Shown: positions 1-48,115 of the stretch, one piece after another
Layout: each line of letters opens with the position of its first letter
How positions within the stretch are numbered: the first letter of the stretch is position 1
Source: an uncultured bacterium
GTDB taxonomy: Bacteria; Bacillota; Clostridia; Oscillospirales; Oscillospiraceae
Length of the DNA: 48,115 nucleotides
NCBI GenBank assembly: GCA_948469375.1
Contig: CAOKLO010000024.1
Location: 1 to 48,115, forward strand
Direction of reading: 5' to 3'
Translations under genes and position numbers: made by a program
Notes under the pieces: generated by a model
Told to the model about the DNA's origin: nothing
The model's database searches: none
Seen by the model: only the letters and a program-made list of their open reading frames with translations

Positions 1-155
1 AGATTTTTTCTCAGTTTCGTTGTCCCGATTTCTCAAAAATTTTGTCACGCTACAACGGCCCAATACATTTGCTTGTTTTCAAGCCCAGGCGTCCGAAAAA
101 AGAGTGGAGGCAGCCGCATGGCTGTGATAGAATAAAGCAAAGAAGGTGAGGAACG

Positions 156-1150
156 ATGGACGAGGAAACCACGGTTGCCCAGGGACTGCATACCACAGAT
201 GATAGCGCGGGCTACGATGCGGCCTGCATGCGGGTCCTTTCCGAAAAAGCAATCTTGGCGCGGATTATGAAAGCCTGTCTGGAGGAGTACCGGGATTGCC
301 CGGTGCGCGGCATAGAGGAAAAGTATATCAAGGGACAGCCCCAGGCGTCCAGCGTTCCCGTGCTGCCGGACGAGGAAGAAAGCGTCATCAGCGGCCTGGA
401 TGCGGAAATCTGTCCACGAGGGAACGGTCACTTACGATATCCGATTCCGCGCCATTGCCCCTGACTCCGGGGAGCTAATCGGCCTGATCGTGAACGTGGA
501 ACCTCAGAATGATTTTTACCCAGGGTATCCTCTGGCGAAGCGGGGAATATACTATATACTATTGCAGCCGCAATTGCAGCCGCATGATTTCCTCTCCGTA
601 TGGCCGGGAGTTTACGGGCTCTCATTACGAGAAGCTCAAGAAGGTCTATTCCATCTGGATCTGCATGAATCCGCCGAGAAGGCGGGAGAATACCATCACC
701 CGGTATCGTCTGACGGAGGAACATCTTGTAGGGCAGGCTGTGGAGCCGGTCCAGAATTACAACCTGCTGTCCATCGTCATGCTGTGCCTGGGCGGGCCGG
801 ACGGCGAAAACTACGACGGTGTGCTGCGGATGCTGGATGTGCTGCTCTCGCACGAAACCAGCGAGGCAGAGAAACGCAGAATTTTGCAGGACGATTATGA
901 TATTCAAATGACGCGAACACTGGAAAGCGAGGTGTCGGCTATGTGCAATTTGAGCAAAAGCGTCATGGAAAAGAGCTGGAAGAAGGACATGGAGAAGGGC
1001 CTAGCAAAGGGCGTAGAGCAAGGCATTCTGTCGTCTATTAGAAGCCTTATGGAAACGATGGGCTGGACTCTTGACCAAGCCATGACCGCTCTGAAAGTGC
1101 CGGAAGTGGAGCGCCGGGTCTATCAGGGCCTGCTGGGAAAACCATTGTAA
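156..1150 (+). pseudogene. Rpn-family PD-(D/E)XK nuclease/transposase, frameshifted
   Basis: The product resembles the Rpn family of recombination-promoting nucleases (putative transposases), but it is split over three frames. Frame one starts at ATG 156 after an AAGGTGAGG site and ends at 464. Frame two carries the nuclease core with a V-x-V-E-P-Q-N-D motif (about 490-520). Frame three carries the conserved YGREFTGSHYEKLKKVYSIW stretch and a basic, helical C-terminus ending at 1150. The first shift lies near 405-411. The second coincides with a 7-base tandem duplication (548-554 and 555-561), followed by an in-frame 12-base duplication (561-572 and 573-584). Rejoining the frames gives about 330 residues, a normal length for the family. 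Family assignment is from motif memory; inactivation is seen directly. Confidence 0.8.
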
Positions 1151-1153
1151 TTC

Positions 1154-1187
1154 AAACGCTGGGAATCTATGATGATTTCCAGCGTTT
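1154..1187 (+). terminator. Hairpin after the Rpn pseudogene
   Basis: A 14-base stem (AAACGCTGGGAATC with GATTTCCAGCGTTT, one G-T pair) encloses a 6-base loop three bases after the pseudogene stop and ends in TTTT. It fits a rho-independent terminator with a short T run. Confidence 0.6.
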
Positions 1188-1266
1188 TCGATTCCCCCTG
1201 ATTTTGGAAGTTTTTAGCAGGCAGCACGACTCAAACTCTCCCCTCTCTCTAAAAAAGAAAAACATA

Positions 1267-1306
1267 CCTCCCCGGAGCTGCCAAGCCGCTCCGAGGGAGG
1301 TTTTCC
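1267..1306. terminator. Hairpin in the 1188-1440 gap
   Basis: CCTCCCCGGAGC pairs with GCTCCGAGGGAGG with one bulge, and TTTTCC follows on the plus strand. An A-rich run (AAAAAAGAAAAA) lies on the left, so it could end transcription in either direction. Confidence 0.5.
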
Positions 1307-1440
1307 GTTTCAGGACGGCCCTTCCCGCCATTGTTGCTTATGCTTCATGTGTTCAGCGTTCTCCGGTGGTGTTGGTAATAGCTTTTTCAATGCTTGCCGG
1401 CTATACTGTCGTTACAACAAACGGGAAGGAGCACAGCAGC

Positions 1441-2064
1441 ATGGAACAGAAAAAGAACCTCTGCGCTCAGGTGCCCCTCAGCCTCCACGCGCAAGTCTGC
1501 GAGGCCAGAGAGTCGGCGGGCCAGACCACCAGCGAATACATCACGAACCTGCTGGTCGAATACTACAATCTGAAGAAAAACGGAGGTACGGCAACTATGA
1601 GCGGCAATGCGAGAAAGATAGCCTTCCAGATCCCCGAGGAGCTCTTCCGGCGGATCAAGACCTACCTGGAGTGGGAAGCCCAGCGGACCGGCAGGAAGCT
1701 GGCCCAGCGGGAGTTCGTGCTGAACTTGATCGAGGAAGCGCTGATCGAAGCTAAGGCGGCTGCCGCTGAAGAAGCCGAGCGGGTCAACGTCTCCATGGAC
1801 AGCGCCAGCCCCACCGGGGCTGCCACCGAGGCGAATGATCCCGAGGAGGAGGACCTGCCCCCGAGAAGTCCTGAACCACCACATCGCCACCGCGTCCCCG
1901 CCCTGCGGGGCGTGGTGCTTTCTTTGATGGCAGTAGAGAAGATTCCGCTGTCCATCGGCTTTCCCAAACAGTCAAAAATGATACAAGTTTTCACTACTCT
2001 TGAGGAATGGAATGGCAAAGGAGACCAAGGCAGGAGAACACAACTCTGGGTTTCCCCTCTCTAA
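1441..2064 (+). CDS. Ribbon-helix-helix-like accessory protein of a mobile element
   Basis: The start is ATG 1441, with GGGAAGGAG 11 bases upstream; the frame is open further upstream but without start signals. The protein (207 residues) has two similar segments, residues about 6-42 and 55-100. Each is a short strand followed by two helices (LCAQVPLSLHAQV and IAFQIPEELFRRI), the pattern of ribbon-helix-helix DNA-binding or relaxosome accessory proteins. Similar small proteins occur in Tn1549-like elements of gut Clostridia. The last 60 or so residues look unlike the rest and read through a GC-rich hairpin (about 1896-1925), so the natural stop may have been lost by a frameshift near 1860-1875, where another frame has TGA at 1872. 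A second possible start for the distal segment is ATG 1597. DNA binding is inferred. Confidence 0.55.
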   Translation: MEQKKNLCAQVPLSLHAQVCEARESAGQTTSEYITNLLVEYYNLKKNGGTATMSGNARKIAFQIPEELFRRIKTYLEWEAQRTGRKLAQREFVLNLIEEALIEAKAAAAEEAERVNVSMDSASPTGAATEANDPEEEDLPPRSPEPPHRHRVPALRGVVLSLMAVEKIPLSIGFPKQSKMIQVFTTLEEWNGKGDQGRRTQLWVSPL

Positions 2065-2100
2065 TAGTGAAAAATGCCGCCAGAAAAGAGACTAACACGG

Positions 2101-2875
2101 TGCGGTTTTATCGTTCTCTTTCACACAGCTTATAGGATTTGCATGTGCGACGGTTTACTACATGTTCTGCATGATTTACGAAGGCCGCAGGGGCAATCAG
2201 CTGGTTCCATTGACACCGAAACGGTTTTCGCTGAATGGAACTATGATCCGAAATGTAGTCAGCATCGGCATCCCGGGCGCGCTCATTACAGTGCTTATGA
2301 GCGTATCCAACATTGTGCTGAACAACTATATCGGTAATTATGGGTCTGATGCGGTGGCCTCTTATGGGATTGCTTATAAACTCGATATGATTCCTATTTT
2401 GCTGTCGGTGGGATTATCACAGGACGTTGCTCCTTTGGCGGGCTATTGCTATGGAGGAAATGAGAACAAGCGAATGTCCGATATTGTGAAGCGAACGACA
2501 CTATATGGCGTCCTTATGGGTGGGATATTTACCGCTGTCTTTGTACTGTTTGGAAAACCGCTTGCCTCCATATTCTTGAAAGATGATGTCTTAATTGAGC
2601 AAACAGGGTACTTTTTAAAAATCCTGCGCCTGCCGGCTCCGATGCTTGGGATTATCAATATGATGACCAGCTATTTCCAAGCGCTGGGTAAGGCGGTGAA
2701 ATCGCTGACCATTACACTCCTGAGAAATGCGGTGCTGTTTATTCCGGGCGTCATGATTCTGAACCATTTCTGGAAATTGGACGGCGTCATTGCGGCACAG
2801 CCAGTCGTTGAAACAGCTTTGGCAATTATTTGCATACTGATGTATGTGCTCGATGTAAAATCATCCCGCCGATAA
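2101..2875 (+). pseudogene. MATE-family efflux transporter, 5' half missing
   Basis: The open frame carries the C-terminal half of a MATE drug/sodium antiporter. It has membrane segments and the family-typical stretch IVLNNYIGNYGSDAVASYGI, then VAPLAGYCYGGNENKRM. Coding similarity begins without a start codon at about 2101 (a segment FTQLIGFACATVYYM), and the first in-frame ATG is 2162, inside a membrane helix. Full-length members have about 450 residues; here only about 258 remain. The intact MATE gene at 8476-9822 shows what is missing. A shortened protein from 2162 is formally possible but would lack the first six-helix bundle. Confidence 0.75.
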
Positions 2876-2988
2876 TCAACGCATACCCGACTCAAGCCGG
2901 ACAAGGCAAAATCTATAAGTCAAGCGCACCCCATAACCCAAGGCGAAGGGCTGGAGCAAGGCTGTCTACAGATAACAGCAAAAGAGGT

Positions 2989-3029
2989 GAGGCGGGAGCA
3001 TCCCTGACATGGGATGCTCCGCCTCTTTT
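2989..3029 (+). terminator. Strong hairpin terminator after the MATE remnant
   Basis: GAGGCGGGAGCATCCC pairs with GGGATGCTCCGCCTC (one bulged G) around a 6-base loop, followed by TTTTG. It separates the MATE remnant from the next gene, whose AGAAGGAGG site lies directly downstream. Confidence 0.75.
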
Positions 3030-3056
3030 GCATTTCAGAAGGAGGTAATCAACATT

Positions 3057-3881
3057 ATGAAACAGCATGCGGACGGCTTCGCTTCGTCCTCTAAAAGTCC
3101 CCCAAAGGAAACCCGCGAGATGAGCAACCAAGAATTTATCGCTCGTATAAATGCGCTCATCCCCGCCCCAAATGAAGAAGCCAACAGAAATTTGCTGGAC
3201 TTTGGCAACAGCCTCTGGCTTCGGCTGAAAGAGGACCTGTACAATACGTTTTCCTCCATTTCCCGCCACTTTACCCCGGATACATTACAAGGTGTGTACG
3301 ACCTGAGCGGAATTGCGAATGAGGGGATGCTGCCGTAGGAGATGATAGGCGCGGCAATTTATTTGCAGACAAATACGCCGGCGCAGGAGATCAAGGAGGA
3401 TTCCTGGGACTATTTCGTAGGTTTTACCACCCAGAAAGCCCCTGATAAAATCAGCTCCCTGGCGCTCTGCACTGTGCATGAAAACGGGTGTGCAGCGCAG
3501 TTCTATACCCGCCACTTTGGACGGTTCGCCCCCCTGGAGCTGCTGTATAACGCAACAGCCCGCTCCGTATACAACGGCGTTACGATAATGGAGGCTCTCC
3601 AACAGTTCGATTGCAATATGGAAATACGCCATCCATGGGGAACGGATGTTATTCTTGACCCAGAGCCTAAAATGGTGGAAAAGCTGACCCAGCTGATGCC
3701 GGACAGTCCCATTATTGCCGCTCATATCAACTTAGACGCGGACAGCGGGACCGTTGCCACGGAGATGAACCCCCTGTGGGAGAAGCTGCGGGATGAGTTA
3801 AGCCACGGCCCATACAGACAACAGCAGAAAAACTCCGAAAAAAAGCGCTCTTCCAAGCGCAGCCACCAAGTGGAAAGATAA
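3057..3881 (+). pseudogene. Unknown protein interrupted by one in-frame TAG
   Basis: ATG 3057 follows AGAAGGAGG at ideal spacing. The frame runs 93 codons to TAG at 3336-3338 and then continues in the same frame to 3881. There is no frameshift and no other damage, so the coding unit is about 274 residues with a single amber codon between residues GMLP and EMIGAA. CAG (Gln) is the simplest ancestor. The second part could restart at ATG 3342, but no good ribosome site is seen. The protein is soluble, acidic in the middle, and ends in a Lys/Arg/Ser-rich tail. I do not recognise the family. The position among element debris suggests cargo or an accessory gene of a conjugative element. Confidence 0.6.
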
Positions 3882-3902
3882 AGGTGAACACCCTCCGGCA
3901 AC

Positions 3903-3938
3903 GTCCCGGCATTCCACAACGGGACACCGGGACCTTTT
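3903..3938 (+). terminator. Terminator after the amber-interrupted gene
   Basis: GTCCCGG (3903-3909) pairs with CCGGGAC (3927-3933), followed by CTTTTTATTTT. A competing arm, CGGGAC at 3920-3925, could pair with the same left arm. Confidence 0.7.
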
Positions 3939-4095
3939 TATTTTCAGCAAAGCAAGGTCAAACATTGGAATTCAGCTGATGGTAATAACCGTCATAGACG
4001 TGGGAAATGGGCTTGTCCGCCGGCTCAGAAATTCCCCTTACCGCTCCGTTTCCGCCGTGCGCGGCGAAAACTGCGCCGGACGGGAAATTTCTTCG

Positions 4096-4200
4096 CTATC
4101 GACCGCGATTCGCTTCGCTGGATTCGCGGTCGATAAAGGAGGTGCGTTTGTTTTGTGGAAGGTTGCTGAGGTAATTTGCTCCGCTGATTGTCGTACTCAT
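4096..4200 (-). CDS. Possible 34-residue small ORF with a strong ribosome site
   Basis: On the minus strand ATG 4200 follows AAGGAAGG at 7-base spacing and opens a 34-codon frame ending in TAG at 4096. It begins about 80 bases after the sensor-kinase stop, so it could be a last small cistron of that operon. Its 3' end overlaps the inverted repeat at 4097-4135. No family is recognised. It may equally be the start of a lost gene. The rest of 3939-4280 holds a 6-bp hairpin (4240-4254) and nothing else recognisable. Confidence 0.3.
   Translation of the reverse strand: MSTTISGANYLSNLPQNKRTSFIDRESSEANRGR
4097..4135. repeat. 12-bp perfect inverted repeat
   Basis: TATCGACCGCGA (4097-4108) and TCGCGGTCGATA (4124-4135) form a perfect inverted repeat around 15 bases, with no T run after it. 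It may be an operator, an element end or a weak hairpin; nothing decides between these. Confidence 0.5.
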
Positions 4201-4280
4201 GATAATTCCTTCCTTTCTAATCGTTGGCCTGTTTGTTGTGCCGGAAACTCCGGCTGGTACGATATATGAGCGCAGGAGCG

Positions 4281-5513
4281 TCAGCCCATCTGTGGGATCA
4301 CTGCGGTAAAGGTGATGACTCCATCCGCATAATAGTTGGAAATGCGGCCCTTATGCCGGGTGACAATCGCCTTGGCGGTGGACAGGCCAATTCCGTAACC
4401 TCCAGTGGAGCGGGCGCGGGAGGTATCTGCCCGGTAAAACCGGTCAAAGTAACGGGAGAGCTGGGCGGTGTCCACTCCCGCACATGGGTTTGATGCGGAA
4501 ATATAGATATTCCGCCCCCGTACAGATACAGACAGATGAATGTTCCCCGCTGGATCACAGTATTTGACCGCATTGTCCAGCAGAATTGAAAACAGACGAA
4601 AGAAATTGCCTTGGACACCTTTTAAGCTGATCTCATCAGGAATTTCCGATGTCAAGGTTTTTCCGTCCGCCTCAGCCAGCGGCTGAAAGGCATCTGCACT
4701 GGCTTGGGCAATCTCACTGATAGAAAATAGCTCCACTGTGTCCTCTTTGATCGTTTCCTCTGTGCGGGCCAGCTCCACCAGATTTTTGATGAGCCTGTCT
4801 AAACGTGTGATTTGAGATTTTGCGCTCTCCAGCCACTTGTCCTCTCCATAGGTATCTTCCAGCAGCCCCATGTCCGCCGACAGAATCGCCAGCGGCGTTT
4901 TCAGTTCGTGGGAAGCATCTGTAACAAACTGCCGCTGCCGCTCCAGATTATCTACAAAAGGACGGATTGCCCGTTTGGACAGAACCAGCAGCAGAGCAAA
5001 AACAGTCAGAACACAGGCCAGGAATATAATAACCGTAATGCGCAGCGTATTATTGGCTGCCTGGAGCTGGAGAAAACAGTCCAGCACAATGACTGTGCTT
5101 CCTCCGGCTTCATCCGGGAATACACCGAAACGGTAATGGTCTACATACCCACGCTTCGCTCCGGTATTGACGATCTGGCTGATGGTGTCCACCACTGTCT
5201 GGCGATCCAGTGCGGCAATATGGTCCAACACAACGGACCGGATTTCCTGTTGGGCGGTAAGCTCTACAATAAAATATCGCGTTTCAAAGGGTGTCTCCGG
5301 GGTGATCTGGAAGTTAAAGTCCGAGGGGTCAAAATGGGTGCCTGGGGGAAGAAAGGTTCCTCCGTTTTGATGAAGAATGGAAATAGCCTTGTCCACACGA
5401 TTAGCGGTAATAAAGTGGTTGCTAATACCGATTGCCGTGCAGAGAACAGCCATGGTTCCAATCAGGGAAGCCATCGCGATGAGAATGAATTTCCGGCGTA
5501 AGGAAGAAATCAT
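4281..5513 (-). CDS. Membrane sensor histidine kinase
   Basis: A 410-residue sensor kinase, the partner of the overlapping response regulator (4-base ATGA overlap at 5510-5513). I place the start at ATG 5513, preceded by TGGAGG; a longer open frame upstream is only the antisense-like extension into the regulator gene. Two membrane helices (about 8-30 and 157-178) flank an extracellular sensor region of about 125 residues, and no clear HAMP domain follows. The phosphoacceptor is His202 in FVTDASHELKTPLAIL. The N box is LLDNAVKYC (Asn314), and the G box is GYGIGLSTA (372-380). It would autophosphorylate in response to an envelope signal and pass phosphate to the regulator. The signal is unknown; operon partners (HtrA, lipoprotein) point to envelope stress. 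Confidence 0.93.
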   Translation of the reverse strand: MISSLRRKFILIAMASLIGTMAVLCTAIGISNHFITANRVDKAISILHQNGGTFLPPGTHFDPSDFNFQITPETPFETRYFIVELTAQQEIRSVVLDHIAALDRQTVVDTISQIVNTGAKRGYVDHYRFGVFPDEAGGSTVIVLDCFLQLQAANNTLRITVIIFLACVLTVFALLLVLSKRAIRPFVDNLERQRQFVTDASHELKTPLAILSADMGLLEDTYGEDKWLESAKSQITRLDRLIKNLVELARTEETIKEDTVELFSISEIAQASADAFQPLAEADGKTLTSEIPDEISLKGVQGNFFRLFSILLDNAVKYCDPAGNIHLSVSVRGRNIYISASNPCAGVDTAQLSRYFDRFYRADTSRARSTGGYGIGLSTAKAIVTRHKGRISNYYADGVITFTAVIPQMG

Positions 5514-6184
5514 GTTGTTTCCTCCAGCAGATACCCCTGACCCCGGCGGGCGGCAATGCAGACATTGGCCCCTACCGCCTCCAGCTTCCGGCGCAGATAG
5601 GAGATATAGGCCCAGACCACGTTGATCTCCGCCTCGCTGTCGTAGCCCCAGATATGCTCCATGAACTGCTCCGTGGAGATCAGCCGCCCCTCCTGCCGCA
5701 TAAGCAGTTCCAGCATTTGAAACTCCCGGTTGCCCAGCCGGACGCAGGCGGAGCCGCATTTCAATTCAAAGGTGGAGCAGTCCAGGGTAACATTCCCGGC
5801 AGAGAGAATCTTGGGCGTATATTCCCCGCCCCGGCGGGTCAGCGCCCGGACCCTGGCAACAAATTCCCGGTTGTCGAAGGGCTTGGGCAGGTAGTCGTCC
5901 GCCCCGCTGTCTAATCCAGCCACCCTGTCCTCCACCTGGCTTTTTGCTGTCAAGAGCAGTACCGGAGTGGAAATGTTTTTGGAGCGCAGGGCCTGCAACG
6001 CCTGGATACCGTCCAGCTTTGGCATCATGATATCCAGTACAATGCAGTCGTAATTTTCCGCCAGCCCATAGTCCAGCGCGTCCTGCCCGTTGTAGACCAC
6101 ATCCACGGAGTAATGCTCCCGCTTGAGCAGGGCCTCCAGCACCATGGTCATCTCCGGCTCGTCATCGGCAACTAAAATCCGCAC
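5510..6184 (-). CDS. OmpR/PhoB-family response regulator
   Basis: A 224-residue regulator with an N-terminal receiver domain (acidic pocket Asp8/Asp9, phosphoacceptor Asp51 in VLDIMMPKLDG, Thr79, Lys101) and a C-terminal winged-helix domain (about 125-222) ending RRGQGYLLEE. It is the cognate partner of the kinase that overlaps it. Because it is co-transcribed with HtrA, the alarmone synthetase and the lipoprotein, it probably autoregulates the operon. Candidate binding boxes (TTTTrAGT repeated every 11 bp) lie just upstream of the -10 elements of its own operon and of the Gld-type ABC operon. This spacing is the usual one for OmpR-family dimers. Target assignment is inference. Confidence 0.95.
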   Translation of the reverse strand: MRILVADDEPEMTMVLEALLKREHYSVDVVYNGQDALDYGLAENYDCIVLDIMMPKLDGIQALQALRSKNISTPVLLLTAKSQVEDRVAGLDSGADDYLPKPFDNREFVARVRALTRRGGEYTPKILSAGNVTLDCSTFELKCGSACVRLGNREFQMLELLMRQEGRLISTEQFMEHIWGYDSEAEINVVWAYISYLRRKLEAVGANVCIAARRGQGYLLEETT

Positions 6185-6205
6185 AATGTACCCTCCCTTG
6201 CGTAT

Positions 6206-7219
6206 TTATGTTGGCTTTTGCTCGGTGAGTTTTACGCTTATCGTGGTTTCTTTTCCACTGCGAGATACCACCACTTTGACCACATCCCCAACGCTGTGCC
6301 GGCTTAAAACGGCTGATACATCTGCGGCGTTGTTAATAGCCGCTCCGTCAATTTGGATAATGCGGTCTCCGGCTTTCAGCCCCTTATCCGCAGAGGATTG
6401 GGTAACGTATAGCCCCGGCGTGGAGTAGTAGGTTTGCCACCCCATTCCTGGCTTTGTGATTTGGGCCACGCTGATGCCAAGCTGCGGGCGCCCGGTCACA
6501 TAGCCATATTGAATCAGGGCCTGGACAATCTCCTTGACGGTATCTGAGGGGATGGCAAAGGCCAACCCCTCAATATCATCACCAGAGGATTTTGCGTTGA
6601 CCACTCCGACTAATTCTCCGTCCAGATTAAACAGACCGCCGCCGGAATTTCCAGGGTTGACCGCCGCTGAGGTTTGCAGCAGTGTCATGGCTTCTCCGTC
6701 AATGGTAATCTCCCGGTCTTTCGCGCTGATAATACCCTCGGTTACAGTGCCGCCTAATTCGCCCAGCGGATTGCCGATTGCAATTACGAAATCCCCGACC
6801 CGCACAGCTGATGAATCGGCCAGCTTTGCGGTGGCCAATCCTGACGCATTGATTTTCAAGACTGCCAGATCAGTTTTTGCATCTGTGCCGGTCAATGCGG
6901 CTGTATAGGTCTGACCATCACTCAGCCGAACCTTGATCGTATTGGCCCCATCAATAACATGGTGATTGGTAACGATATAGCCATCCTCAGACAGGACAAC
7001 CCCGCTCCCAGCCCCTTCTGTTACATACTCCCGGAACCAACTGCTGACTTGCTTGGTCTCTGTGAACACCTCCACTACACTGGGAGCCGCGCTATCCACA
7101 ATGCCGGCCAGGTCGATTACTACCAGGGTAGCAGCAGATGCAGTGCCACACAGAAAGCACACACACATCAAGACTGCACAGGCCAATACCACTGCCCGTT
7201 TCTGGATTTTTTGTTTCAT
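6206..7219 (-). CDS. HtrA/DegP-type serine protease with PDZ domain
   Basis: A 337-residue envelope protease. Residues 1-29 form a signal peptide or signal anchor with a possible cut after GTASA. The trypsin-like domain carries the full triad: His87 (TNHHVIDG), Asp117 (KTDLAVLK) and Ser192 (NPGNSGGGLF). A single PDZ domain occupies about 245-332. The protease would remove damaged exported proteins. It overlaps the upstream alarmone-synthetase gene by 4 bases and sits 21 bases before the response regulator, so it belongs to that operon. Linking HtrA to a two-component system is known elsewhere (CiaRH/HtrA in streptococci). No key residue is missing. Confidence 0.95.
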   Translation of the reverse strand: MKQKIQKRAVVLACAVLMCVCFLCGTASAATLVVIDLAGIVDSAAPSVVEVFTETKQVSSWFREYVTEGAGSGVVLSEDGYIVTNHHVIDGANTIKVRLSDGQTYTAALTGTDAKTDLAVLKINASGLATAKLADSSAVRVGDFVIAIGNPLGELGGTVTEGIISAKDREITIDGEAMTLLQTSAAVNPGNSGGGLFNLDGELVGVVNAKSSGDDIEGLAFAIPSDTVKEIVQALIQYGYVTGRPQLGISVAQITKPGMGWQTYYSTPGLYVTQSSADKGLKAGDRIIQIDGAAINNAADVSAVLSRHSVGDVVKVVVSRSGKETTISVKLTEQKPT

Positions 7220-7878
7220 AGAACCGCTCCTTTCTGTTCTGGTAGAGTTTCTATCAATTCCCGAATGGTTTGCAGAGACAAGTCCGTGGAGGCAATTTCA
7301 TCCGCACACCGTTTCAGCTCCTGGACGATCAGCGCCTGATTTTCAATGTCCTGTTTATATTTCAACTGATGCTCAATGCTGGCCCAGCAGTCCATGGCGA
7401 TGGTGCGAAGCTGCACCTCCAGCCAGACCGGATGCTCCGGTGCTTTCTCCAAAAAGCGCAAAGGCAGGGAGAGGATCATGTGATAGCTGCGGTATCCGTT
7501 GGGTTTCGGGTTACGGATATAATCCTTTTCCCGCAAAATCTGAACACCCGGAATCTGGCGGATGAGGCTGACCGTCTGGTCAATATTCTGGACAAAGGGG
7601 CATACCAAACGTACCCCTGCGGCATCCCACACATCCTGGAGGGCGCTGTCTGCCGTAACAGGGAGATTTTGCCGCTCCAGCTTTGCCCTCATGCTTTCCG
7701 CACTCTTAATCCTGGCCTGGAACGAGGCAATCGGGTCACGCTGTCCCCGGCTGGCCTGATAGCGGCGGATCATCTGGAGACAAGAGAGAAATTCTTCAAT
7801 CACACCTTCCAAAAGAATCAGGTAGTCTCCATAAAAAAACCGTTCTGCACTGGTGATCTCAAGAGGTAAATTTTCCAA
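7216..7878 (-). CDS. Small alarmone synthetase (RelA/SpoT domain, RelQ/RelP-like)
   Basis: A 220-residue protein made of a single (p)ppGpp synthetase domain, without the hydrolase or TGS/ACT parts of long Rel enzymes. Visible motifs are RIKSAESMRAK (56-66), a D-A-A-G-V-R motif at 85-90, DYIRNPKPNGYRSYH (119-133), Glu154 in LEVQLRTIAMD, and ASIEHQLKYK (166-175). It should transfer pyrophosphate from ATP to GDP or GTP. RelQ/RelP enzymes are often induced by cell-wall stress. Here the gene lies inside an envelope-stress-type operon, between the lipoprotein (1-base gap) and HtrA (4-base overlap), which suggests that alarmone production is triggered by the same signal. That coupling is inference. 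Confidence 0.9.
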   Translation of the reverse strand: MENLPLEITSAERFFYGDYLILLEGVIEEFLSCLQMIRRYQASRGQRDPIASFQARIKSAESMRAKLERQNLPVTADSALQDVWDAAGVRLVCPFVQNIDQTVSLIRQIPGVQILREKDYIRNPKPNGYRSYHMILSLPLRFLEKAPEHPVWLEVQLRTIAMDCWASIEHQLKYKQDIENQALIVQELKRCADEIASTDLSLQTIRELIETLPEQKGAVL

Positions 7879-7879
7879 A

Positions 7880-8371
7880 TCAAGCTCCCTTCTGTGGGTG
7901 ATCCGTGTTGGGTGGGACGGTTCTTTCCAGCCAAAGCGTACATTGCAGCGTCCCGTCCTCCGTCAGAATAAAAATCAACGCCACTTCGCTGGTGTCATTC
8001 CTGACAGTGATATGTCCCACACCGTCCTGGCCGGTGGTCGCGTCAATCACGGCCCCTTGGTCAAAGAAAAGCGTCATAGCACCCTGTACCTCCTGCTGCG
8101 GGTCAAACAATGTCAACAGCAGTTCGCCGCTCCTCGGCAGGCCGGAGACGCTGGCCACTCCTTCGCTGTCCACTTGACAATGGCCGCTGTTGGCCTCCGT
8201 AGTGAAACAGGCCGCGCTTCCGTTGAGGGTGTCCCCATTTTCAGTTTGGAACAGAGCCGCAATAGAAAGCTCGTCCTCCTCTGTTTTTTCAGGAGGCGCT
8301 GCGCTCATGCTGGCACAGCCGGACAGAAGCAACAACAGCAGCAGCGCAATTCCTACTTTTTGAATCCGCAT
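7880..8371 (-). CDS. Putative lipoprotein, first gene of the stress operon
   Basis: A 163-residue exported protein with a Leu-rich signal peptide and a lipobox LLLSGC (Cys19). It should be lipid-anchored on the outer face of the membrane. The mature part looks beta-rich and has no cysteine pair or known domain that I recognise. I prefer ATG 8371 over GTG 8374; both follow AAAGGAGG. As first gene of the operon, under the TTTTrAGT promoter, it may be a sensor accessory or a client-binding protein for the kinase or HtrA, but nothing in the sequence proves this. Confidence 0.8.
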   Translation of the reverse strand: MRIQKVGIALLLLLLLSGCASMSAAPPEKTEEDELSIAALFQTENGDTLNGSAACFTTEANSGHCQVDSEGVASVSGLPRSGELLLTLFDPQQEVQGAMTLFFDQGAVIDATTGQDGVGHITVRNDTSEVALIFILTEDGTLQCTLWLERTVPPNTDHPQKGA

Positions 8372-8419
8372 CACAGGCGCCTCCTTTCGGCTGGCTTCTA
8401 TGAATGAAGCCTTGCTATC

Positions 8420-8452
8420 AGTATAGATGCCATACTCAAAAATAACTTAAAA
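8420..8452 (-). promoter_or_regulatory. Promoter with tandem TTTTrAGT boxes (stress operon)
   Basis: Read on the minus strand, TTTTAAGT (8452-8445) and TTTTGAGT (8441-8434) are 11 bp apart. The -10 TATACT (8425-8420) starts 16 bp after the start of the second box. No good -35 exists, so the boxes occupy the place where an activator would recruit RNA polymerase. The same layout occurs at 10403-10435. Confidence 0.65.
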
Positions 8453-8475
8453 GAAACACGGCGGTGTCAAAATTT

Positions 8476-9822
8476 TTACTCTTGAGGAACTGCCATCATC
8501 TTTCGAGAAGTCCACAGGTACAGCAGCGCGACCAGCGCCGTGGAAAGCAAATCCGCTACGGGCTGCGCCCAGGCCAAGCCGTTGGCCTGTAACATGGCCT
8601 GGAGAAGGAACAACGCCGGGATGTAGATGATCCCCTGGCGGCTGAGGTTGATAATCAGGGCCTGTGCCGCCGCCCCCATGGCCTGCAAAGCGTTGGTCAG
8701 CACATAGAACACACCGAACAGAAAGCTGGTAGTCAGCAGAATGTTGGTGAAGGTGAGCGCATAGTCAAAGGAAGCCGGTTCCGTCAGAAACACACGGATG
8801 ATGGAGCCGCGGAGCAGATAGCACAGCCCTGTCATGACCGCGCTGAGAGCCAGAGAAAAGAAGAAGGAAAAGCGCATGATTTTTTTGAACCGCTCCCACA
8901 GCTTTGCACCGACACAGTACCCCAGCAGGGGCTGGACGCCCTGGCCGAAGCCGATGCAGACCATGCCGGTCATCATAGTCACCTTCATGGCCACGCCCAT
9001 CCCTGCCACAGCCATATCGCCATAGCCCGCCATCCGCGCATTTACAATAATCTGGGACACGCTCATCAGCAGAGAACCCAACGAGGCCGGGATGCCAATA
9101 GCCAAAACGCCTGTAAAAATCTGGTCTTTGACGGAGAAATCCCTGATATGGATACTAAGTGTTGATTCCCCTTGCAAGAAATAGAGAATATAATACCCAG
9201 CGCCCGCCACGTTGCCGATGACCGTGGCAATGGCGGCTCCGGCAATCCCCCAGTGAAATCCAAGAATCATGATGGGGTCCAGAACAACATTAAGAAGGTT
9301 GCCTAAAATCTGTCCAATCATAGCTTTGTTAGGCTGGCCCTCCGCTCGGAGAATGTTGGAATAGCAGTTGGAGATCAGGACAAAGGGGCCACCCAGAGCA
9401 ACGATGGTCAGGTAGGTTTTTGCCGGTTCCCAGGTGTCTGCGCTGGCCCCGATCAGGGCTAGAATCTGTTCCATAAAGATCAGGAAAGCAGCGGACATGG
9501 CGATTCCCACCGCCACGCATCCCCACATACAGAAGGAACACACCTTCTTTGCATATTCAGCCCGTCCTTGCCCAAAGGCGCGGGAAATGACCGAGGTTCC
9601 TCCAATTCCGAAAACAGTGCCAACCGCCATAAAGATAAGAAAAACCGGCGTAGCCAGGGATACCGCCGCCACCAGGATATCGCTGTGGGTCTGGGAAATA
9701 AAGAAGGTGTCCGCCAGATTGTAAATCAGGACCATCAGCATAGCCGCCATAGCGGGGAGCGCGTTTTTCAGTACCGCCTGGGGTACTGGTGCTTTCTCAA
9801 AAAGGTTCATGGTATCGCTCAT
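8476..9822 (-). CDS. MATE-family multidrug efflux transporter (MepA-like)
   Basis: A 448-residue polytopic membrane protein with about twelve hydrophobic helices in two related halves. Family features include NALPAMAAMLMVLIYNLADT (20-39), with GIGGTSVISRAFGQG after it and the second-half counterpart GIGFGQGVQPLLGYCVGA. It should export cationic drugs or similar compounds in exchange for Na+ or H+. The start ATG 9822 follows CAGGAGGAACG. It lies directly downstream of a MarR-type gene in the same direction, the usual mepR-mepA arrangement, so drug-responsive derepression by that MarR protein is likely. Confidence 0.93.
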   Translation of the reverse strand: MSDTMNLFEKAPVPQAVLKNALPAMAAMLMVLIYNLADTFFISQTHSDILVAAVSLATPVFLIFMAVGTVFGIGGTSVISRAFGQGRAEYAKKVCSFCMWGCVAVGIAMSAAFLIFMEQILALIGASADTWEPAKTYLTIVALGGPFVLISNCYSNILRAEGQPNKAMIGQILGNLLNVVLDPIMILGFHWGIAGAAIATVIGNVAGAGYYILYFLQGESTLSIHIRDFSVKDQIFTGVLAIGIPASLGSLLMSVSQIIVNARMAGYGDMAVAGMGVAMKVTMMTGMVCIGFGQGVQPLLGYCVGAKLWERFKKIMRFSFFFSLALSAVMTGLCYLLRGSIIRVFLTEPASFDYALTFTNILLTTSFLFGVFYVLTNALQAMGAAAQALIINLSRQGIIYIPALFLLQAMLQANGLAWAQPVADLLSTALVALLYLWTSRKMMAVPQE

Positions 9823-9883
9823 AATCGTTCCTCCTGAATTCGAAATGATACGTTTGATAGTCTGCTTTTGATTATCGTAAGGG

Positions 9884-9911
9884 ATTGCCGCCGAAAAATT
9901 ACGGCGGCAAT
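9884..9911 (-). terminator. Hairpin between marR-type and MATE genes
   Basis: ATTGCCGCCG and CGGCGGCAAT pair perfectly over 10 bp, directly after the MarR stop, without a clear T run. It could attenuate read-through into the MATE gene. An AT-rich stretch with several ATCAAA/GATA motifs follows (9841-9880) and may carry the MATE promoter and a MarR site. Confidence 0.5.
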
Positions 9912-9912
9912 G

Positions 9913-10335
9913 TTACAGGGAGTTCCGCACCTTTTGCAGAAGCATATAGAAGATGTTCCGTTCGGCTTCTGTCAAACCTGAGAGAAGCCGCTCCTCCGCC
10001 TCGGCCCGATGATGCAGGGCTGTGCGAACGCACTCAACGCCTGCCGGTGTGATCCGTACCAGCTTGATCCGCCGGTCCCCGGCATCACCGAACCCTTCCA
10101 CATAGCCCTTTTGCTCCAGCCTGGACATAATCCCCGCCGCCGTAGATTGCGCCACATGGAGAATTTGCTCCAGCTCCTTCAACGAATGCTGTCCTTCCGG
10201 GGCCTGCTCCAGCTGTACCAGCGCCTCCAGTTGTGTCAGCGTCAAGTCCTTGGCCCGTAGGGCATTGTTGGCATTTTTCCGCATCTCATCGTTGATCTGT
10301 TTAAGAAGCGGTCCGCATTCCTGCCGTGTTTCCAT
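9913..10335 (-). CDS. MarR-family transcriptional regulator
   Basis: A 140-residue winged-helix repressor. The start is ATG 10335, seven bases after AGGAGG; an ATG two codons earlier touches the ribosome site and is unlikely. The core reads LTLTQLEALVQLEQAPEG, then the recognition helix HVAQSTAAGIMSRLEQKGYV and the wing DAGDRRIKLVRITPAG. It should bind as a dimer and release DNA on drug binding. It precedes the MATE gene in the same direction and is divergent from the Gld-type ABC operon, so it may affect both. Confidence 0.93.
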   Translation of the reverse strand: METRQECGPLLKQINDEMRKNANNALRAKDLTLTQLEALVQLEQAPEGQHSLKELEQILHVAQSTAAGIMSRLEQKGYVEGFGDAGDRRIKLVRITPAGVECVRTALHHRAEAEERLLSGLTEAERNIFYMLLQKVRNSL

Positions 10336-10358
10336 TGACATCCCTCCTGACAGCCATA

Positions 10359-10387
10359 AAGATAGCACGCTTTTGAAAATTTGTCAA
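10359..10387 (-). promoter_or_regulatory. Sigma-A promoter of the marR-type gene
   Basis: On the minus strand a perfect -35 TTGACA (10387-10382) and a -10 TATCTT (10364-10359) are separated by 17 bases. The -10 lies about 24 bases before the start codon, so the leader is short. Confidence 0.75.
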
Positions 10388-10402
10388 TAGCCAGCGTTCG
10401 TT

Positions 10403-10435
10403 TTTTAAGTAGCTTTTAAGTTCGCCCGTTATAAT
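10403..10435 (+). promoter_or_regulatory. Promoter with tandem TTTTAAGT boxes (Gld-type ABC operon)
   Basis: Two identical TTTTAAGT boxes start at 10403 and 10414 (11 bp apart), and a perfect -10 TATAAT starts at 10430, 16 bp after the second box. The layout equals that of the stress operon promoter at 8420-8452. Confidence 0.7.
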
Positions 10436-10467
10436 AGCTCCATCCTAACCAAAAGGAGGGGACACCC

Positions 10468-11469
10468 TTGATCGAAATTTCCCATCTGACCAAACGCTAT
10501 GGGGAGCATCTGGCGGTATCCGATCTGAGCTTCACCGTGGACAGCGGCCAGATATACGGCTTTCTGGGGCCCAACGGCGCGGGAAAGTCCACCACTATGA
10601 ACATCATGACCGGCTGCCTGTCCGCCACAGAGGGCAGCGTCCGCATGGATGGCCATGACATCTTCGAAGAGCCGAATCAGGCCAAAAAGCTGATTGGCTA
10701 CCTCCCGGAACAGCCTCCACTCTACATGAACGAAACGCCGGAGGAATATCTGCGCTTCGTGGGCGAGGCCAAGGGCCTGCGGGGAACTGGGCTGGAGCGG
10801 CAGATAGACGAGGTGATCTCTCAAACGGGGATCAAGGAGGTGGCTCACCGCCGTATCTCCGCGCTGTCCAAGGGCTATAAGCAGCGGGTGGGTATCGCCC
10901 AGGCCCTGCTGGGCAATCCCAAGGTTATCATCCTGGACGAACCTACTGTGGGCCTGGACCCCATCCAGATCATTGAGATACGGGACCTGATTAAAGAACT
11001 GGGGCAGACCCACACGGTCATTTTCAGTTCCCACATTCTTTCCGAAGTGCAGGCCATCTGCGACCAGATCATCATGATTTCCAAGGGGGGGCTGGTGGCC
11101 TTTGACACACCGGAGAATCTGGAAAAGCATCTGCTCTCCCCCAACGAGGTGGTTTTGACCTCCGATGACAGCGCGGCGGAAATCCGGGTACTGCTGGAGG
11201 GTGTTGACCACATCACAGACCTGACACTGGAGGAAACGGAGACCGGCCTTGTGACCGCCCGCATCAAAACGGACCTCATCAACGTCTATGATCTTTCCCG
11301 GTCTGTGTTTTCCGCCTTTGCCGCCAGTGGAAAGGCGCTGCTGGAGCTGACGGTGAAAAAGGCCAACCTGGAGGACATTTTCCTGGAACTGGCGGAAACG
11401 GATGACGGCGCTTCCGAGCCTCCTGCTGTGGAGGCTGAAATTGTGGAAAGCGAGGTGACAGAGGAATGA
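10468..11469 (+). CDS. ABC transporter ATPase, GldA-like
   Basis: A 333-residue ATP-binding subunit beginning at TTG 10468, with AAAGGAGGGG upstream. Walker A is GPNGAGKST (Lys40), the signature is LSKGYKQR (133-140), and Walker B is VIILDEP (Asp157, Glu158), followed by an H-loop in FSSHIL. A C-terminal extension after about residue 230 is typical of GldA/NatA-type ATPases and ends in an acidic tail. It powers the permease encoded by the next gene (4-base overlap). With the GldG-like and DUF4340-type genes downstream it forms a complete Gld-type ABC-2 system. Known relatives act in gliding or export; the cargo here is unknown. Confidence 0.95.
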   Translation: MIEISHLTKRYGEHLAVSDLSFTVDSGQIYGFLGPNGAGKSTTMNIMTGCLSATEGSVRMDGHDIFEEPNQAKKLIGYLPEQPPLYMNETPEEYLRFVGEAKGLRGTGLERQIDEVISQTGIKEVAHRRISALSKGYKQRVGIAQALLGNPKVIILDEPTVGLDPIQIIEIRDLIKELGQTHTVIFSSHILSEVQAICDQIIMISKGGLVAFDTPENLEKHLLSPNEVVLTSDDSAAEIRVLLEGVDHITDLTLEETETGLVTARIKTDLINVYDLSRSVFSAFAASGKALLELTVKKANLEDIFLELAETDDGASEPPAVEAEIVESEVTEE

Positions 11470-12329
11470 CGGCGGTATTAAAGCATGAGCTGAAAAGCTA
11501 TTTCCGCTCCTTGACCGCGTATGTGTTCGGGGCGGGCCTGCTTCTGGCGGTGGGATTGGGCGCTATGCTCTACAACATCGAGGCAGCGGTAAGCAATTTT
11601 GAATTTGCGCTCAGCTATTTCAGCATCATTTTTGCGGTGATCGTTCCCATCCTCACCATGCGGGTCATCGCAGAGGAGCGGAAGCAAAAGACCGATCAGC
11701 TTCTGTACTCCCTGCCCATTACCACCACGCAGGTTATTGTGGGCAAGTACCTGGCTCTGCTGACAGTCTACATGATCCCGCTGTGCATCGTGGCAGTCTA
11801 TCCCCTGATTTTCAGCCAATTCGGGGAGGTGTACCTGCTGACCTCCTACGGCTCCATGTTGGCCTTCTTCATTATGGGGGCGGCACTGATTGCCTTGGGG
11901 GTGTTTATCTCCTCCCTGACGGACAACCAGGGTTTCGCCGCAGGGATTGGAATTGCGGTGATTCTGCTGAACTATTTCAGCGTCAGTCTGTCGGAGTATG
12001 TCTCCTCCACTGCCTTCGGCTCCGTAGCTGCCCTCTGCGTCATCATTCTGGCTCTGGGAGCGGTCATTAAGCATCTGACGAAAAACGAAAATCTGGCCTA
12101 TGGCGTCTGCTTTGTTTTGATTGCGGCTATTGCCATTACCTGCTTTATGGACAGCACAAAATTTGAAGGTTTACTGCCCGGCGTCATGACCAGACTATCC
12201 CTGTTTGACCGTTTCACCGGATTTGTCAACGGTGTTTTTGATATGACCTCTATCGTCTACTATGCCAGCGTGATTATATTTTTCCTGTTCCTGTCCATCC
12301 AGTCACTGGAGAAACGGAGGTACAACTGA
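11466..12329 (+). CDS. ABC-2 type permease, GldF-like
   Basis: A 287-residue integral membrane protein with about six hydrophobic helices. It begins with the family-like LKHELKSYFRSLTAYVF and contains the coupling stretch MRVIAEERKQKTDQLLYSLP (60-79), where the ATPase is expected to dock. It overlaps the ATPase gene by 4 bases and shares one base with the next gene (TGATG). It should form the membrane channel of the Gld-type transporter. Confidence 0.93.
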   Translation: MTAVLKHELKSYFRSLTAYVFGAGLLLAVGLGAMLYNIEAAVSNFEFALSYFSIIFAVIVPILTMRVIAEERKQKTDQLLYSLPITTTQVIVGKYLALLTVYMIPLCIVAVYPLIFSQFGEVYLLTSYGSMLAFFIMGAALIALGVFISSLTDNQGFAAGIGIAVILLNYFSVSLSEYVSSTAFGSVAALCVIILALGAVIKHLTKNENLAYGVCFVLIAAIAITCFMDSTKFEGLLPGVMTRLSLFDRFTGFVNGVFDMTSIVYYASVIIFFLFLSIQSLEKRRYN

Positions 12330-13777
12330 TGAAAAAACTGAACTTCCAAACATCCGGCAGTGGATCGAACCGGAACGCCTTTCGCGGAGGCTCCTACTCC
12401 CTGACTATCTCCGTAGTGGTGCTGGCAATTCTAATTGTGGCCAACATTTTTGCTTCCGCCCTGCCCACTGCTGTAACCAAGTATGACATCAGCGCCTCCA
12501 AGCTCTACTCCATCACCGGCAACACCAAGGTGGTGGTCAACGCTCTGGAACAGGATGTGACCATCTATTGGGTGGTGCAGTCCGGCCAGGAGGACGAGGT
12601 GATTGAGAATCTGCTGGGGAAATACGACAGCCTCTCCGACCATATCCAGGTGGTGAAGAAGAACCCGGATGTCTACCCCGCTTTTGCAGAGCAATATACG
12701 GACGAAACGGTGCGGAACAACAGCCTGATCGTAGAGTGCGGGGATCGTAACCGCTTCATCGGGTATGACGACATCTATGTGCAGGAGGCGGATATTTACT
12801 CCTACTCCTACAGCACCTCCTTTGACGGCGAAGGAGCGATCACCTCCGCCATTGACTATGTGGTCAGCGAGGAGCTGCCCCAGGTTTACATCTTGGAGGG
12901 CCACGGAGAGGCTGACCTCCCGGCCTCCTTCCAGGAGCAGATCGAGAAAGAAAATATGGAGACCAATACCCTCTCCCTGCTGACGGTAGACGCCATCCCG
13001 GAGGACGCGGACTGTGTGATGATCTATGCCCCGGAGAGCGACATCTCCCAGGAGGAAAAAGACCTGCTGGCAGACTATGCGGCGGGCGGCGGCAAGCTGT
13101 TTGTGGTGGCCGGGCCGGTGCAGGACGGCATCCTGGAAAACCTCTATGACCTGTTGGCGGACTACGGTGTGGAGGCCAATGAGGGCATTGTCGTGGAAGG
13201 AGACCGGGAGCACTACTCCTTCCAGGGGCCTGCGGTTCTGCTGCCCGATATGACCAGCGGCGCCATTACCGATTCCTTGATAGACGAGAATTATTATCCC
13301 ATCATGCCCATCTCCCTGGGCCTGACTGTGACCGAAAACACCGGCAGCGGAACTGTGACAGAGCTGCTGACCACCTTCTATACCTCTTACAGTAAGCTGG
13401 CCGGGTACAGCATGACGGATTACGAAAAGGAGGACGGCGATATTGACGGCCCCTTTGCGCTGGCTGTCTCCATTGACACCGCCGGGGAAGGTAAAATCGT
13501 ATGGTTCACCTCGTCCTACTTCCTGGATGATATGTATAACGCCACTTCCTCCGGGGCCAACGCCAACCTGGGGATGAACGCCCTGTCCTCGCTGATTGGT
13601 GAAACGGAGGCGATGGCCATCCGCAGCAAGTCTTTGAACTACAACTACCTGACCATCAGCGAATCTGCCGCCTCTTTGCTGAAGGTGACTATGATCGGCG
13701 TGTTCCCGCTGCTGTATCTGGGCATCGGCATTTGGGTGGTATTGAGAAGAAGGAGGCTGCAAAATGAACCGGTCTAA
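12329..13777 (+). CDS. GldG-like ABC auxiliary protein
   Basis: A 482-residue membrane protein with one N-terminal helix (about 26-47), a large extracellular region, and a C-terminal helix (about 455-474) followed by Arg-rich RRRRL. The extracellular part matches the GldG/ABC auxiliary family (DUF4350-like region) around YILEGHGEADLPASF. It is translated directly after the permease and overlaps the following gene by 14 bases. In Gld-type systems such proteins accompany the permease on the outer face; their biochemical role is not established. Confidence 0.88.
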   Translation: MKKLNFQTSGSGSNRNAFRGGSYSLTISVVVLAILIVANIFASALPTAVTKYDISASKLYSITGNTKVVVNALEQDVTIYWVVQSGQEDEVIENLLGKYDSLSDHIQVVKKNPDVYPAFAEQYTDETVRNNSLIVECGDRNRFIGYDDIYVQEADIYSYSYSTSFDGEGAITSAIDYVVSEELPQVYILEGHGEADLPASFQEQIEKENMETNTLSLLTVDAIPEDADCVMIYAPESDISQEEKDLLADYAAGGGKLFVVAGPVQDGILENLYDLLADYGVEANEGIVVEGDREHYSFQGPAVLLPDMTSGAITDSLIDENYYPIMPISLGLTVTENTGSGTVTELLTTFYTSYSKLAGYSMTDYEKEDGDIDGPFALAVSIDTAGEGKIVWFTSSYFLDDMYNATSSGANANLGMNALSSLIGETEAMAIRSKSLNYNYLTISESAASLLKVTMIGVFPLLYLGIGIWVVLRRRRLQNEPV

Positions 13778-15164
13778 AAAGCTCTATATCCTTCTGGGAA
13801 TTTTAGCTGTGGCCTGCATCGCCACCTTTGCGGTGATGCAGATGGAGGAACGGAAAGAGCAAATCAAAGAAACCGGAGAGATCATCCTGGAACTGCCCAG
13901 CGAATCAGTGCAGTCCCTCTCCTGGGAGTACAACGAGGAAACGCTGGCATTCCACAAGGATGAAACCTGGCTCTATGATAAGGATGAGAATTTCCCGGTC
14001 AGTGAGGAAAAGATCAATGAGCTGCTGGAGCAGTTCCAGTCCTTCAGCGCGGCCTTTATCATTGAGGACGTGGAGGACTTTGGACAGTATGGGTTGGACG
14101 ATCCCATCTGCACTATCAATCTGTCCACCGGGGAGCAGAGCTACGAGGTCAAGCTGGGCGATTACAGCAAGATGGATTCCCAGCGGTATGTTTCCATTGG
14201 GGACGGGAACGTGTATCTGGTCAAGCACGACCCCCTGGACGAATACGACGCAGTTCTCAGCGACATGATCGACCACGATGAGATACCGTCCTTTGACCAT
14301 GTGACCCAAATTCAATTCACAGGTACAGAAGCATATAGTATTGCCTATCAGGAAAACAGCGTAGATAGTTACAATGCCGATGATGTTTACTTCACCTGGC
14401 GGAGCGGCAAAAATCTGCCGCTGGATACGCCCAAGGTGGATAGCTTCTTGCGGAGCATCACCAATCTGAATCCGGTCAACTATGTGTCATATAACGTAAC
14501 GGATGAGGAGCTGCAGACATATGGCCTGGATGCTCCCGAATTGACAATCACCGTGGATTACATCACGGAAGGGGAAGATGGCGAAGAAATTGCGGATACC
14601 TTTGTCCTCTATGCCAATCCGGACCCGGAGGATGTCAAAGCCGCCGAAGAAACGGAGGACGAGGGCCAGGAGGCCGAAATCTCGGCATATGTCCGGGTCG
14701 GGGAATCGCAAATTGTCTACAAGATTCCCTCCAGCAGCTACAAAACGCTGGCGGCAATGTCTTACAATGACCTCCGGCATCCCGAAGTGATATGGGCAGA
14801 TTTCTCCGATGTGCAGCAGATCGACATCTCTCTGGAAGGGAACAATTACACGCTCACCTCTGAAAAGGATGGAGAGGATCACATCTGGGTCTATCAGGAG
14901 GAGGACCTGGAAATTGCCGATCTTCAATCCACACTGGAAGCCTTAGCCGCAGACGAGTTTACCGATGAGCGGCCCACTGAAAGGGAAGAAGTCAGCCTGA
15001 CCGTTCACTTGGATAACGAGAGCTTTCCCCAGGTTGAAATCAAATTGTACCGCTATGATGGGAGCCGCTGTCTCGCCGTGGTGGACGGCGAGAGCGCATC
15101 CCTGGTGGATCGCACCGCCGTGGTTGATCTGATTGAAGCGGTTCACACCATTGTGCTGGACTAA
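13764..15164 (+). CDS. DUF4340 domain protein of the Gld-type ABC system
   Basis: A 466-residue protein anchored by one N-terminal helix (about 6-24), followed by an outer, acidic region. It contains repeats of the pattern W-x-x-x-x-D with DFGQYGLDDPICTINL and LQTYGLDAPELTITVDY, the hallmark of DUF4340, here in at least two copies (about 75-150 and 250-320). It is the last gene of the four-gene operon. Proteins of this family regularly follow GldG; they may bind the transported substrate or the cell wall, which is inference. Confidence 0.88.
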   Translation: MNRSKKLYILLGILAVACIATFAVMQMEERKEQIKETGEIILELPSESVQSLSWEYNEETLAFHKDETWLYDKDENFPVSEEKINELLEQFQSFSAAFIIEDVEDFGQYGLDDPICTINLSTGEQSYEVKLGDYSKMDSQRYVSIGDGNVYLVKHDPLDEYDAVLSDMIDHDEIPSFDHVTQIQFTGTEAYSIAYQENSVDSYNADDVYFTWRSGKNLPLDTPKVDSFLRSITNLNPVNYVSYNVTDEELQTYGLDAPELTITVDYITEGEDGEEIADTFVLYANPDPEDVKAAEETEDEGQEAEISAYVRVGESQIVYKIPSSSYKTLAAMSYNDLRHPEVIWADFSDVQQIDISLEGNNYTLTSEKDGEDHIWVYQEEDLEIADLQSTLEALAADEFTDERPTEREEVSLTVHLDNESFPQVEIKLYRYDGSRCLAVVDGESASLVDRTAVVDLIEAVHTIVLD

Positions 15165-15176
15165 GGCAGTCAGAAC

Positions 15177-15211
15177 GGGGGCAGCGCGGCGAAAACTGCT
15201 GCGCTGCCCCC
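15177..15211 (+). terminator. Hairpin after the Gld-type operon
   Basis: GGGGGCAGCGC (15177-15187) and GCGCTGCCCCC (15201-15211) pair perfectly over 11 bp, 12 bases after the operon stop. No T run follows, so it may be a weak terminator or a 3'-end stabiliser. Confidence 0.6.
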
Positions 15212-15283
15212 AAAGGGAATATACTCAGCTGCGAAGATTGCCGGCGTACTGGGTGCGCCACATTTGAATAGAAACGATGGAAA

Positions 15284-15538
15284 GTGGTGAAATTGCTGTC
15301 CTTCATACCGAATGATGTAATACCAAAACTGATGCTGCTGGTTTTGGGAGCATTAGTTCTTGCAATTATTGCGGTTACTGTTGTAAAAAAACAGAAAGAA
15401 AATGCCTCCAGAAGTTTGGATTTCATTGATGGTATTATGCGCTTTGGGAGTTATTGGAACACTTTTTGTTTCTATATGCACAGCAGCCCTTTTTGCAATC
15501 GCCGACTAATCACACCCAAAACATTATACCAGCTCTGA
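15284..15538 (+). CDS. Possible small membrane protein, likely frameshifted
   Basis: A GTG-started frame of 84 codons with one clear membrane helix near the N-terminus (PKLMLLVLGALVLAIIAVTV). After about residue 50 it loses coding character, while the frame at 15402-15509 takes over with another membrane helix. The two may be one two-helix protein broken by a frameshift around 15400-15435. The ribosome site is weak. Confidence 0.35.
   Translation: MVKLLSFIPNDVIPKLMLLVLGALVLAIIAVTVVKKQKENASRSLDFIDGIMRFGSYWNTFCFYMHSSPFCNRRLITPKTLYQL
15402..15509 (+). CDS. 35-residue single-helix membrane peptide or frameshifted 3' part
   Basis: ATG 15402 opens a 35-codon frame that is one hydrophobic helix (SLMVLCALGVIGTLFVSIC) ending in a short polar tail. 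AGAAAGAAA just upstream is a poor ribosome site. It overlaps the preceding frame by more than 100 bases. It is either an overlapping small membrane peptide or the second helix of a broken two-helix protein; I favour the second. Confidence 0.35.
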   Translation: MPPEVWISLMVLCALGVIGTLFVSICTAALFAIAD

Positions 15539-15591
15539 TTTATAGATGCGGCTGCCAACAGATTGCGCTGGCCTTATAGGAGTGAATATCT

Positions 15592-15798
15592 ATGAGCGGC
15601 TATCGTTCCAAAAACACGCCTGTCAGCCGGGGCGTTACACTGAATACCCTAAAAGATGAACTGTACTCCCTCAATATGCGTCTGTTGCTGGCGATGTAGC
15701 ATCACAACAAAGAAGCGCAGGAAGATATTAGAGCGCAAATGGTAGCGGTTCAGGCTGAAATTGACCAGATATGTTCAGGGGTTGGATTGCGGCATTGA
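15592..15798 (+). pseudogene. Small helical protein interrupted by an in-frame TAG
   Basis: ATG 15592 follows ATAGGAG. The frame reads 35 codons to TAG 15697-15699 and continues in the same frame for 32 codons to TGA 15796. Both parts are amphipathic and look like one coiled-coil protein of about 68 residues (LKDELYSLNMRLLLAM, then HHNKEAQEDIRAQMVAVQAE). CAG to TAG would explain the stop. I do not recognise the family; small coiled-coil proteins of this kind occur in conjugative elements. Confidence 0.5.
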
Positions 15799-16188
15799 TT
15801 TATAACTGCGCTACTATTAACTTTTATGTCAAGAAAACAAATTTTTCTTGTCACGACTTCTTGCTGGAGTTATACTGGCGTTACAGCAATTGATTGAAAA
15901 AGACGTTTTAATAATTGTCCTCATTATAACAGGCTTTCCCGAAAGGAATTGGATTTCATTTATAGGCTTATCGCTGTACCCCAGGCACATTTTTGTGTCT
16001 GTGGTAAAAGTAAATGACCGTCCAATCGGATACTTTTTCGGGGAAGCCTGTCATGATCTCAGTTTGAGGGAGCGGGCCAAGGGAAGCTATACGACACAGC
16101 GCCGAGCAGGGTTGCCTCAGGAACCGGATTGGGTAGAACGGAACTTTACGGCGATGACCCGCAAAATCAAACTGAAGGAGATGGCATT
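15799..16188 (+). other. Stretch without a confident gene
   Basis: A plus-strand frame from 15848 stays open into the ParB-like gene but lacks a ribosome site and family resemblance; its middle part (PIGYFFGEACHDLSLRERAK) could be a worn gene fragment. No tRNA, repeat or strong hairpin is visible. Confidence 0.4.
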
Positions 16189-16770
16189 TTGCAAAACACA
16201 AAAACCGAATATGGCAGCTCTGAGCGAACCTCTGTCGTTTGGCCGGAGATGGAACAACTGCTCCCGCCGTTAAGTGTGGAGCAGTTTTCTTCTTTGGAGA
16301 GCGATATCCTGGAAGACGGCTGTTACGCTCCCATCATTGTCAACGAGGATATGGTCATCGTTGACGGACACAACCGCTTCCGTATCTGCGAAAAACACGG
16401 CCTGCCGTTCAAAATGCTGGTTTTCTCGTTCGCGGATTTGCTGGAAGCCAAGCAGTGGGCGTTGAATACCCAGAAGGGCCGCCGCAACCTGGACAAATGG
16501 GAGCTGGGCAAGATCGCGCTGAAACTGAAGCCAGGGATTGAGGCCAGGGCAAGGAAGAATATGTCCGCAGGCGGCGGGGATCAGAAAAGCAAGGGTGCAA
16601 AATCGGGCTTGACAGCATTGTCAGGCCCGATTTCCCCCATCAGCACTCGGAAGGAGTTGGCAAATACTGTTGGCATCGGTGAAGTCACCATGGGCAAGGC
16701 CATGCAGATCGATGAACGCGCCCCCGCCGCTATAAAGGAAGCCTTAGACAACGGCGAGCTGTCCTGCTGA
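16189..16770 (+). pseudogene. ParB/Srx-domain protein of a conjugative element, C-terminally truncated
   Basis: I place the start at TTG 16189, eight bases after AAGGAG; an earlier TTG at 16129 lacks a ribosome site. The 193 residues hold the N-terminal ParB/Spo0J-like nuclease fold: YAPIIVNEDMVIVDGHNRFR, then the KQWALNTQKGRRNLDKWELG region, then a helix-turn-helix-like part (TRKELANTVGIGEVTMGKAM). Relatives in Tn1549-like elements continue well beyond NGELS, but here the frame ends in C-TGA and a different coding frame takes over (16761-16958). The gene is therefore probably a deletion product. The N-terminal domain may still fold. Partition or regulatory function is family knowledge, not shown here. 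Confidence 0.65.
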
Positions 16771-16958
16771 CCCCCACGGCGGAAAACGTGCGGATCTGGA
16801 CGGAGTGTACCCGCATAACCCAGGAAGAAATTGGGAGCTCTGTGAAGGAGCCCTATGAGTTAGCCCAGACGTTTCAGACCATTGGAGATCTGCTCAAGAA
16901 CGCGATTTCGTGTGTACATCAGTGGTCTGGCGCGCCATCTGATAAGGAGCAGGGCTGA
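16761..16958 (+). pseudogene. C-terminal gene fragment joined to the ParB-like gene
   Basis: In the frame after the ParB-like stop, about 65 codons show coding character (GSSVKEPYELAQTFQTIGDL) and end in TGA 16956. The family is not recognised. It is most likely the tail of another element gene brought next to the ParB-like gene by a deletion. Confidence 0.4.
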
Positions 16959-16961
16959 GGG

Positions 16962-17042
16962 CAGGGTGTTATGTGTGACACCCTGTCTGTCCACATATCG
17001 GGGTGTTGCTCTGGCGAGGGTGTTTACGTTGACACCCTCGCC
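16962..17042. repeat. Two related hairpins with a repeated GGGTGT...ACACCC core
   Basis: CAGGGTGT (16962-16969) pairs with ACACCCTG (16978-16985), and GGCGAGGGTGT (17013-17023) pairs perfectly with ACACCCTCGCC (17032-17042). Both have 8-base loops of related sequence (TATGTGTG and TTACGTTG). A repeated dyad such as this could be a binding site pair, a transfer-origin part or two terminators. Confidence 0.6.
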
Positions 17043-17101
17043 GTAAATCGAAATGGTATAACTGTCTGGCAAATTATCTGGATGCTGCTGGGAGAAGGTG
17101 A

Positions 17102-17125
17102 TATCATGTGAGCCGCCACATGATA
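17102..17125. other. Palindrome at the junction of accessory DNA and the sugar island
   Basis: TATCATGTG (17102-17110) and CACATGATA (17117-17125) form a 9-bp perfect stem with loop AGCCGC. It sits eight bases from the broken end of the ribokinase remnant, so it may be an element end, an attachment-site relic or a transposon foot. Confidence 0.45.
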
Positions 17126-17132
17126 GGAGGAC

Positions 17133-17533
17133 TCACAAAATGAATGTATCTCCGGTTTTGCCGCAATTTAGGATATGCTCAATATACGCATCATCAAGGA
17201 GTTGCTTGGCCCCGCCATATATGATAATGGAGTTCTGCCCCGAAGAATTTACTTGGATAACCGCATGTCCGGTTTCTTCGTTTGTACGCTTGATATTTTC
17301 TACATTGACATTGTTTGAACGTAAAAAATCAACTAGAATTCCCCTTCAGGACCGACCGTGCCAGCATGGATAACAGATGCTCCCGCACCTGCCGCGGCAA
17401 TAGACTGATTCAAGCCTTTGCCGCCAGGAAAAATCTTCAAGGACTTTGCTAAAATAGTCTCTCCCTCAGAGACAAACTGCGAAACGTTGTACACGCGATC
17501 AATATTAAAAGAGCCAAAGTTGAGAATTTTCAT
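17133..17533 (-). pseudogene. Ribokinase/PfkB sugar kinase, truncated and frameshifted
   Basis: The start ATG 17533 follows GGAGG. Residues 1-66 are a classical ribokinase N-terminus (NFGSFNIDRVYNVSQFV, PGGKGLNQSIAAAGAGA, HAGTVGPEG). A one-base loss near 17337-17345 shifts the frame; the next frame continues with FLVDFLRSNN-type sequence up to the stretch GDTFIL, where the gene ends at 17133. About 170 C-terminal residues, including the catalytic Gly-Ala-Gly-Asp loop, are gone. The gene was the last of the minus-strand sugar operon. Its left edge marks the junction with the accessory region. It cannot encode an active kinase. Confidence 0.85.
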
Positions 17534-17595
17534 TCAGATTCCTCCGTGCATTTCCACACTGTTTAAAATAAGCGATTGCCCCACGGCGTCAGAAA

Positions 17596-18534
17596 TCAGC
17601 CGGTTGGATCCACAGACAAGCCGCAGAGGAATCCGCGCAGGTTCTTGTACAGAACCATCTCGATTTCATCCTCTGAAAAGCCTGCGTTTTTTAACGCCGG
17701 TACCAGCCGCTGAAACTCGCCGCTGGTTTGCAGATTTGACAGGCCATAGGGTATCCCGTCAAAATCAGAGCCTATCGCACAGCAGGTAATTCCCCCAACG
17801 TCCGCGAGGTGCCGCAGCTGGGCGGCGGCTTCCTTTGTAGAGGGAAACGGCGTTCCCAAATGCTCATGAAAGAAATTGACGCCTACTACGCCGCCTCGAT
17901 CTGAGATCCTGCGGATCGTCTCGTCTGGCAGCGATCTGCGGCAATTGAAAACACTTCGGCAATTAGAATGGGAGGCAAAAACCGGAACATCCCTCATATC
18001 CAGAATATCACGAATCCCCTTGTCGCTGAGGTGAGAGACGTCAATGGCCATACCCAGACGCTTTGCCTCCAGGACCATCTGTTTCCCCAGGGCCGTCAGT
18101 CCGTACCCGGCTCTTCCCTCCGCCGCTCCCGCCAGGGGGTTGTCAATATTCCAAGTCAACGACAGCGCCAGGACTCCGGCCTCCCAAAATTCCAACAGAC
18201 TCGCGCCTTTCTCCAGCAGTGCCTCCCCGCCCTCCAGTACCAAGGCGGTCTCGACCTCTCCCGCCTTCAACTCATGGCCGGCGGAAACGCTCCGCAATTC
18301 CGGGTAATCCGCCAAGAGCCGCCGATACTCCGCAGCCATGCTCCGGCACTGGACAAGCGGGGAGCTTCCAAGCCTGGGATCATACCAGAGGGCAAACACT
18401 TGCAGACGAACACCGCCAGTTTTGAGACCCTCCCGGGAAACCATCTGTCCGGGATGTGGCGAAGAAAAGTCCGCTTGGGCCGTCATAATTTTTGAAAGCA
18501 GGTCACAGTGGGCATCCGCGACAGGATAGGCCAT
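17596..18534 (-). CDS. M19-family membrane-type dipeptidase
   Basis: A 312-residue enzyme of the renal dipeptidase family, a binuclear zinc TIM barrel. Metal and active-site motifs are present: DAHCD (His9, Asp11), the glutamate of LVLEGGEALL (about 101), DVSHLSDKG, ASHSNCR and GSDFDG. It has no signal peptide, so it acts in the cytoplasm. It should cleave dipeptides or dehydropeptides; some M19 members act on other amide substrates. The start ATG lies three bases after the stop of the ADP-ribosylglycohydrolase-type gene, so the two are co-translated. Its substrate in this sugar-type operon is unclear; an amide or N-acyl part of the imported compound is a possibility. Confidence 0.9.
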   Translation of the reverse strand: MAYPVADAHCDLLSKIMTAQADFSSPHPGQMVSREGLKTGGVRLQVFALWYDPRLGSSPLVQCRSMAAEYRRLLADYPELRSVSAGHELKAGEVETALVLEGGEALLEKGASLLEFWEAGVLALSLTWNIDNPLAGAAEGRAGYGLTALGKQMVLEAKRLGMAIDVSHLSDKGIRDILDMRDVPVFASHSNCRSVFNCRRSLPDETIRRISDRGGVVGVNFFHEHLGTPFPSTKEAAAQLRHLADVGGITCCAIGSDFDGIPYGLSNLQTSGEFQRLVPALKNAGFSEDEIEMVLYKNLRGFLCGLSVDPTG

Positions 18535-18537
18535 ATC

Positions 18538-20628
18538 TCATTCCCCCAAGACGGCAAAGTCATCCGCCAGCATACTTCCGTCACAGACGAGGAAGCCGCA
18601 GCCACCGCTCTTGTGGACGCGCCCCTCGTCCTGCGCGGACAAAATCGGCAGGCCGTCCACCGTCAGCTGAAAGCACCATTCCCGGCAGGAAAGGGCCACG
18701 GTATAAGCCCGGTCTTGTTCATAGGGAAAAACACATTCCGCCAGGACGGCAGTCTCTCCGTCCCGCTCCAGAACGATCTCGACCCGCCGGCCCTCCCGAA
18801 ACCGGGCCGCGTAATACCGGCGGTGTCCCCGGCAGTACATCGCCAGCCCGGCGGCCTCGTGCAGGCTGAAGGTCAAATTGGCCTTTACCGTATAATCAGA
18901 CCAGTCCCTGGTTCCCAGGGTGGCCAACCCCGTCCCCTCCGCCTGCGCGATGGAATAGGTGTGGACCCCGTCGGCGGAGAAGCACTTGGCGGAGCTGGTC
19001 CACATCCGCAGCTTTTCCGGCAGGAGGTCCCAGATGGATCCCATCAGGACGCCCGACTGCGCAAAGCGCCTTGGCGGCCCCTCCCATCCGGCGTCTCCGA
19101 TCCAGACCGTGCCGGAAAACCGGGCGTCCGACGAGACCGAGAAGCCCATGCGCAAAATCGCCCCGCCCTCCAGAGAGGGGACTGTCCATACGCACTCTTT
19201 CCACTGATCCTCCAGGGTCCAGGCATCAGAATACGCCCGGCGGACCGCATTTCCCTCTCGGAAGACGACGTACATTTGGAGCCGGACCGGCTGGCCCGCC
19301 GCCTCTTTCAGCCGGGTATGGCTTCGGATTGTCTGCGTCTCGTACAGCGTTGGGGACGCCTCTGATAAATAGCTCCCTGCCGCCGGTTCAAACTCGAGGA
19401 ACGTGGGCGTGGAAAACTCCGCCGGGAGGCCCCGCCCCACGCCGGCGCACCGGACCGCGAGGCGTCCCTCCTCGTGGGTCAAGCGGAACCCGTGATGGGA
19501 GCCATCACTGTAAGGACAGGGGGCGAATCCCTGGAGGGACCCGGGGTAATCAAAGGAAAACCGTTTTCTCGGGGCGGGCTCCTCCCAGCCGTTCAACCGA
19601 CAGGCAGCCCGCACGATGTTCCGGGTCTCCCGGACGGCATCAGACACCGCCTCTCCGCCGTCGGAGGTGATCACAAGAAGACGGTCCGCCGCCTCCGTCC
19701 GCAGATCTCCCCCGGCGTCAATCCCCCGGAGGCCCAGGCGGATGCCGTTCAGAGCCCCTACGTTTCCCGCGTTGCAGTCCGTGTCCCACCCGGCGGAGGC
19801 CGCGATGGACACCGCGCGCTGAAAGTCGTCCCCGCCGCACAGCAGCGCGGCCAGCACCATGGCGTGGTTCGGCGCGATATGGCAGCTTCCCGGATACAGG
19901 CGATAGCCATATTGGACATCCAGCTTCTCCCGAACCTTCCGCCAGTCTCCCTCCGCCGCGCAGAACTCCCGCACGTCGGAAACCAGCCTCCGCAGCCGGT
20001 CCTCCCGTATAAAGCGGAACGCCTCGTCCAGCAGCGTTTCCAGGCGCTCCTCCTGGAAAGCCAGGGCGTCCAGGGCGGCGAGGTGGCACGCGGCGTCCAC
20101 AGCCAGTCCGTCATGGCTTACCGAGGCCGCCTTCCGCACCAAGGCGGCTGTTTTTTCCGGGTCCCCCGGATAGCACATCGCAAAGCCCTCAATAAAAATC
20201 TGAGCGCCAATCTGTTCCGCCACCGCCCGCCCGTTTCTGGCGATGGACCCGCTTTCCGGAGCGGGGATCCCGTTTTTCAGGTTGAGATAGGCCGTGTGCT
20301 CAGTAGAGCGTCCAGGCCCGCCCCACCACAGGATGGTTTTGTCCTCGATGATGTAGTTCAGCCATGTCTCCCCGATCTCCCTTGCGGACAGGTCCGCCGG
20401 ACAGCCGTGGTCCTCCATCGCCCGGAAGAAGGCGAAGGTGCCGGAGATATCGTCGTCCGCCACGATCAAGGGCACTCCGGCGGCCCGATGGGGGTAATAG
20501 ACGATCTCGCCGAAGCGCTCCCGTATGGCCTCATAGCTCCATCCCTCCACAGGCCTGCCCAGGTATACGCCGATGATCTTCCCCAGCACCCCGGCGTAAA
20601 TCCGTTCCCGCAGTTCTCTCAACTCCAA
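18538..20628 (-). CDS. ADP-ribosylglycohydrolase-family protein with C-terminal beta domains
   Basis: A 696-residue protein starting at TTG 20628 after GGGAGGG. Residues 1 to about 350 match the ADP-ribosylglycohydrolase (ARH/DraG) fold. They carry the acidic metal site in VADDDISGTFAF (about 56-67) and the C-terminal D-T-D-C-N-A-G-N-V-G-A-L-N-G loop that binds Mg2+ and ribose. The remaining 340 residues are beta-rich and aromatic; they look like one or two carbohydrate-binding or lectin-type domains (AKCFSADGVHTYSIAQAEG, FSLHEAAGLAMYCRGHRRYY). ARH enzymes cleave N-glycosidic bonds of ADP-ribosyl groups. In sugar operons the true substrate may be another N- or O-glycoside. No signal peptide is seen. 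The length is twice that of a plain ARH. Confidence 0.88.
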   Translation of the reverse strand: MELRELRERIYAGVLGKIIGVYLGRPVEGWSYEAIRERFGEIVYYPHRAAGVPLIVADDDISGTFAFFRAMEDHGCPADLSAREIGETWLNYIIEDKTILWWGGPGRSTEHTAYLNLKNGIPAPESGSIARNGRAVAEQIGAQIFIEGFAMCYPGDPEKTAALVRKAASVSHDGLAVDAACHLAALDALAFQEERLETLLDEAFRFIREDRLRRLVSDVREFCAAEGDWRKVREKLDVQYGYRLYPGSCHIAPNHAMVLAALLCGGDDFQRAVSIAASAGWDTDCNAGNVGALNGIRLGLRGIDAGGDLRTEAADRLLVITSDGGEAVSDAVRETRNIVRAACRLNGWEEPAPRKRFSFDYPGSLQGFAPCPYSDGSHHGFRLTHEEGRLAVRCAGVGRGLPAEFSTPTFLEFEPAAGSYLSEASPTLYETQTIRSHTRLKEAAGQPVRLQMYVVFREGNAVRRAYSDAWTLEDQWKECVWTVPSLEGGAILRMGFSVSSDARFSGTVWIGDAGWEGPPRRFAQSGVLMGSIWDLLPEKLRMWTSSAKCFSADGVHTYSIAQAEGTGLATLGTRDWSDYTVKANLTFSLHEAAGLAMYCRGHRRYYAARFREGRRVEIVLERDGETAVLAECVFPYEQDRAYTVALSCREWCFQLTVDGLPILSAQDEGRVHKSGGCGFLVCDGSMLADDFAVLGE

Positions 20629-20646
20629 TCCGATTCCCTCCCCGTG

Positions 20647-21417
20647 TCAATCTTCCATTGGAAACAGGCGGATGTTGTCCCCGCCCGCCATCTCCAGGAT
20701 CTCCCGGTCCATCTCCGGCCGCTCCCCGGCGAAAAAGGCCCGGTAGACCTCCAGCAGGGCCGGCCGCAGGGCCGACACACGCTCTAAAATCCGCGTTTCC
20801 TGCACGGAGCCCTTTTCCACATGCATCACGTCGATGTACAGCGGGATGTGCTCCGCCAGTCTCTCCCGCACGGCGGCGAGGTCCGTGACCCCTGGCAGGA
20901 CAGGTGCAAAGGTGGCCTCCACCCGCAGCCCGGCGCCGGAGAGCTGGTTGGCCATGCGGATGCCCACGTGGTCCTCTCCCCGGTTCAATCGCTCCGTCTG
21001 GTCCAAGCGGCACAGCTCCGCCACGACCGTCAGCCCCGGAATCTGCCTCAGCAGGTCCACGTCCCGCAGAATCAGCTCGGACCGGGCACTGGTGCACAAG
21101 GTCAGGGGAAACCGCCGCCTGGCGGCCACCTCCAGGCAGCGCCGCGTCAGCTGATACTCCGCCTCCACCTCCTCCATATAGGGGTCACAGTAGCTGCCCA
21201 TATAAAGCCTGGGTCTCTCCGCCTCCCGCTCCTGGCAATAGCGGTCCAGCTGCTCCGCGATGTTCAGCCGGATGTCGATCTTGCCCTCCCAGCCGGGGAT
21301 GCTGAGCCAATAGCAGAATGGGCAGCCCGCCGTACAGCCGAAATATGGATTCACGTAGGGCTGTCCATACTCGTTGATCTCGACGGCAAAGTCTACCTTT
21401 TTTGTCGTATATAACAT
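20647..21417 (-). CDS. Radical SAM protein, SPL/Rv2578c-like
   Basis: A 256-residue radical SAM enzyme. The iron-sulfur cluster motif C-x3-C-x2-C is complete (Cys28, Cys32, Cys35 in GCTAGCPFCYW). A conserved YMGSYCDPYMEEVEAEYQLT region (72-91) resembles the spore-photoproduct-lyase-like (Rv2578c) branch, where Asp-Pro-Tyr is followed by a Glu/Leu-rich helix. ATG 21417 follows AAAAAGGAGCG. The gene sits between the permease and the ARH-type gene with gaps of only 12 and 18 bases. Members of this branch are not characterised biochemically; a chemically hard step on the imported compound is a reasonable guess, DNA repair less so in this setting. Confidence 0.8.
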   Translation of the reverse strand: MLYTTKKVDFAVEINEYGQPYVNPYFGCTAGCPFCYWLSIPGWEGKIDIRLNIAEQLDRYCQEREAERPRLYMGSYCDPYMEEVEAEYQLTRRCLEVAARRRFPLTLCTSARSELILRDVDLLRQIPGLTVVAELCRLDQTERLNRGEDHVGIRMANQLSGAGLRVEATFAPVLPGVTDLAAVRERLAEHIPLYIDVMHVEKGSVQETRILERVSALRPALLEVYRAFFAGERPEMDREILEMAGGDNIRLFPMED

Positions 21418-21429
21418 AGGCGCTCCTTT

Positions 21430-22257
21430 TTATTCCTTGATAGAACCGGCAATCATCCCTCCGGCGATCTGTTTTTGGAAGACAACGAAAAACACCAGGG
21501 TCGGAATCAGTGCCACAACCGCTGCCGCGAGAATGACGCCGTAGGCTGAGCCCTCCGTTGAGTTCAGCTGCGCCAGCCCCACCTGGACTGTGAACATCTC
21601 CGGTCTGGTGGCGATGAGTTTGGGCCAGAGATACTGGTTCCAAATCTGCACAAAACCATTGATGGCGGAGGCAGACAGCACCGGCTTCGACAGCGGGAGA
21701 ACGATGGTGAGGAAAAAGCGGAAGTTTCCGCAGCCGTCAATGACCGCAGACTCGTACAAAGTCCTCGGCAGATTCAGAAAATATTGACGGATGATGAAAA
21801 CTGCGGTCCCGGAACCGATGAACATGATAATGGATCCCATGTACCGATTCACCAGACCCAGGCCCGACACGGTCTCGTAGTTGGTCAGCAGCGTGGCCTC
21901 TCCGGGGATCAGCATGGTACAGATGGTCAGGTAGAAAAACAGGCGTTTCCCCGGAAAATCGAAAAAGGCGAAGGCATACGCCGCCAGAGCCGCCACAAAC
22001 AGCCGCAGGAAGGTGGTTACCGCCGTAATCACGATGGAGTTCCAGGACTGGCGCAGGATATTGGTGGTTTCAAACACCTCCAGATAATTTCTCAGGCTGC
22101 CTCCGGTGGGGATCACCTTGGGGTCCAGGCCCACGATCTCCGTGGGCTTCATGAAGGAAGCGCAGAGCGCGTACAGGACGGGAAACGCAATGGCGATTCC
22201 AAGCACCACAAATAACGCCTGTAGCAGCGCGCTTTTCGTTCGTTTGAGCTTTGTCAT
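21430..22257 (-). CDS. Sugar ABC importer permease, MalG/UgpE type
   Basis: A 275-residue permease with six membrane helices. The start ATG 22257 lies one base after the stop of the partner permease. The ATPase-docking loop (EAA motif) reads YESAVIDGCGNFRFFLTIVLPLSKP, split here as YESAVIDGCG and LPLSKPVL. The C-terminus QKQIAGGMIAGSIKE is typical of CUT1 permeases. With the other permease and the binding protein it forms a CUT1 importer. No ATPase is encoded nearby, so a shared MsmK-like ATPase elsewhere is expected. Confidence 0.94.
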   Translation of the reverse strand: MTKLKRTKSALLQALFVVLGIAIAFPVLYALCASFMKPTEIVGLDPKVIPTGGSLRNYLEVFETTNILRQSWNSIVITAVTTFLRLFVAALAAYAFAFFDFPGKRLFFYLTICTMLIPGEATLLTNYETVSGLGLVNRYMGSIIMFIGSGTAVFIIRQYFLNLPRTLYESAVIDGCGNFRFFLTIVLPLSKPVLSASAINGFVQIWNQYLWPKLIATRPEMFTVQVGLAQLNSTEGSAYGVILAAAVVALIPTLVFFVVFQKQIAGGMIAGSIKE

Positions 22258-22258
22258 T

Positions 22259-23116
22259 TCAATACTGCACCCCCTTGCGCTCCCAGACAAAGGCGGCCAA
22301 AATCACAACGAAGCCAATGGCAAAGGCCACCACTGCCGAGGCGTAGGACAGCCCATAGTTGAAGATATAGAAGCCCTTGCGGTACATGTAATAAATCATG
22401 GTCGTCGTGGCGCCGTTGGGCCCGCCGTTGGTCAGGATAATTACCGGGCCGGACATCATCAGCGCCGCGCCCATGTCCACGCAGAACAGGTAGAACACCG
22501 TGGGCGAAATCAGAGGCGTGTAAATGTACCGGACTTTTTTCAGGGCGGAGGCCCCGTCCAGCTCCGCCGCCTCCAGCAGGTCCCGGTTCACCCCCCGAAC
22601 CGCCGAGAGCAGGAACAGATAGTTCATTCCGATTTCCAGCCACACGCCGATGATAATCAGTACTACCAGCGTATAGCTTTTATCCGTAAACCATTGAATA
22701 CTCCATCCGAAAACGTGGTTAATCAGTCCCAGGTTTCCGTTGAACAGAATCCGAAAAATCACGCAGGCAACGGACATGGACACTGCCATGGGAAGCGCGT
22801 ACAAAAGCTCATAAAGCCTGGACAGCCGCCTCTTTCGAGCCGAGACCAGCGCCAGGGCATAGGCGATGACAATTGTCAGCGGGACGGAACACAGCGCATA
22901 CTGAAAAGTGACGCGGACTGCACCGCGAAACTCCGGGTCCGAGAAGAGGGTCCGGTAGTTTGCCAGACCCACAAAGGCCACGGGATGGTTTTCCGCATTC
23001 ACCAGATACAGGCTCTTAAACATGGTTTTTATCGCGGGATAATAGATGAATCCAATGATAAACAACATGGAAAAAAAGAGGTAAGCATACGGCGCCAAGC
23101 CGTGCTTCTTTTTCAT
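22259..23116 (-). CDS. Sugar ABC importer permease, MalF/UgpA type
   Basis: A 285-residue permease starting at ATG 23116 after AAGGAGGG; a longer frame upstream lacks a ribosome site. Six membrane helices and the EAA loop LLEAAELDGASALKKVRYI followed by PLISP are present. It pairs with the next permease and with the lipoprotein binding protein upstream. Its paralogue is at 35910-36818, and the two share the strings LPMAVSMSVA and IIYYMYRK. Confidence 0.94.
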   Translation of the reverse strand: MKKKHGLAPYAYLFFSMLFIIGFIYYPAIKTMFKSLYLVNAENHPVAFVGLANYRTLFSDPEFRGAVRVTFQYALCSVPLTIVIAYALALVSARKRRLSRLYELLYALPMAVSMSVACVIFRILFNGNLGLINHVFGWSIQWFTDKSYTLVVLIIIGVWLEIGMNYLFLLSAVRGVNRDLLEAAELDGASALKKVRYIYTPLISPTVFYLFCVDMGAALMMSGPVIILTNGGPNGATTTMIYYMYRKGFYIFNYGLSYASAVVAFAIGFVVILAAFVWERKGVQY

Positions 23117-23196
23117 CGAGCACCCTCCTTCCCTTGTAATCGTTCCTGCTGGAAAGACGGCTTCCCAATGGGCCGCCATCTCTCCAGTGGGGGCAC

Positions 23197-23220
23197 GGTC
23201 CGGCGGCCCCCCGCCGGACC
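23197..23220 (-). terminator. Hairpin between binding-protein and permease genes
   Basis: GGTCCGGCGG and CCGCCGGACC pair perfectly over 10 bp with a 4-base loop, in the 132-base gap. No T run follows. Such hairpins commonly limit read-through or protect the upstream mRNA, so that the binding protein is made in excess. Confidence 0.6.
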
Positions 23221-23248
23221 CGCGCTTTTCTTCTGAAGATTGCTACAG

Positions 23249-24625
23249 TTATCCCACAGGGTTTGCCGCGTTAAACTCATCCAGGGCCGCGTTGCACTTC
23301 TCCGCCATGACTTGGACGCATTGCTCTGCGGTCAGCTCGCCGCTGGCCCACTGCAGGCAGGTGTCCTGGAAAATCATTTGGAACTCCTGCTGGGTGGGAG
23401 CCAGCTGCTCCTGAATGCGGGGATCCGACTGGCTCAGCACGTCAAAGGCGACACTGTACCGGGGATTCTCCCTCAGCCAGGTTTGAATCTCCTGGCCCGC
23501 CAGGGCCTTGGCGTTTACGGGGATGTACTTCGTCTTCATGCAGAACCTGGCCTGGGTCTCGGCGGATGTCCACCACTTCATGAAATCCCAGGCGGCGTCC
23601 GTGCGATCCTTGGACCCCTTGTTAATCATATACAGGGAGGTGCCGCCAGGGCAGCTTCCCCCGATGTCGCTCTCCCGCACCTTGGGCATGGGGCAGACTC
23701 CCAGCTCAAAGCCGGTCTCCGCCGCGCCCTCCTCGATGGAGGTCATGGCCCAGTTGCCGCCGATGAACATAGCGCTCAGTCCGGAGATGAACTCGTCCTT
23801 CGGCTGATCTCCGGAGTCCACACTTTGAACCGCCCCGGTGTCCAGGACCTTCTGCCACTCATTCAGAAGCGTCAGCATGGTCCCGTCCTTGTCAAAGGTC
23901 ACCTCGGTCATTCTCCCCGTGCGCCCGGCCTCATTATTGCCCAGATAGTAAACATTCCCCTGGTTGGCAATCCAGTTGTTCAGATAGCAGTTTTGGAGAC
24001 CCAGGGTAATGGCGTACTGCTTCACCGTCTCCCCGTCCTTAATCAGGAGCTTCTCCGCGCAGGCGGCCATCTCCTTGATGGTGGTGGGGGGCGCCTCCGG
24101 GTCCAGCCCCGCTCTTTCAAAGGCGGTCTTGTTGTAGTACATAATCATGGTGTCCCCGTGGAAGGGGAGGCTGTACTGGGTCCCCTGATAATTATAGGTG
24201 CTCATCAGGGACCGCACCATGTCCTCGGCGTGAAAATCCGGGTCGTTGGCCATCCGCTCGTCCAGAGGCTCGATGCAGCTCACCGTGCTGGCGTATTCCA
24301 CATCTCCAGCGTACAGCGTGGCTAGGTCTGGCATGTTCTCCATGTCCTTGGCGTAGAGAAGGGTTTTAAACGTGGAAACGATAGAGTCGTCCTGCCGCAC
24401 GGAAACCACCTTGACGCCTTTTTCCGCCCCGATGGTGCTGTTATACTCCTCCACCAGGGCGTCCACGGTTTCCCCATTGGTGCCGCTGCGGTTGTGCCAC
24501 AGAACCAGCTCCAGCTCTCCTCCCTTCTCCGGAGCCGGGGCGGAGGTGGACTGATCTCCGCCGCAGCCTGCCAGGGTCCCCAGGACCAGCGCCCAGGCGG
24601 CAATCAAGACAAACAGCTTTCTCAT
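23249..24625 (-). CDS. Sugar ABC importer substrate-binding lipoprotein
   Basis: A 458-residue family-1 extracellular solute-binding protein. ATG 24625 is chosen because AAGGAGAG lies seven bases upstream; the ATG six codons earlier has no site. The signal peptide ends in the lipobox LGTLAGC. The mature protein has the family start LELVLWHNRSGTNGET and the stretch EVTFDKDGTM, shared with its paralogue at 34401. It should capture a sugar or glycoside outside the cell for the two permeases. Transcription starts in the 24626-24823 region, which carries two LacI-type palindromes. Confidence 0.95.
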   Translation of the reverse strand: MRKLFVLIAAWALVLGTLAGCGGDQSTSAPAPEKGGELELVLWHNRSGTNGETVDALVEEYNSTIGAEKGVKVVSVRQDDSIVSTFKTLLYAKDMENMPDLATLYAGDVEYASTVSCIEPLDERMANDPDFHAEDMVRSLMSTYNYQGTQYSLPFHGDTMIMYYNKTAFERAGLDPEAPPTTIKEMAACAEKLLIKDGETVKQYAITLGLQNCYLNNWIANQGNVYYLGNNEAGRTGRMTEVTFDKDGTMLTLLNEWQKVLDTGAVQSVDSGDQPKDEFISGLSAMFIGGNWAMTSIEEGAAETGFELGVCPMPKVRESDIGGSCPGGTSLYMINKGSKDRTDAAWDFMKWWTSAETQARFCMKTKYIPVNAKALAGQEIQTWLRENPRYSVAFDVLSQSDPRIQEQLAPTQQEFQMIFQDTCLQWASGELTAEQCVQVMAEKCNAALDEFNAANPVG

Positions 24626-24673
24626 AACTTCTCTCCTTTTCATATTCTGGTTTCAAAAGCCGAAACCCGTTTT

Positions 24674-24703
24674 TGATAAAGCGCTTTATCAGTCGGGTGT
24701 AAA
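24674..24703 (-). promoter_or_regulatory. Promoter overlapped by an 18-bp perfect LacI-type operator
   Basis: TGATAAAGCGCTTTATCA (24674-24691) is a perfect palindrome with the central CpG usual for LacI-family operators. On the minus strand it covers a candidate -10 TTTATC (24680-24675), 17 bases from a -35 TTTACA (24703-24698). Its half-sites are one base longer than in the catabolite-repression consensus, so it is probably specific to one of the adjacent LacI proteins. Confidence 0.75.
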
Positions 24704-24708
24704 GAAGA

Positions 24709-24739
24709 GGCACATAAAAACCGCCCTGCTTTATGTGCC
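24709..24739 (-). terminator. Hairpin between lacI-type gene and importer promoter
   Basis: GGCACATAAA and TTTATGTGCC pair perfectly over 10 bp. It lies downstream of the LacI-type stop and before the importer promoter, and probably ends the regulator transcript. Confidence 0.5.
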
Positions 24740-24774
24740 CCTACTTTGAGGGAACCTCCATATATCGTTCTTGC

Positions 24775-24786
24775 TAAAGCGCTTTA
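24775..24786. promoter_or_regulatory. Second LacI-type palindrome
   Basis: TAAAGCGCTTTA is a perfect 12-bp palindrome sharing the core of the 18-bp operator, whose centre is about 98 bases away. Two such sites at this distance could support looping by a tetrameric or bridged repressor. Confidence 0.6.
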
Positions 24787-24823
24787 CTTCGTGTTTCCAT
24801 CATACAGCCGTCTTCCCGCCTTG

Positions 24824-25858
24824 TCAACCGTTTTTTCCAGGAGGCGGGCAGACGGAGCGCCGCGTAATCAGCACGGGCTCAAAGAGGAAGTCCTGGGGCT
24901 TCCCTTTCTCTTCAGGATCGGAAAGCCGGTCCAGGAGAACCTCGCAGGCCTTTTCCCCCATGGTCTCGCCAGGCTGCAGGACAGTGGTCAGGGGAACCGG
25001 CATAACCTTCGCGATTGGATTATCATCAAAGCCCACCAACGATAAGTCCTCCGGGATTCGCAGGCCCGCCTCCGCAGCGGCCTTCAACACGCCCAGCGCC
25101 ATCTCGTCATTTCCGGCGAAAATGGCCGTCACCCGTTCCGCCAGCAGTCTCCTCGCCCCCTGGAATCCGGATTCGATGGAAAAGTCCCCCTCCGCGATCC
25201 AGCGCGGCTTCACAGAAATACCGCGGCTCTCCAGGGCGTCCTTGTAACCGTTGGTCCTCTCCGCAAAAAACGGGGTTCCCGTAATGTGGCCGATTCTTGT
25301 GTGTCCCATAGAGAGGAGGTATTCCGTGGCCAGCTTCCCGCCCCTCCGGTTATCGATGCAGACAAAATCACAGGGGTGGTTTTTCATCCTCCGCTCCACC
25401 AAAACCACCGGTACCTGGGAGGCCGACAAGGCCTCGTGGACCTTTTGATAGAACTGGTCCGGCCTCTCGTCCACCTCGCTGGGGAGGAGCACGATCAACC
25501 CGTCGATGCACCGCCTTTGCAGCACCTCCAGATAGTGCAGGAATAAGGAGGCGCTCTCCTCGCAGTTGCAGAGGAACAGCGCGTAGTCGTTTTTTTGAGC
25601 GTACTTCTCCACCCCGGCGGCCAGACGCGGAAACAGCGGATTCGTCAAATTCGGCAGGATGATTCCCAGTGTGTAAGTCTTTCGTGTTGCCAGTGACACA
25701 GCGATCTGGTTACTGGTAAAGCGGTGTTTTGCGGCAATCTCCAGCACACGCTTTTGCGTCTTTTCCGAAATGCGGGCGGGCCGGCCGTTCAGAACCAGCG
25801 ATACGGTGGTCTCCGATACCCCCGCCTCCCTGGCGATGTCCTTTGCGGTGATTCTCAT
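24824..25858 (-). CDS. LacI-family transcriptional regulator 1
   Basis: A 344-residue repressor. The N-terminal helix-turn-helix is AKDIAREAGVSETTVSLVLN (4-23), with a hinge helix near RKTYTLGIILPNLTNPLF and a periplasmic-binding-protein-like ligand domain to the end. It lies directly upstream of the importer operon in the same direction, with two palindromes between, so it likely represses that operon and releases it on sugar binding. It is 51 bases downstream of a second LacI gene and may be co-transcribed with it. Confidence 0.94.
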   Translation of the reverse strand: MRITAKDIAREAGVSETTVSLVLNGRPARISEKTQKRVLEIAAKHRFTSNQIAVSLATRKTYTLGIILPNLTNPLFPRLAAGVEKYAQKNDYALFLCNCEESASLFLHYLEVLQRRCIDGLIVLLPSEVDERPDQFYQKVHEALSASQVPVVLVERRMKNHPCDFVCIDNRRGGKLATEYLLSMGHTRIGHITGTPFFAERTNGYKDALESRGISVKPRWIAEGDFSIESGFQGARRLLAERVTAIFAGNDEMALGVLKAAAEAGLRIPEDLSLVGFDDNPIAKVMPVPLTTVLQPGETMGEKACEVLLDRLSDPEEKGKPQDFLFEPVLITRRSVCPPPGKNG

Positions 25859-25909
25859 AAGCGTTCCCCTCTACGGCTGATTCTCTCTTTGACGCCCGGC
25901 TCCACGGTC

Positions 25910-26911
25910 TCAGAAGCCGGGCAGCCCCTCTCCGTTGGACAGCACCGGTGTGATATAGAAATTCCGAGGAGGGACCTTAGCCCCATGGGCCTCGATCTGT
26001 TCCATCAGCAGATCCACGGACTTCTCCGCCATCAGGGAAACGTTCTGGCAAATACAGGGCACCTGCGCCCCGGGGGCGTCATAACCCACAATCGCGAAGT
26101 CCTCTGGAATTCGCAGGCCCCGCTCCCTGGCGAACTCCACGGCCCCATCCGTCATCAGTCCGTTGGCGGCGAAAACGGCCCGGCACCCCTTTTCATAGAG
26201 CGCCGCGGCCCCCTCCCTGCCGCTCTCCCTGGAGAAGTCCCCAAAAAAGGCCAGGGCATCGTTGTAGGGCAGCTTCCTGCCCGCAAGGCCCTCCCGGTAT
26301 CCCTGAAAGCGCTTTCTGGCGGTGTACACGTTCTGGGGACCGCCCAGATATCCGATCCGGCCGTGCCCTTGTTCCGCCAGATAGAGCGCGGCAGTCCGGC
26401 CGCCGTACTTGTTGTCTGTGGTGACAAAATCGCCGAAGACAGAATACACTGCCCGGTCCACCAGCACCAGGGGGACCGCCCCGCTCACCAGGGTCTTCAG
26501 CATCTTCGTCAGCCGGTCGTCGTGCTCCACGGTGACGGGGGCCACCAGCAAAATCCCGTCCACGTTCTTTGTAGCCAGGCTCTCCACCGCCCTGCACGTT
26601 CTCTCCGAGTCCTCCTCACTGACGCAGGCAAACACGGTATACCCAACCCCATCCGCGCAGCTCTGGACCCGGGACAGCAGATTCAGATAGGAGGGGTCGC
26701 TGACAGACGGCACCACCAGCCCCATCGTCTTCACCCGCTCCCCGCTTTCGGAGTGAAGGGAATCCTGCTGGAACGCCAGCTCCCGGGCCACCCGGGTGAT
26801 CTTCTCCTTGGTCGCGTCTGAAAGGCGGGAAGGCTTCCCATTCAGCACCAGGGAAACCGCCGTCGTCGAGACGCCCGCCGCCTTGGCAATGTCCTTTACC
26901 TTAACTCTCAC
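25910..26911 (-). CDS. LacI-family transcriptional regulator 2
   Basis: A 333-residue LacI-type regulator with helix-turn-helix KDIAKAAGVSTTAVSLVLNG (6-25) and the ligand domain from about 62 (TMGLVVPSVSDPSYLNLL). It is divergent from the nucleoside-hydrolase operon across a 281-base gap, which makes it the likely regulator of that plus-strand operon and of itself. A palindrome-like site, TGCTAAA-N5-TTTATCA, lies 15 bases upstream of its start. It is a paralogue of regulator 1; the two may recognise related operators. Confidence 0.93.
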   Translation of the reverse strand: MRVKVKDIAKAAGVSTTAVSLVLNGKPSRLSDATKEKITRVARELAFQQDSLHSESGERVKTMGLVVPSVSDPSYLNLLSRVQSCADGVGYTVFACVSEEDSERTCRAVESLATKNVDGILLVAPVTVEHDDRLTKMLKTLVSGAVPLVLVDRAVYSVFGDFVTTDNKYGGRTAALYLAEQGHGRIGYLGGPQNVYTARKRFQGYREGLAGRKLPYNDALAFFGDFSRESGREGAAALYEKGCRAVFAANGLMTDGAVEFARERGLRIPEDFAIVGYDAPGAQVPCICQNVSLMAEKSVDLLMEQIEAHGAKVPPRNFYITPVLSNGEGLPGF

Positions 26912-26925
26912 GGCGCCACCTCATC

Positions 26926-26944
26926 TGCTAAACGAATTTTATCA
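26926..26944. promoter_or_regulatory. Candidate LacI operator in the divergent gap
   Basis: TGCTAAA (26926-26932) and TTTATCA (26938-26944) form an imperfect dyad with half-sites like those of the 18-bp operator (TGATAAA/TTTATCA) but with a 5-base spacer instead of 4. It lies just upstream of LacI regulator 2. Confidence 0.45.
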
Positions 26945-27135
26945 CTGTTATCTTACCTTTTCCAGGGAGTTCCGTCAAGAGAAACCTCCATATTCCTGGA
27001 ATAATCACCCCATTTTCTCCCGATCCCGCCAAGTGCCAAACGCATTCATTTCCAAAAAATCACGTTTCTCACAAAAACTTTATTAAAAGTTTAGCTGTTT
27101 GGTGAATTGCAAAACGGCAGGCTGTATGCTACTGT

Positions 27136-27170
27136 TTTATCAAACAAAAAATATTTATCAAATATTTATC
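27136..27170 (+). repeat. Three TTTATC half-site-like repeats before the nucleoside-hydrolase gene
   Basis: TTTATC starts at 27136, 27154 and 27165 in an AT-rich run ending 22 bases before the start codon. The motif equals the operator half-site of this island. The repeats may bind a regulator, or they may simply reflect AT-rich promoter sequence. The remainder of 26945-27135 shows no clear promoter. Confidence 0.4.
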
Positions 27171-27192
27171 TAACAGGAAATGAGGAGCGGAT

Positions 27193-28146
27193 ATGGAACG
27201 AAAGAAGATCATTTTGGACTGCGATCCGGGCATGGATGATTCCATGGCAATCGTGATGGCCTGCAAAGCCCCAGAGCTGGACCTTCTGGCGGTCACCACT
27301 GTGAACGGAAACTACCCCGCCGGGATCACCTGCGTCAACGCCCTGAAAACCTTGGAGCTCCTGGGGAGAACGGATATCCCCGTGGCCAAGGGGATGGAGA
27401 GCCCCATGGTCCGTCCCTCCCCCCGGGACCCCTTTACCCACGGCGAGGACGGCCAGGCGGAAAACTTTCTGCCGGAACCGGCGGCGCGCCCCTGTGAAAA
27501 ACACGCCGTGGACCTTCTGATCGACCTGGTCAAGGCTGCCCCCGGGGAGATCACCATCCTGTGCACCGGGCCTATGAGCAATGTGGCCATGGCCATGCGG
27601 AAGGCCCCGGAGATCAAAGGCATGATCCGGGAAATCATCGCCATCACCGGTGCCTTCGGCCTGAACGCCTGCGCCTGGGCCAACGCCACGGGGGACACCC
27701 CCATGAGCGAGTGGAACGTGTATGTTGACCCGGAGGCGGCGGACCTGGTTTATCGGTCCGGCGTCAAGCTGACGGCCTTGGGCCTGGACGTGGCCACCCA
27801 CTTTGATGTGAACCTGACCGAGGCGGACGTTGCGGCGCTGGAGGAGAGTCCCAACAAGGAGGCGGGATTCCTTCGCCAGGCTATCCGCTTTGTCAACGAC
27901 CGGGGCTTTGAGGCCTACTGCGCCGTCATCGACTGCATGGCAGTAGGCTGCGCCATCGACCCCACCCTGGTAGAGACCTTCGAGGGCCGCGTGGGCATCG
28001 AGACGGCGGGTTCTCTGACCCTGGGCATGACGGTTCTGGACGCCCGGCACCACTTCGTTTGGGAGCAGCTCCCCCTGATCCATATCGCCCGTCACGCAGA
28101 TCACCAGCGCTTTCTCCGGCTTTTGATGAAGCTGGTGTTGGCGTGA
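27193..28146 (+). CDS. Inosine/uridine-preferring nucleoside hydrolase family protein
   Basis: A 317-residue enzyme opening the plus-strand operon, with a GAGGAG ribosome site. The Ca2+-binding signature DCDPGMDD (Asp9, Asp11, Asp15, Asp16) is complete; TGPMSNVAMA and SEWNVYVDPEAADLV are the expected ribose-binding loops. The late motif, usually H-D or A-Y-x-x-x-P, reads DCMAVGCAIDP, so base specificity may differ from classical members. It should hydrolyse the N-glycosidic bond of a ribonucleoside to ribose and base. Together with the neighbouring deoxyribosyltransferase-like gene it suggests that the imported compound is nucleoside-like. Confidence 0.92.
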   Translation: MERKKIILDCDPGMDDSMAIVMACKAPELDLLAVTTVNGNYPAGITCVNALKTLELLGRTDIPVAKGMESPMVRPSPRDPFTHGEDGQAENFLPEPAARPCEKHAVDLLIDLVKAAPGEITILCTGPMSNVAMAMRKAPEIKGMIREIIAITGAFGLNACAWANATGDTPMSEWNVYVDPEAADLVYRSGVKLTALGLDVATHFDVNLTEADVAALEESPNKEAGFLRQAIRFVNDRGFEAYCAVIDCMAVGCAIDPTLVETFEGRVGIETAGSLTLGMTVLDARHHFVWEQLPLIHIARHADHQRFLRLLMKLVLA

Positions 28147-28168
28147 TCTCGGAAAGGAGCTTCCGAAT

Positions 28169-29275
28169 ATGTATGATGATGCCCTGAGGCTGTTTGAAAA
28201 AGAAACGCTTTATATCGCCGGACCCGAGTGCTTTTACACCAACGGCTACACCCTGTGGAACGCCATGAGGCTCCAGGCGGAGTACCTGGGCTTCCGGGTG
28301 GCCATGCCCAGCGACACCCCTCTGGACCTCAGCCACGAGGACCTGCGGAAAAACGCCGACGAGATCTTCCGCAACTGCGCCAAGTGCATGAACGAATCCA
28401 CCGCTATTTTGGTGGACCTGGAGGCTTTCCGGGGCTCTGAGCCGGACGGCGGCTCCATCTTCGAGCTGGGCATGGCCTACGCCAGGGGGCTGCGCTGCTA
28501 CGGCTTCACCCGGGACAAGCGGTCCATCGTATGGAAGCAGCAGGGAATCTCTTTACGGGACGGCGCCGTCCGGGACGCCGGAGGCCAAGTCCTGCCCTAC
28601 CCGGACCTTCCCTTCTCCCCCGCTGTCTTTGGAGCCTGCAAGATTTTGGAGGGGTCCTTTCAGGACTGCCTTGGCCTGTTGACGCTGGATATTGAGCAGG
28701 AACATAAGGACCGCGTTCTGCGTCCCTCTGTCCCGATCCAGAAGGACCTGCCGCCCCTTCGCAAGGAGCGTCCCGTCATCTATCTGGCGGGGCCTGAGCG
28801 CTATGGCCGTGACGCGGAGGCGGAATACGCGGAAAGGAAGCGGCTCTGCCGGGAGTACGGCTTTGACGCCGTGACCCCCCTGGACCCGGCCCGGGGAGAG
28901 CCGGAGGACGCCGGGGAGAACCTGTACCTGCGGGCCGCCGGGCAGTTCTACCGCCTCCAGCGGCACGTGCGGGACTGTGACATGATTCTCGCCAACCTAA
29001 ACGATTTCCGGGGCTTCGAGCCCAGCACGGACGTGAGCTTTGAATGCGGAATGGGCTTTCAGCTTGGGAAAAAACTCTTTGGTTATATGAACGACACAAG
29101 GATCATGAAAGAGCGCATCCCCAACTACGGAAGCCAGCGAGAGTACCGGGATGAGTGCGGGCGCAACGCGGAGAACTTCGACTACCCCATCAACCTGATG
29201 TTCTCCGCCTCCATGCCCATTTTCAAGGCCGCTTCCTTTGAGGAGGCTCTCGCCCAGATGGCTGCCGCCCTGTAG
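28169..29275 (+). CDS. Tandem nucleoside 2-deoxyribosyltransferase-like protein
   Basis: A 368-residue protein formed by two copies of the nucleoside 2-deoxyribosyltransferase fold. The copies lie at about 10-170 (YIAGPECFYTNGYTLW, then LVDLEAFRGSEPDGGSIFEL) and 200-366 (IYLAGPERYGRDAEAEYAE, then ANLNDFRGFEPSTDVSFECG). Single-domain members have about 150-170 residues. In both copies the D/N-x-F-R-G-x-E-P-D/S motif and the later acidic-Glu-x-Gly motif are kept, so both sites could work, perhaps on different partners. Members transfer or hydrolyse deoxyribosyl groups of nucleosides. The ribosome site is AAAGGAG. The exact reaction is not known. Confidence 0.85.
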   Translation: MYDDALRLFEKETLYIAGPECFYTNGYTLWNAMRLQAEYLGFRVAMPSDTPLDLSHEDLRKNADEIFRNCAKCMNESTAILVDLEAFRGSEPDGGSIFELGMAYARGLRCYGFTRDKRSIVWKQQGISLRDGAVRDAGGQVLPYPDLPFSPAVFGACKILEGSFQDCLGLLTLDIEQEHKDRVLRPSVPIQKDLPPLRKERPVIYLAGPERYGRDAEAEYAERKRLCREYGFDAVTPLDPARGEPEDAGENLYLRAAGQFYRLQRHVRDCDMILANLNDFRGFEPSTDVSFECGMGFQLGKKLFGYMNDTRIMKERIPNYGSQREYRDECGRNAENFDYPINLMFSASMPIFKAASFEEALAQMAAAL

Positions 29276-29327
29276 CAGCCCCCGGCGGCTGGGGCTCTCC
29301 GTCCAACGACAGCGGAAAGGACATGCC

Positions 29328-30191
29328 ATGATTCAACAACGATCGGTTTCCAAGGTCCGCTATGACACGCGGATGTACTGCGGGATTACCTATACACAGG
29401 CGCGGACAGCCCGCGCCATGGCGCTCCCGCTCCAGCTGCATTTGATCTCTCCCATCGGCGGCGAACGGTTTCCCCTCCTGGTCTACATCGGAGGAGGAGG
29501 CTGGCGGGTCTCCGCGCCGGACCGCCACCTCCCGGAACTGGCCTTCTTCGCTGAAAACGGCTTCACAGTAGCCAGCATCGGGTACCGAACCACCGCCCAC
29601 GACGGCTTCCCCGCCCAGATTGAGGATGTCCGCACGGCCATCCGTTTTTTGAGGCTGCACGCCAATCAGTTCCACATTGACCCAGAACACGTCTATGTCT
29701 GCGGCGGCTCGGCGGGCGCATACCTGGCGGCGATGGCAGCCCTGACCGGAGGGCAGCCCAAATTCCGCGGCGCGGAGTACACGGATATCCCAGACACGGT
29801 CTCTGGGGCAATCTGCCTCTATGGAATCTACGACTTTCCCAAGCTGATGGTCACTCTCTCCACAGAGAAGAACACGCAGGGGCAAGCCGTTGTTTGGGAG
29901 TTTTTGAGAAACCAGGACATGCTTACGCTGATCGAGGCCAGCCCCACGTATTATATTGCCGCGGACTCCGTTCCCTTCCTGTTGCTGCACGGGACGGAGG
30001 ACCGCCTAGTGCCGCACCAGCAGAGCATCCTGTTCCACGACCAGCTCACTCAGAGCCAGGTCCCGGCGGAGCTCGTCCTGCTGGAGGGGACGGGCCACGC
30101 CTCCCCGGATTTCAGCCAGCCCGAAATTCAGAGCTTAGAATTGGAATTCCTGAAAAATAACCTGAGCCCAAACAGCAAAGGAGCGGAATGA
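29328..30191 (+). CDS. Alpha/beta-hydrolase esterase (BD-FAE/HSL-like)
   Basis: A 287-residue cytoplasmic esterase. ATG 29328 follows AAAGGA; another ATG five bases earlier is out of frame. The oxyanion motif is YIGGGGW (53-59). The nucleophile is Ser128 in CGGSAGA. Asp225 (HGTEDRLVP) and His257 (GTGHAS) complete the triad. It would remove an acyl or aryl ester group from the substrate. It is followed one base later by the SIS gene, showing close co-translation. Confidence 0.9.
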   Translation: MIQQRSVSKVRYDTRMYCGITYTQARTARAMALPLQLHLISPIGGERFPLLVYIGGGGWRVSAPDRHLPELAFFAENGFTVASIGYRTTAHDGFPAQIEDVRTAIRFLRLHANQFHIDPEHVYVCGGSAGAYLAAMAALTGGQPKFRGAEYTDIPDTVSGAICLYGIYDFPKLMVTLSTEKNTQGQAVVWEFLRNQDMLTLIEASPTYYIAADSVPFLLLHGTEDRLVPHQQSILFHDQLTQSQVPAELVLLEGTGHASPDFSQPEIQSLELEFLKNNLSPNSKGAE

Positions 30192-30192
30192 T

Positions 30193-31332
30193 ATGAGCAA
30201 GTTTGACAACGCCATGCGGCGGCAGGTTCTCAGCCTGCCGGCCCTTCTTGCGGACCAGTATCACGATCTGGAGCCCAAAGCCCGGAGTATCTTGTCCTTC
30301 CAGGAAATTTTCTCCACACAGCGGATCATCCTGACTGGCTGCGGGGACTCCCGGGCGGCGTCTATGGCGGTGAAGCTCGCCTTCGAGAAGCTCACCGGCA
30401 TCCCCACAGAGGTGGTGACCGCCCTGGACCTGAGTCGGTACTACGACTCGAAACAACTGGGCTTTGCCCCGCGGAATCCCCTGGTCATCGCGGTGAGCAG
30501 CTCCGGCGGCGTCGCCCGGGTGGGCGAGGCCATCCAGCGGGCCGTGGGGGCGGGGGCCTTCGCCCTGGGCATCACCGGACGGCGGGACTCCCTGCTGGGC
30601 TGCAGCGCCTCCCGGGTCCTGGACCTGGAGATTCCCTCCTTTGAGAACGCCCCCGGCGTGCGCTCCTATCTGGTGTCGGTGCTGTCTTTGCTGCTGCTGG
30701 CCATTCGCCTGGGCGAGGTCCGGGGCCGCTATACCATGGACCAGGCCAACGCCTATCGGAGGGACCTGCTGCGCCAGGGCGAGGCCCTGGACAGCCTGCT
30801 CCCCTCTATGGACCGGCAGGCCGAGGCCCTGGCCGAGCGGTGGAAGGACTTTGACGCTTTCGATTTCGCCGGCGCAGGCAAGGACCTGGCCGCCGCCTGG
30901 TACGGCCACGCCAAGGTCTTCGAGGCCGCCGGGAAACGAGCCATGTGCGTCAACGCGGAGGAGTGGCTCCACCTGAACTTTTTCATGCGCAACGTGGACA
31001 CCACCGGCACCTCCGTCGTCTGCACCGGGCGGAATCGGGGCATCTGCCGGGTGCGTGAGATGGTCCACCACGCCGCCGCCGACATGAGACGCCCCACGGC
31101 GGTGGTCACCGACGAGCCGGAGCTCTTCCAGGGAGAGGGCGTGGAGATTTTCGAGATTCCTAAAACGGAATACGACTTTTCCTCCGCCCTGACAAACTTT
31201 GTCCCCCTGGCCCTGCTGGCCGGATTCGTCAGCGCCATGATTGGCGAGACCTACGGCAGGGGCTGCAAAGATCGGTGGGCCTTCGCCGACCACGGCGCGG
31301 GCATCACGCAAAGTGCCATCATCTTAGACTGA
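30193..31332 (+). CDS. SIS-domain sugar isomerase/deglycase-like protein 1
   Basis: A 379-residue protein with two SIS (sugar isomerase) domains. The first carries the phosphosugar-binding pattern LTGCGDSRAASMAVKLAFE (about 47-65) and AVSSSGGVARVGEA; the second is around DFAGAGKDLAAAWYGHAK. The layout resembles GlmS C-terminal and FrlB-type deglycases, without a glutaminase domain. Such enzymes handle amino sugars or Amadori products as phosphates. The ribosome site AAAGGAG overlaps the end of the esterase gene. A paralogue lies at 38778-39899. Confidence 0.88.
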   Translation: MSKFDNAMRRQVLSLPALLADQYHDLEPKARSILSFQEIFSTQRIILTGCGDSRAASMAVKLAFEKLTGIPTEVVTALDLSRYYDSKQLGFAPRNPLVIAVSSSGGVARVGEAIQRAVGAGAFALGITGRRDSLLGCSASRVLDLEIPSFENAPGVRSYLVSVLSLLLLAIRLGEVRGRYTMDQANAYRRDLLRQGEALDSLLPSMDRQAEALAERWKDFDAFDFAGAGKDLAAAWYGHAKVFEAAGKRAMCVNAEEWLHLNFFMRNVDTTGTSVVCTGRNRGICRVREMVHHAAADMRRPTAVVTDEPELFQGEGVEIFEIPKTEYDFSSALTNFVPLALLAGFVSAMIGETYGRGCKDRWAFADHGAGITQSAIILD

Positions 31333-31346
31333 GGAGGCAGCACCTT

Positions 31347-31763
31347 ATGCTAAAGCATTTCAAACTTCAAACCGCCGAGCGGGACGTGGTATCTCTCACG
31401 GAGGAAATCAAGGCCTTCGTAGAGGGCAGCGGAATCCGGGAGGGTCTCTGCACCATCTGCACCCCCCATACCACGGCGGGACTGACAATCACGTCCTTCT
31501 GGGACCCTAACGGTTTTCTGGACCTCCAGGACGAGATCTGCCGGCTAATCCCCACCCGCATTGACTTCAAGCACCAGCACGACACCCCCCAGGACGCGGC
31601 GGGACATGTGAAGTCCTCTCTGATCGGCGTCAGCTTCTCCCTTCCCATCCACGAGGGGAAACTGCTTTTGGGCCACTCCCAGGGGATTTACTTCCTGGAG
31701 TTCGACGGCCCCAGAAACCGCGAGTATTTCGCAAAGCTCATCCGGGACCCCGACGAAGCCTGA
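31347..31763 (+). CDS. YjbQ/UPF0047 family protein
   Basis: A 138-residue single-domain protein of the YjbQ family, which has weak thiamine-phosphate-synthase activity in E. coli but an uncertain natural role. Motifs are CTICTPHTTAGLTITSFWDP (36-55), DFKHQHDTPQDAAGHVKSSL (75-94) and the conserved ending GKLLLGHSQGIYFLEFDGP. ATG 31347 follows GAGGAGG. It lies between the SIS and TIM-barrel genes in one transcription unit, which suggests a metabolic step in this pathway. Confidence 0.9.
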   Translation: MLKHFKLQTAERDVVSLTEEIKAFVEGSGIREGLCTICTPHTTAGLTITSFWDPNGFLDLQDEICRLIPTRIDFKHQHDTPQDAAGHVKSSLIGVSFSLPIHEGKLLLGHSQGIYFLEFDGPRNREYFAKLIRDPDEA

Positions 31764-31804
31764 CAGGCCGGCGGCCGCACCCAACAGCCAAGGGAGGAAC
31801 GCAC

Positions 31805-32707
31805 ATGCGCCTATCTACGTCAACCAACATCTACTTTAACCGCCCCCGCGGAGAGAAGGGAAGCCTGGACCAGTGCATCCGCTTCTGCGGCCAGGGGGGC
31901 TACAAGCGGATGGACCTCAACCTTGTGGACTACACCAATTTCCGCTTCCCCTTTGTGGACAGTGACTGGCGGAGGTGGATCGGCGGGGCCACGGAGACCG
32001 CCGCCCTGTACGGCATCACCTTCGGCCAGGCCCACGCCCCTTTTTATAACTTCTGCGATCCCCTGGCGGAGGGCAGGGAGGAACTGGACGCCCTGATCCT
32101 CCGGTCCATCGACTGCGCCCAGCTGATGGGGATTCCCTGGGTGGCCATCCACGCGGGCACGGATTTCGAGGCGGCGGAACCCCGCCGGAGTTCCCTGGAG
32201 AAAAACAGGGCCTATTTCCTCCCGGTACTGGAGTACGCGGAAAAGCGGAACGTGGGCATCGCCTTTGAAAACCTCTGGGACCTGAACATTGCCCCCAGGA
32301 AGCGCTACACCGCCTCGGTGGAGGATTTGGTCGAGCTGGTGGACTCCTTCCCCTGCTCCAACGTCGGCATCTGCTTCGACGTGGAGCACGCCGCCATCAG
32401 CCGGCAGGACCCGGCCAAGCTGACCCGGCTCATTGGAAAGCGCCTGAAGGCGACCCACATCTCCGACTACCTGGACATGTGCGCCAACCACCTTCTCCCC
32501 TTCAGCGGTCCCACGGAGTGGGAGCCTTTCATGGTGGCCCTGCGGGACATCGGATACCAGGGGGATTTCGCCTTTGAGATTCAGCACCACACAGAATTTA
32601 CCCCGGACGAGCTGGTCCCCAGCGCCATCCGGCACTCGCTGGAGGTGGGAACCTACCTGCTGCGCCTGGCGGGAGAACAGCCAGAGGAGGAGGCATTTCA
32701 TGCGTGA
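31805..32707 (+). CDS. Sugar phosphate isomerase/epimerase (AP-endonuclease-2-like TIM barrel)
   Basis: A 300-residue member of the xylose-isomerase-like TIM barrel superfamily. Metal-ligand positions are visible in VAIHAGTDFE, in IAFENLWD (Glu near 155), in ICFDVEHAAI (Asp near 196), in ATHISDYLD and in the final FAFEIQHHTEF. It should isomerise or epimerise a ketose, inositol or related sugar; the substrate is not evident. It overlaps the following HAD gene by 8 bases. Confidence 0.88.
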   Translation: MRLSTSTNIYFNRPRGEKGSLDQCIRFCGQGGYKRMDLNLVDYTNFRFPFVDSDWRRWIGGATETAALYGITFGQAHAPFYNFCDPLAEGREELDALILRSIDCAQLMGIPWVAIHAGTDFEAAEPRRSSLEKNRAYFLPVLEYAEKRNVGIAFENLWDLNIAPRKRYTASVEDLVELVDSFPCSNVGICFDVEHAAISRQDPAKLTRLIGKRLKATHISDYLDMCANHLLPFSGPTEWEPFMVALRDIGYQGDFAFEIQHHTEFTPDELVPSAIRHSLEVGTYLLRLAGEQPEEEAFHA

Positions 32708-33500
32708 CATCAAGCTGATCGTCAGCGACATCGACGGAACCCTGGTGGACCGGACCGAGCGAATCCCGCCGGAACTGACCGCCGCCATCCAAAAGTGCCG
32801 GGACGCGGGCATCGTCTTCGCCCTGGCTACCGGGCGCACGGCGGAGCTGACAGAGCCCTTTGTCAGGGCCCTGGGGATCGACGCGCCCTGCGTCGAGGCC
32901 AACGGGGCCTACATCCTCCAGGGCGGCCGGTGCCTGGTGGAGCACGGCTTCTCCGCCGCCCCCATCCGGGAAATCCTGGAGCGGGCAGACCAGTTGGATA
33001 TGACGATCACCCTGGCCGACGCCCAATGCGAGCGGGCTGTCAGGGAAACGGACTATGTGCGATATCACCAGTCCCTGGGGAACCGCTTCCAAACGCTCCT
33101 CCCCCTCTCCGCCATTGACTGGGAGGCGGACCGCTTTCAGAAGATCATGATCATGGACGAGGCCCGCTCGGGAAATATCCAGGAGATCCGGGACCGGCTG
33201 GAGCCTTTTTCCAACCAGTATTGGATCACAACTTTTTCTAATAAAGCGGTTGAGCTTGGACCAAAGGGCTGCAACAAGGCCACGGGCATGAAGGAGCTGG
33301 CGGCGCTTCTGGGCGTCGGCCTGTCCCAGGTGATGGCCTGCGGCGACTACCGCAACGACCTTGAGATGATCTCCGGCGCCGGATACGGCGTGGCGGTGGA
33401 CAACGCCCTGCCGGAGATCAAGGAGGCGGCGGACTATGTCGCGTCCAAGCCCTACGCCCTGGGTGTCGTGGAGGCCATCGAGGCCCTCTGCTTCCGCTGA
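32700..33500 (+). CDS. Cof-type HAD-IIB sugar phosphatase 1
   Basis: A 266-residue haloacid-dehalogenase phosphatase. ATG 32700 follows GGAGGAGG, inside the end of the isomerase gene. Motif I is VSDIDGTL (Asp10 nucleophile, Asp12). Motif II is ALATGRT. Lysine and GDYRNDLEMI (motifs III/IV) are near the C-terminus, and a C2B cap domain lies between. It would remove phosphate from a sugar phosphate, either for export of excess or to prevent toxic build-up. Confidence 0.93.
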   Translation: MRDIKLIVSDIDGTLVDRTERIPPELTAAIQKCRDAGIVFALATGRTAELTEPFVRALGIDAPCVEANGAYILQGGRCLVEHGFSAAPIREILERADQLDMTITLADAQCERAVRETDYVRYHQSLGNRFQTLLPLSAIDWEADRFQKIMIMDEARSGNIQEIRDRLEPFSNQYWITTFSNKAVELGPKGCNKATGMKELAALLGVGLSQVMACGDYRNDLEMISGAGYGVAVDNALPEIKEAADYVASKPYALGVVEAIEALCFR

Positions 33501-33517
33501 GGGACGGAGGACACGGG

Positions 33518-34303
33518 ATGGACATCCAACTAGTCGTATCGGATATTGACGGGACCCTCCTGCGCCAGGAGCGCACTCTCTCCCCGGCCCTTCAGGAGGA
33601 AATCTGGCGGCTGGACCGCCGGGGGATTCCTTTCACTTTCGCCACCGGCCGCCTGCCCTTTGAAACGGACGGCCTGCTGGAGGGGCTGCCGCCCCAGCGA
33701 GTCCCTTATGTGGGGGGAAACGGCTCCATTCTGAAATGGGGGAATACCCTGCTGGAGGACAAGCGCTTCCTCCCGGGTCCGCTCCAGAGTATCGCGGAAC
33801 GTTACGCCGCTTTGGGCGTCACGGTGATCTTCAACGACGGGGACTTGGAGCGCCCCCTGCGATCCACTCCCTGGTCCCGTGCCCACGCGGAGGTTTTTCC
33901 AGGACTGGACAGTCCCGCAGGGCCGGAGGTCTGGAACCGGGAGACCCGGAGAATGTATTTCTACCACCCGGAGGGCGCCCACCTGGCGGACTGCCTAGAG
34001 GACCTGCGCCCCTTCGCTGAGGAATACGCAGTCTGCCTCCAGGATGACAGAAGCATCCAAATCTCCGCCGCCAGCTGCACAAAGGCCCAGGGGGTCCAAA
34101 TTCTGGCCCGGTACTGCGGCATCCCGAGGGAACGCATCCTCTGTATCGGTGATTCCTATAACGACATTTCCATGCTGCAATACGCAGGAATTGGGGCGGC
34201 GGTGGAAAACGCCTGTGCCGCTCTCAAAGAGGCCGCAGACTATGTTTCCCCCCTGCCCTGCTGGGAAGGTGCCGTCCAGATTCTACAAACACTGATACCA
34301 TAG
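33518..34303 (+). CDS. Cof-type HAD-IIB sugar phosphatase 2
   Basis: A 261-residue paralogue of the preceding phosphatase, 17 bases downstream. Motif I is VSDIDGTL (Asp9, Asp11), motif II is FATGRL, and motif IV is CIGDSYNDISML. The cap regions of the two enzymes differ, so they probably act on different phosphosugars. Confidence 0.93.
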   Translation: MDIQLVVSDIDGTLLRQERTLSPALQEEIWRLDRRGIPFTFATGRLPFETDGLLEGLPPQRVPYVGGNGSILKWGNTLLEDKRFLPGPLQSIAERYAALGVTVIFNDGDLERPLRSTPWSRAHAEVFPGLDSPAGPEVWNRETRRMYFYHPEGAHLADCLEDLRPFAEEYAVCLQDDRSIQISAASCTKAQGVQILARYCGIPRERILCIGDSYNDISMLQYAGIGAAVENACAALKEAADYVSPLPCWEGAVQILQTLIP

Positions 34304-34400
34304 CCCCCGATCCGCGAACCGACAATCCCTCGATTCCCCAAGGAATATGAACTCCGTCCAAGGGAGTTTGTATAATCATCATTTTTTAGGAGGATACAAC

Positions 34401-35816
34401 ATGAAGAGAATTTTCGCAGCCGCTCTTGCAGTATTTCTGTGCTTGAGCATTCTCACGGCCTGCGGAGGAAACTCCGGTGGTTCCGGCAGCACCGGAGACG
34501 GCTCCAGCAGTGGTTTCAACGGCGGCTCCAACGGCGAGACCTCCAGCGGTCCTGTGGAACTGGTATTCTGGCACAACCGCGGCGGTTCTGCCGGTGAGAC
34601 CCTGGATAAAATTGTCGCGGACTTCAATGAGAACGCCGGGGCCGCGGCGGGCATCCACATTACCGCCGTCTACCAAAACGACACCGTCAGCACCCTGAAG
34701 ACCCTGGTCCAGGCCAAGGACACCGCCAACTATCCTGACATGATCCAAATCTTCGCCGGCGACGTGGAGTACATGAGTACCGTGGACGCAGTGGTCCCCC
34801 TGGACGATCTCATGGACGGAGACAGCGAATTCGACGCGGAGGTTCTCAGCTCTCTGCTGAACACATACACCTATAACGGCACGCTGTACTCCATGCCCTT
34901 CCATGCCTCCACGATGGGCTTCTTCTGGAACAAGACCCTCTTCGCCGAGGCCGGGCTGGACCCGGAGACACCTCCCGCCACCATCGCCGAGATGGCCCAG
35001 ATGGCGGAAAAGCTGCTGAAAAAGGACGCCTCCGGCAAAATCACCCAGTATGCCATCACACTTGGCATGGGCAACGTCTATTTCAACCATTGGATCAGCG
35101 GCCAAGGCAAGTACTCTTTTATCGGAAACAATGAGGGCGGACACGCGGGCCGCATGACCGAGGTCACCTTTGACAAAGACGGCACTATGAAAAAGCTACT
35201 GACCGAATGGAAGAAGGTTTTGGACACCGGCGCCGTGCAGACCGCTGAGTCCGGCAACCAGGCCCGGGATGAGTTTTCCTCCGGCCTGAGCGCCATGGTG
35301 TGCTCCTCCAACTCCGCCCTGGGCCAGTTTACCACCATGTCCAAGGAGATGGGCTTCGATTTTGGCGTCGCCCCCCTGCCGAAGGTGGACGCCGGGGACA
35401 CTGGCGGCGTCTGCCCCGGCGGAAGCAGCATCTACATCCTGGGTAAGGGCGACGATGCGAAGATCCAGGCCGCCTGGTCGTTCATCAAGTTCTGGCTGGA
35501 GCCTGAGCAGCAGTACGCCTACTGTTCCGTGACGGGCACCATCCCTGTCAACGCCAAAACCTTTGACTACGCCCCCATGCAGGAATACGCGGCCGCCAAC
35601 CCGGGCTTTGAGATGTTCTACGACGCGCTGTGCAATTCCAACCCCAAGGTCCAGGAGCACCTCGCCCCCACCCAGCAGGAGTTCACCACCATCTTCCAGG
35701 AGGTCTGCGGAAAGTTCGCCGCCGGTGAAGTGGATGTGGACGGGGCGGTCAGCGAGATGGCCTCCCGCTGCAACGCGGCCCTGGATGAGTATAACGAGGC
35801 AAATCCGATCGTCTGA
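34401..35816 (+). CDS. Sugar ABC importer substrate-binding lipoprotein 2
   Basis: A 471-residue family-1 solute-binding protein starting at ATG 34401 after TTAGGAGG. The signal peptide ends in the lipobox LSILTAC, followed by a long Gly/Ser linker (about 22-52). The mature domain begins PVELVFWHNRGGSAGETLD. It is clearly paralogous to the protein at 23249-24625 (shared GLDPE-PP, EVTFDKDGTM, VLDTGAVQ and LAPTQQEF). The pairing of two such proteins in one island suggests that they bind related ligands. Confidence 0.95.
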   Translation: MKRIFAAALAVFLCLSILTACGGNSGGSGSTGDGSSSGFNGGSNGETSSGPVELVFWHNRGGSAGETLDKIVADFNENAGAAAGIHITAVYQNDTVSTLKTLVQAKDTANYPDMIQIFAGDVEYMSTVDAVVPLDDLMDGDSEFDAEVLSSLLNTYTYNGTLYSMPFHASTMGFFWNKTLFAEAGLDPETPPATIAEMAQMAEKLLKKDASGKITQYAITLGMGNVYFNHWISGQGKYSFIGNNEGGHAGRMTEVTFDKDGTMKKLLTEWKKVLDTGAVQTAESGNQARDEFSSGLSAMVCSSNSALGQFTTMSKEMGFDFGVAPLPKVDAGDTGGVCPGGSSIYILGKGDDAKIQAAWSFIKFWLEPEQQYAYCSVTGTIPVNAKTFDYAPMQEYAAANPGFEMFYDALCNSNPKVQEHLAPTQQEFTTIFQEVCGKFAAGEVDVDGAVSEMASRCNAALDEYNEANPIV

Positions 35817-35838
35817 TCCGGCGAGTCCCCGGATTTTC

Positions 35839-35870
35839 GCGAGGCAGGATACTCCCGTATCCTGCCTCGC
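35839..35870 (+). terminator. Hairpin between binding-protein and permease genes (plus arm)
   Basis: GCGAGGCAGGATA and TATCCTGCCTCGC pair perfectly over 13 bp with a 6-base loop, 22 bases after the binding-protein stop. No T run follows directly. It mirrors the hairpin at 23197-23220 in the other importer. Confidence 0.65.
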
Positions 35871-35909
35871 CCAATACAAAAAACGGCCCCCGCTGAGAAG
35901 GAGCGTACT

Positions 35910-36818
35910 ATGGATAAGCAACACACCGCCCCAGCTGTTCAGCAGCCAAAAACCGGAAGGCGCCTGAAGCGGGCAAACGGGTACTTCTATCTGCTTCCCG
36001 CGCTGCTTCTGATTGTCGTCTTCAGCTACATTCCCTTCATCAAGACCATCTTTTTGAGCTTTTTCACCATCAACTCCAGCAACGAGGTGGTCGCCTTCGC
36101 CGGTCTGAAAAACTACCTGCGGGTCCTGGAGGACCAGGAGTTCCTCAGCTCCGTGGTGAACACCATCAAATACACCGCCGTCACCGTCCCCGTCACCCTG
36201 ATCCTGGCTTACTTCTTCGCCATGCTCTGCTGCCGCACCCGGCGGCTCTCCCGGGTGTATGAGACTATGCTTGCCCTGCCCATGGCGGTCTCCATGTCCG
36301 TGGCCACCACTATTTTCAATCTGATGCTCAACCCCAATATCGGCCCCGTGAACCACTATCTCCATCTGAATATCGAGTGGCTCACCGATAAAAACACCGT
36401 CATCTATACGCTGATCCTCATTGGCATCTGGCTCCATGTGGGCATGGCGTTTTTGTTCCTCCTGTCCGCTGTGCGGAACGTGCCGGCAGAGCTTCTGGAA
36501 AGCGCCCGGCTGGACGGGGCGCCCCTTTCCAGGCAGGTAATCAGCATCTACATCCCCATGACCTCGCCCACGCTGTTCTACCTGCTGTGCACGAACCTGG
36601 CCTCCAGCATGATGATGTCCGACCTGGTCATCGCCCTCACTCAGGGCGGGACCTCCAACAGCTCCACCTCCACGATCATCTACTACATGTACCGCAAAGC
36701 GTTTTATATCTACAACTACGGCGCGGCCTACGCCTCGGCGGTGCTGGCCTTCCTGATCGCTTTCGCGCTGATCCTGGCCAGTTTCATCCTGGAAAAAAGG
36801 AAGGTGCATTACTCATGA
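35910..36818 (+). CDS. Sugar ABC importer permease, MalF type (2)
   Basis: A 302-residue permease starting at ATG 35910 after GAAGGAGC. It has six membrane helices after a basic N-terminus. The EAA loop reads LLESARLDGAPLSRQVISI then PMTSP. It overlaps the partner permease by 4 bases. No ATPase gene follows, as in the first importer. Confidence 0.94.
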   Translation: MDKQHTAPAVQQPKTGRRLKRANGYFYLLPALLLIVVFSYIPFIKTIFLSFFTINSSNEVVAFAGLKNYLRVLEDQEFLSSVVNTIKYTAVTVPVTLILAYFFAMLCCRTRRLSRVYETMLALPMAVSMSVATTIFNLMLNPNIGPVNHYLHLNIEWLTDKNTVIYTLILIGIWLHVGMAFLFLLSAVRNVPAELLESARLDGAPLSRQVISIYIPMTSPTLFYLLCTNLASSMMMSDLVIALTQGGTSNSSTSTIIYYMYRKAFYIYNYGAAYASAVLAFLIAFALILASFILEKRKVHYS

Positions 36819-37678
36819 GCGGCAACAACACTCTCCCACGGGCCTCCAGCCGGAAAAAGCAGCGTACCCAGGACTGGCTGGTCCAGTTCATCGCGCTGGT
36901 CTGCGGCCTGATCATCATCATACCCGTTTTGTATTGTCTGTCCCTCTCTTTCATGAGAGTGTCGGAGATTTTGTCCCGTCCCCCCAAGATCTTCCCCGGC
37001 GGGCTGTATCTGGGCAACTATGAAACCGCGCTGACCAAGTCCATGATCCCCCGGTTCCTGCTGAACTCCATGATCATCTCTCTGGTCTGCAGTATCGTCA
37101 GGGTGCTGACCGCCTCCCTGGCGGGCTTCGGGTTCGCGTTTCTCGACTTCAGGGGCAAGAACCTGCTGTTCTACCTGGTCCTGGGCACCATGCTGATCCC
37201 CGGCGATGTGATCCTGACCAGCAACTACTTCACCATCTCCCAGCTGGGCCTGGTCAACACCTATCTTGGCATCATGCTGCTGTACTTTGTCTCGGCCAAC
37301 AACATCTTCATGATGCGCCAGCACTTCCTGACGGTGTCCAAGACCCTGCGGGAGGCGGCCCAGATCGACGGCTGCGGGGACCTCCGCTTTTACGGGCAGA
37401 TCCTCCTGCCCATCTCCAGCCCCGTCCTGGTCACGGTTTTCATCTCCTCGTTCATCAGCACCTGGAACATGTACCTCTGGCCGCTGATCGTCGCCAACTC
37501 CAGCAACGAGATGCGAACGGTTCAGGTGGGCCTGAAGACCCTGAACTTCGCGGAGGAGGCCTCCTACGGCGGCACCATGGCCGGCGCCATGATTATCCTG
37601 ATCCCCACGCTGCTGGTGTTTCTGATCTTCCAGCGGCGCATCGTCGGCGGGATGTCCACAGGGTCGGTCAAGGGATGA
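36815..37678 (+). CDS. Sugar ABC importer permease, MalG type (2)
   Basis: A 287-residue permease starting at ATG 36815 (ATGA overlap). It shows six membrane helices, the docking loop LREAAQIDGCGDLRFY followed by LPISSP, and the CUT1-type ending QRRIVGGMSTGSVKG. It is a paralogue of the protein at 21430-22257. The longer frame upstream lies antisense-like inside the partner gene and is not used. Confidence 0.94.
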   Translation: MSGNNTLPRASSRKKQRTQDWLVQFIALVCGLIIIIPVLYCLSLSFMRVSEILSRPPKIFPGGLYLGNYETALTKSMIPRFLLNSMIISLVCSIVRVLTASLAGFGFAFLDFRGKNLLFYLVLGTMLIPGDVILTSNYFTISQLGLVNTYLGIMLLYFVSANNIFMMRQHFLTVSKTLREAAQIDGCGDLRFYGQILLPISSPVLVTVFISSFISTWNMYLWPLIVANSSNEMRTVQVGLKTLNFAEEASYGGTMAGAMIILIPTLLVFLIFQRRIVGGMSTGSVKG

Positions 37679-37719
37679 TCGCAGTGGCAAAAAGCGGCGG
37701 TATCCTTTTCGCGTTTATT

Positions 37720-37751
37720 GTTTCCGCCCCCCATTCCTGGGGGGCGGAAAC
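37720..37751 (+). terminator. Hairpin between permease and kinase-like gene
   Basis: GTTTCCGCCCCCC and GGGGGGCGGAAAC pair perfectly over 13 bp around a 6-base loop, 42 bases after the permease stop. Only a weak T run follows (ATTTCC), so partial termination is likely. Confidence 0.65.
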
Positions 37752-37790
37752 ATTTCCGGTTTCCACTTATGAAGGGGGTTTCGTACTATT

Positions 37791-38696
37791 ATGCCAGAAT
37801 ACATCATTGCTTCAACCATCGTCACCGATGACATATGGCTTCCGGGGCACATTCATGCGGGGCGCTTTCTCGGCGGGGCTGGTATTTATGCGCTCAGCGG
37901 TCTGAGCTTGTGGTGCAGGGACGTGCTGCTGGTCACCGGCAGGGGAACGGACTTTGCGGGGCAATGCGCAGACTGGTTTCATCGAAATCACTGCTCCGAG
38001 CAGGGGTTGCTGCCGCGGGAGGAACCGACGCCCGTCACCGTCGTTCGATACGATTCCAAGGGGAGAAGGACCGACCAGCCCTTGTACGGGTGGGAGCACT
38101 ACCGGAAGATGGAGGCGTCCGCTTCCGAGATCACCGCCATGATCGACGGAAACACGAAGGGCGTCTATGTGTTTCAGGAAATCCCCCCAGGGTACTGGGA
38201 GGAGCTGCTCTCCGCCAAATCGAAATACCACTTCGCACTGGAGTGGGAAGTGAATGAAACCGCCTTGCGTCCCCCCAAACAATACGATGTCAGGAAAATT
38301 GCGGAGCGCTGCGACATCCTGTCCCTGAACCACGCGGAGGCCCGTGTCCTGCTGGATGAAACCCAGCCGGAGGCAGTCATCGCCAATCTTCTGTCATGGG
38401 ACATTCCCTTGATCTATCTGCGTATGGGGAAAAGGGGCGCCGTAATCCTCCGAAATGGGACAAGCGTATGGATTCCCAGCATACCCGTCTCCGCCGTGGA
38501 CCCTACCGGCGCCGGGAACGCTTCTTCTGCCGCGGTGCTCTACGGCTGCTGCCAGGGCTTCGACGCTCTGCGGTGTGGACTGCTTGGCAATCTGAGCGCG
38601 GGGGAGTGTATCCGGCAGTACGGGCCGCCTGAATTTTTAGCCGCCAGCCGGGAACGCGCCTCCAAGCATCTGCAGGAGCTGACACAGACGAGATAG
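37791..38696 (+). CDS. PfkB-family carbohydrate kinase-like protein with Asn at the catalytic position
   Basis: A 301-residue protein with the PfkB fold. The substrate-side glycines are GGAGIYALSGLSLW (28-41) and the anion-hole loop is AVDPTGAGNAS (236-245). In typical PfkB kinases that loop reads D-T-x-G-A-G-D, where the last Asp is the catalytic base; here it is Asn243. The rest of the loop is intact. Some PfkB relatives (MAK32-like) also have Asn here, so it may be a distinct subfamily, a binding protein or a weak kinase. It follows a strong hairpin after the importer and precedes the second SIS gene. Confidence 0.8.
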   Translation: MPEYIIASTIVTDDIWLPGHIHAGRFLGGAGIYALSGLSLWCRDVLLVTGRGTDFAGQCADWFHRNHCSEQGLLPREEPTPVTVVRYDSKGRRTDQPLYGWEHYRKMEASASEITAMIDGNTKGVYVFQEIPPGYWEELLSAKSKYHFALEWEVNETALRPPKQYDVRKIAERCDILSLNHAEARVLLDETQPEAVIANLLSWDIPLIYLRMGKRGAVILRNGTSVWIPSIPVSAVDPTGAGNASSAAVLYGCCQGFDALRCGLLGNLSAGECIRQYGPPEFLAASRERASKHLQELTQTR

Positions 38697-38777
38697 GAAG
38701 GCGGCGGCCCGGCGCTTCCCTTTTTCAACCATGGCACGGACAACCGTGCAACTTTCACAAATGGAGGCAGCTATCCA

Positions 38778-39899
38778 ATGAATTCACAACTTTCACAGAA
38801 CGAAATCCGAAAGCACATATATAGTATTCCACCGTTGCTCCTGGCGGAATCAGAGAACATGTTTCACCCCTCCCCCGAGAGTCTGAGCGGCCTGGCCGGG
38901 GAGCGCATCCAGTCCGTCCTTCTCACAGGATGCGGATATTCCTACGCGGCGTGTCTCGCGGTCAAGCAGGCCTTCCAGCGAATCACGAAGCTCCCCGTTC
39001 AGATACTCCCCGCCATTGAGGTCTCACGCTTTACGGATCTTGGGAATCCTGGCCTGTCAAGCACGCTGCTGATCGCCATCAGCTATTCCGGCGAGGTCTC
39101 TCGAATCAACGAAGCCTTGGCGCTGTATCAAAAACACGGCGCCTTGACCATCGGCGTCACCGGAAACCCGGCCTCGAAGATGCGGGAATACTGCCGTTTT
39201 CTTATTCCCGCGTCCGCTCCGCCCTTGGAGCGGGCGCTGCCCCTGCGCGGCTTCGCCATGACGTATCTTGCCCTTCTGTCCATTGGATGCACCCTGGCCA
39301 AGATGGGAGATCCCGCCTTTTCCGTCTCTGAGATTACGGCCGAGATCATGCGGTGCGCGGGAGAGCTGGAAGCGGCATTACCCCATATGGACGAGGAAAC
39401 CTACGCCTTCACGACGCATGTTCGGGAAGCTGCGGCCTTTGAGTTCATCGGGGCGGGCTATGAGCGGGGCGCGGCTTTTCTGGGGAAAATCGAGATGATG
39501 GGCCAGGCGGGCGCCGTCGCCGTGGATGAAGATCCAGAGCAGTGGCTGCACTGCAACTTCTTTATGGCCGGTCCGGAGAACATTGGCACCATGCTGTTTT
39601 TGGCCTCCGGTTCTCCGGCCCTCTCCCGGGGAGAGGAGGCGCTGGCGTACCTTCTGCATTTGGGACGTCCGGCCTGCGTGGTGACCGACAGCGCCGGATA
39701 TGTCGGCCCGGCAATGGCGATACACGTGCCAAGAATCTCCGACGTCACGGCCGGACTTGTTGAAATGACGGTGCCGTCTCTCCTGACCGGGTATATCTGC
39801 GAGATGAGGGGCGAGACGTATTCCAGGGGATTTCGGGACCAGTGGGCAATTTTCCGAGATGGCCGCGGTACAACAAAAAGCAAGATCACAGTTCGATAA
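38778..39899 (+). CDS. SIS-domain sugar isomerase/deglycase-like protein 2
   Basis: A 373-residue two-SIS-domain protein, paralogous to the product at 30193-31332. The first domain has LLTGCGYSYAACLAVKQAFQ and AISYSGEVSRINEA; the second begins near EFIGAGYERGAAFLGKIE. Both paralogues share EDPEQWLHCNFF/AEEWLHLNFF and GETYSRGFRDQWAI/GETYGRGCKDRWAF. A phosphosugar with an amino or amino-acid substituent is the likely substrate. The ribosome site is ATGGAGG. Confidence 0.88.
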   Translation: MNSQLSQNEIRKHIYSIPPLLLAESENMFHPSPESLSGLAGERIQSVLLTGCGYSYAACLAVKQAFQRITKLPVQILPAIEVSRFTDLGNPGLSSTLLIAISYSGEVSRINEALALYQKHGALTIGVTGNPASKMREYCRFLIPASAPPLERALPLRGFAMTYLALLSIGCTLAKMGDPAFSVSEITAEIMRCAGELEAALPHMDEETYAFTTHVREAAAFEFIGAGYERGAAFLGKIEMMGQAGAVAVDEDPEQWLHCNFFMAGPENIGTMLFLASGSPALSRGEEALAYLLHLGRPACVVTDSAGYVGPAMAIHVPRISDVTAGLVEMTVPSLLTGYICEMRGETYSRGFRDQWAIFRDGRGTTKSKITVR

Positions 39900-39926
39900 G
39901 ACGCGGCGAAAAAGGAGAAAACTATT

Positions 39927-41133
39927 ATGTGTGAACGTGAAAACGAGAACATCGCTCAAGCGGTTCAGAAGAAACGGCGGATCATCGGCACGGCCATGCG
40001 CCGGGAGCCGGCGGACTTAGTGCTGAAAAACGCGTCGTATGTCAACGTCTTTACCAACGAGATTTCCACGGGGGATATTGCCGCCGGTGCCTCCTCTGAC
40101 CATGAATGCCGGAACATTCAGGATGCCATCGCAAAATTGGAACGAGGGCGTATATTATGATCCGGGAGGGAACTGCCGCCCGAAACTTGGAGGCTCTGGC
40201 GCATCTTCTCAATGAGACGTATGGAGCACGGTGCTTGCTCTGCACGGACGACAAGCACCCCATCGACCTTATAAAAAAGGGTCATATTGACGGAATCATC
40301 CGAGAGGCCATCCATATGGGGGCGGAGCCTATCGCCGTCATAAAAGCCGCCACGTTCAACGCGGCCCAATATTTCCGGATGCACGACCGGGCGCTATCGC
40401 GCCGGGATGGCTGGCTGATCTTGCAGTGGCAGACAATTTTGAAAACGTCTGCGTTGAGGCGGTCTATAAACGGGGTATTCTAGCTGCGGAAAATCAAGCG
40501 GCCTGCGTGTTCCGTATTCCATCCATAGATGTCCGCCTGACAGAACGGGCTCTCCGCACGTTCCAGCCGGTCAGGCTCCGTCCCGAGGACTTCAAACCCG
40601 GCGAGCCGTACCACGTCATCGGCATGGTCAACGGCGAAATCACCACCGTGGACGCCGGCTGCGCGAGAGAGCCTGGCACTTCCCAGAATATTCTGTGGGC
40701 CGCCGTAGCAGAGCGGCACCGGGGCACCGGTCATATCGGCATCGGTCTGCTCCATGGCTACGGCCTGAAATCCGGCGCTGTGGCGACCAGCATCTCGCAC
40801 GATTCTCATAACATCATTGTTGCGGGCACCTGCGCGGAGGATTGTTCCGCTGCCGCAAACCAAGCGGCTGATTTAAACGGCGGCATCGTGGTCTGGAGCC
40901 ATGGAAAACCGGCGGCAGAAGTTCCCCTGCCCATCGCTGGCATTATGAGCGACCGACCTTTGGAAACCGTCAACAGTGAGCCGGAGGCCGCCAAAAAAGC
41001 GGCTTACGCCCTGGGGGTAAATCCCAAGATCGACCCCTTTATGACGCTGAGCTTTATGGCTTTTCCGGTGATTCCGACTTTGCGGCTTACTACTCAGGGG
41101 ATCTTTGATGTTACAAAGCAAAGATACTTATAG
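39927..41133 (+). pseudogene. Adenine deaminase, internal deletion and frameshifts
   Basis: Three collinear pieces match adenine deaminase (adenine to hypoxanthine). The first is the N-terminus up to about NEISTGDIA, joined directly to ASSDHECRNIQDAIAKLERG. The second (from about 40145) begins MIREGTAARNLEALAHLLNE and reaches the AAQYFRMHDRA region. The third runs from about 40420 (DNFENVCVEAVYKRG) to the natural-looking end [11 protein letters not shown]. Full-length enzymes have about 570-600 residues. Here about 150-180 are missing, including the metal-binding His-x-His region. Frameshifts lie near 40145 and 40400-40425. It is not functional. Its former presence supports purine-type substrates for this locus. 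Confidence 0.85.
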
Positions 41134-41149
41134 GAGATTCTTCATTGGG

Positions 41150-41410
41150 GCGAAAAGATACTGTCCATGTCCTTTCAGAGCCTCCACGCTGGTGACGCTT
41201 CGGGAGAGGCTCCGTGTGGAGGACATGGCGGCAATTCTGAAGGCGCCCACCTCCCAGGCGCGTCTGCTGGGGAAGTACGGCGTGGAGCTGCTGGCCCCCT
41301 GCTATAGGGAATACCATCCGGAGTTGGGCGAGATTTCCTCCTATTCCCCGGGCTTCAAGGAAAACGGCTCCGTCTTCTGCCACAACAACCCCTGGATTGT
41401 CTGCGGCGGT
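41150..41410 (+). pseudogene. GH94 glycoside phosphorylase fragment
   Basis: A short plus-strand stretch resembles the catalytic region of GH94 (cellobiose/chitobiose) phosphorylases, notably [20 protein letters not shown] followed by I-V. Upstream residues [20 protein letters not shown] also fit. After about 41400 the frame no longer matches. It has no start and only about 85 codons of an enzyme of about 800 residues. It is a relic overlapping no functional gene. Confidence 0.6.
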
Positions 41411-41661
41411 CCTGGGCCGCCTGTTTTGGAAAGAGGGCCGGATCGAGCGTTTGAAATTCTCCCACTCGTTGGGATCGCACGTTTCCTGATCGAAAACCGC
41501 CAAGGTCCCGGAGATCACCGGCCTTGGCGGTTCTAAATCAGCCATGTTTTTTGGCCTCTGAAAACCAGGGTAATGCCCCTCTATCTTTTGGGAAGGCCAT
41601 TCCAAACCGCTATCAAAACATTTAACTGGTCCTCATCACAGGTTTCAACAGCATGAATCAT
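41411..41661. other. Gap with one 11-bp hairpin
   Basis: AACCGCCAAGG (41495-41505) pairs with CCTTGGCGGTT (41522-41532). On the minus strand it is followed by TTTTCG, so it could be a terminator in that direction. A minus-strand frame across 41400-41600 contains [18 protein letters not shown], which may be the worn end of an element gene. I see nothing else. Confidence 0.4.
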
Positions 41662-41910
41662 CTAAAACCGCTCCAAATCCAGATGCTCTCTTTCAGGAAA
41701 AGCAAAGACGTTCGGGTCAATACATAAATGCCGTAGAATTGCGATCAGGTCATTATAGCTGGGATGAGAATGTCCGTTTTCAATGGAAGAATCATGATGC
41801 GCGGAACAATTCAGAAGCCGAAGCATCTCTTCCGCTTTGACTGCGCGGTTCAGTCGGCAGATCTGAATGGTCTCTCCGAGAATATCGGGAATGCCCAGCT
41901 TTACATCCAC
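41662..41910 (-). CDS. Small XRE-type helix-turn-helix protein
   Basis: An 82-residue protein beginning at GTG 41910. The middle fits an XRE DNA-binding domain: LGETIQICRLNRAVKAEEML, then LNCSAHHDSSIENGHSHPSY, where SSIENG-x-x-x-PSY is the hallmark of the recognition-helix end. Helix two is degenerate compared with typical members (no clear T-Q-E-E-L-A), so binding could be impaired. It has a short C-terminal tail. It lies alone between debris on the opposite strand, and may be an element regulator left behind. Confidence 0.55.
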   Translation of the reverse strand: MDVKLGIPDILGETIQICRLNRAVKAEEMLRLLNCSAHHDSSIENGHSHPSYNDLIAILRHLCIDPNVFAFPEREHLDLERF

Positions 41911-42117
41911 GTTACCACCACCTTACCCAAATTTTACATGTTAGGCAGGCTTACTTGTGTTTGTGATTGAAACCTTTTTGTGTTCCGAAATCGGCTGCGC
42001 CTTATTGGGGGCATGCCGAAACAGCACAGCCGACGGCCTCGGCTGTGCTCTTCCTCTGGAAATATTTGTTTTCGCTTTCCGCTGGAGTTCCGCCTTCGAT
42101 GCGGGTGTTGACTGTTA

Positions 42118-42642
42118 TTGCTAAATGAACACAGTATGCAGCTTAAGCTCCAACCTATTTATGCTGAGTATTGTAGAAACCATTATGAACCCCTTGATAG
42201 GTCGTGCGTTGATTCATATCTACAGGATTATATTTCAGATGAAGCGCTACGCCAATATAATGAAGCGCTTCCCGCAAAAGATGAGATAGATAAATATATC
42301 AAAGAATTGGGAGCGTATCAGCGAGTACGTAAAGGTGGAGTAGCATTTAAACTTCAAATATCCAATGACGGAACAGCTAAAGCAACAGACATACGTGCTT
42401 TTATAGATTTTCCAGAAGAATTTTTGCTATATGATAGTTCAGATATAGAAGATATAGAGGAGCCAGAGGCACCAGTGTTACCAGAAAGTCCAATTGAGAA
42501 GGCTGAAGAAGAATATGTAAAACAGATGAATCCTGTAAGTGCTACTGCCTCTGCAAAAGGAAAATTCAAGGCCGAAATCTCTATAATGTGTTCTGAATAC
42601 CTGGAACCAATCGAGAGTTACATTGATATTAAGGTAGTATGA
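42118..42642 (+). CDS. AT-rich orphan gene or 3' fragment
   Basis: A frame of 174 codons beginning TTG 42118 (or ATG 42136, without a good ribosome site). The protein is acidic, with a beta-like part GGVAFKLQISNDGTAKATDI and then an acidic Pro/Glu stretch. The beta-like part recalls domains in larger proteins from defence or conjugative islands, so this may be the tail of such a gene. Base composition is much richer in A/T than the neighbours, suggesting recent transfer. I assign no function. Confidence 0.5.
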   Translation: MLNEHSMQLKLQPIYAEYCRNHYEPLDRSCVDSYLQDYISDEALRQYNEALPAKDEIDKYIKELGAYQRVRKGGVAFKLQISNDGTAKATDIRAFIDFPEEFLLYDSSDIEDIEEPEAPVLPESPIEKAEEEYVKQMNPVSATASAKGKFKAEISIMCSEYLEPIESYIDIKVV

Positions 42643-42754
42643 ACATGATAATGTTTTTGACAAGGTAAAGCGTGATGTTTGAAAAAACATTATGGCGCGG
42701 TATGCTATAGGTAGCAGGGGGAGCCCTGACTACTATAGCAGGAGGAAAATTACT

Positions 42755-43493
42755 GTGCCACCAAAAGAGACGATACCGATTGAGCGGCTGTTGGAAGGCT
42801 ATAAAACTGCTTTAGCCCAGACAGGATATAGCATCACCACAAAGTTGCTGTCGGTAAAACGCGCGAAGCTTATGATCCGGAGACACCTGAACGCAGGTCT
42901 GGCATATTTTGACCAGACCATCATCAATCGCTACATGGGTGAAATTGATGATAAGTATTTCAAGGGCAATATGCAGAAGAAGCACTATGAGCGGACTAAG
43001 CGAGAAATCGACCGCTTTGTCAGCTATGTCTGCACCGGGAGGATCGATTCTCTATCAAGTACGCTTCGAGGGGCAAGGCAAGAACTGACGCCAAAGTTTG
43101 AACAGATCGCAAAAGAATTTGTACCTCTGTGCTGTTGGGGAGGAAGCATATATCTTACCGGAGAAATATACTCCGCTCAAAAGCAGGGCAGCGGCCTACC
43201 TTTTTACTGATACGGAATCGACCGTTCTTTTCAGTGCCATTGACCAAATGCCGCCCACAAAAAAAGAACCCTTTTTGAATGAAATGGCCCATACCCTATA
43301 CCGCCTGATTTATACCTGCGGCCTGCGGCCAAATGAAGGCCGGGAACTGCTGGCAGAAAACATCAATTTTGAAACCGGCGGGATTCTCATTACGCATACC
43401 AAACGCAGCAAAGAACGCTTTGTTGTTATGTCGGATGATATGCTCGTTCTTGCCCGCAGATATGAACAGCGAAGAATTTCTGATTACCGTTAA
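42755..43493 (+). pseudogene. Tyrosine integrase, frameshifted and truncated
   Basis: GTG 42755 follows GGAGG at 9 bases. The first frame gives an N-terminal SAM-like DNA-binding domain (LLEGYKTALAQTGYSITTKL, then YERTKREIDRFVSYVCTGR). A frameshift near 43120-43140 moves coding to another frame with MAHTLYRLIYTCGLRPNEGR, which contains the first catalytic Arg of tyrosine recombinases, and it ends at 43493 soon after RYEQRRISDY. The later His-x-x-Arg and the Tyr nucleophile are missing. It was an element integrase and is now inactive. Confidence 0.8.
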
Positions 43494-43500
43494 CCGTTAA

Positions 43501-43542
43501 CAAAACCCGTGCATACCTTAGGTGATACGCGGGTTTTGCATA
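43501..43542 (+). terminator. Terminator-like hairpin after the integrase remnant
   Basis: CAAAACCCG (43501-43509) pairs with CGGGTTTTG (43530-43538) over 9 bp, with partial inner pairing, and CATAATTTG follows. Confidence 0.6.
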
Positions 43543-43806
43543 ATTTGTCTAGTATTGGCAAAAAGATACATGCTCTCAGCTTTTCTAAAAGCAGCCTACC
43601 GCTCAGCAACATGGGTACAAGTAAAAAATCACACATTATCAACTTTAGAAGCATAAATCTGGCCTCACAATTTACCATGGAAGATGAAGCCAGAAATCCG
43701 CATTCCGCAATTTGTCCAAATTCAGCGCGGCCGCTTCATTATACAGCAACAATCATTTTGCGCATGGTAAGCTATACGAATAGGCCCGCCTGCGTTTACG
43801 TTCCTC
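43543..43806. other. Non-coding stretch between integrase remnant and regulator promoter
   Basis: Open frames here have no family resemblance or ribosome sites. I see no repeat, tRNA or strong hairpin. Confidence 0.4.
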
Positions 43807-43835
43807 TTGGCAAACTGGGAGAAAACGATTATAGT
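43807..43835 (+). promoter_or_regulatory. Sigma-A promoter of the YesN-type operon
   Basis: TTGGCA (43807-43812) and TATAGT (43830-43835) are separated by 17 bases and lie about 120 bases upstream of the regulator start. Confidence 0.7.
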
Positions 43836-43873
43836 ATAGGCACAAGGAGATATCCCTGGGGCCAAACGTGTGT

Positions 43874-43901
43874 ACCCGGCTCCGGAGCTCCGGAACCGGG
43901 T
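43874..43901 (+). promoter_or_regulatory. Leader hairpin in the YesN-type operon
   Basis: ACCCGGCTCCGGA and TCCGGAACCGGGT form a near-perfect stem (one C/A mismatch) around a 2-base centre, containing the palindrome TCCGGAGCTCCGGA. It lies between the promoter and the start codon and has no T run, so it may be an operator or a leader structure. Confidence 0.5.
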
Positions 43902-43956
43902 GAAGACGAAACCCGCCCCGCTTTTGGGGATAGAAACGATACCGGAGGACTTGCGT

Positions 43957-45528
43957 ATGCTGAGCGTCGTTCTAGCGGATGATGAGAACAAAATCTTGCT
44001 GCTGCTGCAAAAGCTGATTGACTGGGAATCCCTGGGCTACGAGATTGCCGGAACCGCCAACGACGGCCTGCGGGCCCTGGAGCTGGTGCGGGAGAAACAG
44101 CCGGATTTGCTGATTACGGATGTGCGCATGCCGGGGTGCAGCGGAATCGAGCTGATTCAGCGGGCAAAGGACTTGCAGCCGAACCTGCACTTTATCATCA
44201 TCAGCGGATACCGGAAATTTGAATATGCGCAGAACGCCCTGAAATACGGCGTGGAGGACTATCTGCTCAAGCCCATCAAGCAGGATGACCTGATTGGCAT
44301 CCTGCTGCGGCTCAAGGACAAGCTGGGGGAGGAGGCTGCCCTGGAATTCCGGCTGAAGAAAAGCGGCGAGCGGCAGCAGGAGCTGCTGATGGCGTCCCTC
44401 GCCGACGTGTCGGAGCACCAGCAGTCCTTTATCGCCTATGCGGACAAGCGCTTCCACTCCTCCGGGGGAATCTGCTTTGCGGCCCTGGTGCGGGTGGATA
44501 TGACGGACGCCGCCTGGACTCCGGGCAGCTATCAGATCATTCTCCGGTACGCCCTGGAAATCGTCCGCCGGGAACTGCACGCCTTGACGGACGTCTATGC
44601 CGCCGCGGTGCGGAAAGAGGGCGTCGCCATCGTGCTGCGCATGAGCGCCTACCGGACGGTGGCGGTGAAACAGTGCTTTACGAAGGTTCAAAAGGAGGTG
44701 GAGCAGCACCGGGATATGTTTGGGAATCTCCGCTGCACCGTGTGCCTGGGCAGCCGGCAGGCCTCCTTTGAAGAGGTCGTTCTCTCCATGCGCCAGGCCC
44801 AGTGGCTTTGCCGGGACCATCTGTGCCGGGCCCAGTCCTGGCGGGACGCGGAGACCGAGCGGCCCGCTTTCGGCCAGCGGTATATGATGGAGGCCGCCCA
44901 GAAAAAGCGGTTTCAGGTGTCGGCGGAGTGCCTGGACGAGGCGCGTTTCCGGCAGGAGCTGGATGAGAGCTGCGGCGCGCTGCTGTCCTGCCCCGGCCTG
45001 AACGGCCAGATGCTGGAGGACTGGTTTTACCAGGTGCTGGAGGCGTGCCTCTACGGCATGCGGCAGACGGGCCAGGTGGACGAGCACTTCCCCGTGGAGA
45101 TGGAGGACCGCTTCTGGCTCTGCGCGGACGCCCAGGGCGTGCTCGCGCTGCTGCGGGAGAGCATATGCCAGCAGATCAGGCGACTGGAGGCCGAGCGCTC
45201 CCTGCGGGAGACGCGCCCCATCACCGACGCCAAGCGCTATATCCAGCAGCACTACCGGGAGGCGCTGCGCCTGGAAGACGTCAGCAGTACCGTGGGCTTT
45301 AACGCCACCTATTTTTCCACGCTGTTCAAAAAGGAAACCGGGCAGAATTTCGTGGATTACCTGACGGACCTGCGGATTGGCAAGGCCAAGGAGCTGCTGT
45401 CCGGCGAAGACCTGTCCGTCCAGGACGTCGCGGAGAGGGTGGGGTATCAGGACTTGAAATACTTCTCCAAGCTCTTCAAGAAAGTCACCGGCGTCAGTCC
45501 GTCGGACTATAAAAAGTTGTACAGGTAG
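43957..45528 (+). CDS. YesN-type response regulator with AraC DNA-binding domain
   Basis: A 523-residue regulator starting at ATG 43957 after GGAGG. The receiver domain (1 to about 120) has the acidic pocket Asp8/Asp9, phosphoacceptor Asp55 in LLITDVRMPG, and Lys105 in LLKPI. A long middle region of about 280 residues is followed by an AraC helix-turn-helix pair (about 420-520): ALRLEDVSSTVGFNATYFST, then VAERVGYQDLKYFSKLFKK. Members of this family control sugar uptake operons. The kinase gene follows 8 bases later. Its targets are not in the window unless it autoregulates through the palindrome at 43874-43901. Confidence 0.94.
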   Translation: MLSVVLADDENKILLLLQKLIDWESLGYEIAGTANDGLRALELVREKQPDLLITDVRMPGCSGIELIQRAKDLQPNLHFIIISGYRKFEYAQNALKYGVEDYLLKPIKQDDLIGILLRLKDKLGEEAALEFRLKKSGERQQELLMASLADVSEHQQSFIAYADKRFHSSGGICFAALVRVDMTDAAWTPGSYQIILRYALEIVRRELHALTDVYAAAVRKEGVAIVLRMSAYRTVAVKQCFTKVQKEVEQHRDMFGNLRCTVCLGSRQASFEEVVLSMRQAQWLCRDHLCRAQSWRDAETERPAFGQRYMMEAAQKKRFQVSAECLDEARFRQELDESCGALLSCPGLNGQMLEDWFYQVLEACLYGMRQTGQVDEHFPVEMEDRFWLCADAQGVLALLRESICQQIRRLEAERSLRETRPITDAKRYIQQHYREALRLEDVSSTVGFNATYFSTLFKKETGQNFVDYLTDLRIGKAKELLSGEDLSVQDVAERVGYQDLKYFSKLFKKVTGVSPSDYKKLYR

Positions 45529-45536
45529 GTGATTCC

Positions 45537-46355
45537 ATGTGGCTGCGGGCTATGAACAAGCTGCGCCGGGCGCTCCGGCGCTACCGGGATGACCGCGACC
45601 TGGAGGCCGTCCTGCTGCAGGACTGGGCGGGAGAACCGGCGCTGCGGGACTTTTTCTCCGATATCGAAGAGCGGCTCCACGGCGAGGAAATTGCCCGGCT
45701 GCGGCAAAAGCAGGCGGAATATCTGGCGCTGCAAAACCAGATCAACCCCCATTTTCTCTATAACGCCCTGGAGGCAATCCGGACGGACGCGCTGCTGGCG
45801 GACTGCGGGGAAATCGCCGAGACAACCGAGGCGCTGGCCACCTTCTTCCGCTACACCATTTCCAACGTGCAGGAGTACGTCACCTTCTCCGACGAGCTGG
45901 ACAACGCGGAGAACTATTTTACGATCCAGCGGTGCCGCTTTGGGGACAAAATCTCCATGGAGCTGGATATGGAGGACGAGAAGCTGCTGGAGGCGCGGAT
46001 GCCCAAGCTGATTTTGCAGCCGCTGGTGGAGAACGCGGTAGCCCACGGCTTGGAGGGCAAGCTGGGATATGGCACCGTCCGCATCGTTGTGGAAAACAGC
46101 GACCGGACGCTGTTCCTGCGGGTGCGGGACGACGGCGTCGGAATTCCAGACAGGCAGGTGGAGCGGCTGAACCAGCAGTTCGCAGGGGACGCCAGCACGG
46201 CGGCGGGGCAGCAGCGGGGCGGCATTGCCCTGCGCAATGTCAACAGCCGCATCCGCCTGATCTTCGGCGAGGACTATGGGCTCCGCATTTTCAGCGTGGA
46301 GGGGATCGGCACAGAGTGCTGCGTGACGCTGCCGCTGCTGTTCCAGGAGGAGTAG
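45537..46355 (+). CDS. Soluble histidine kinase (LytS/YesM type, no membrane segment)
   Basis: A 272-residue kinase of the His-kinase/HATPase family that pairs with YesN-type regulators. It has the phosphoacceptor His72 in LQNQINPHFLYNALE, the N box PLVENAVAHG, and G boxes DDGVGIP and GIALRNVNSRI. Usual members have two membrane helices, an outer sensor and a HAMP domain; here the N-terminal 60 residues are a charged helix only, so the protein must sense inside the cell or through a partner. The gene lies 8 bases after the regulator and 4 bases before the pseudo-ATPase gene. Confidence 0.92.
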   Translation: MWLRAMNKLRRALRRYRDDRDLEAVLLQDWAGEPALRDFFSDIEERLHGEEIARLRQKQAEYLALQNQINPHFLYNALEAIRTDALLADCGEIAETTEALATFFRYTISNVQEYVTFSDELDNAENYFTIQRCRFGDKISMELDMEDEKLLEARMPKLILQPLVENAVAHGLEGKLGYGTVRIVVENSDRTLFLRVRDDGVGIPDRQVERLNQQFAGDASTAAGQQRGGIALRNVNSRIRLIFGEDYGLRIFSVEGIGTECCVTLPLLFQEE

Positions 46356-46359
46356 GGCC

Positions 46360-47787
46360 ATGAAAGAGGAAGTGATCCGGGTGGAACACGGCTGCTTCCG
46401 GCGGGAGGACCTGTCGTACCGCTTTGACATCTCCATCTCCAGGGGGGAGTGCGTCGGCGTGTATGTAGACGACCATCTCTCCTCCGGCACGGCCTATCTG
46501 GAGGTCTTCAAGGGCGGCACGCGCATCAAAAGCGGCAGGGCCTTTACCTGCGGCCGCCGGGTGGGGATGCCGGAGCTGGAACGCTGGCTCCAGCAAAACA
46601 GCGTCATCATCGATAAGCACCGCTTTGACTCCACGGAACTGACCATGGGGGACTTTGTAATCTCCCTGGGAAAGCTGGCGGGCTGGCGGCAGAGAAAGCG
46701 CGCCGAGCAGCGGCTGCGGGGCCCGGAGTCCGCGGCGGTGCTGCGGCAGATGGAGCTGGACGCCGCTCCAGACGTAAAGCTGGCGGAGCTCTCCATGCTG
46801 GACTATTACCGCCTCTGCGTATTCCGGGTGTGGTTCTGGAGGGGCGGGCTGCTGATCCTGGACCGTCTCACGGAGATTCTGCGCCAAAGGGACCTGGAAA
46901 AGATGATGCGGTGCGTCCAGCTGCTGCTGGGGCAGGGGGCGGCGGTGATCCTGCTGGACCTGGACGATATGTTTATGCGCCGCTATTCGGACCGGATCGA
47001 CGTGGTCAAAAATCGAAAGACCTGTTACCGCCTGTACCCGGAGGAGTACGGGGAGCAGCTGTATGAAATCCTGGGCTGGAAATGCCGCAGCGGCGGCGTG
47101 GAACCGGGCGGACGCCAGGGCGGCGGCAGGGTCGTGCTTCAGGCCTCCGGCCTGGAGCTCCCCGGAATCCCGCCCCTGGACTTTCAGATCCAGAGCGATG
47201 AAATCGCCTTCCTGCGGGACGAAAACTACAGCACGGCCGCCAGGCTGCGGGACTGCCTTTTGGGCGGCCAGCGATGGAACGGCGGTACATTCCACCTGGA
47301 CGGAACCGCTTACGCCCCGGGAGAGCTGTCCAGGCTGATTGGCACGGAGATCGGAATCCAGCTGGAGCGCCCGGACCGCCCGGGCGGAGTGCTCTTCGGC
47401 AATTTGAGCGCGCTGGACAACCTGAGCATCTGCCTGCTCCCAAAGGCTGGCCGGAGTATCGCGGATTGGCGGGTCATGGAGAATATTTTAGAGGAGGCGT
47501 CCCGGTGGTTCCCGCGGGAGGACCTGCAGCGTCCCCTGTACACATGGCCGCTGCCCCAGCGTCTGCGCTTTTCCTATTATAAATGGTATCTCCTGAACCC
47601 GCGCCTGCTGATCTGCTTTTTCCCCTTCGCGGGCCAGGAGCCAGCACACCACGAGATGATCATTGACCTGCTGGTGACCTGCGCGGAGAGAGGCATGGCC
47701 ATCTGGGTGATTTCCTCGGGGATCGACGCCATTTGCGAGAAAACCAAGAATGAGGCGTTTCTCAGGCGTCTGCGCTATATCAACTGA
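46360..47787 (+). CDS. Degenerate two-domain sugar-ABC-ATPase-like protein (pseudo-ATPase)
   Basis: A 475-residue protein with the length and domain order of RbsA/MglA-type ATPases (usually about 500). The family outline is visible: Walker B-like GGLLILDRLTEIL (162-174), second-half PGGVLFGNLSALDNLSI, then RLRFSYYKWYLLNPRLLICF (401-420) and WVISSGIDAI. The chemistry is lost. The first P-loop position (about 34-44) reads VYVDDHLSSGT without Lys. The signature is ELSMLDYYR. The catalytic Glu is Arg169. The H-loop reads LLDLDD. The second P-loop (about 284-294) reads FLRDENYSTAA, and its Walker B Asp is absent. No membrane segment is seen. ATP hydrolysis is very unlikely. Clean codons and tight linkage argue for a working non-catalytic protein, perhaps the sensor or adaptor of the soluble kinase. 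Confidence 0.75.
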   Translation: MKEEVIRVEHGCFRREDLSYRFDISISRGECVGVYVDDHLSSGTAYLEVFKGGTRIKSGRAFTCGRRVGMPELERWLQQNSVIIDKHRFDSTELTMGDFVISLGKLAGWRQRKRAEQRLRGPESAAVLRQMELDAAPDVKLAELSMLDYYRLCVFRVWFWRGGLLILDRLTEILRQRDLEKMMRCVQLLLGQGAAVILLDLDDMFMRRYSDRIDVVKNRKTCYRLYPEEYGEQLYEILGWKCRSGGVEPGGRQGGGRVVLQASGLELPGIPPLDFQIQSDEIAFLRDENYSTAARLRDCLLGGQRWNGGTFHLDGTAYAPGELSRLIGTEIGIQLERPDRPGGVLFGNLSALDNLSICLLPKAGRSIADWRVMENILEEASRWFPREDLQRPLYTWPLPQRLRFSYYKWYLLNPRLLICFFPFAGQEPAHHEMIIDLLVTCAERGMAIWVISSGIDAICEKTKNEAFLRRLRYIN

Positions 47788-47820
47788 CTGTGCCTGCCCC
47801 ATTTGACGTCCACAAACTGG

Positions 47821-47859
47821 AAAAGAGCCGGGAGTCCCAACGCCTCCCAGCTCTTTTTT
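47821..47859 (+). terminator. Terminator of the YesN-type operon
   Basis: AAAAGAGCCGGGAG pairs with CTCCCAGCTCTTTT (one mismatch), followed by TTTACC. It lies 33 bases after the last stop. The remaining stretch to 48051 shows no recognisable gene. Confidence 0.85.
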
Positions 47860-48051
47860 ACCTTTGGCGCAGGCCGGACAGAGAAAACAGAGAGTTCCGG
47901 TTTGTGCCGCTGCCCAGGACTGTGTCCATCCGGAGCTGTTCTCCTGTTGGGGAGGACCTATGTGTCCGCCCCTCTCCGAGCTTCCGATAGGCGGGCGGAG
48001 ACGCAGGTCCGCCCCCGCGCCGCATGCCGCTAGACACCCCCGGGTATGCAG

Positions 48052-48115
48052 TCACTTGCCCAGCAGCTCCCGCTTAATGCGCTCGAGGGCCTCGGGGGCC
48101 TGCTGGTCCATCTTC
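48052..48115 (-). CDS. C-terminal end of an unidentified protein (partial)
   Basis: On the minus strand the last 20 codons of a gene enter from the right edge and end in TGA (48054-48052), reading KMDQQAPEALERIKRELLGK. The helical, charged ending does not identify a family. The gene faces the YesN-type operon tail to tail. Confidence 0.55.
   Translation of the reverse strand, partial: KMDQQAPEALERIKRELLGK

Follow-up and report, generated by a model that had tools for sequence, protein, structure and literature searches.

A degenerate RbsA-type ATPase encoded with a sensorless YesM-type kinase and a YesN-type regulator: a possible three-component system in clostridia

Histidine kinases of the YesM/LytS type that have an extracellular sensor of their own carry it between two membrane helices, and pseudo-enzymes with a signalling role are familiar from the kinases. 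The Bce transporter is of the MacB-like type. In the XylFII-LytS and CuaD-CuaS-CuaR systems, the cited accounts describe sugar sensing by an extracytoplasmic binding protein that binds the outer domain of the kinase; in CuaS the helices lie about 266 residues apart (PMC10384115, PMC9769921). PhoR is described as lacking a periplasmic sensor and has been proposed to read the conformations of the PstSCAB importer (PMC5775613), and the kinase BceS has been reported in complex with its ABC transporter (PMC10314905).

The unit described here shares its kinase and regulator domains and its gene order with YesM-YesN and LytS-type systems, but its kinase has no extracellular sensor and an extra pseudo-ABC gene is attached. 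As in XylFII-LytS and CuaDSR, a third, transporter-derived protein stands beside the kinase and the regulator (PMC10384115, PMC9769921); however, this third part is a relative of the ATPase and not a binding protein contacting a kinase outer domain, which the kinase does not have. A kinase without a periplasmic sensor that is thought to read importer conformation is common to PstSCAB-PhoU-PhoR and to the model proposed below, although the former, in the cited account, uses PstB, the working importer's own ATPase, together with PhoU and no dead copy (PMC5775613). BceAB-BceS likewise has a kinase with a short membrane anchor, complexed with an ABC transporter (PMC10314905), but the transporter is of another type, its ATPase works and contact is made via membrane helices. 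Our search of the open-access literature, with most subscription papers outside its scope, returned no description of a unit of response regulator, kinase and pseudo-ABC protein, nor of a dedicated dead ABC ATPase as the third component of a two-component system.

The three genes lie on the plus strand of the window, that is, the whole 48,115-nucleotide stretch of DNA analysed. A YesN-type response regulator (43957..45528), made up of a receiver (Pfam Response_reg, E 1e-25) and an AraC-type DNA-binding domain (HTH_AraC; HTH_18, E 1.7e-22), is followed after 8 bases by a YesM/LytS-type histidine kinase of 272 aa (45537..46355; Pfam His_kinase, PF06580, E 1.7e-23, and HATPase_c), and after another 4 bases by a 475-aa pseudo-ABC protein, hereafter PA, with two degenerate RbsA-like nucleotide-binding domains (46360..47787). 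By Pfam domain content, the first two genes form a YesM/YesN two-component pair. Re-derivation reproduced the coordinates, order, strand and gaps given in the first-pass annotation, as well as the clean frame it reported for the third gene; all three frames are intact. A promoter-like site, TTGGCA-17-TATAGT, lies ahead of the regulator gene (43807..43835, plus strand), in a scanned region holding two such sites against a chance expectation of 1.0. In the relative L090, TTGGCA-17-TATAAT was seen by eye in the printed sequence at the matching position. A stem-loop followed by a T run 3' of PA (47818..47860, plus strand; RNA fold −21.2 kcal/mol, z −4.7) is likely a terminator; it was spotted by eye, and the terminator scan did not list it for this strand. 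The block common to the window and to L090 and L095 (43941..47793, plus strand; 78% and 74% nucleotide identity, respectively) coincides at its start and end with the trio.

The window kinase was said to lack any membrane or extracellular sensor, and this was borne out: hydropathy revealed no hydrophobic N-terminal segment, and only 69 residues precede the NPHFL phospho-acceptor motif. Of 74 kinases, 70 have either a single hydrophobic span or two lying close together (covering 24-63 residues, loops of at most 7), the others having no span (2) or being cut at the N-terminus (2); kinases from L094 and from the window group (window, L090, L095) showed no N-terminal membrane segment. Kinases with a visible N-terminus offer no room for an extracellular sensor and do not show the sensor-between-helices arrangement of YesM/LytS kinases that sense outside the cell. 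The kinase and PA genes overlap in 45 of the 74 kinase-PA pairs.

PA had no match in a Pfam search, and NCBIfam gave weak matches to RbsA-type ATPases, the best being YtfR (E 9.9e-13; the score is 47 bits, where the cut-off is 850). Weak profile matches to RbsA, MglA, AraG and YtfR ran over the full length in L103, L107 and L109. Structure prediction and structure search, proposed earlier as checks, yielded an RbsA-like fold of two tandem ABC domains (pLDDT 79.7) and, with Foldseek, tandem ABC ATPases (E 7.6e-22). Homology and the two tandem domains, with all scores below NCBIfam cut-offs, make PA an RbsA-type ABC ATPase by descent: it is descended from sugar importer ATPases of this type, its ancestor probably being an RbsA/MglA/AraG/YtfR-type protein. 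PA has the fold, length and two tandem ABC domains of these fused ATPases, but its motifs are gone, its scores are far under every curated cut-off shown, and its gene accompanies a kinase gene and in most cases has a second RbsA, one retaining Walker A, nearby.

An alignment of 20 PAs and 39 active RbsAs with motif scoring, another of the proposed checks, upheld the degeneration of the ATP motifs, with corrections. PA does not have the motif set expected of a functional RbsA-type ATPase, namely Walker A and signature, the Glu of Walker B, and the Q and H residues: the first half of PA is without Walker A, Q-loop Gln, catalytic Glu and switch His, and the second half is without the signature and Walker B. 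At the place of the first Walker A (46468..46494, plus strand, counted from the window PA protein), DDHLSSGTA stands against GENGAGKST in active RbsA; the latter is kept in none of the 20 aligned PAs, and the pattern G....GK[ST] is matched by none of 80 PAs (best 80 of 85 loci). Q-loop Gln is retained in 5 of the 20, and 16 have lost the first-half Walker B Asp, which the window PA still has (D168). Where Walker B and the D-loop of the first half would lie (46852..46881, plus strand; LILDRLTEIL), Arg169 replaces the catalytic Glu, as claimed. In the main PA group, by column majority, the places where Walker B once stood have a consensus of their own, RDISN-like and QPFxxADMYLR. Three further points call for correction. 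Both P-loop lysines had been considered lost; the first Walker A is indeed gone, but the second already carries Arg in ordinary RbsA, as the cited report gives for B. subtilis RbsA/NupO (PMC11466899). The second-half signature is gone but the first is already variable in active RbsA, and the switch His is lost from the first half, whereas the second position is SSE, not His, in 35 of the 39 active RbsAs. With these motifs lost, PA would be expected to have no ATPase activity.

Conservation of the trio was surveyed in 80 loci, the best 80 of 85 matches to a single peptide pattern that lies within the first post-Q segment of PA. By record title they are clostridial, and Enterocloster, Blautia and Lachnoclostridium, genera of gut habitat, are represented. 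In this set, regulator and kinase genes lie directly upstream of PA in 71 of the 76 loci whose upstream flank spans 2.8 kb or more; exceptions are L192 (kinase only), L136-L138 (a regulator-kinase-RbsA set downstream of PA in the same locus) and L128 (G737; a trio-type kinase on another contig, then RbsA). A search from the kinase side (16 kinases with frames of at most 373 aa and E ≤ 1e-65, 291 genomes) found 15 adjoining a Walker-less RbsA-like gene, with one such neighbour cut by a contig end and one on the opposite strand, and one adjoining a partly degenerate gene. Among RbsA-like homologues at large, regulator and kinase genes accompany all five Walker-less loci and none of the 25 intact loci in the flank covered. 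A chance neighbourhood is rejected by the synteny counts together with the kinase-side search; the trio is conserved, and a degenerate PA is the rule. The first-pass annotation had named a majority of intact Walker motifs as evidence against its reading. Such a majority exists among RbsA-like loci at large (25 of 30, the intact proteins being pumps) but not among PAs, which are degenerate in 80 of 80 (best 80 of 85).

The distribution of the trio is patchy. It was found in at least 9 of 400 family genomes (its own and one partial included), at least 13 of 391 class genomes (its own included) and at least 3 of 299 phylum genomes, where the profile was blind to the window type and missed its own genome; within the family search, the 8 further genomes from its genus all lacked it. 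In the first searches, the scores of PA and RbsA were separated by a clean gap, which had suggested a closed family. That idea was rejected when the kinase-side search found more distant PA-like proteins below the gap, and these frequencies are therefore lower bounds. As most family genomes are without the trio, its absence from related genomes, also named beforehand as contrary evidence, applies to close relatives but not to the wider group. One transitional protein (L231, G557) keeps Walker A, has lost both signature motifs and lies beside the same kinase type.

In 72 of the best 80 of 85 loci, a gene for RbsA, RbsC or a binding protein lies no more than about 6 kb away (70 from the first count plus L136 and L177). 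An RbsA with Walker A lies downstream in 37 of these 80, within 710 bases in 33 of the 37; the count refers to the downstream side, upstream RbsAs being cut by the flank end. The covered flank, short in several cases, held no importer gene in 8 of the 80. One of these, L192, has an RbsA remnant. Trio loci also carry inositol- or lyxose-type sugar genes. The relatives' importers are of the RbsABC type (BPD_transp_2 / Peripla_BP_4) and have their own RbsA with Walker A. The earlier proposal was that PA docks on the ATPase-less importers of the window, one consisting of SBP_bac_8 plus two BPD_transp_1 proteins and the other of an SBP_bac_8 protein, which we take to be CUT1-type. It is probably wrong and was rejected, since the importers found beside the relatives' trios are of the BPD_transp_2 / Peripla_BP_4 kind. 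The window trio has no importer beside PA, and no orthologue of the relatives' importer was found in its assembly (91.6% complete), where the best RbsA reaches 42-44% identity and the best binding protein 30%. As there is no close binding protein and the four full RbsA-type proteins are only 37-44% identical to the relatives' RbsA, the importer has either been lost or was not assembled; with 6.2% contamination, the contig's owner is not certain. A structure search gave no solved chain matching the relatives' RbsA at E ≤ 1e-60.

ABC ATPases contact the permease in the post-Q region. Coupling helices are described as docking on the helical subdomain of MalK (PMC3150292). The first post-Q segment of PA (46627..46671, plus strand) reads DSTELTMGDFVISLG, with LCPHLSVAENIFLGR in RbsA, and the second (47389..47430, plus strand) reads VLFGNLSALDNLSI; alignment and conservation ranking suggest that both face the permease. 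The five best-conserved 12-residue windows of active RbsA (17 non-redundant rows) are ATP motifs. In PA (14 non-redundant rows, a gap-rich N-terminal window left out), the two top-ranking windows are the post-Q segments, whose lead is small (0.640 and 0.636 versus 0.627 and 0.626 for the next two). Retention relative to RbsA is 0.65 and 0.50 versus 0.36 outside the listed motifs, figures that rest on 5 and 2 columns conserved at ≥80%. The loci of the 80-locus scan were excluded from this ranking because the scan pattern sits inside the first post-Q segment. Partial distance correlations over 54 loci were 0.47 for PA and kinase, 0.49 for PA and regulator, 0.01 for PA and RbsC, and 0.15 for PA and binding protein.

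We give roughly even chances to the trio being a three-component system in which PA, a dead RbsA paralogue, is the input subunit of a sensorless YesM-type kinase. A role as kinase adaptor or sensor, already suggested in the first-pass annotation, fits the sensorless kinases, the coupled genes and the co-variation of PA with kinase and regulator. Most likely, PA would be a cytoplasmic input subunit that docks on an RbsC-type permease. RbsA is a single chain whose two nucleotide-binding domains serve a dimeric permease (RbsA:RbsC2); one dead paralogue could therefore take its place there one for one. More tentatively, and with somewhat less than even confidence, PA may take the place of RbsA on some RbsC dimers, giving a transport-dead receptor of binding protein, permease and PA that drives the kinase. 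In the main proposal, PA would dock on RbsC through the post-Q faces it has retained, in turn with RbsA, the true ATPase; a sugar-loaded binding protein would alter the permease shape; PA, its ATP motifs gone, would relay this change to the kinase; and the kinase would phosphorylate or dephosphorylate the YesN regulator, which would switch importer and sugar genes. Both contacts of PA, with kinase and with permease, are putative, as are the direction of signalling and the target genes. The synteny with regulator and kinase, the linkage to RbsABC importers, the purifying selection and the precedents of PhoR and BceS speak for this model, as do the post-Q segments, whose lead in conservation is small and whose retention relative to RbsA rests on few columns; the lack of specific co-variation with RbsC, and the little seen with the binding protein, argue against it, as do the importer-less window trio, the patchy spread and the eight importer-less loci among the best 80 of 85.

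Alternatively, PA could be a soluble cytoplasmic sensor whose old ATP sites bind a small molecule (e.g., a sugar phosphate) with no permease contact. The consensus that the main group carries where Walker B once stood makes these sites look rebuilt, not just lost, and PA co-varies with kinase and regulator but not with RbsC; even so, we think this unlikely, since the post-Q segments and not the old P-loops are best kept internally, if by a small margin, and the trio loci are strongly linked to RbsABC importers (in 72 of the best 80 of 85). It is less probable still that PA regulates transport by competing with RbsA for the permease, the kinase operon only timing its production. Its RbsA-like fold and kept permease-facing segments would suit such a role, but PA changes in sequence with kinase and regulator and not with RbsC, its gene is tightly coupled to that of the kinase (overlapping in 45 of 74 pairs), it persists apart from importer genes in the window, G737 and L136-L138, and the kinases show no other input domain. 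We also regard as distinctly improbable that PA is an adaptor with the kinase as sole partner, a structural cap replacing the membrane anchor while the signal comes from elsewhere: 70 of 74 kinases have a short anchor yet retain PA, although the strong PA-kinase co-variation and the kinases of the window, L090, L095 and L094, which are without an N-terminal membrane segment, agree with it. Finally, despite its lost ATP motifs and a broken frame in one relative, L195 (G349/L097), a decaying RbsA copy is rejected for the family as extremely improbable, given dN/dS of 0.06-0.22 (six pairs with finite dS, 0.16-1.14) and not near 1, an initial open stretch no shorter than 440 residues in 79 of 80 relatives (best 80 of 85 loci), and a tree in which the 20 PAs lie on one side of a single branch and the 39 active RbsAs on the other (support 100/100, with long-branch warnings). 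Judged by these ratios, the PA family is under purifying selection and not decaying; for the window PA, comparison with its two relatives gives 0.18-0.22, with dS close to 1.

If the more tentative reading, with PA in the place of RbsA on some dimers, is true, one importer family would exist in pumping and listening forms, set by the bound ATPase, and a sugar importer permease would become a transmembrane receptor by a swap of its motor; the transitional protein (L231, G557) would then mark the evolutionary path. The three-component model would explain how sensorless kinases follow sugar supply. It also carries a warning for annotation, as regulators, not pumps, can be among the proteins likely to be named sugar ABC transporter ATP-binding proteins.

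The three genes lie on the forward strand where the first-pass annotation had placed them, with gaps of 8 and 4 bases: a regulator gene (43957–45528), a kinase gene (45537–46355) and the gene for a pseudo-ABC protein, PA (46360–47787), a degenerate relative of RbsA, the fused ATPase of sugar importers that also contain the RbsC permease and a binding protein. By Pfam, the regulator is an ordinary YesN-type and the kinase an ordinary YesM-type protein; the kinase has only 272 residues, and hydropathy revealed no hydrophobic segment at its N-terminus. PA had no Pfam match and matched RbsA-type ATPases weakly. The best structural matches of a fold model built from 20 aligned relatives (mean pLDDT 79.7, pTM 0.54) were tandem ABC ATPases, such as DppD, and these were also matched by a second model, that of the better-connected relative L100 (pLDDT 82.7, pTM 0.78).

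When 20 PAs were compared with 39 active RbsA-type proteins, both Walker A motifs, both signatures, both Walker B motifs and the H-loop histidine were largely gone, with a mean retention of 0 to 0.31 at the conserved columns of the lost motifs; the Q-loop glutamine is kept by 5 of the 20 PAs and is otherwise gone. Both P-loop lysines and the switch histidine had been described as lost. This is correct for Walker A1 and the H-loop histidine, but not for the second half, where ordinary RbsA already carries an arginine in the P-loop, as PMC11466899 states for B. subtilis RbsA/NupO, and where 35 of the 39 active proteins have SSE instead of the switch histidine. None of 80 PAs (the best 80 of 85 loci from named-species genomes) matched the Walker A pattern. 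PA dN/dS values of 0.06 to 0.22 were obtained for six pairs with finite dS (0.16–1.14; three near 1), close to those of the regulator (0.01 to 0.24). Saturation affected another four pairs. In a tree of the 59 proteins, a single branch (100/100) parts all 20 PAs from all 39 active proteins, with long-branch warnings, and 11 of the 14 RbsAs from trio loci form one clade.

Protein searches covering 200 genomes from the window's taxonomic family, together with its own genome, yielded 30 loci besides the window's. Walker A was missing at five of these, and regulator and kinase adjoined at all five; at the other 25, which have Walker A, neither was found within the available flank. By profile search, PA is present in at least 9 of the 400 family genomes covered, a figure that includes the window's genome and one partial case, and in at least 13 of the 391 class genomes, again with the window's genome included. 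Regulator and kinase lie directly upstream of PA in 19 of 20 regions fetched, and in 71 of 76 loci with sufficient flank among the best 80 of 85 from the named-species scan, a set that overlaps in part with the genomes of the family and class searches and includes Enterocloster, [Clostridium] symbiosum, Blautia schinkii, Ruminiclostridium cellobioparum, Kineothrix, Anaerocolumna, Caproicibacter and Muricomes. At L136–L138, which are among the exceptions, one large gene (frames of 678–798 codons) separates PA from regulator, kinase and RbsA. At L097/L195 (genome G349), the frame of the PA gene is broken while regulator, kinase and importer are present.

The pairing was also tested with the kinase as the starting point. 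When 291 genomes were searched with a kinase profile, 16 matches at E <= 1e-65 had an open frame of at most 373 residues; 11 of these were loci with a known PA, the window's among them. In G470, G685 and G546, a Walker-less RbsA-like protein, located without any use of PA sequence, adjoins the kinase (on the opposite strand in G470), and in G422 the contig edge falls inside a Walker-less ABC fragment beside the kinase. In G557, a partly degenerate RbsA-like protein (L231, 2779–4467) lies just upstream of the regulator gene, beside the kinase; it keeps Walker A (GINAAGKST; GFIGSGKTE in the second half) and two recognisable Walker B motifs, has lost both signatures, and is possibly a transitional form. 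These results indicate that the kinase–PA pairing is valid outside the original family.

Of the 20 fetched regions, 14 contain a complete importer, which follows PA in 11 cases and precedes the regulator gene in 3; all 14 RbsAs keep Walker A. At L096, L100 and L102 the importer is seen in part before the contig ends; none was found at L094, L107 and L108. Among the best 80 of 85 loci, 37 have a downstream RbsA with Walker A (33 within 710 bases), and 70 have at least one same-strand importer gene, with two more on closer inspection. In G737, another exception to the usual order of regulator, kinase and PA, a kinase of the type found beside PA is on a separate contig, about 170 bases ahead of an RbsA. 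Inositol-catabolism-like genes upstream of the regulator run into trio and importer at L100 (a TPP enzyme and KduI/IolB by Pfam), L103 and L105 (counterparts by clustering with L100), and D-lyxose isomerase and/or a PfkB kinase occur at L091, L096 and L109; the substrates probably differ from locus to locus.

In the family profile search for PA, none of the eight other genomes of the window's genus gave a score above the RbsA level, and the trio's closest relatives, in G155 and G355, belong to another genus. The trio is thus patchily distributed, perhaps through horizontal transfer, although contamination of the bin is also possible. L090 and L095 match the window only over 43941–47793, the trio alone, and carry RbsA, RbsC and a binding protein just ahead of the regulator gene. 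At L090, a stem-loop of 19 pairs followed by a T run (5478–5530; fold z −7.0) lies between the regulator gene and a promoter-like site, immediately after the latter, and is a candidate importer terminator or leader attenuator. Upstream of the window trio, where relatives have the importer, are a phage-integrase fragment (43098–43490) and, farther upstream, a stand-alone C-terminal piece of adenine deaminase (40426–41130), possibly traces of an insertion that parted trio from importer. No orthologue of the relatives' importer was found in the window's own assembly; at 91.6% completeness and 6.2% contamination, neither the importer's absence nor even the assignment of the contig to this genome is certain. 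A promoter-like site (43807–43835) ahead of the trio and a likely terminator after it, from predicted folding, suggest that the trio could be expressed alone; in this genome, it may work with a different importer or may have been severed from its original one.

Among 74 PA-adjacent kinases, 70 carry either a single hydrophobic span or two set close together, covering 24–63 residues, with loops of at most 7; in two no span was found, and two have a cut N-terminus. An outer domain flanked by helices is missing from every kinase with a visible N-terminus. The kinase gene runs into the PA gene in 45 of the 74 cases, by four bases in 31 of these (taking the match start as the PA start), which points to coupled production. 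The best-conserved internal windows of PA are, narrowly, the two segments after the Q-loops (0.640 and 0.636; next 0.627 and 0.626), while the five best in active RbsA are ATP motifs. The post-Q stretch runs into the helical subdomain, in a correspondence with MalK whose exact form we presume. In MalK, this subdomain receives the permease coupling helix, according to a passage of PMC3150292.

We propose that PA would be the cytoplasmic input subunit of the kinase and that, on some permease dimers, it would stand in for RbsA; the RbsA:RbsC2 stoichiometry noted in part of PMC11466899 makes a one-for-one swap possible. We infer the physical contacts, the absence of ATPase activity in PA, the direction of the signal and the target genes. 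Across 54 loci, with other genes controlled for, PA distances track those of the kinase (partial r 0.47) and regulator (0.49), whereas RbsC shows no such link (0.01) and the binding protein barely one (0.15); the regulator–RbsC pair gave 0.30. PA is thereby tied to the signalling genes, and the lack of co-variation with RbsC counts against a specific permease partnership. Alternatively, PA could be an adaptor for the kinase only, a soluble metabolite sensor, or a transport throttle.

In its proposed way of working, with PA as input subunit, the trio is closest to the transport-sensing Pst-PhoR and Bce systems; in looks, it is closest to the three-component sugar sensors XylFII-LytS and CuaDSR, whose third part, however, is a binding protein outside the cell and not a dead ATPase relative. 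No description of a regulator–kinase–PA unit was found in the open-access literature.
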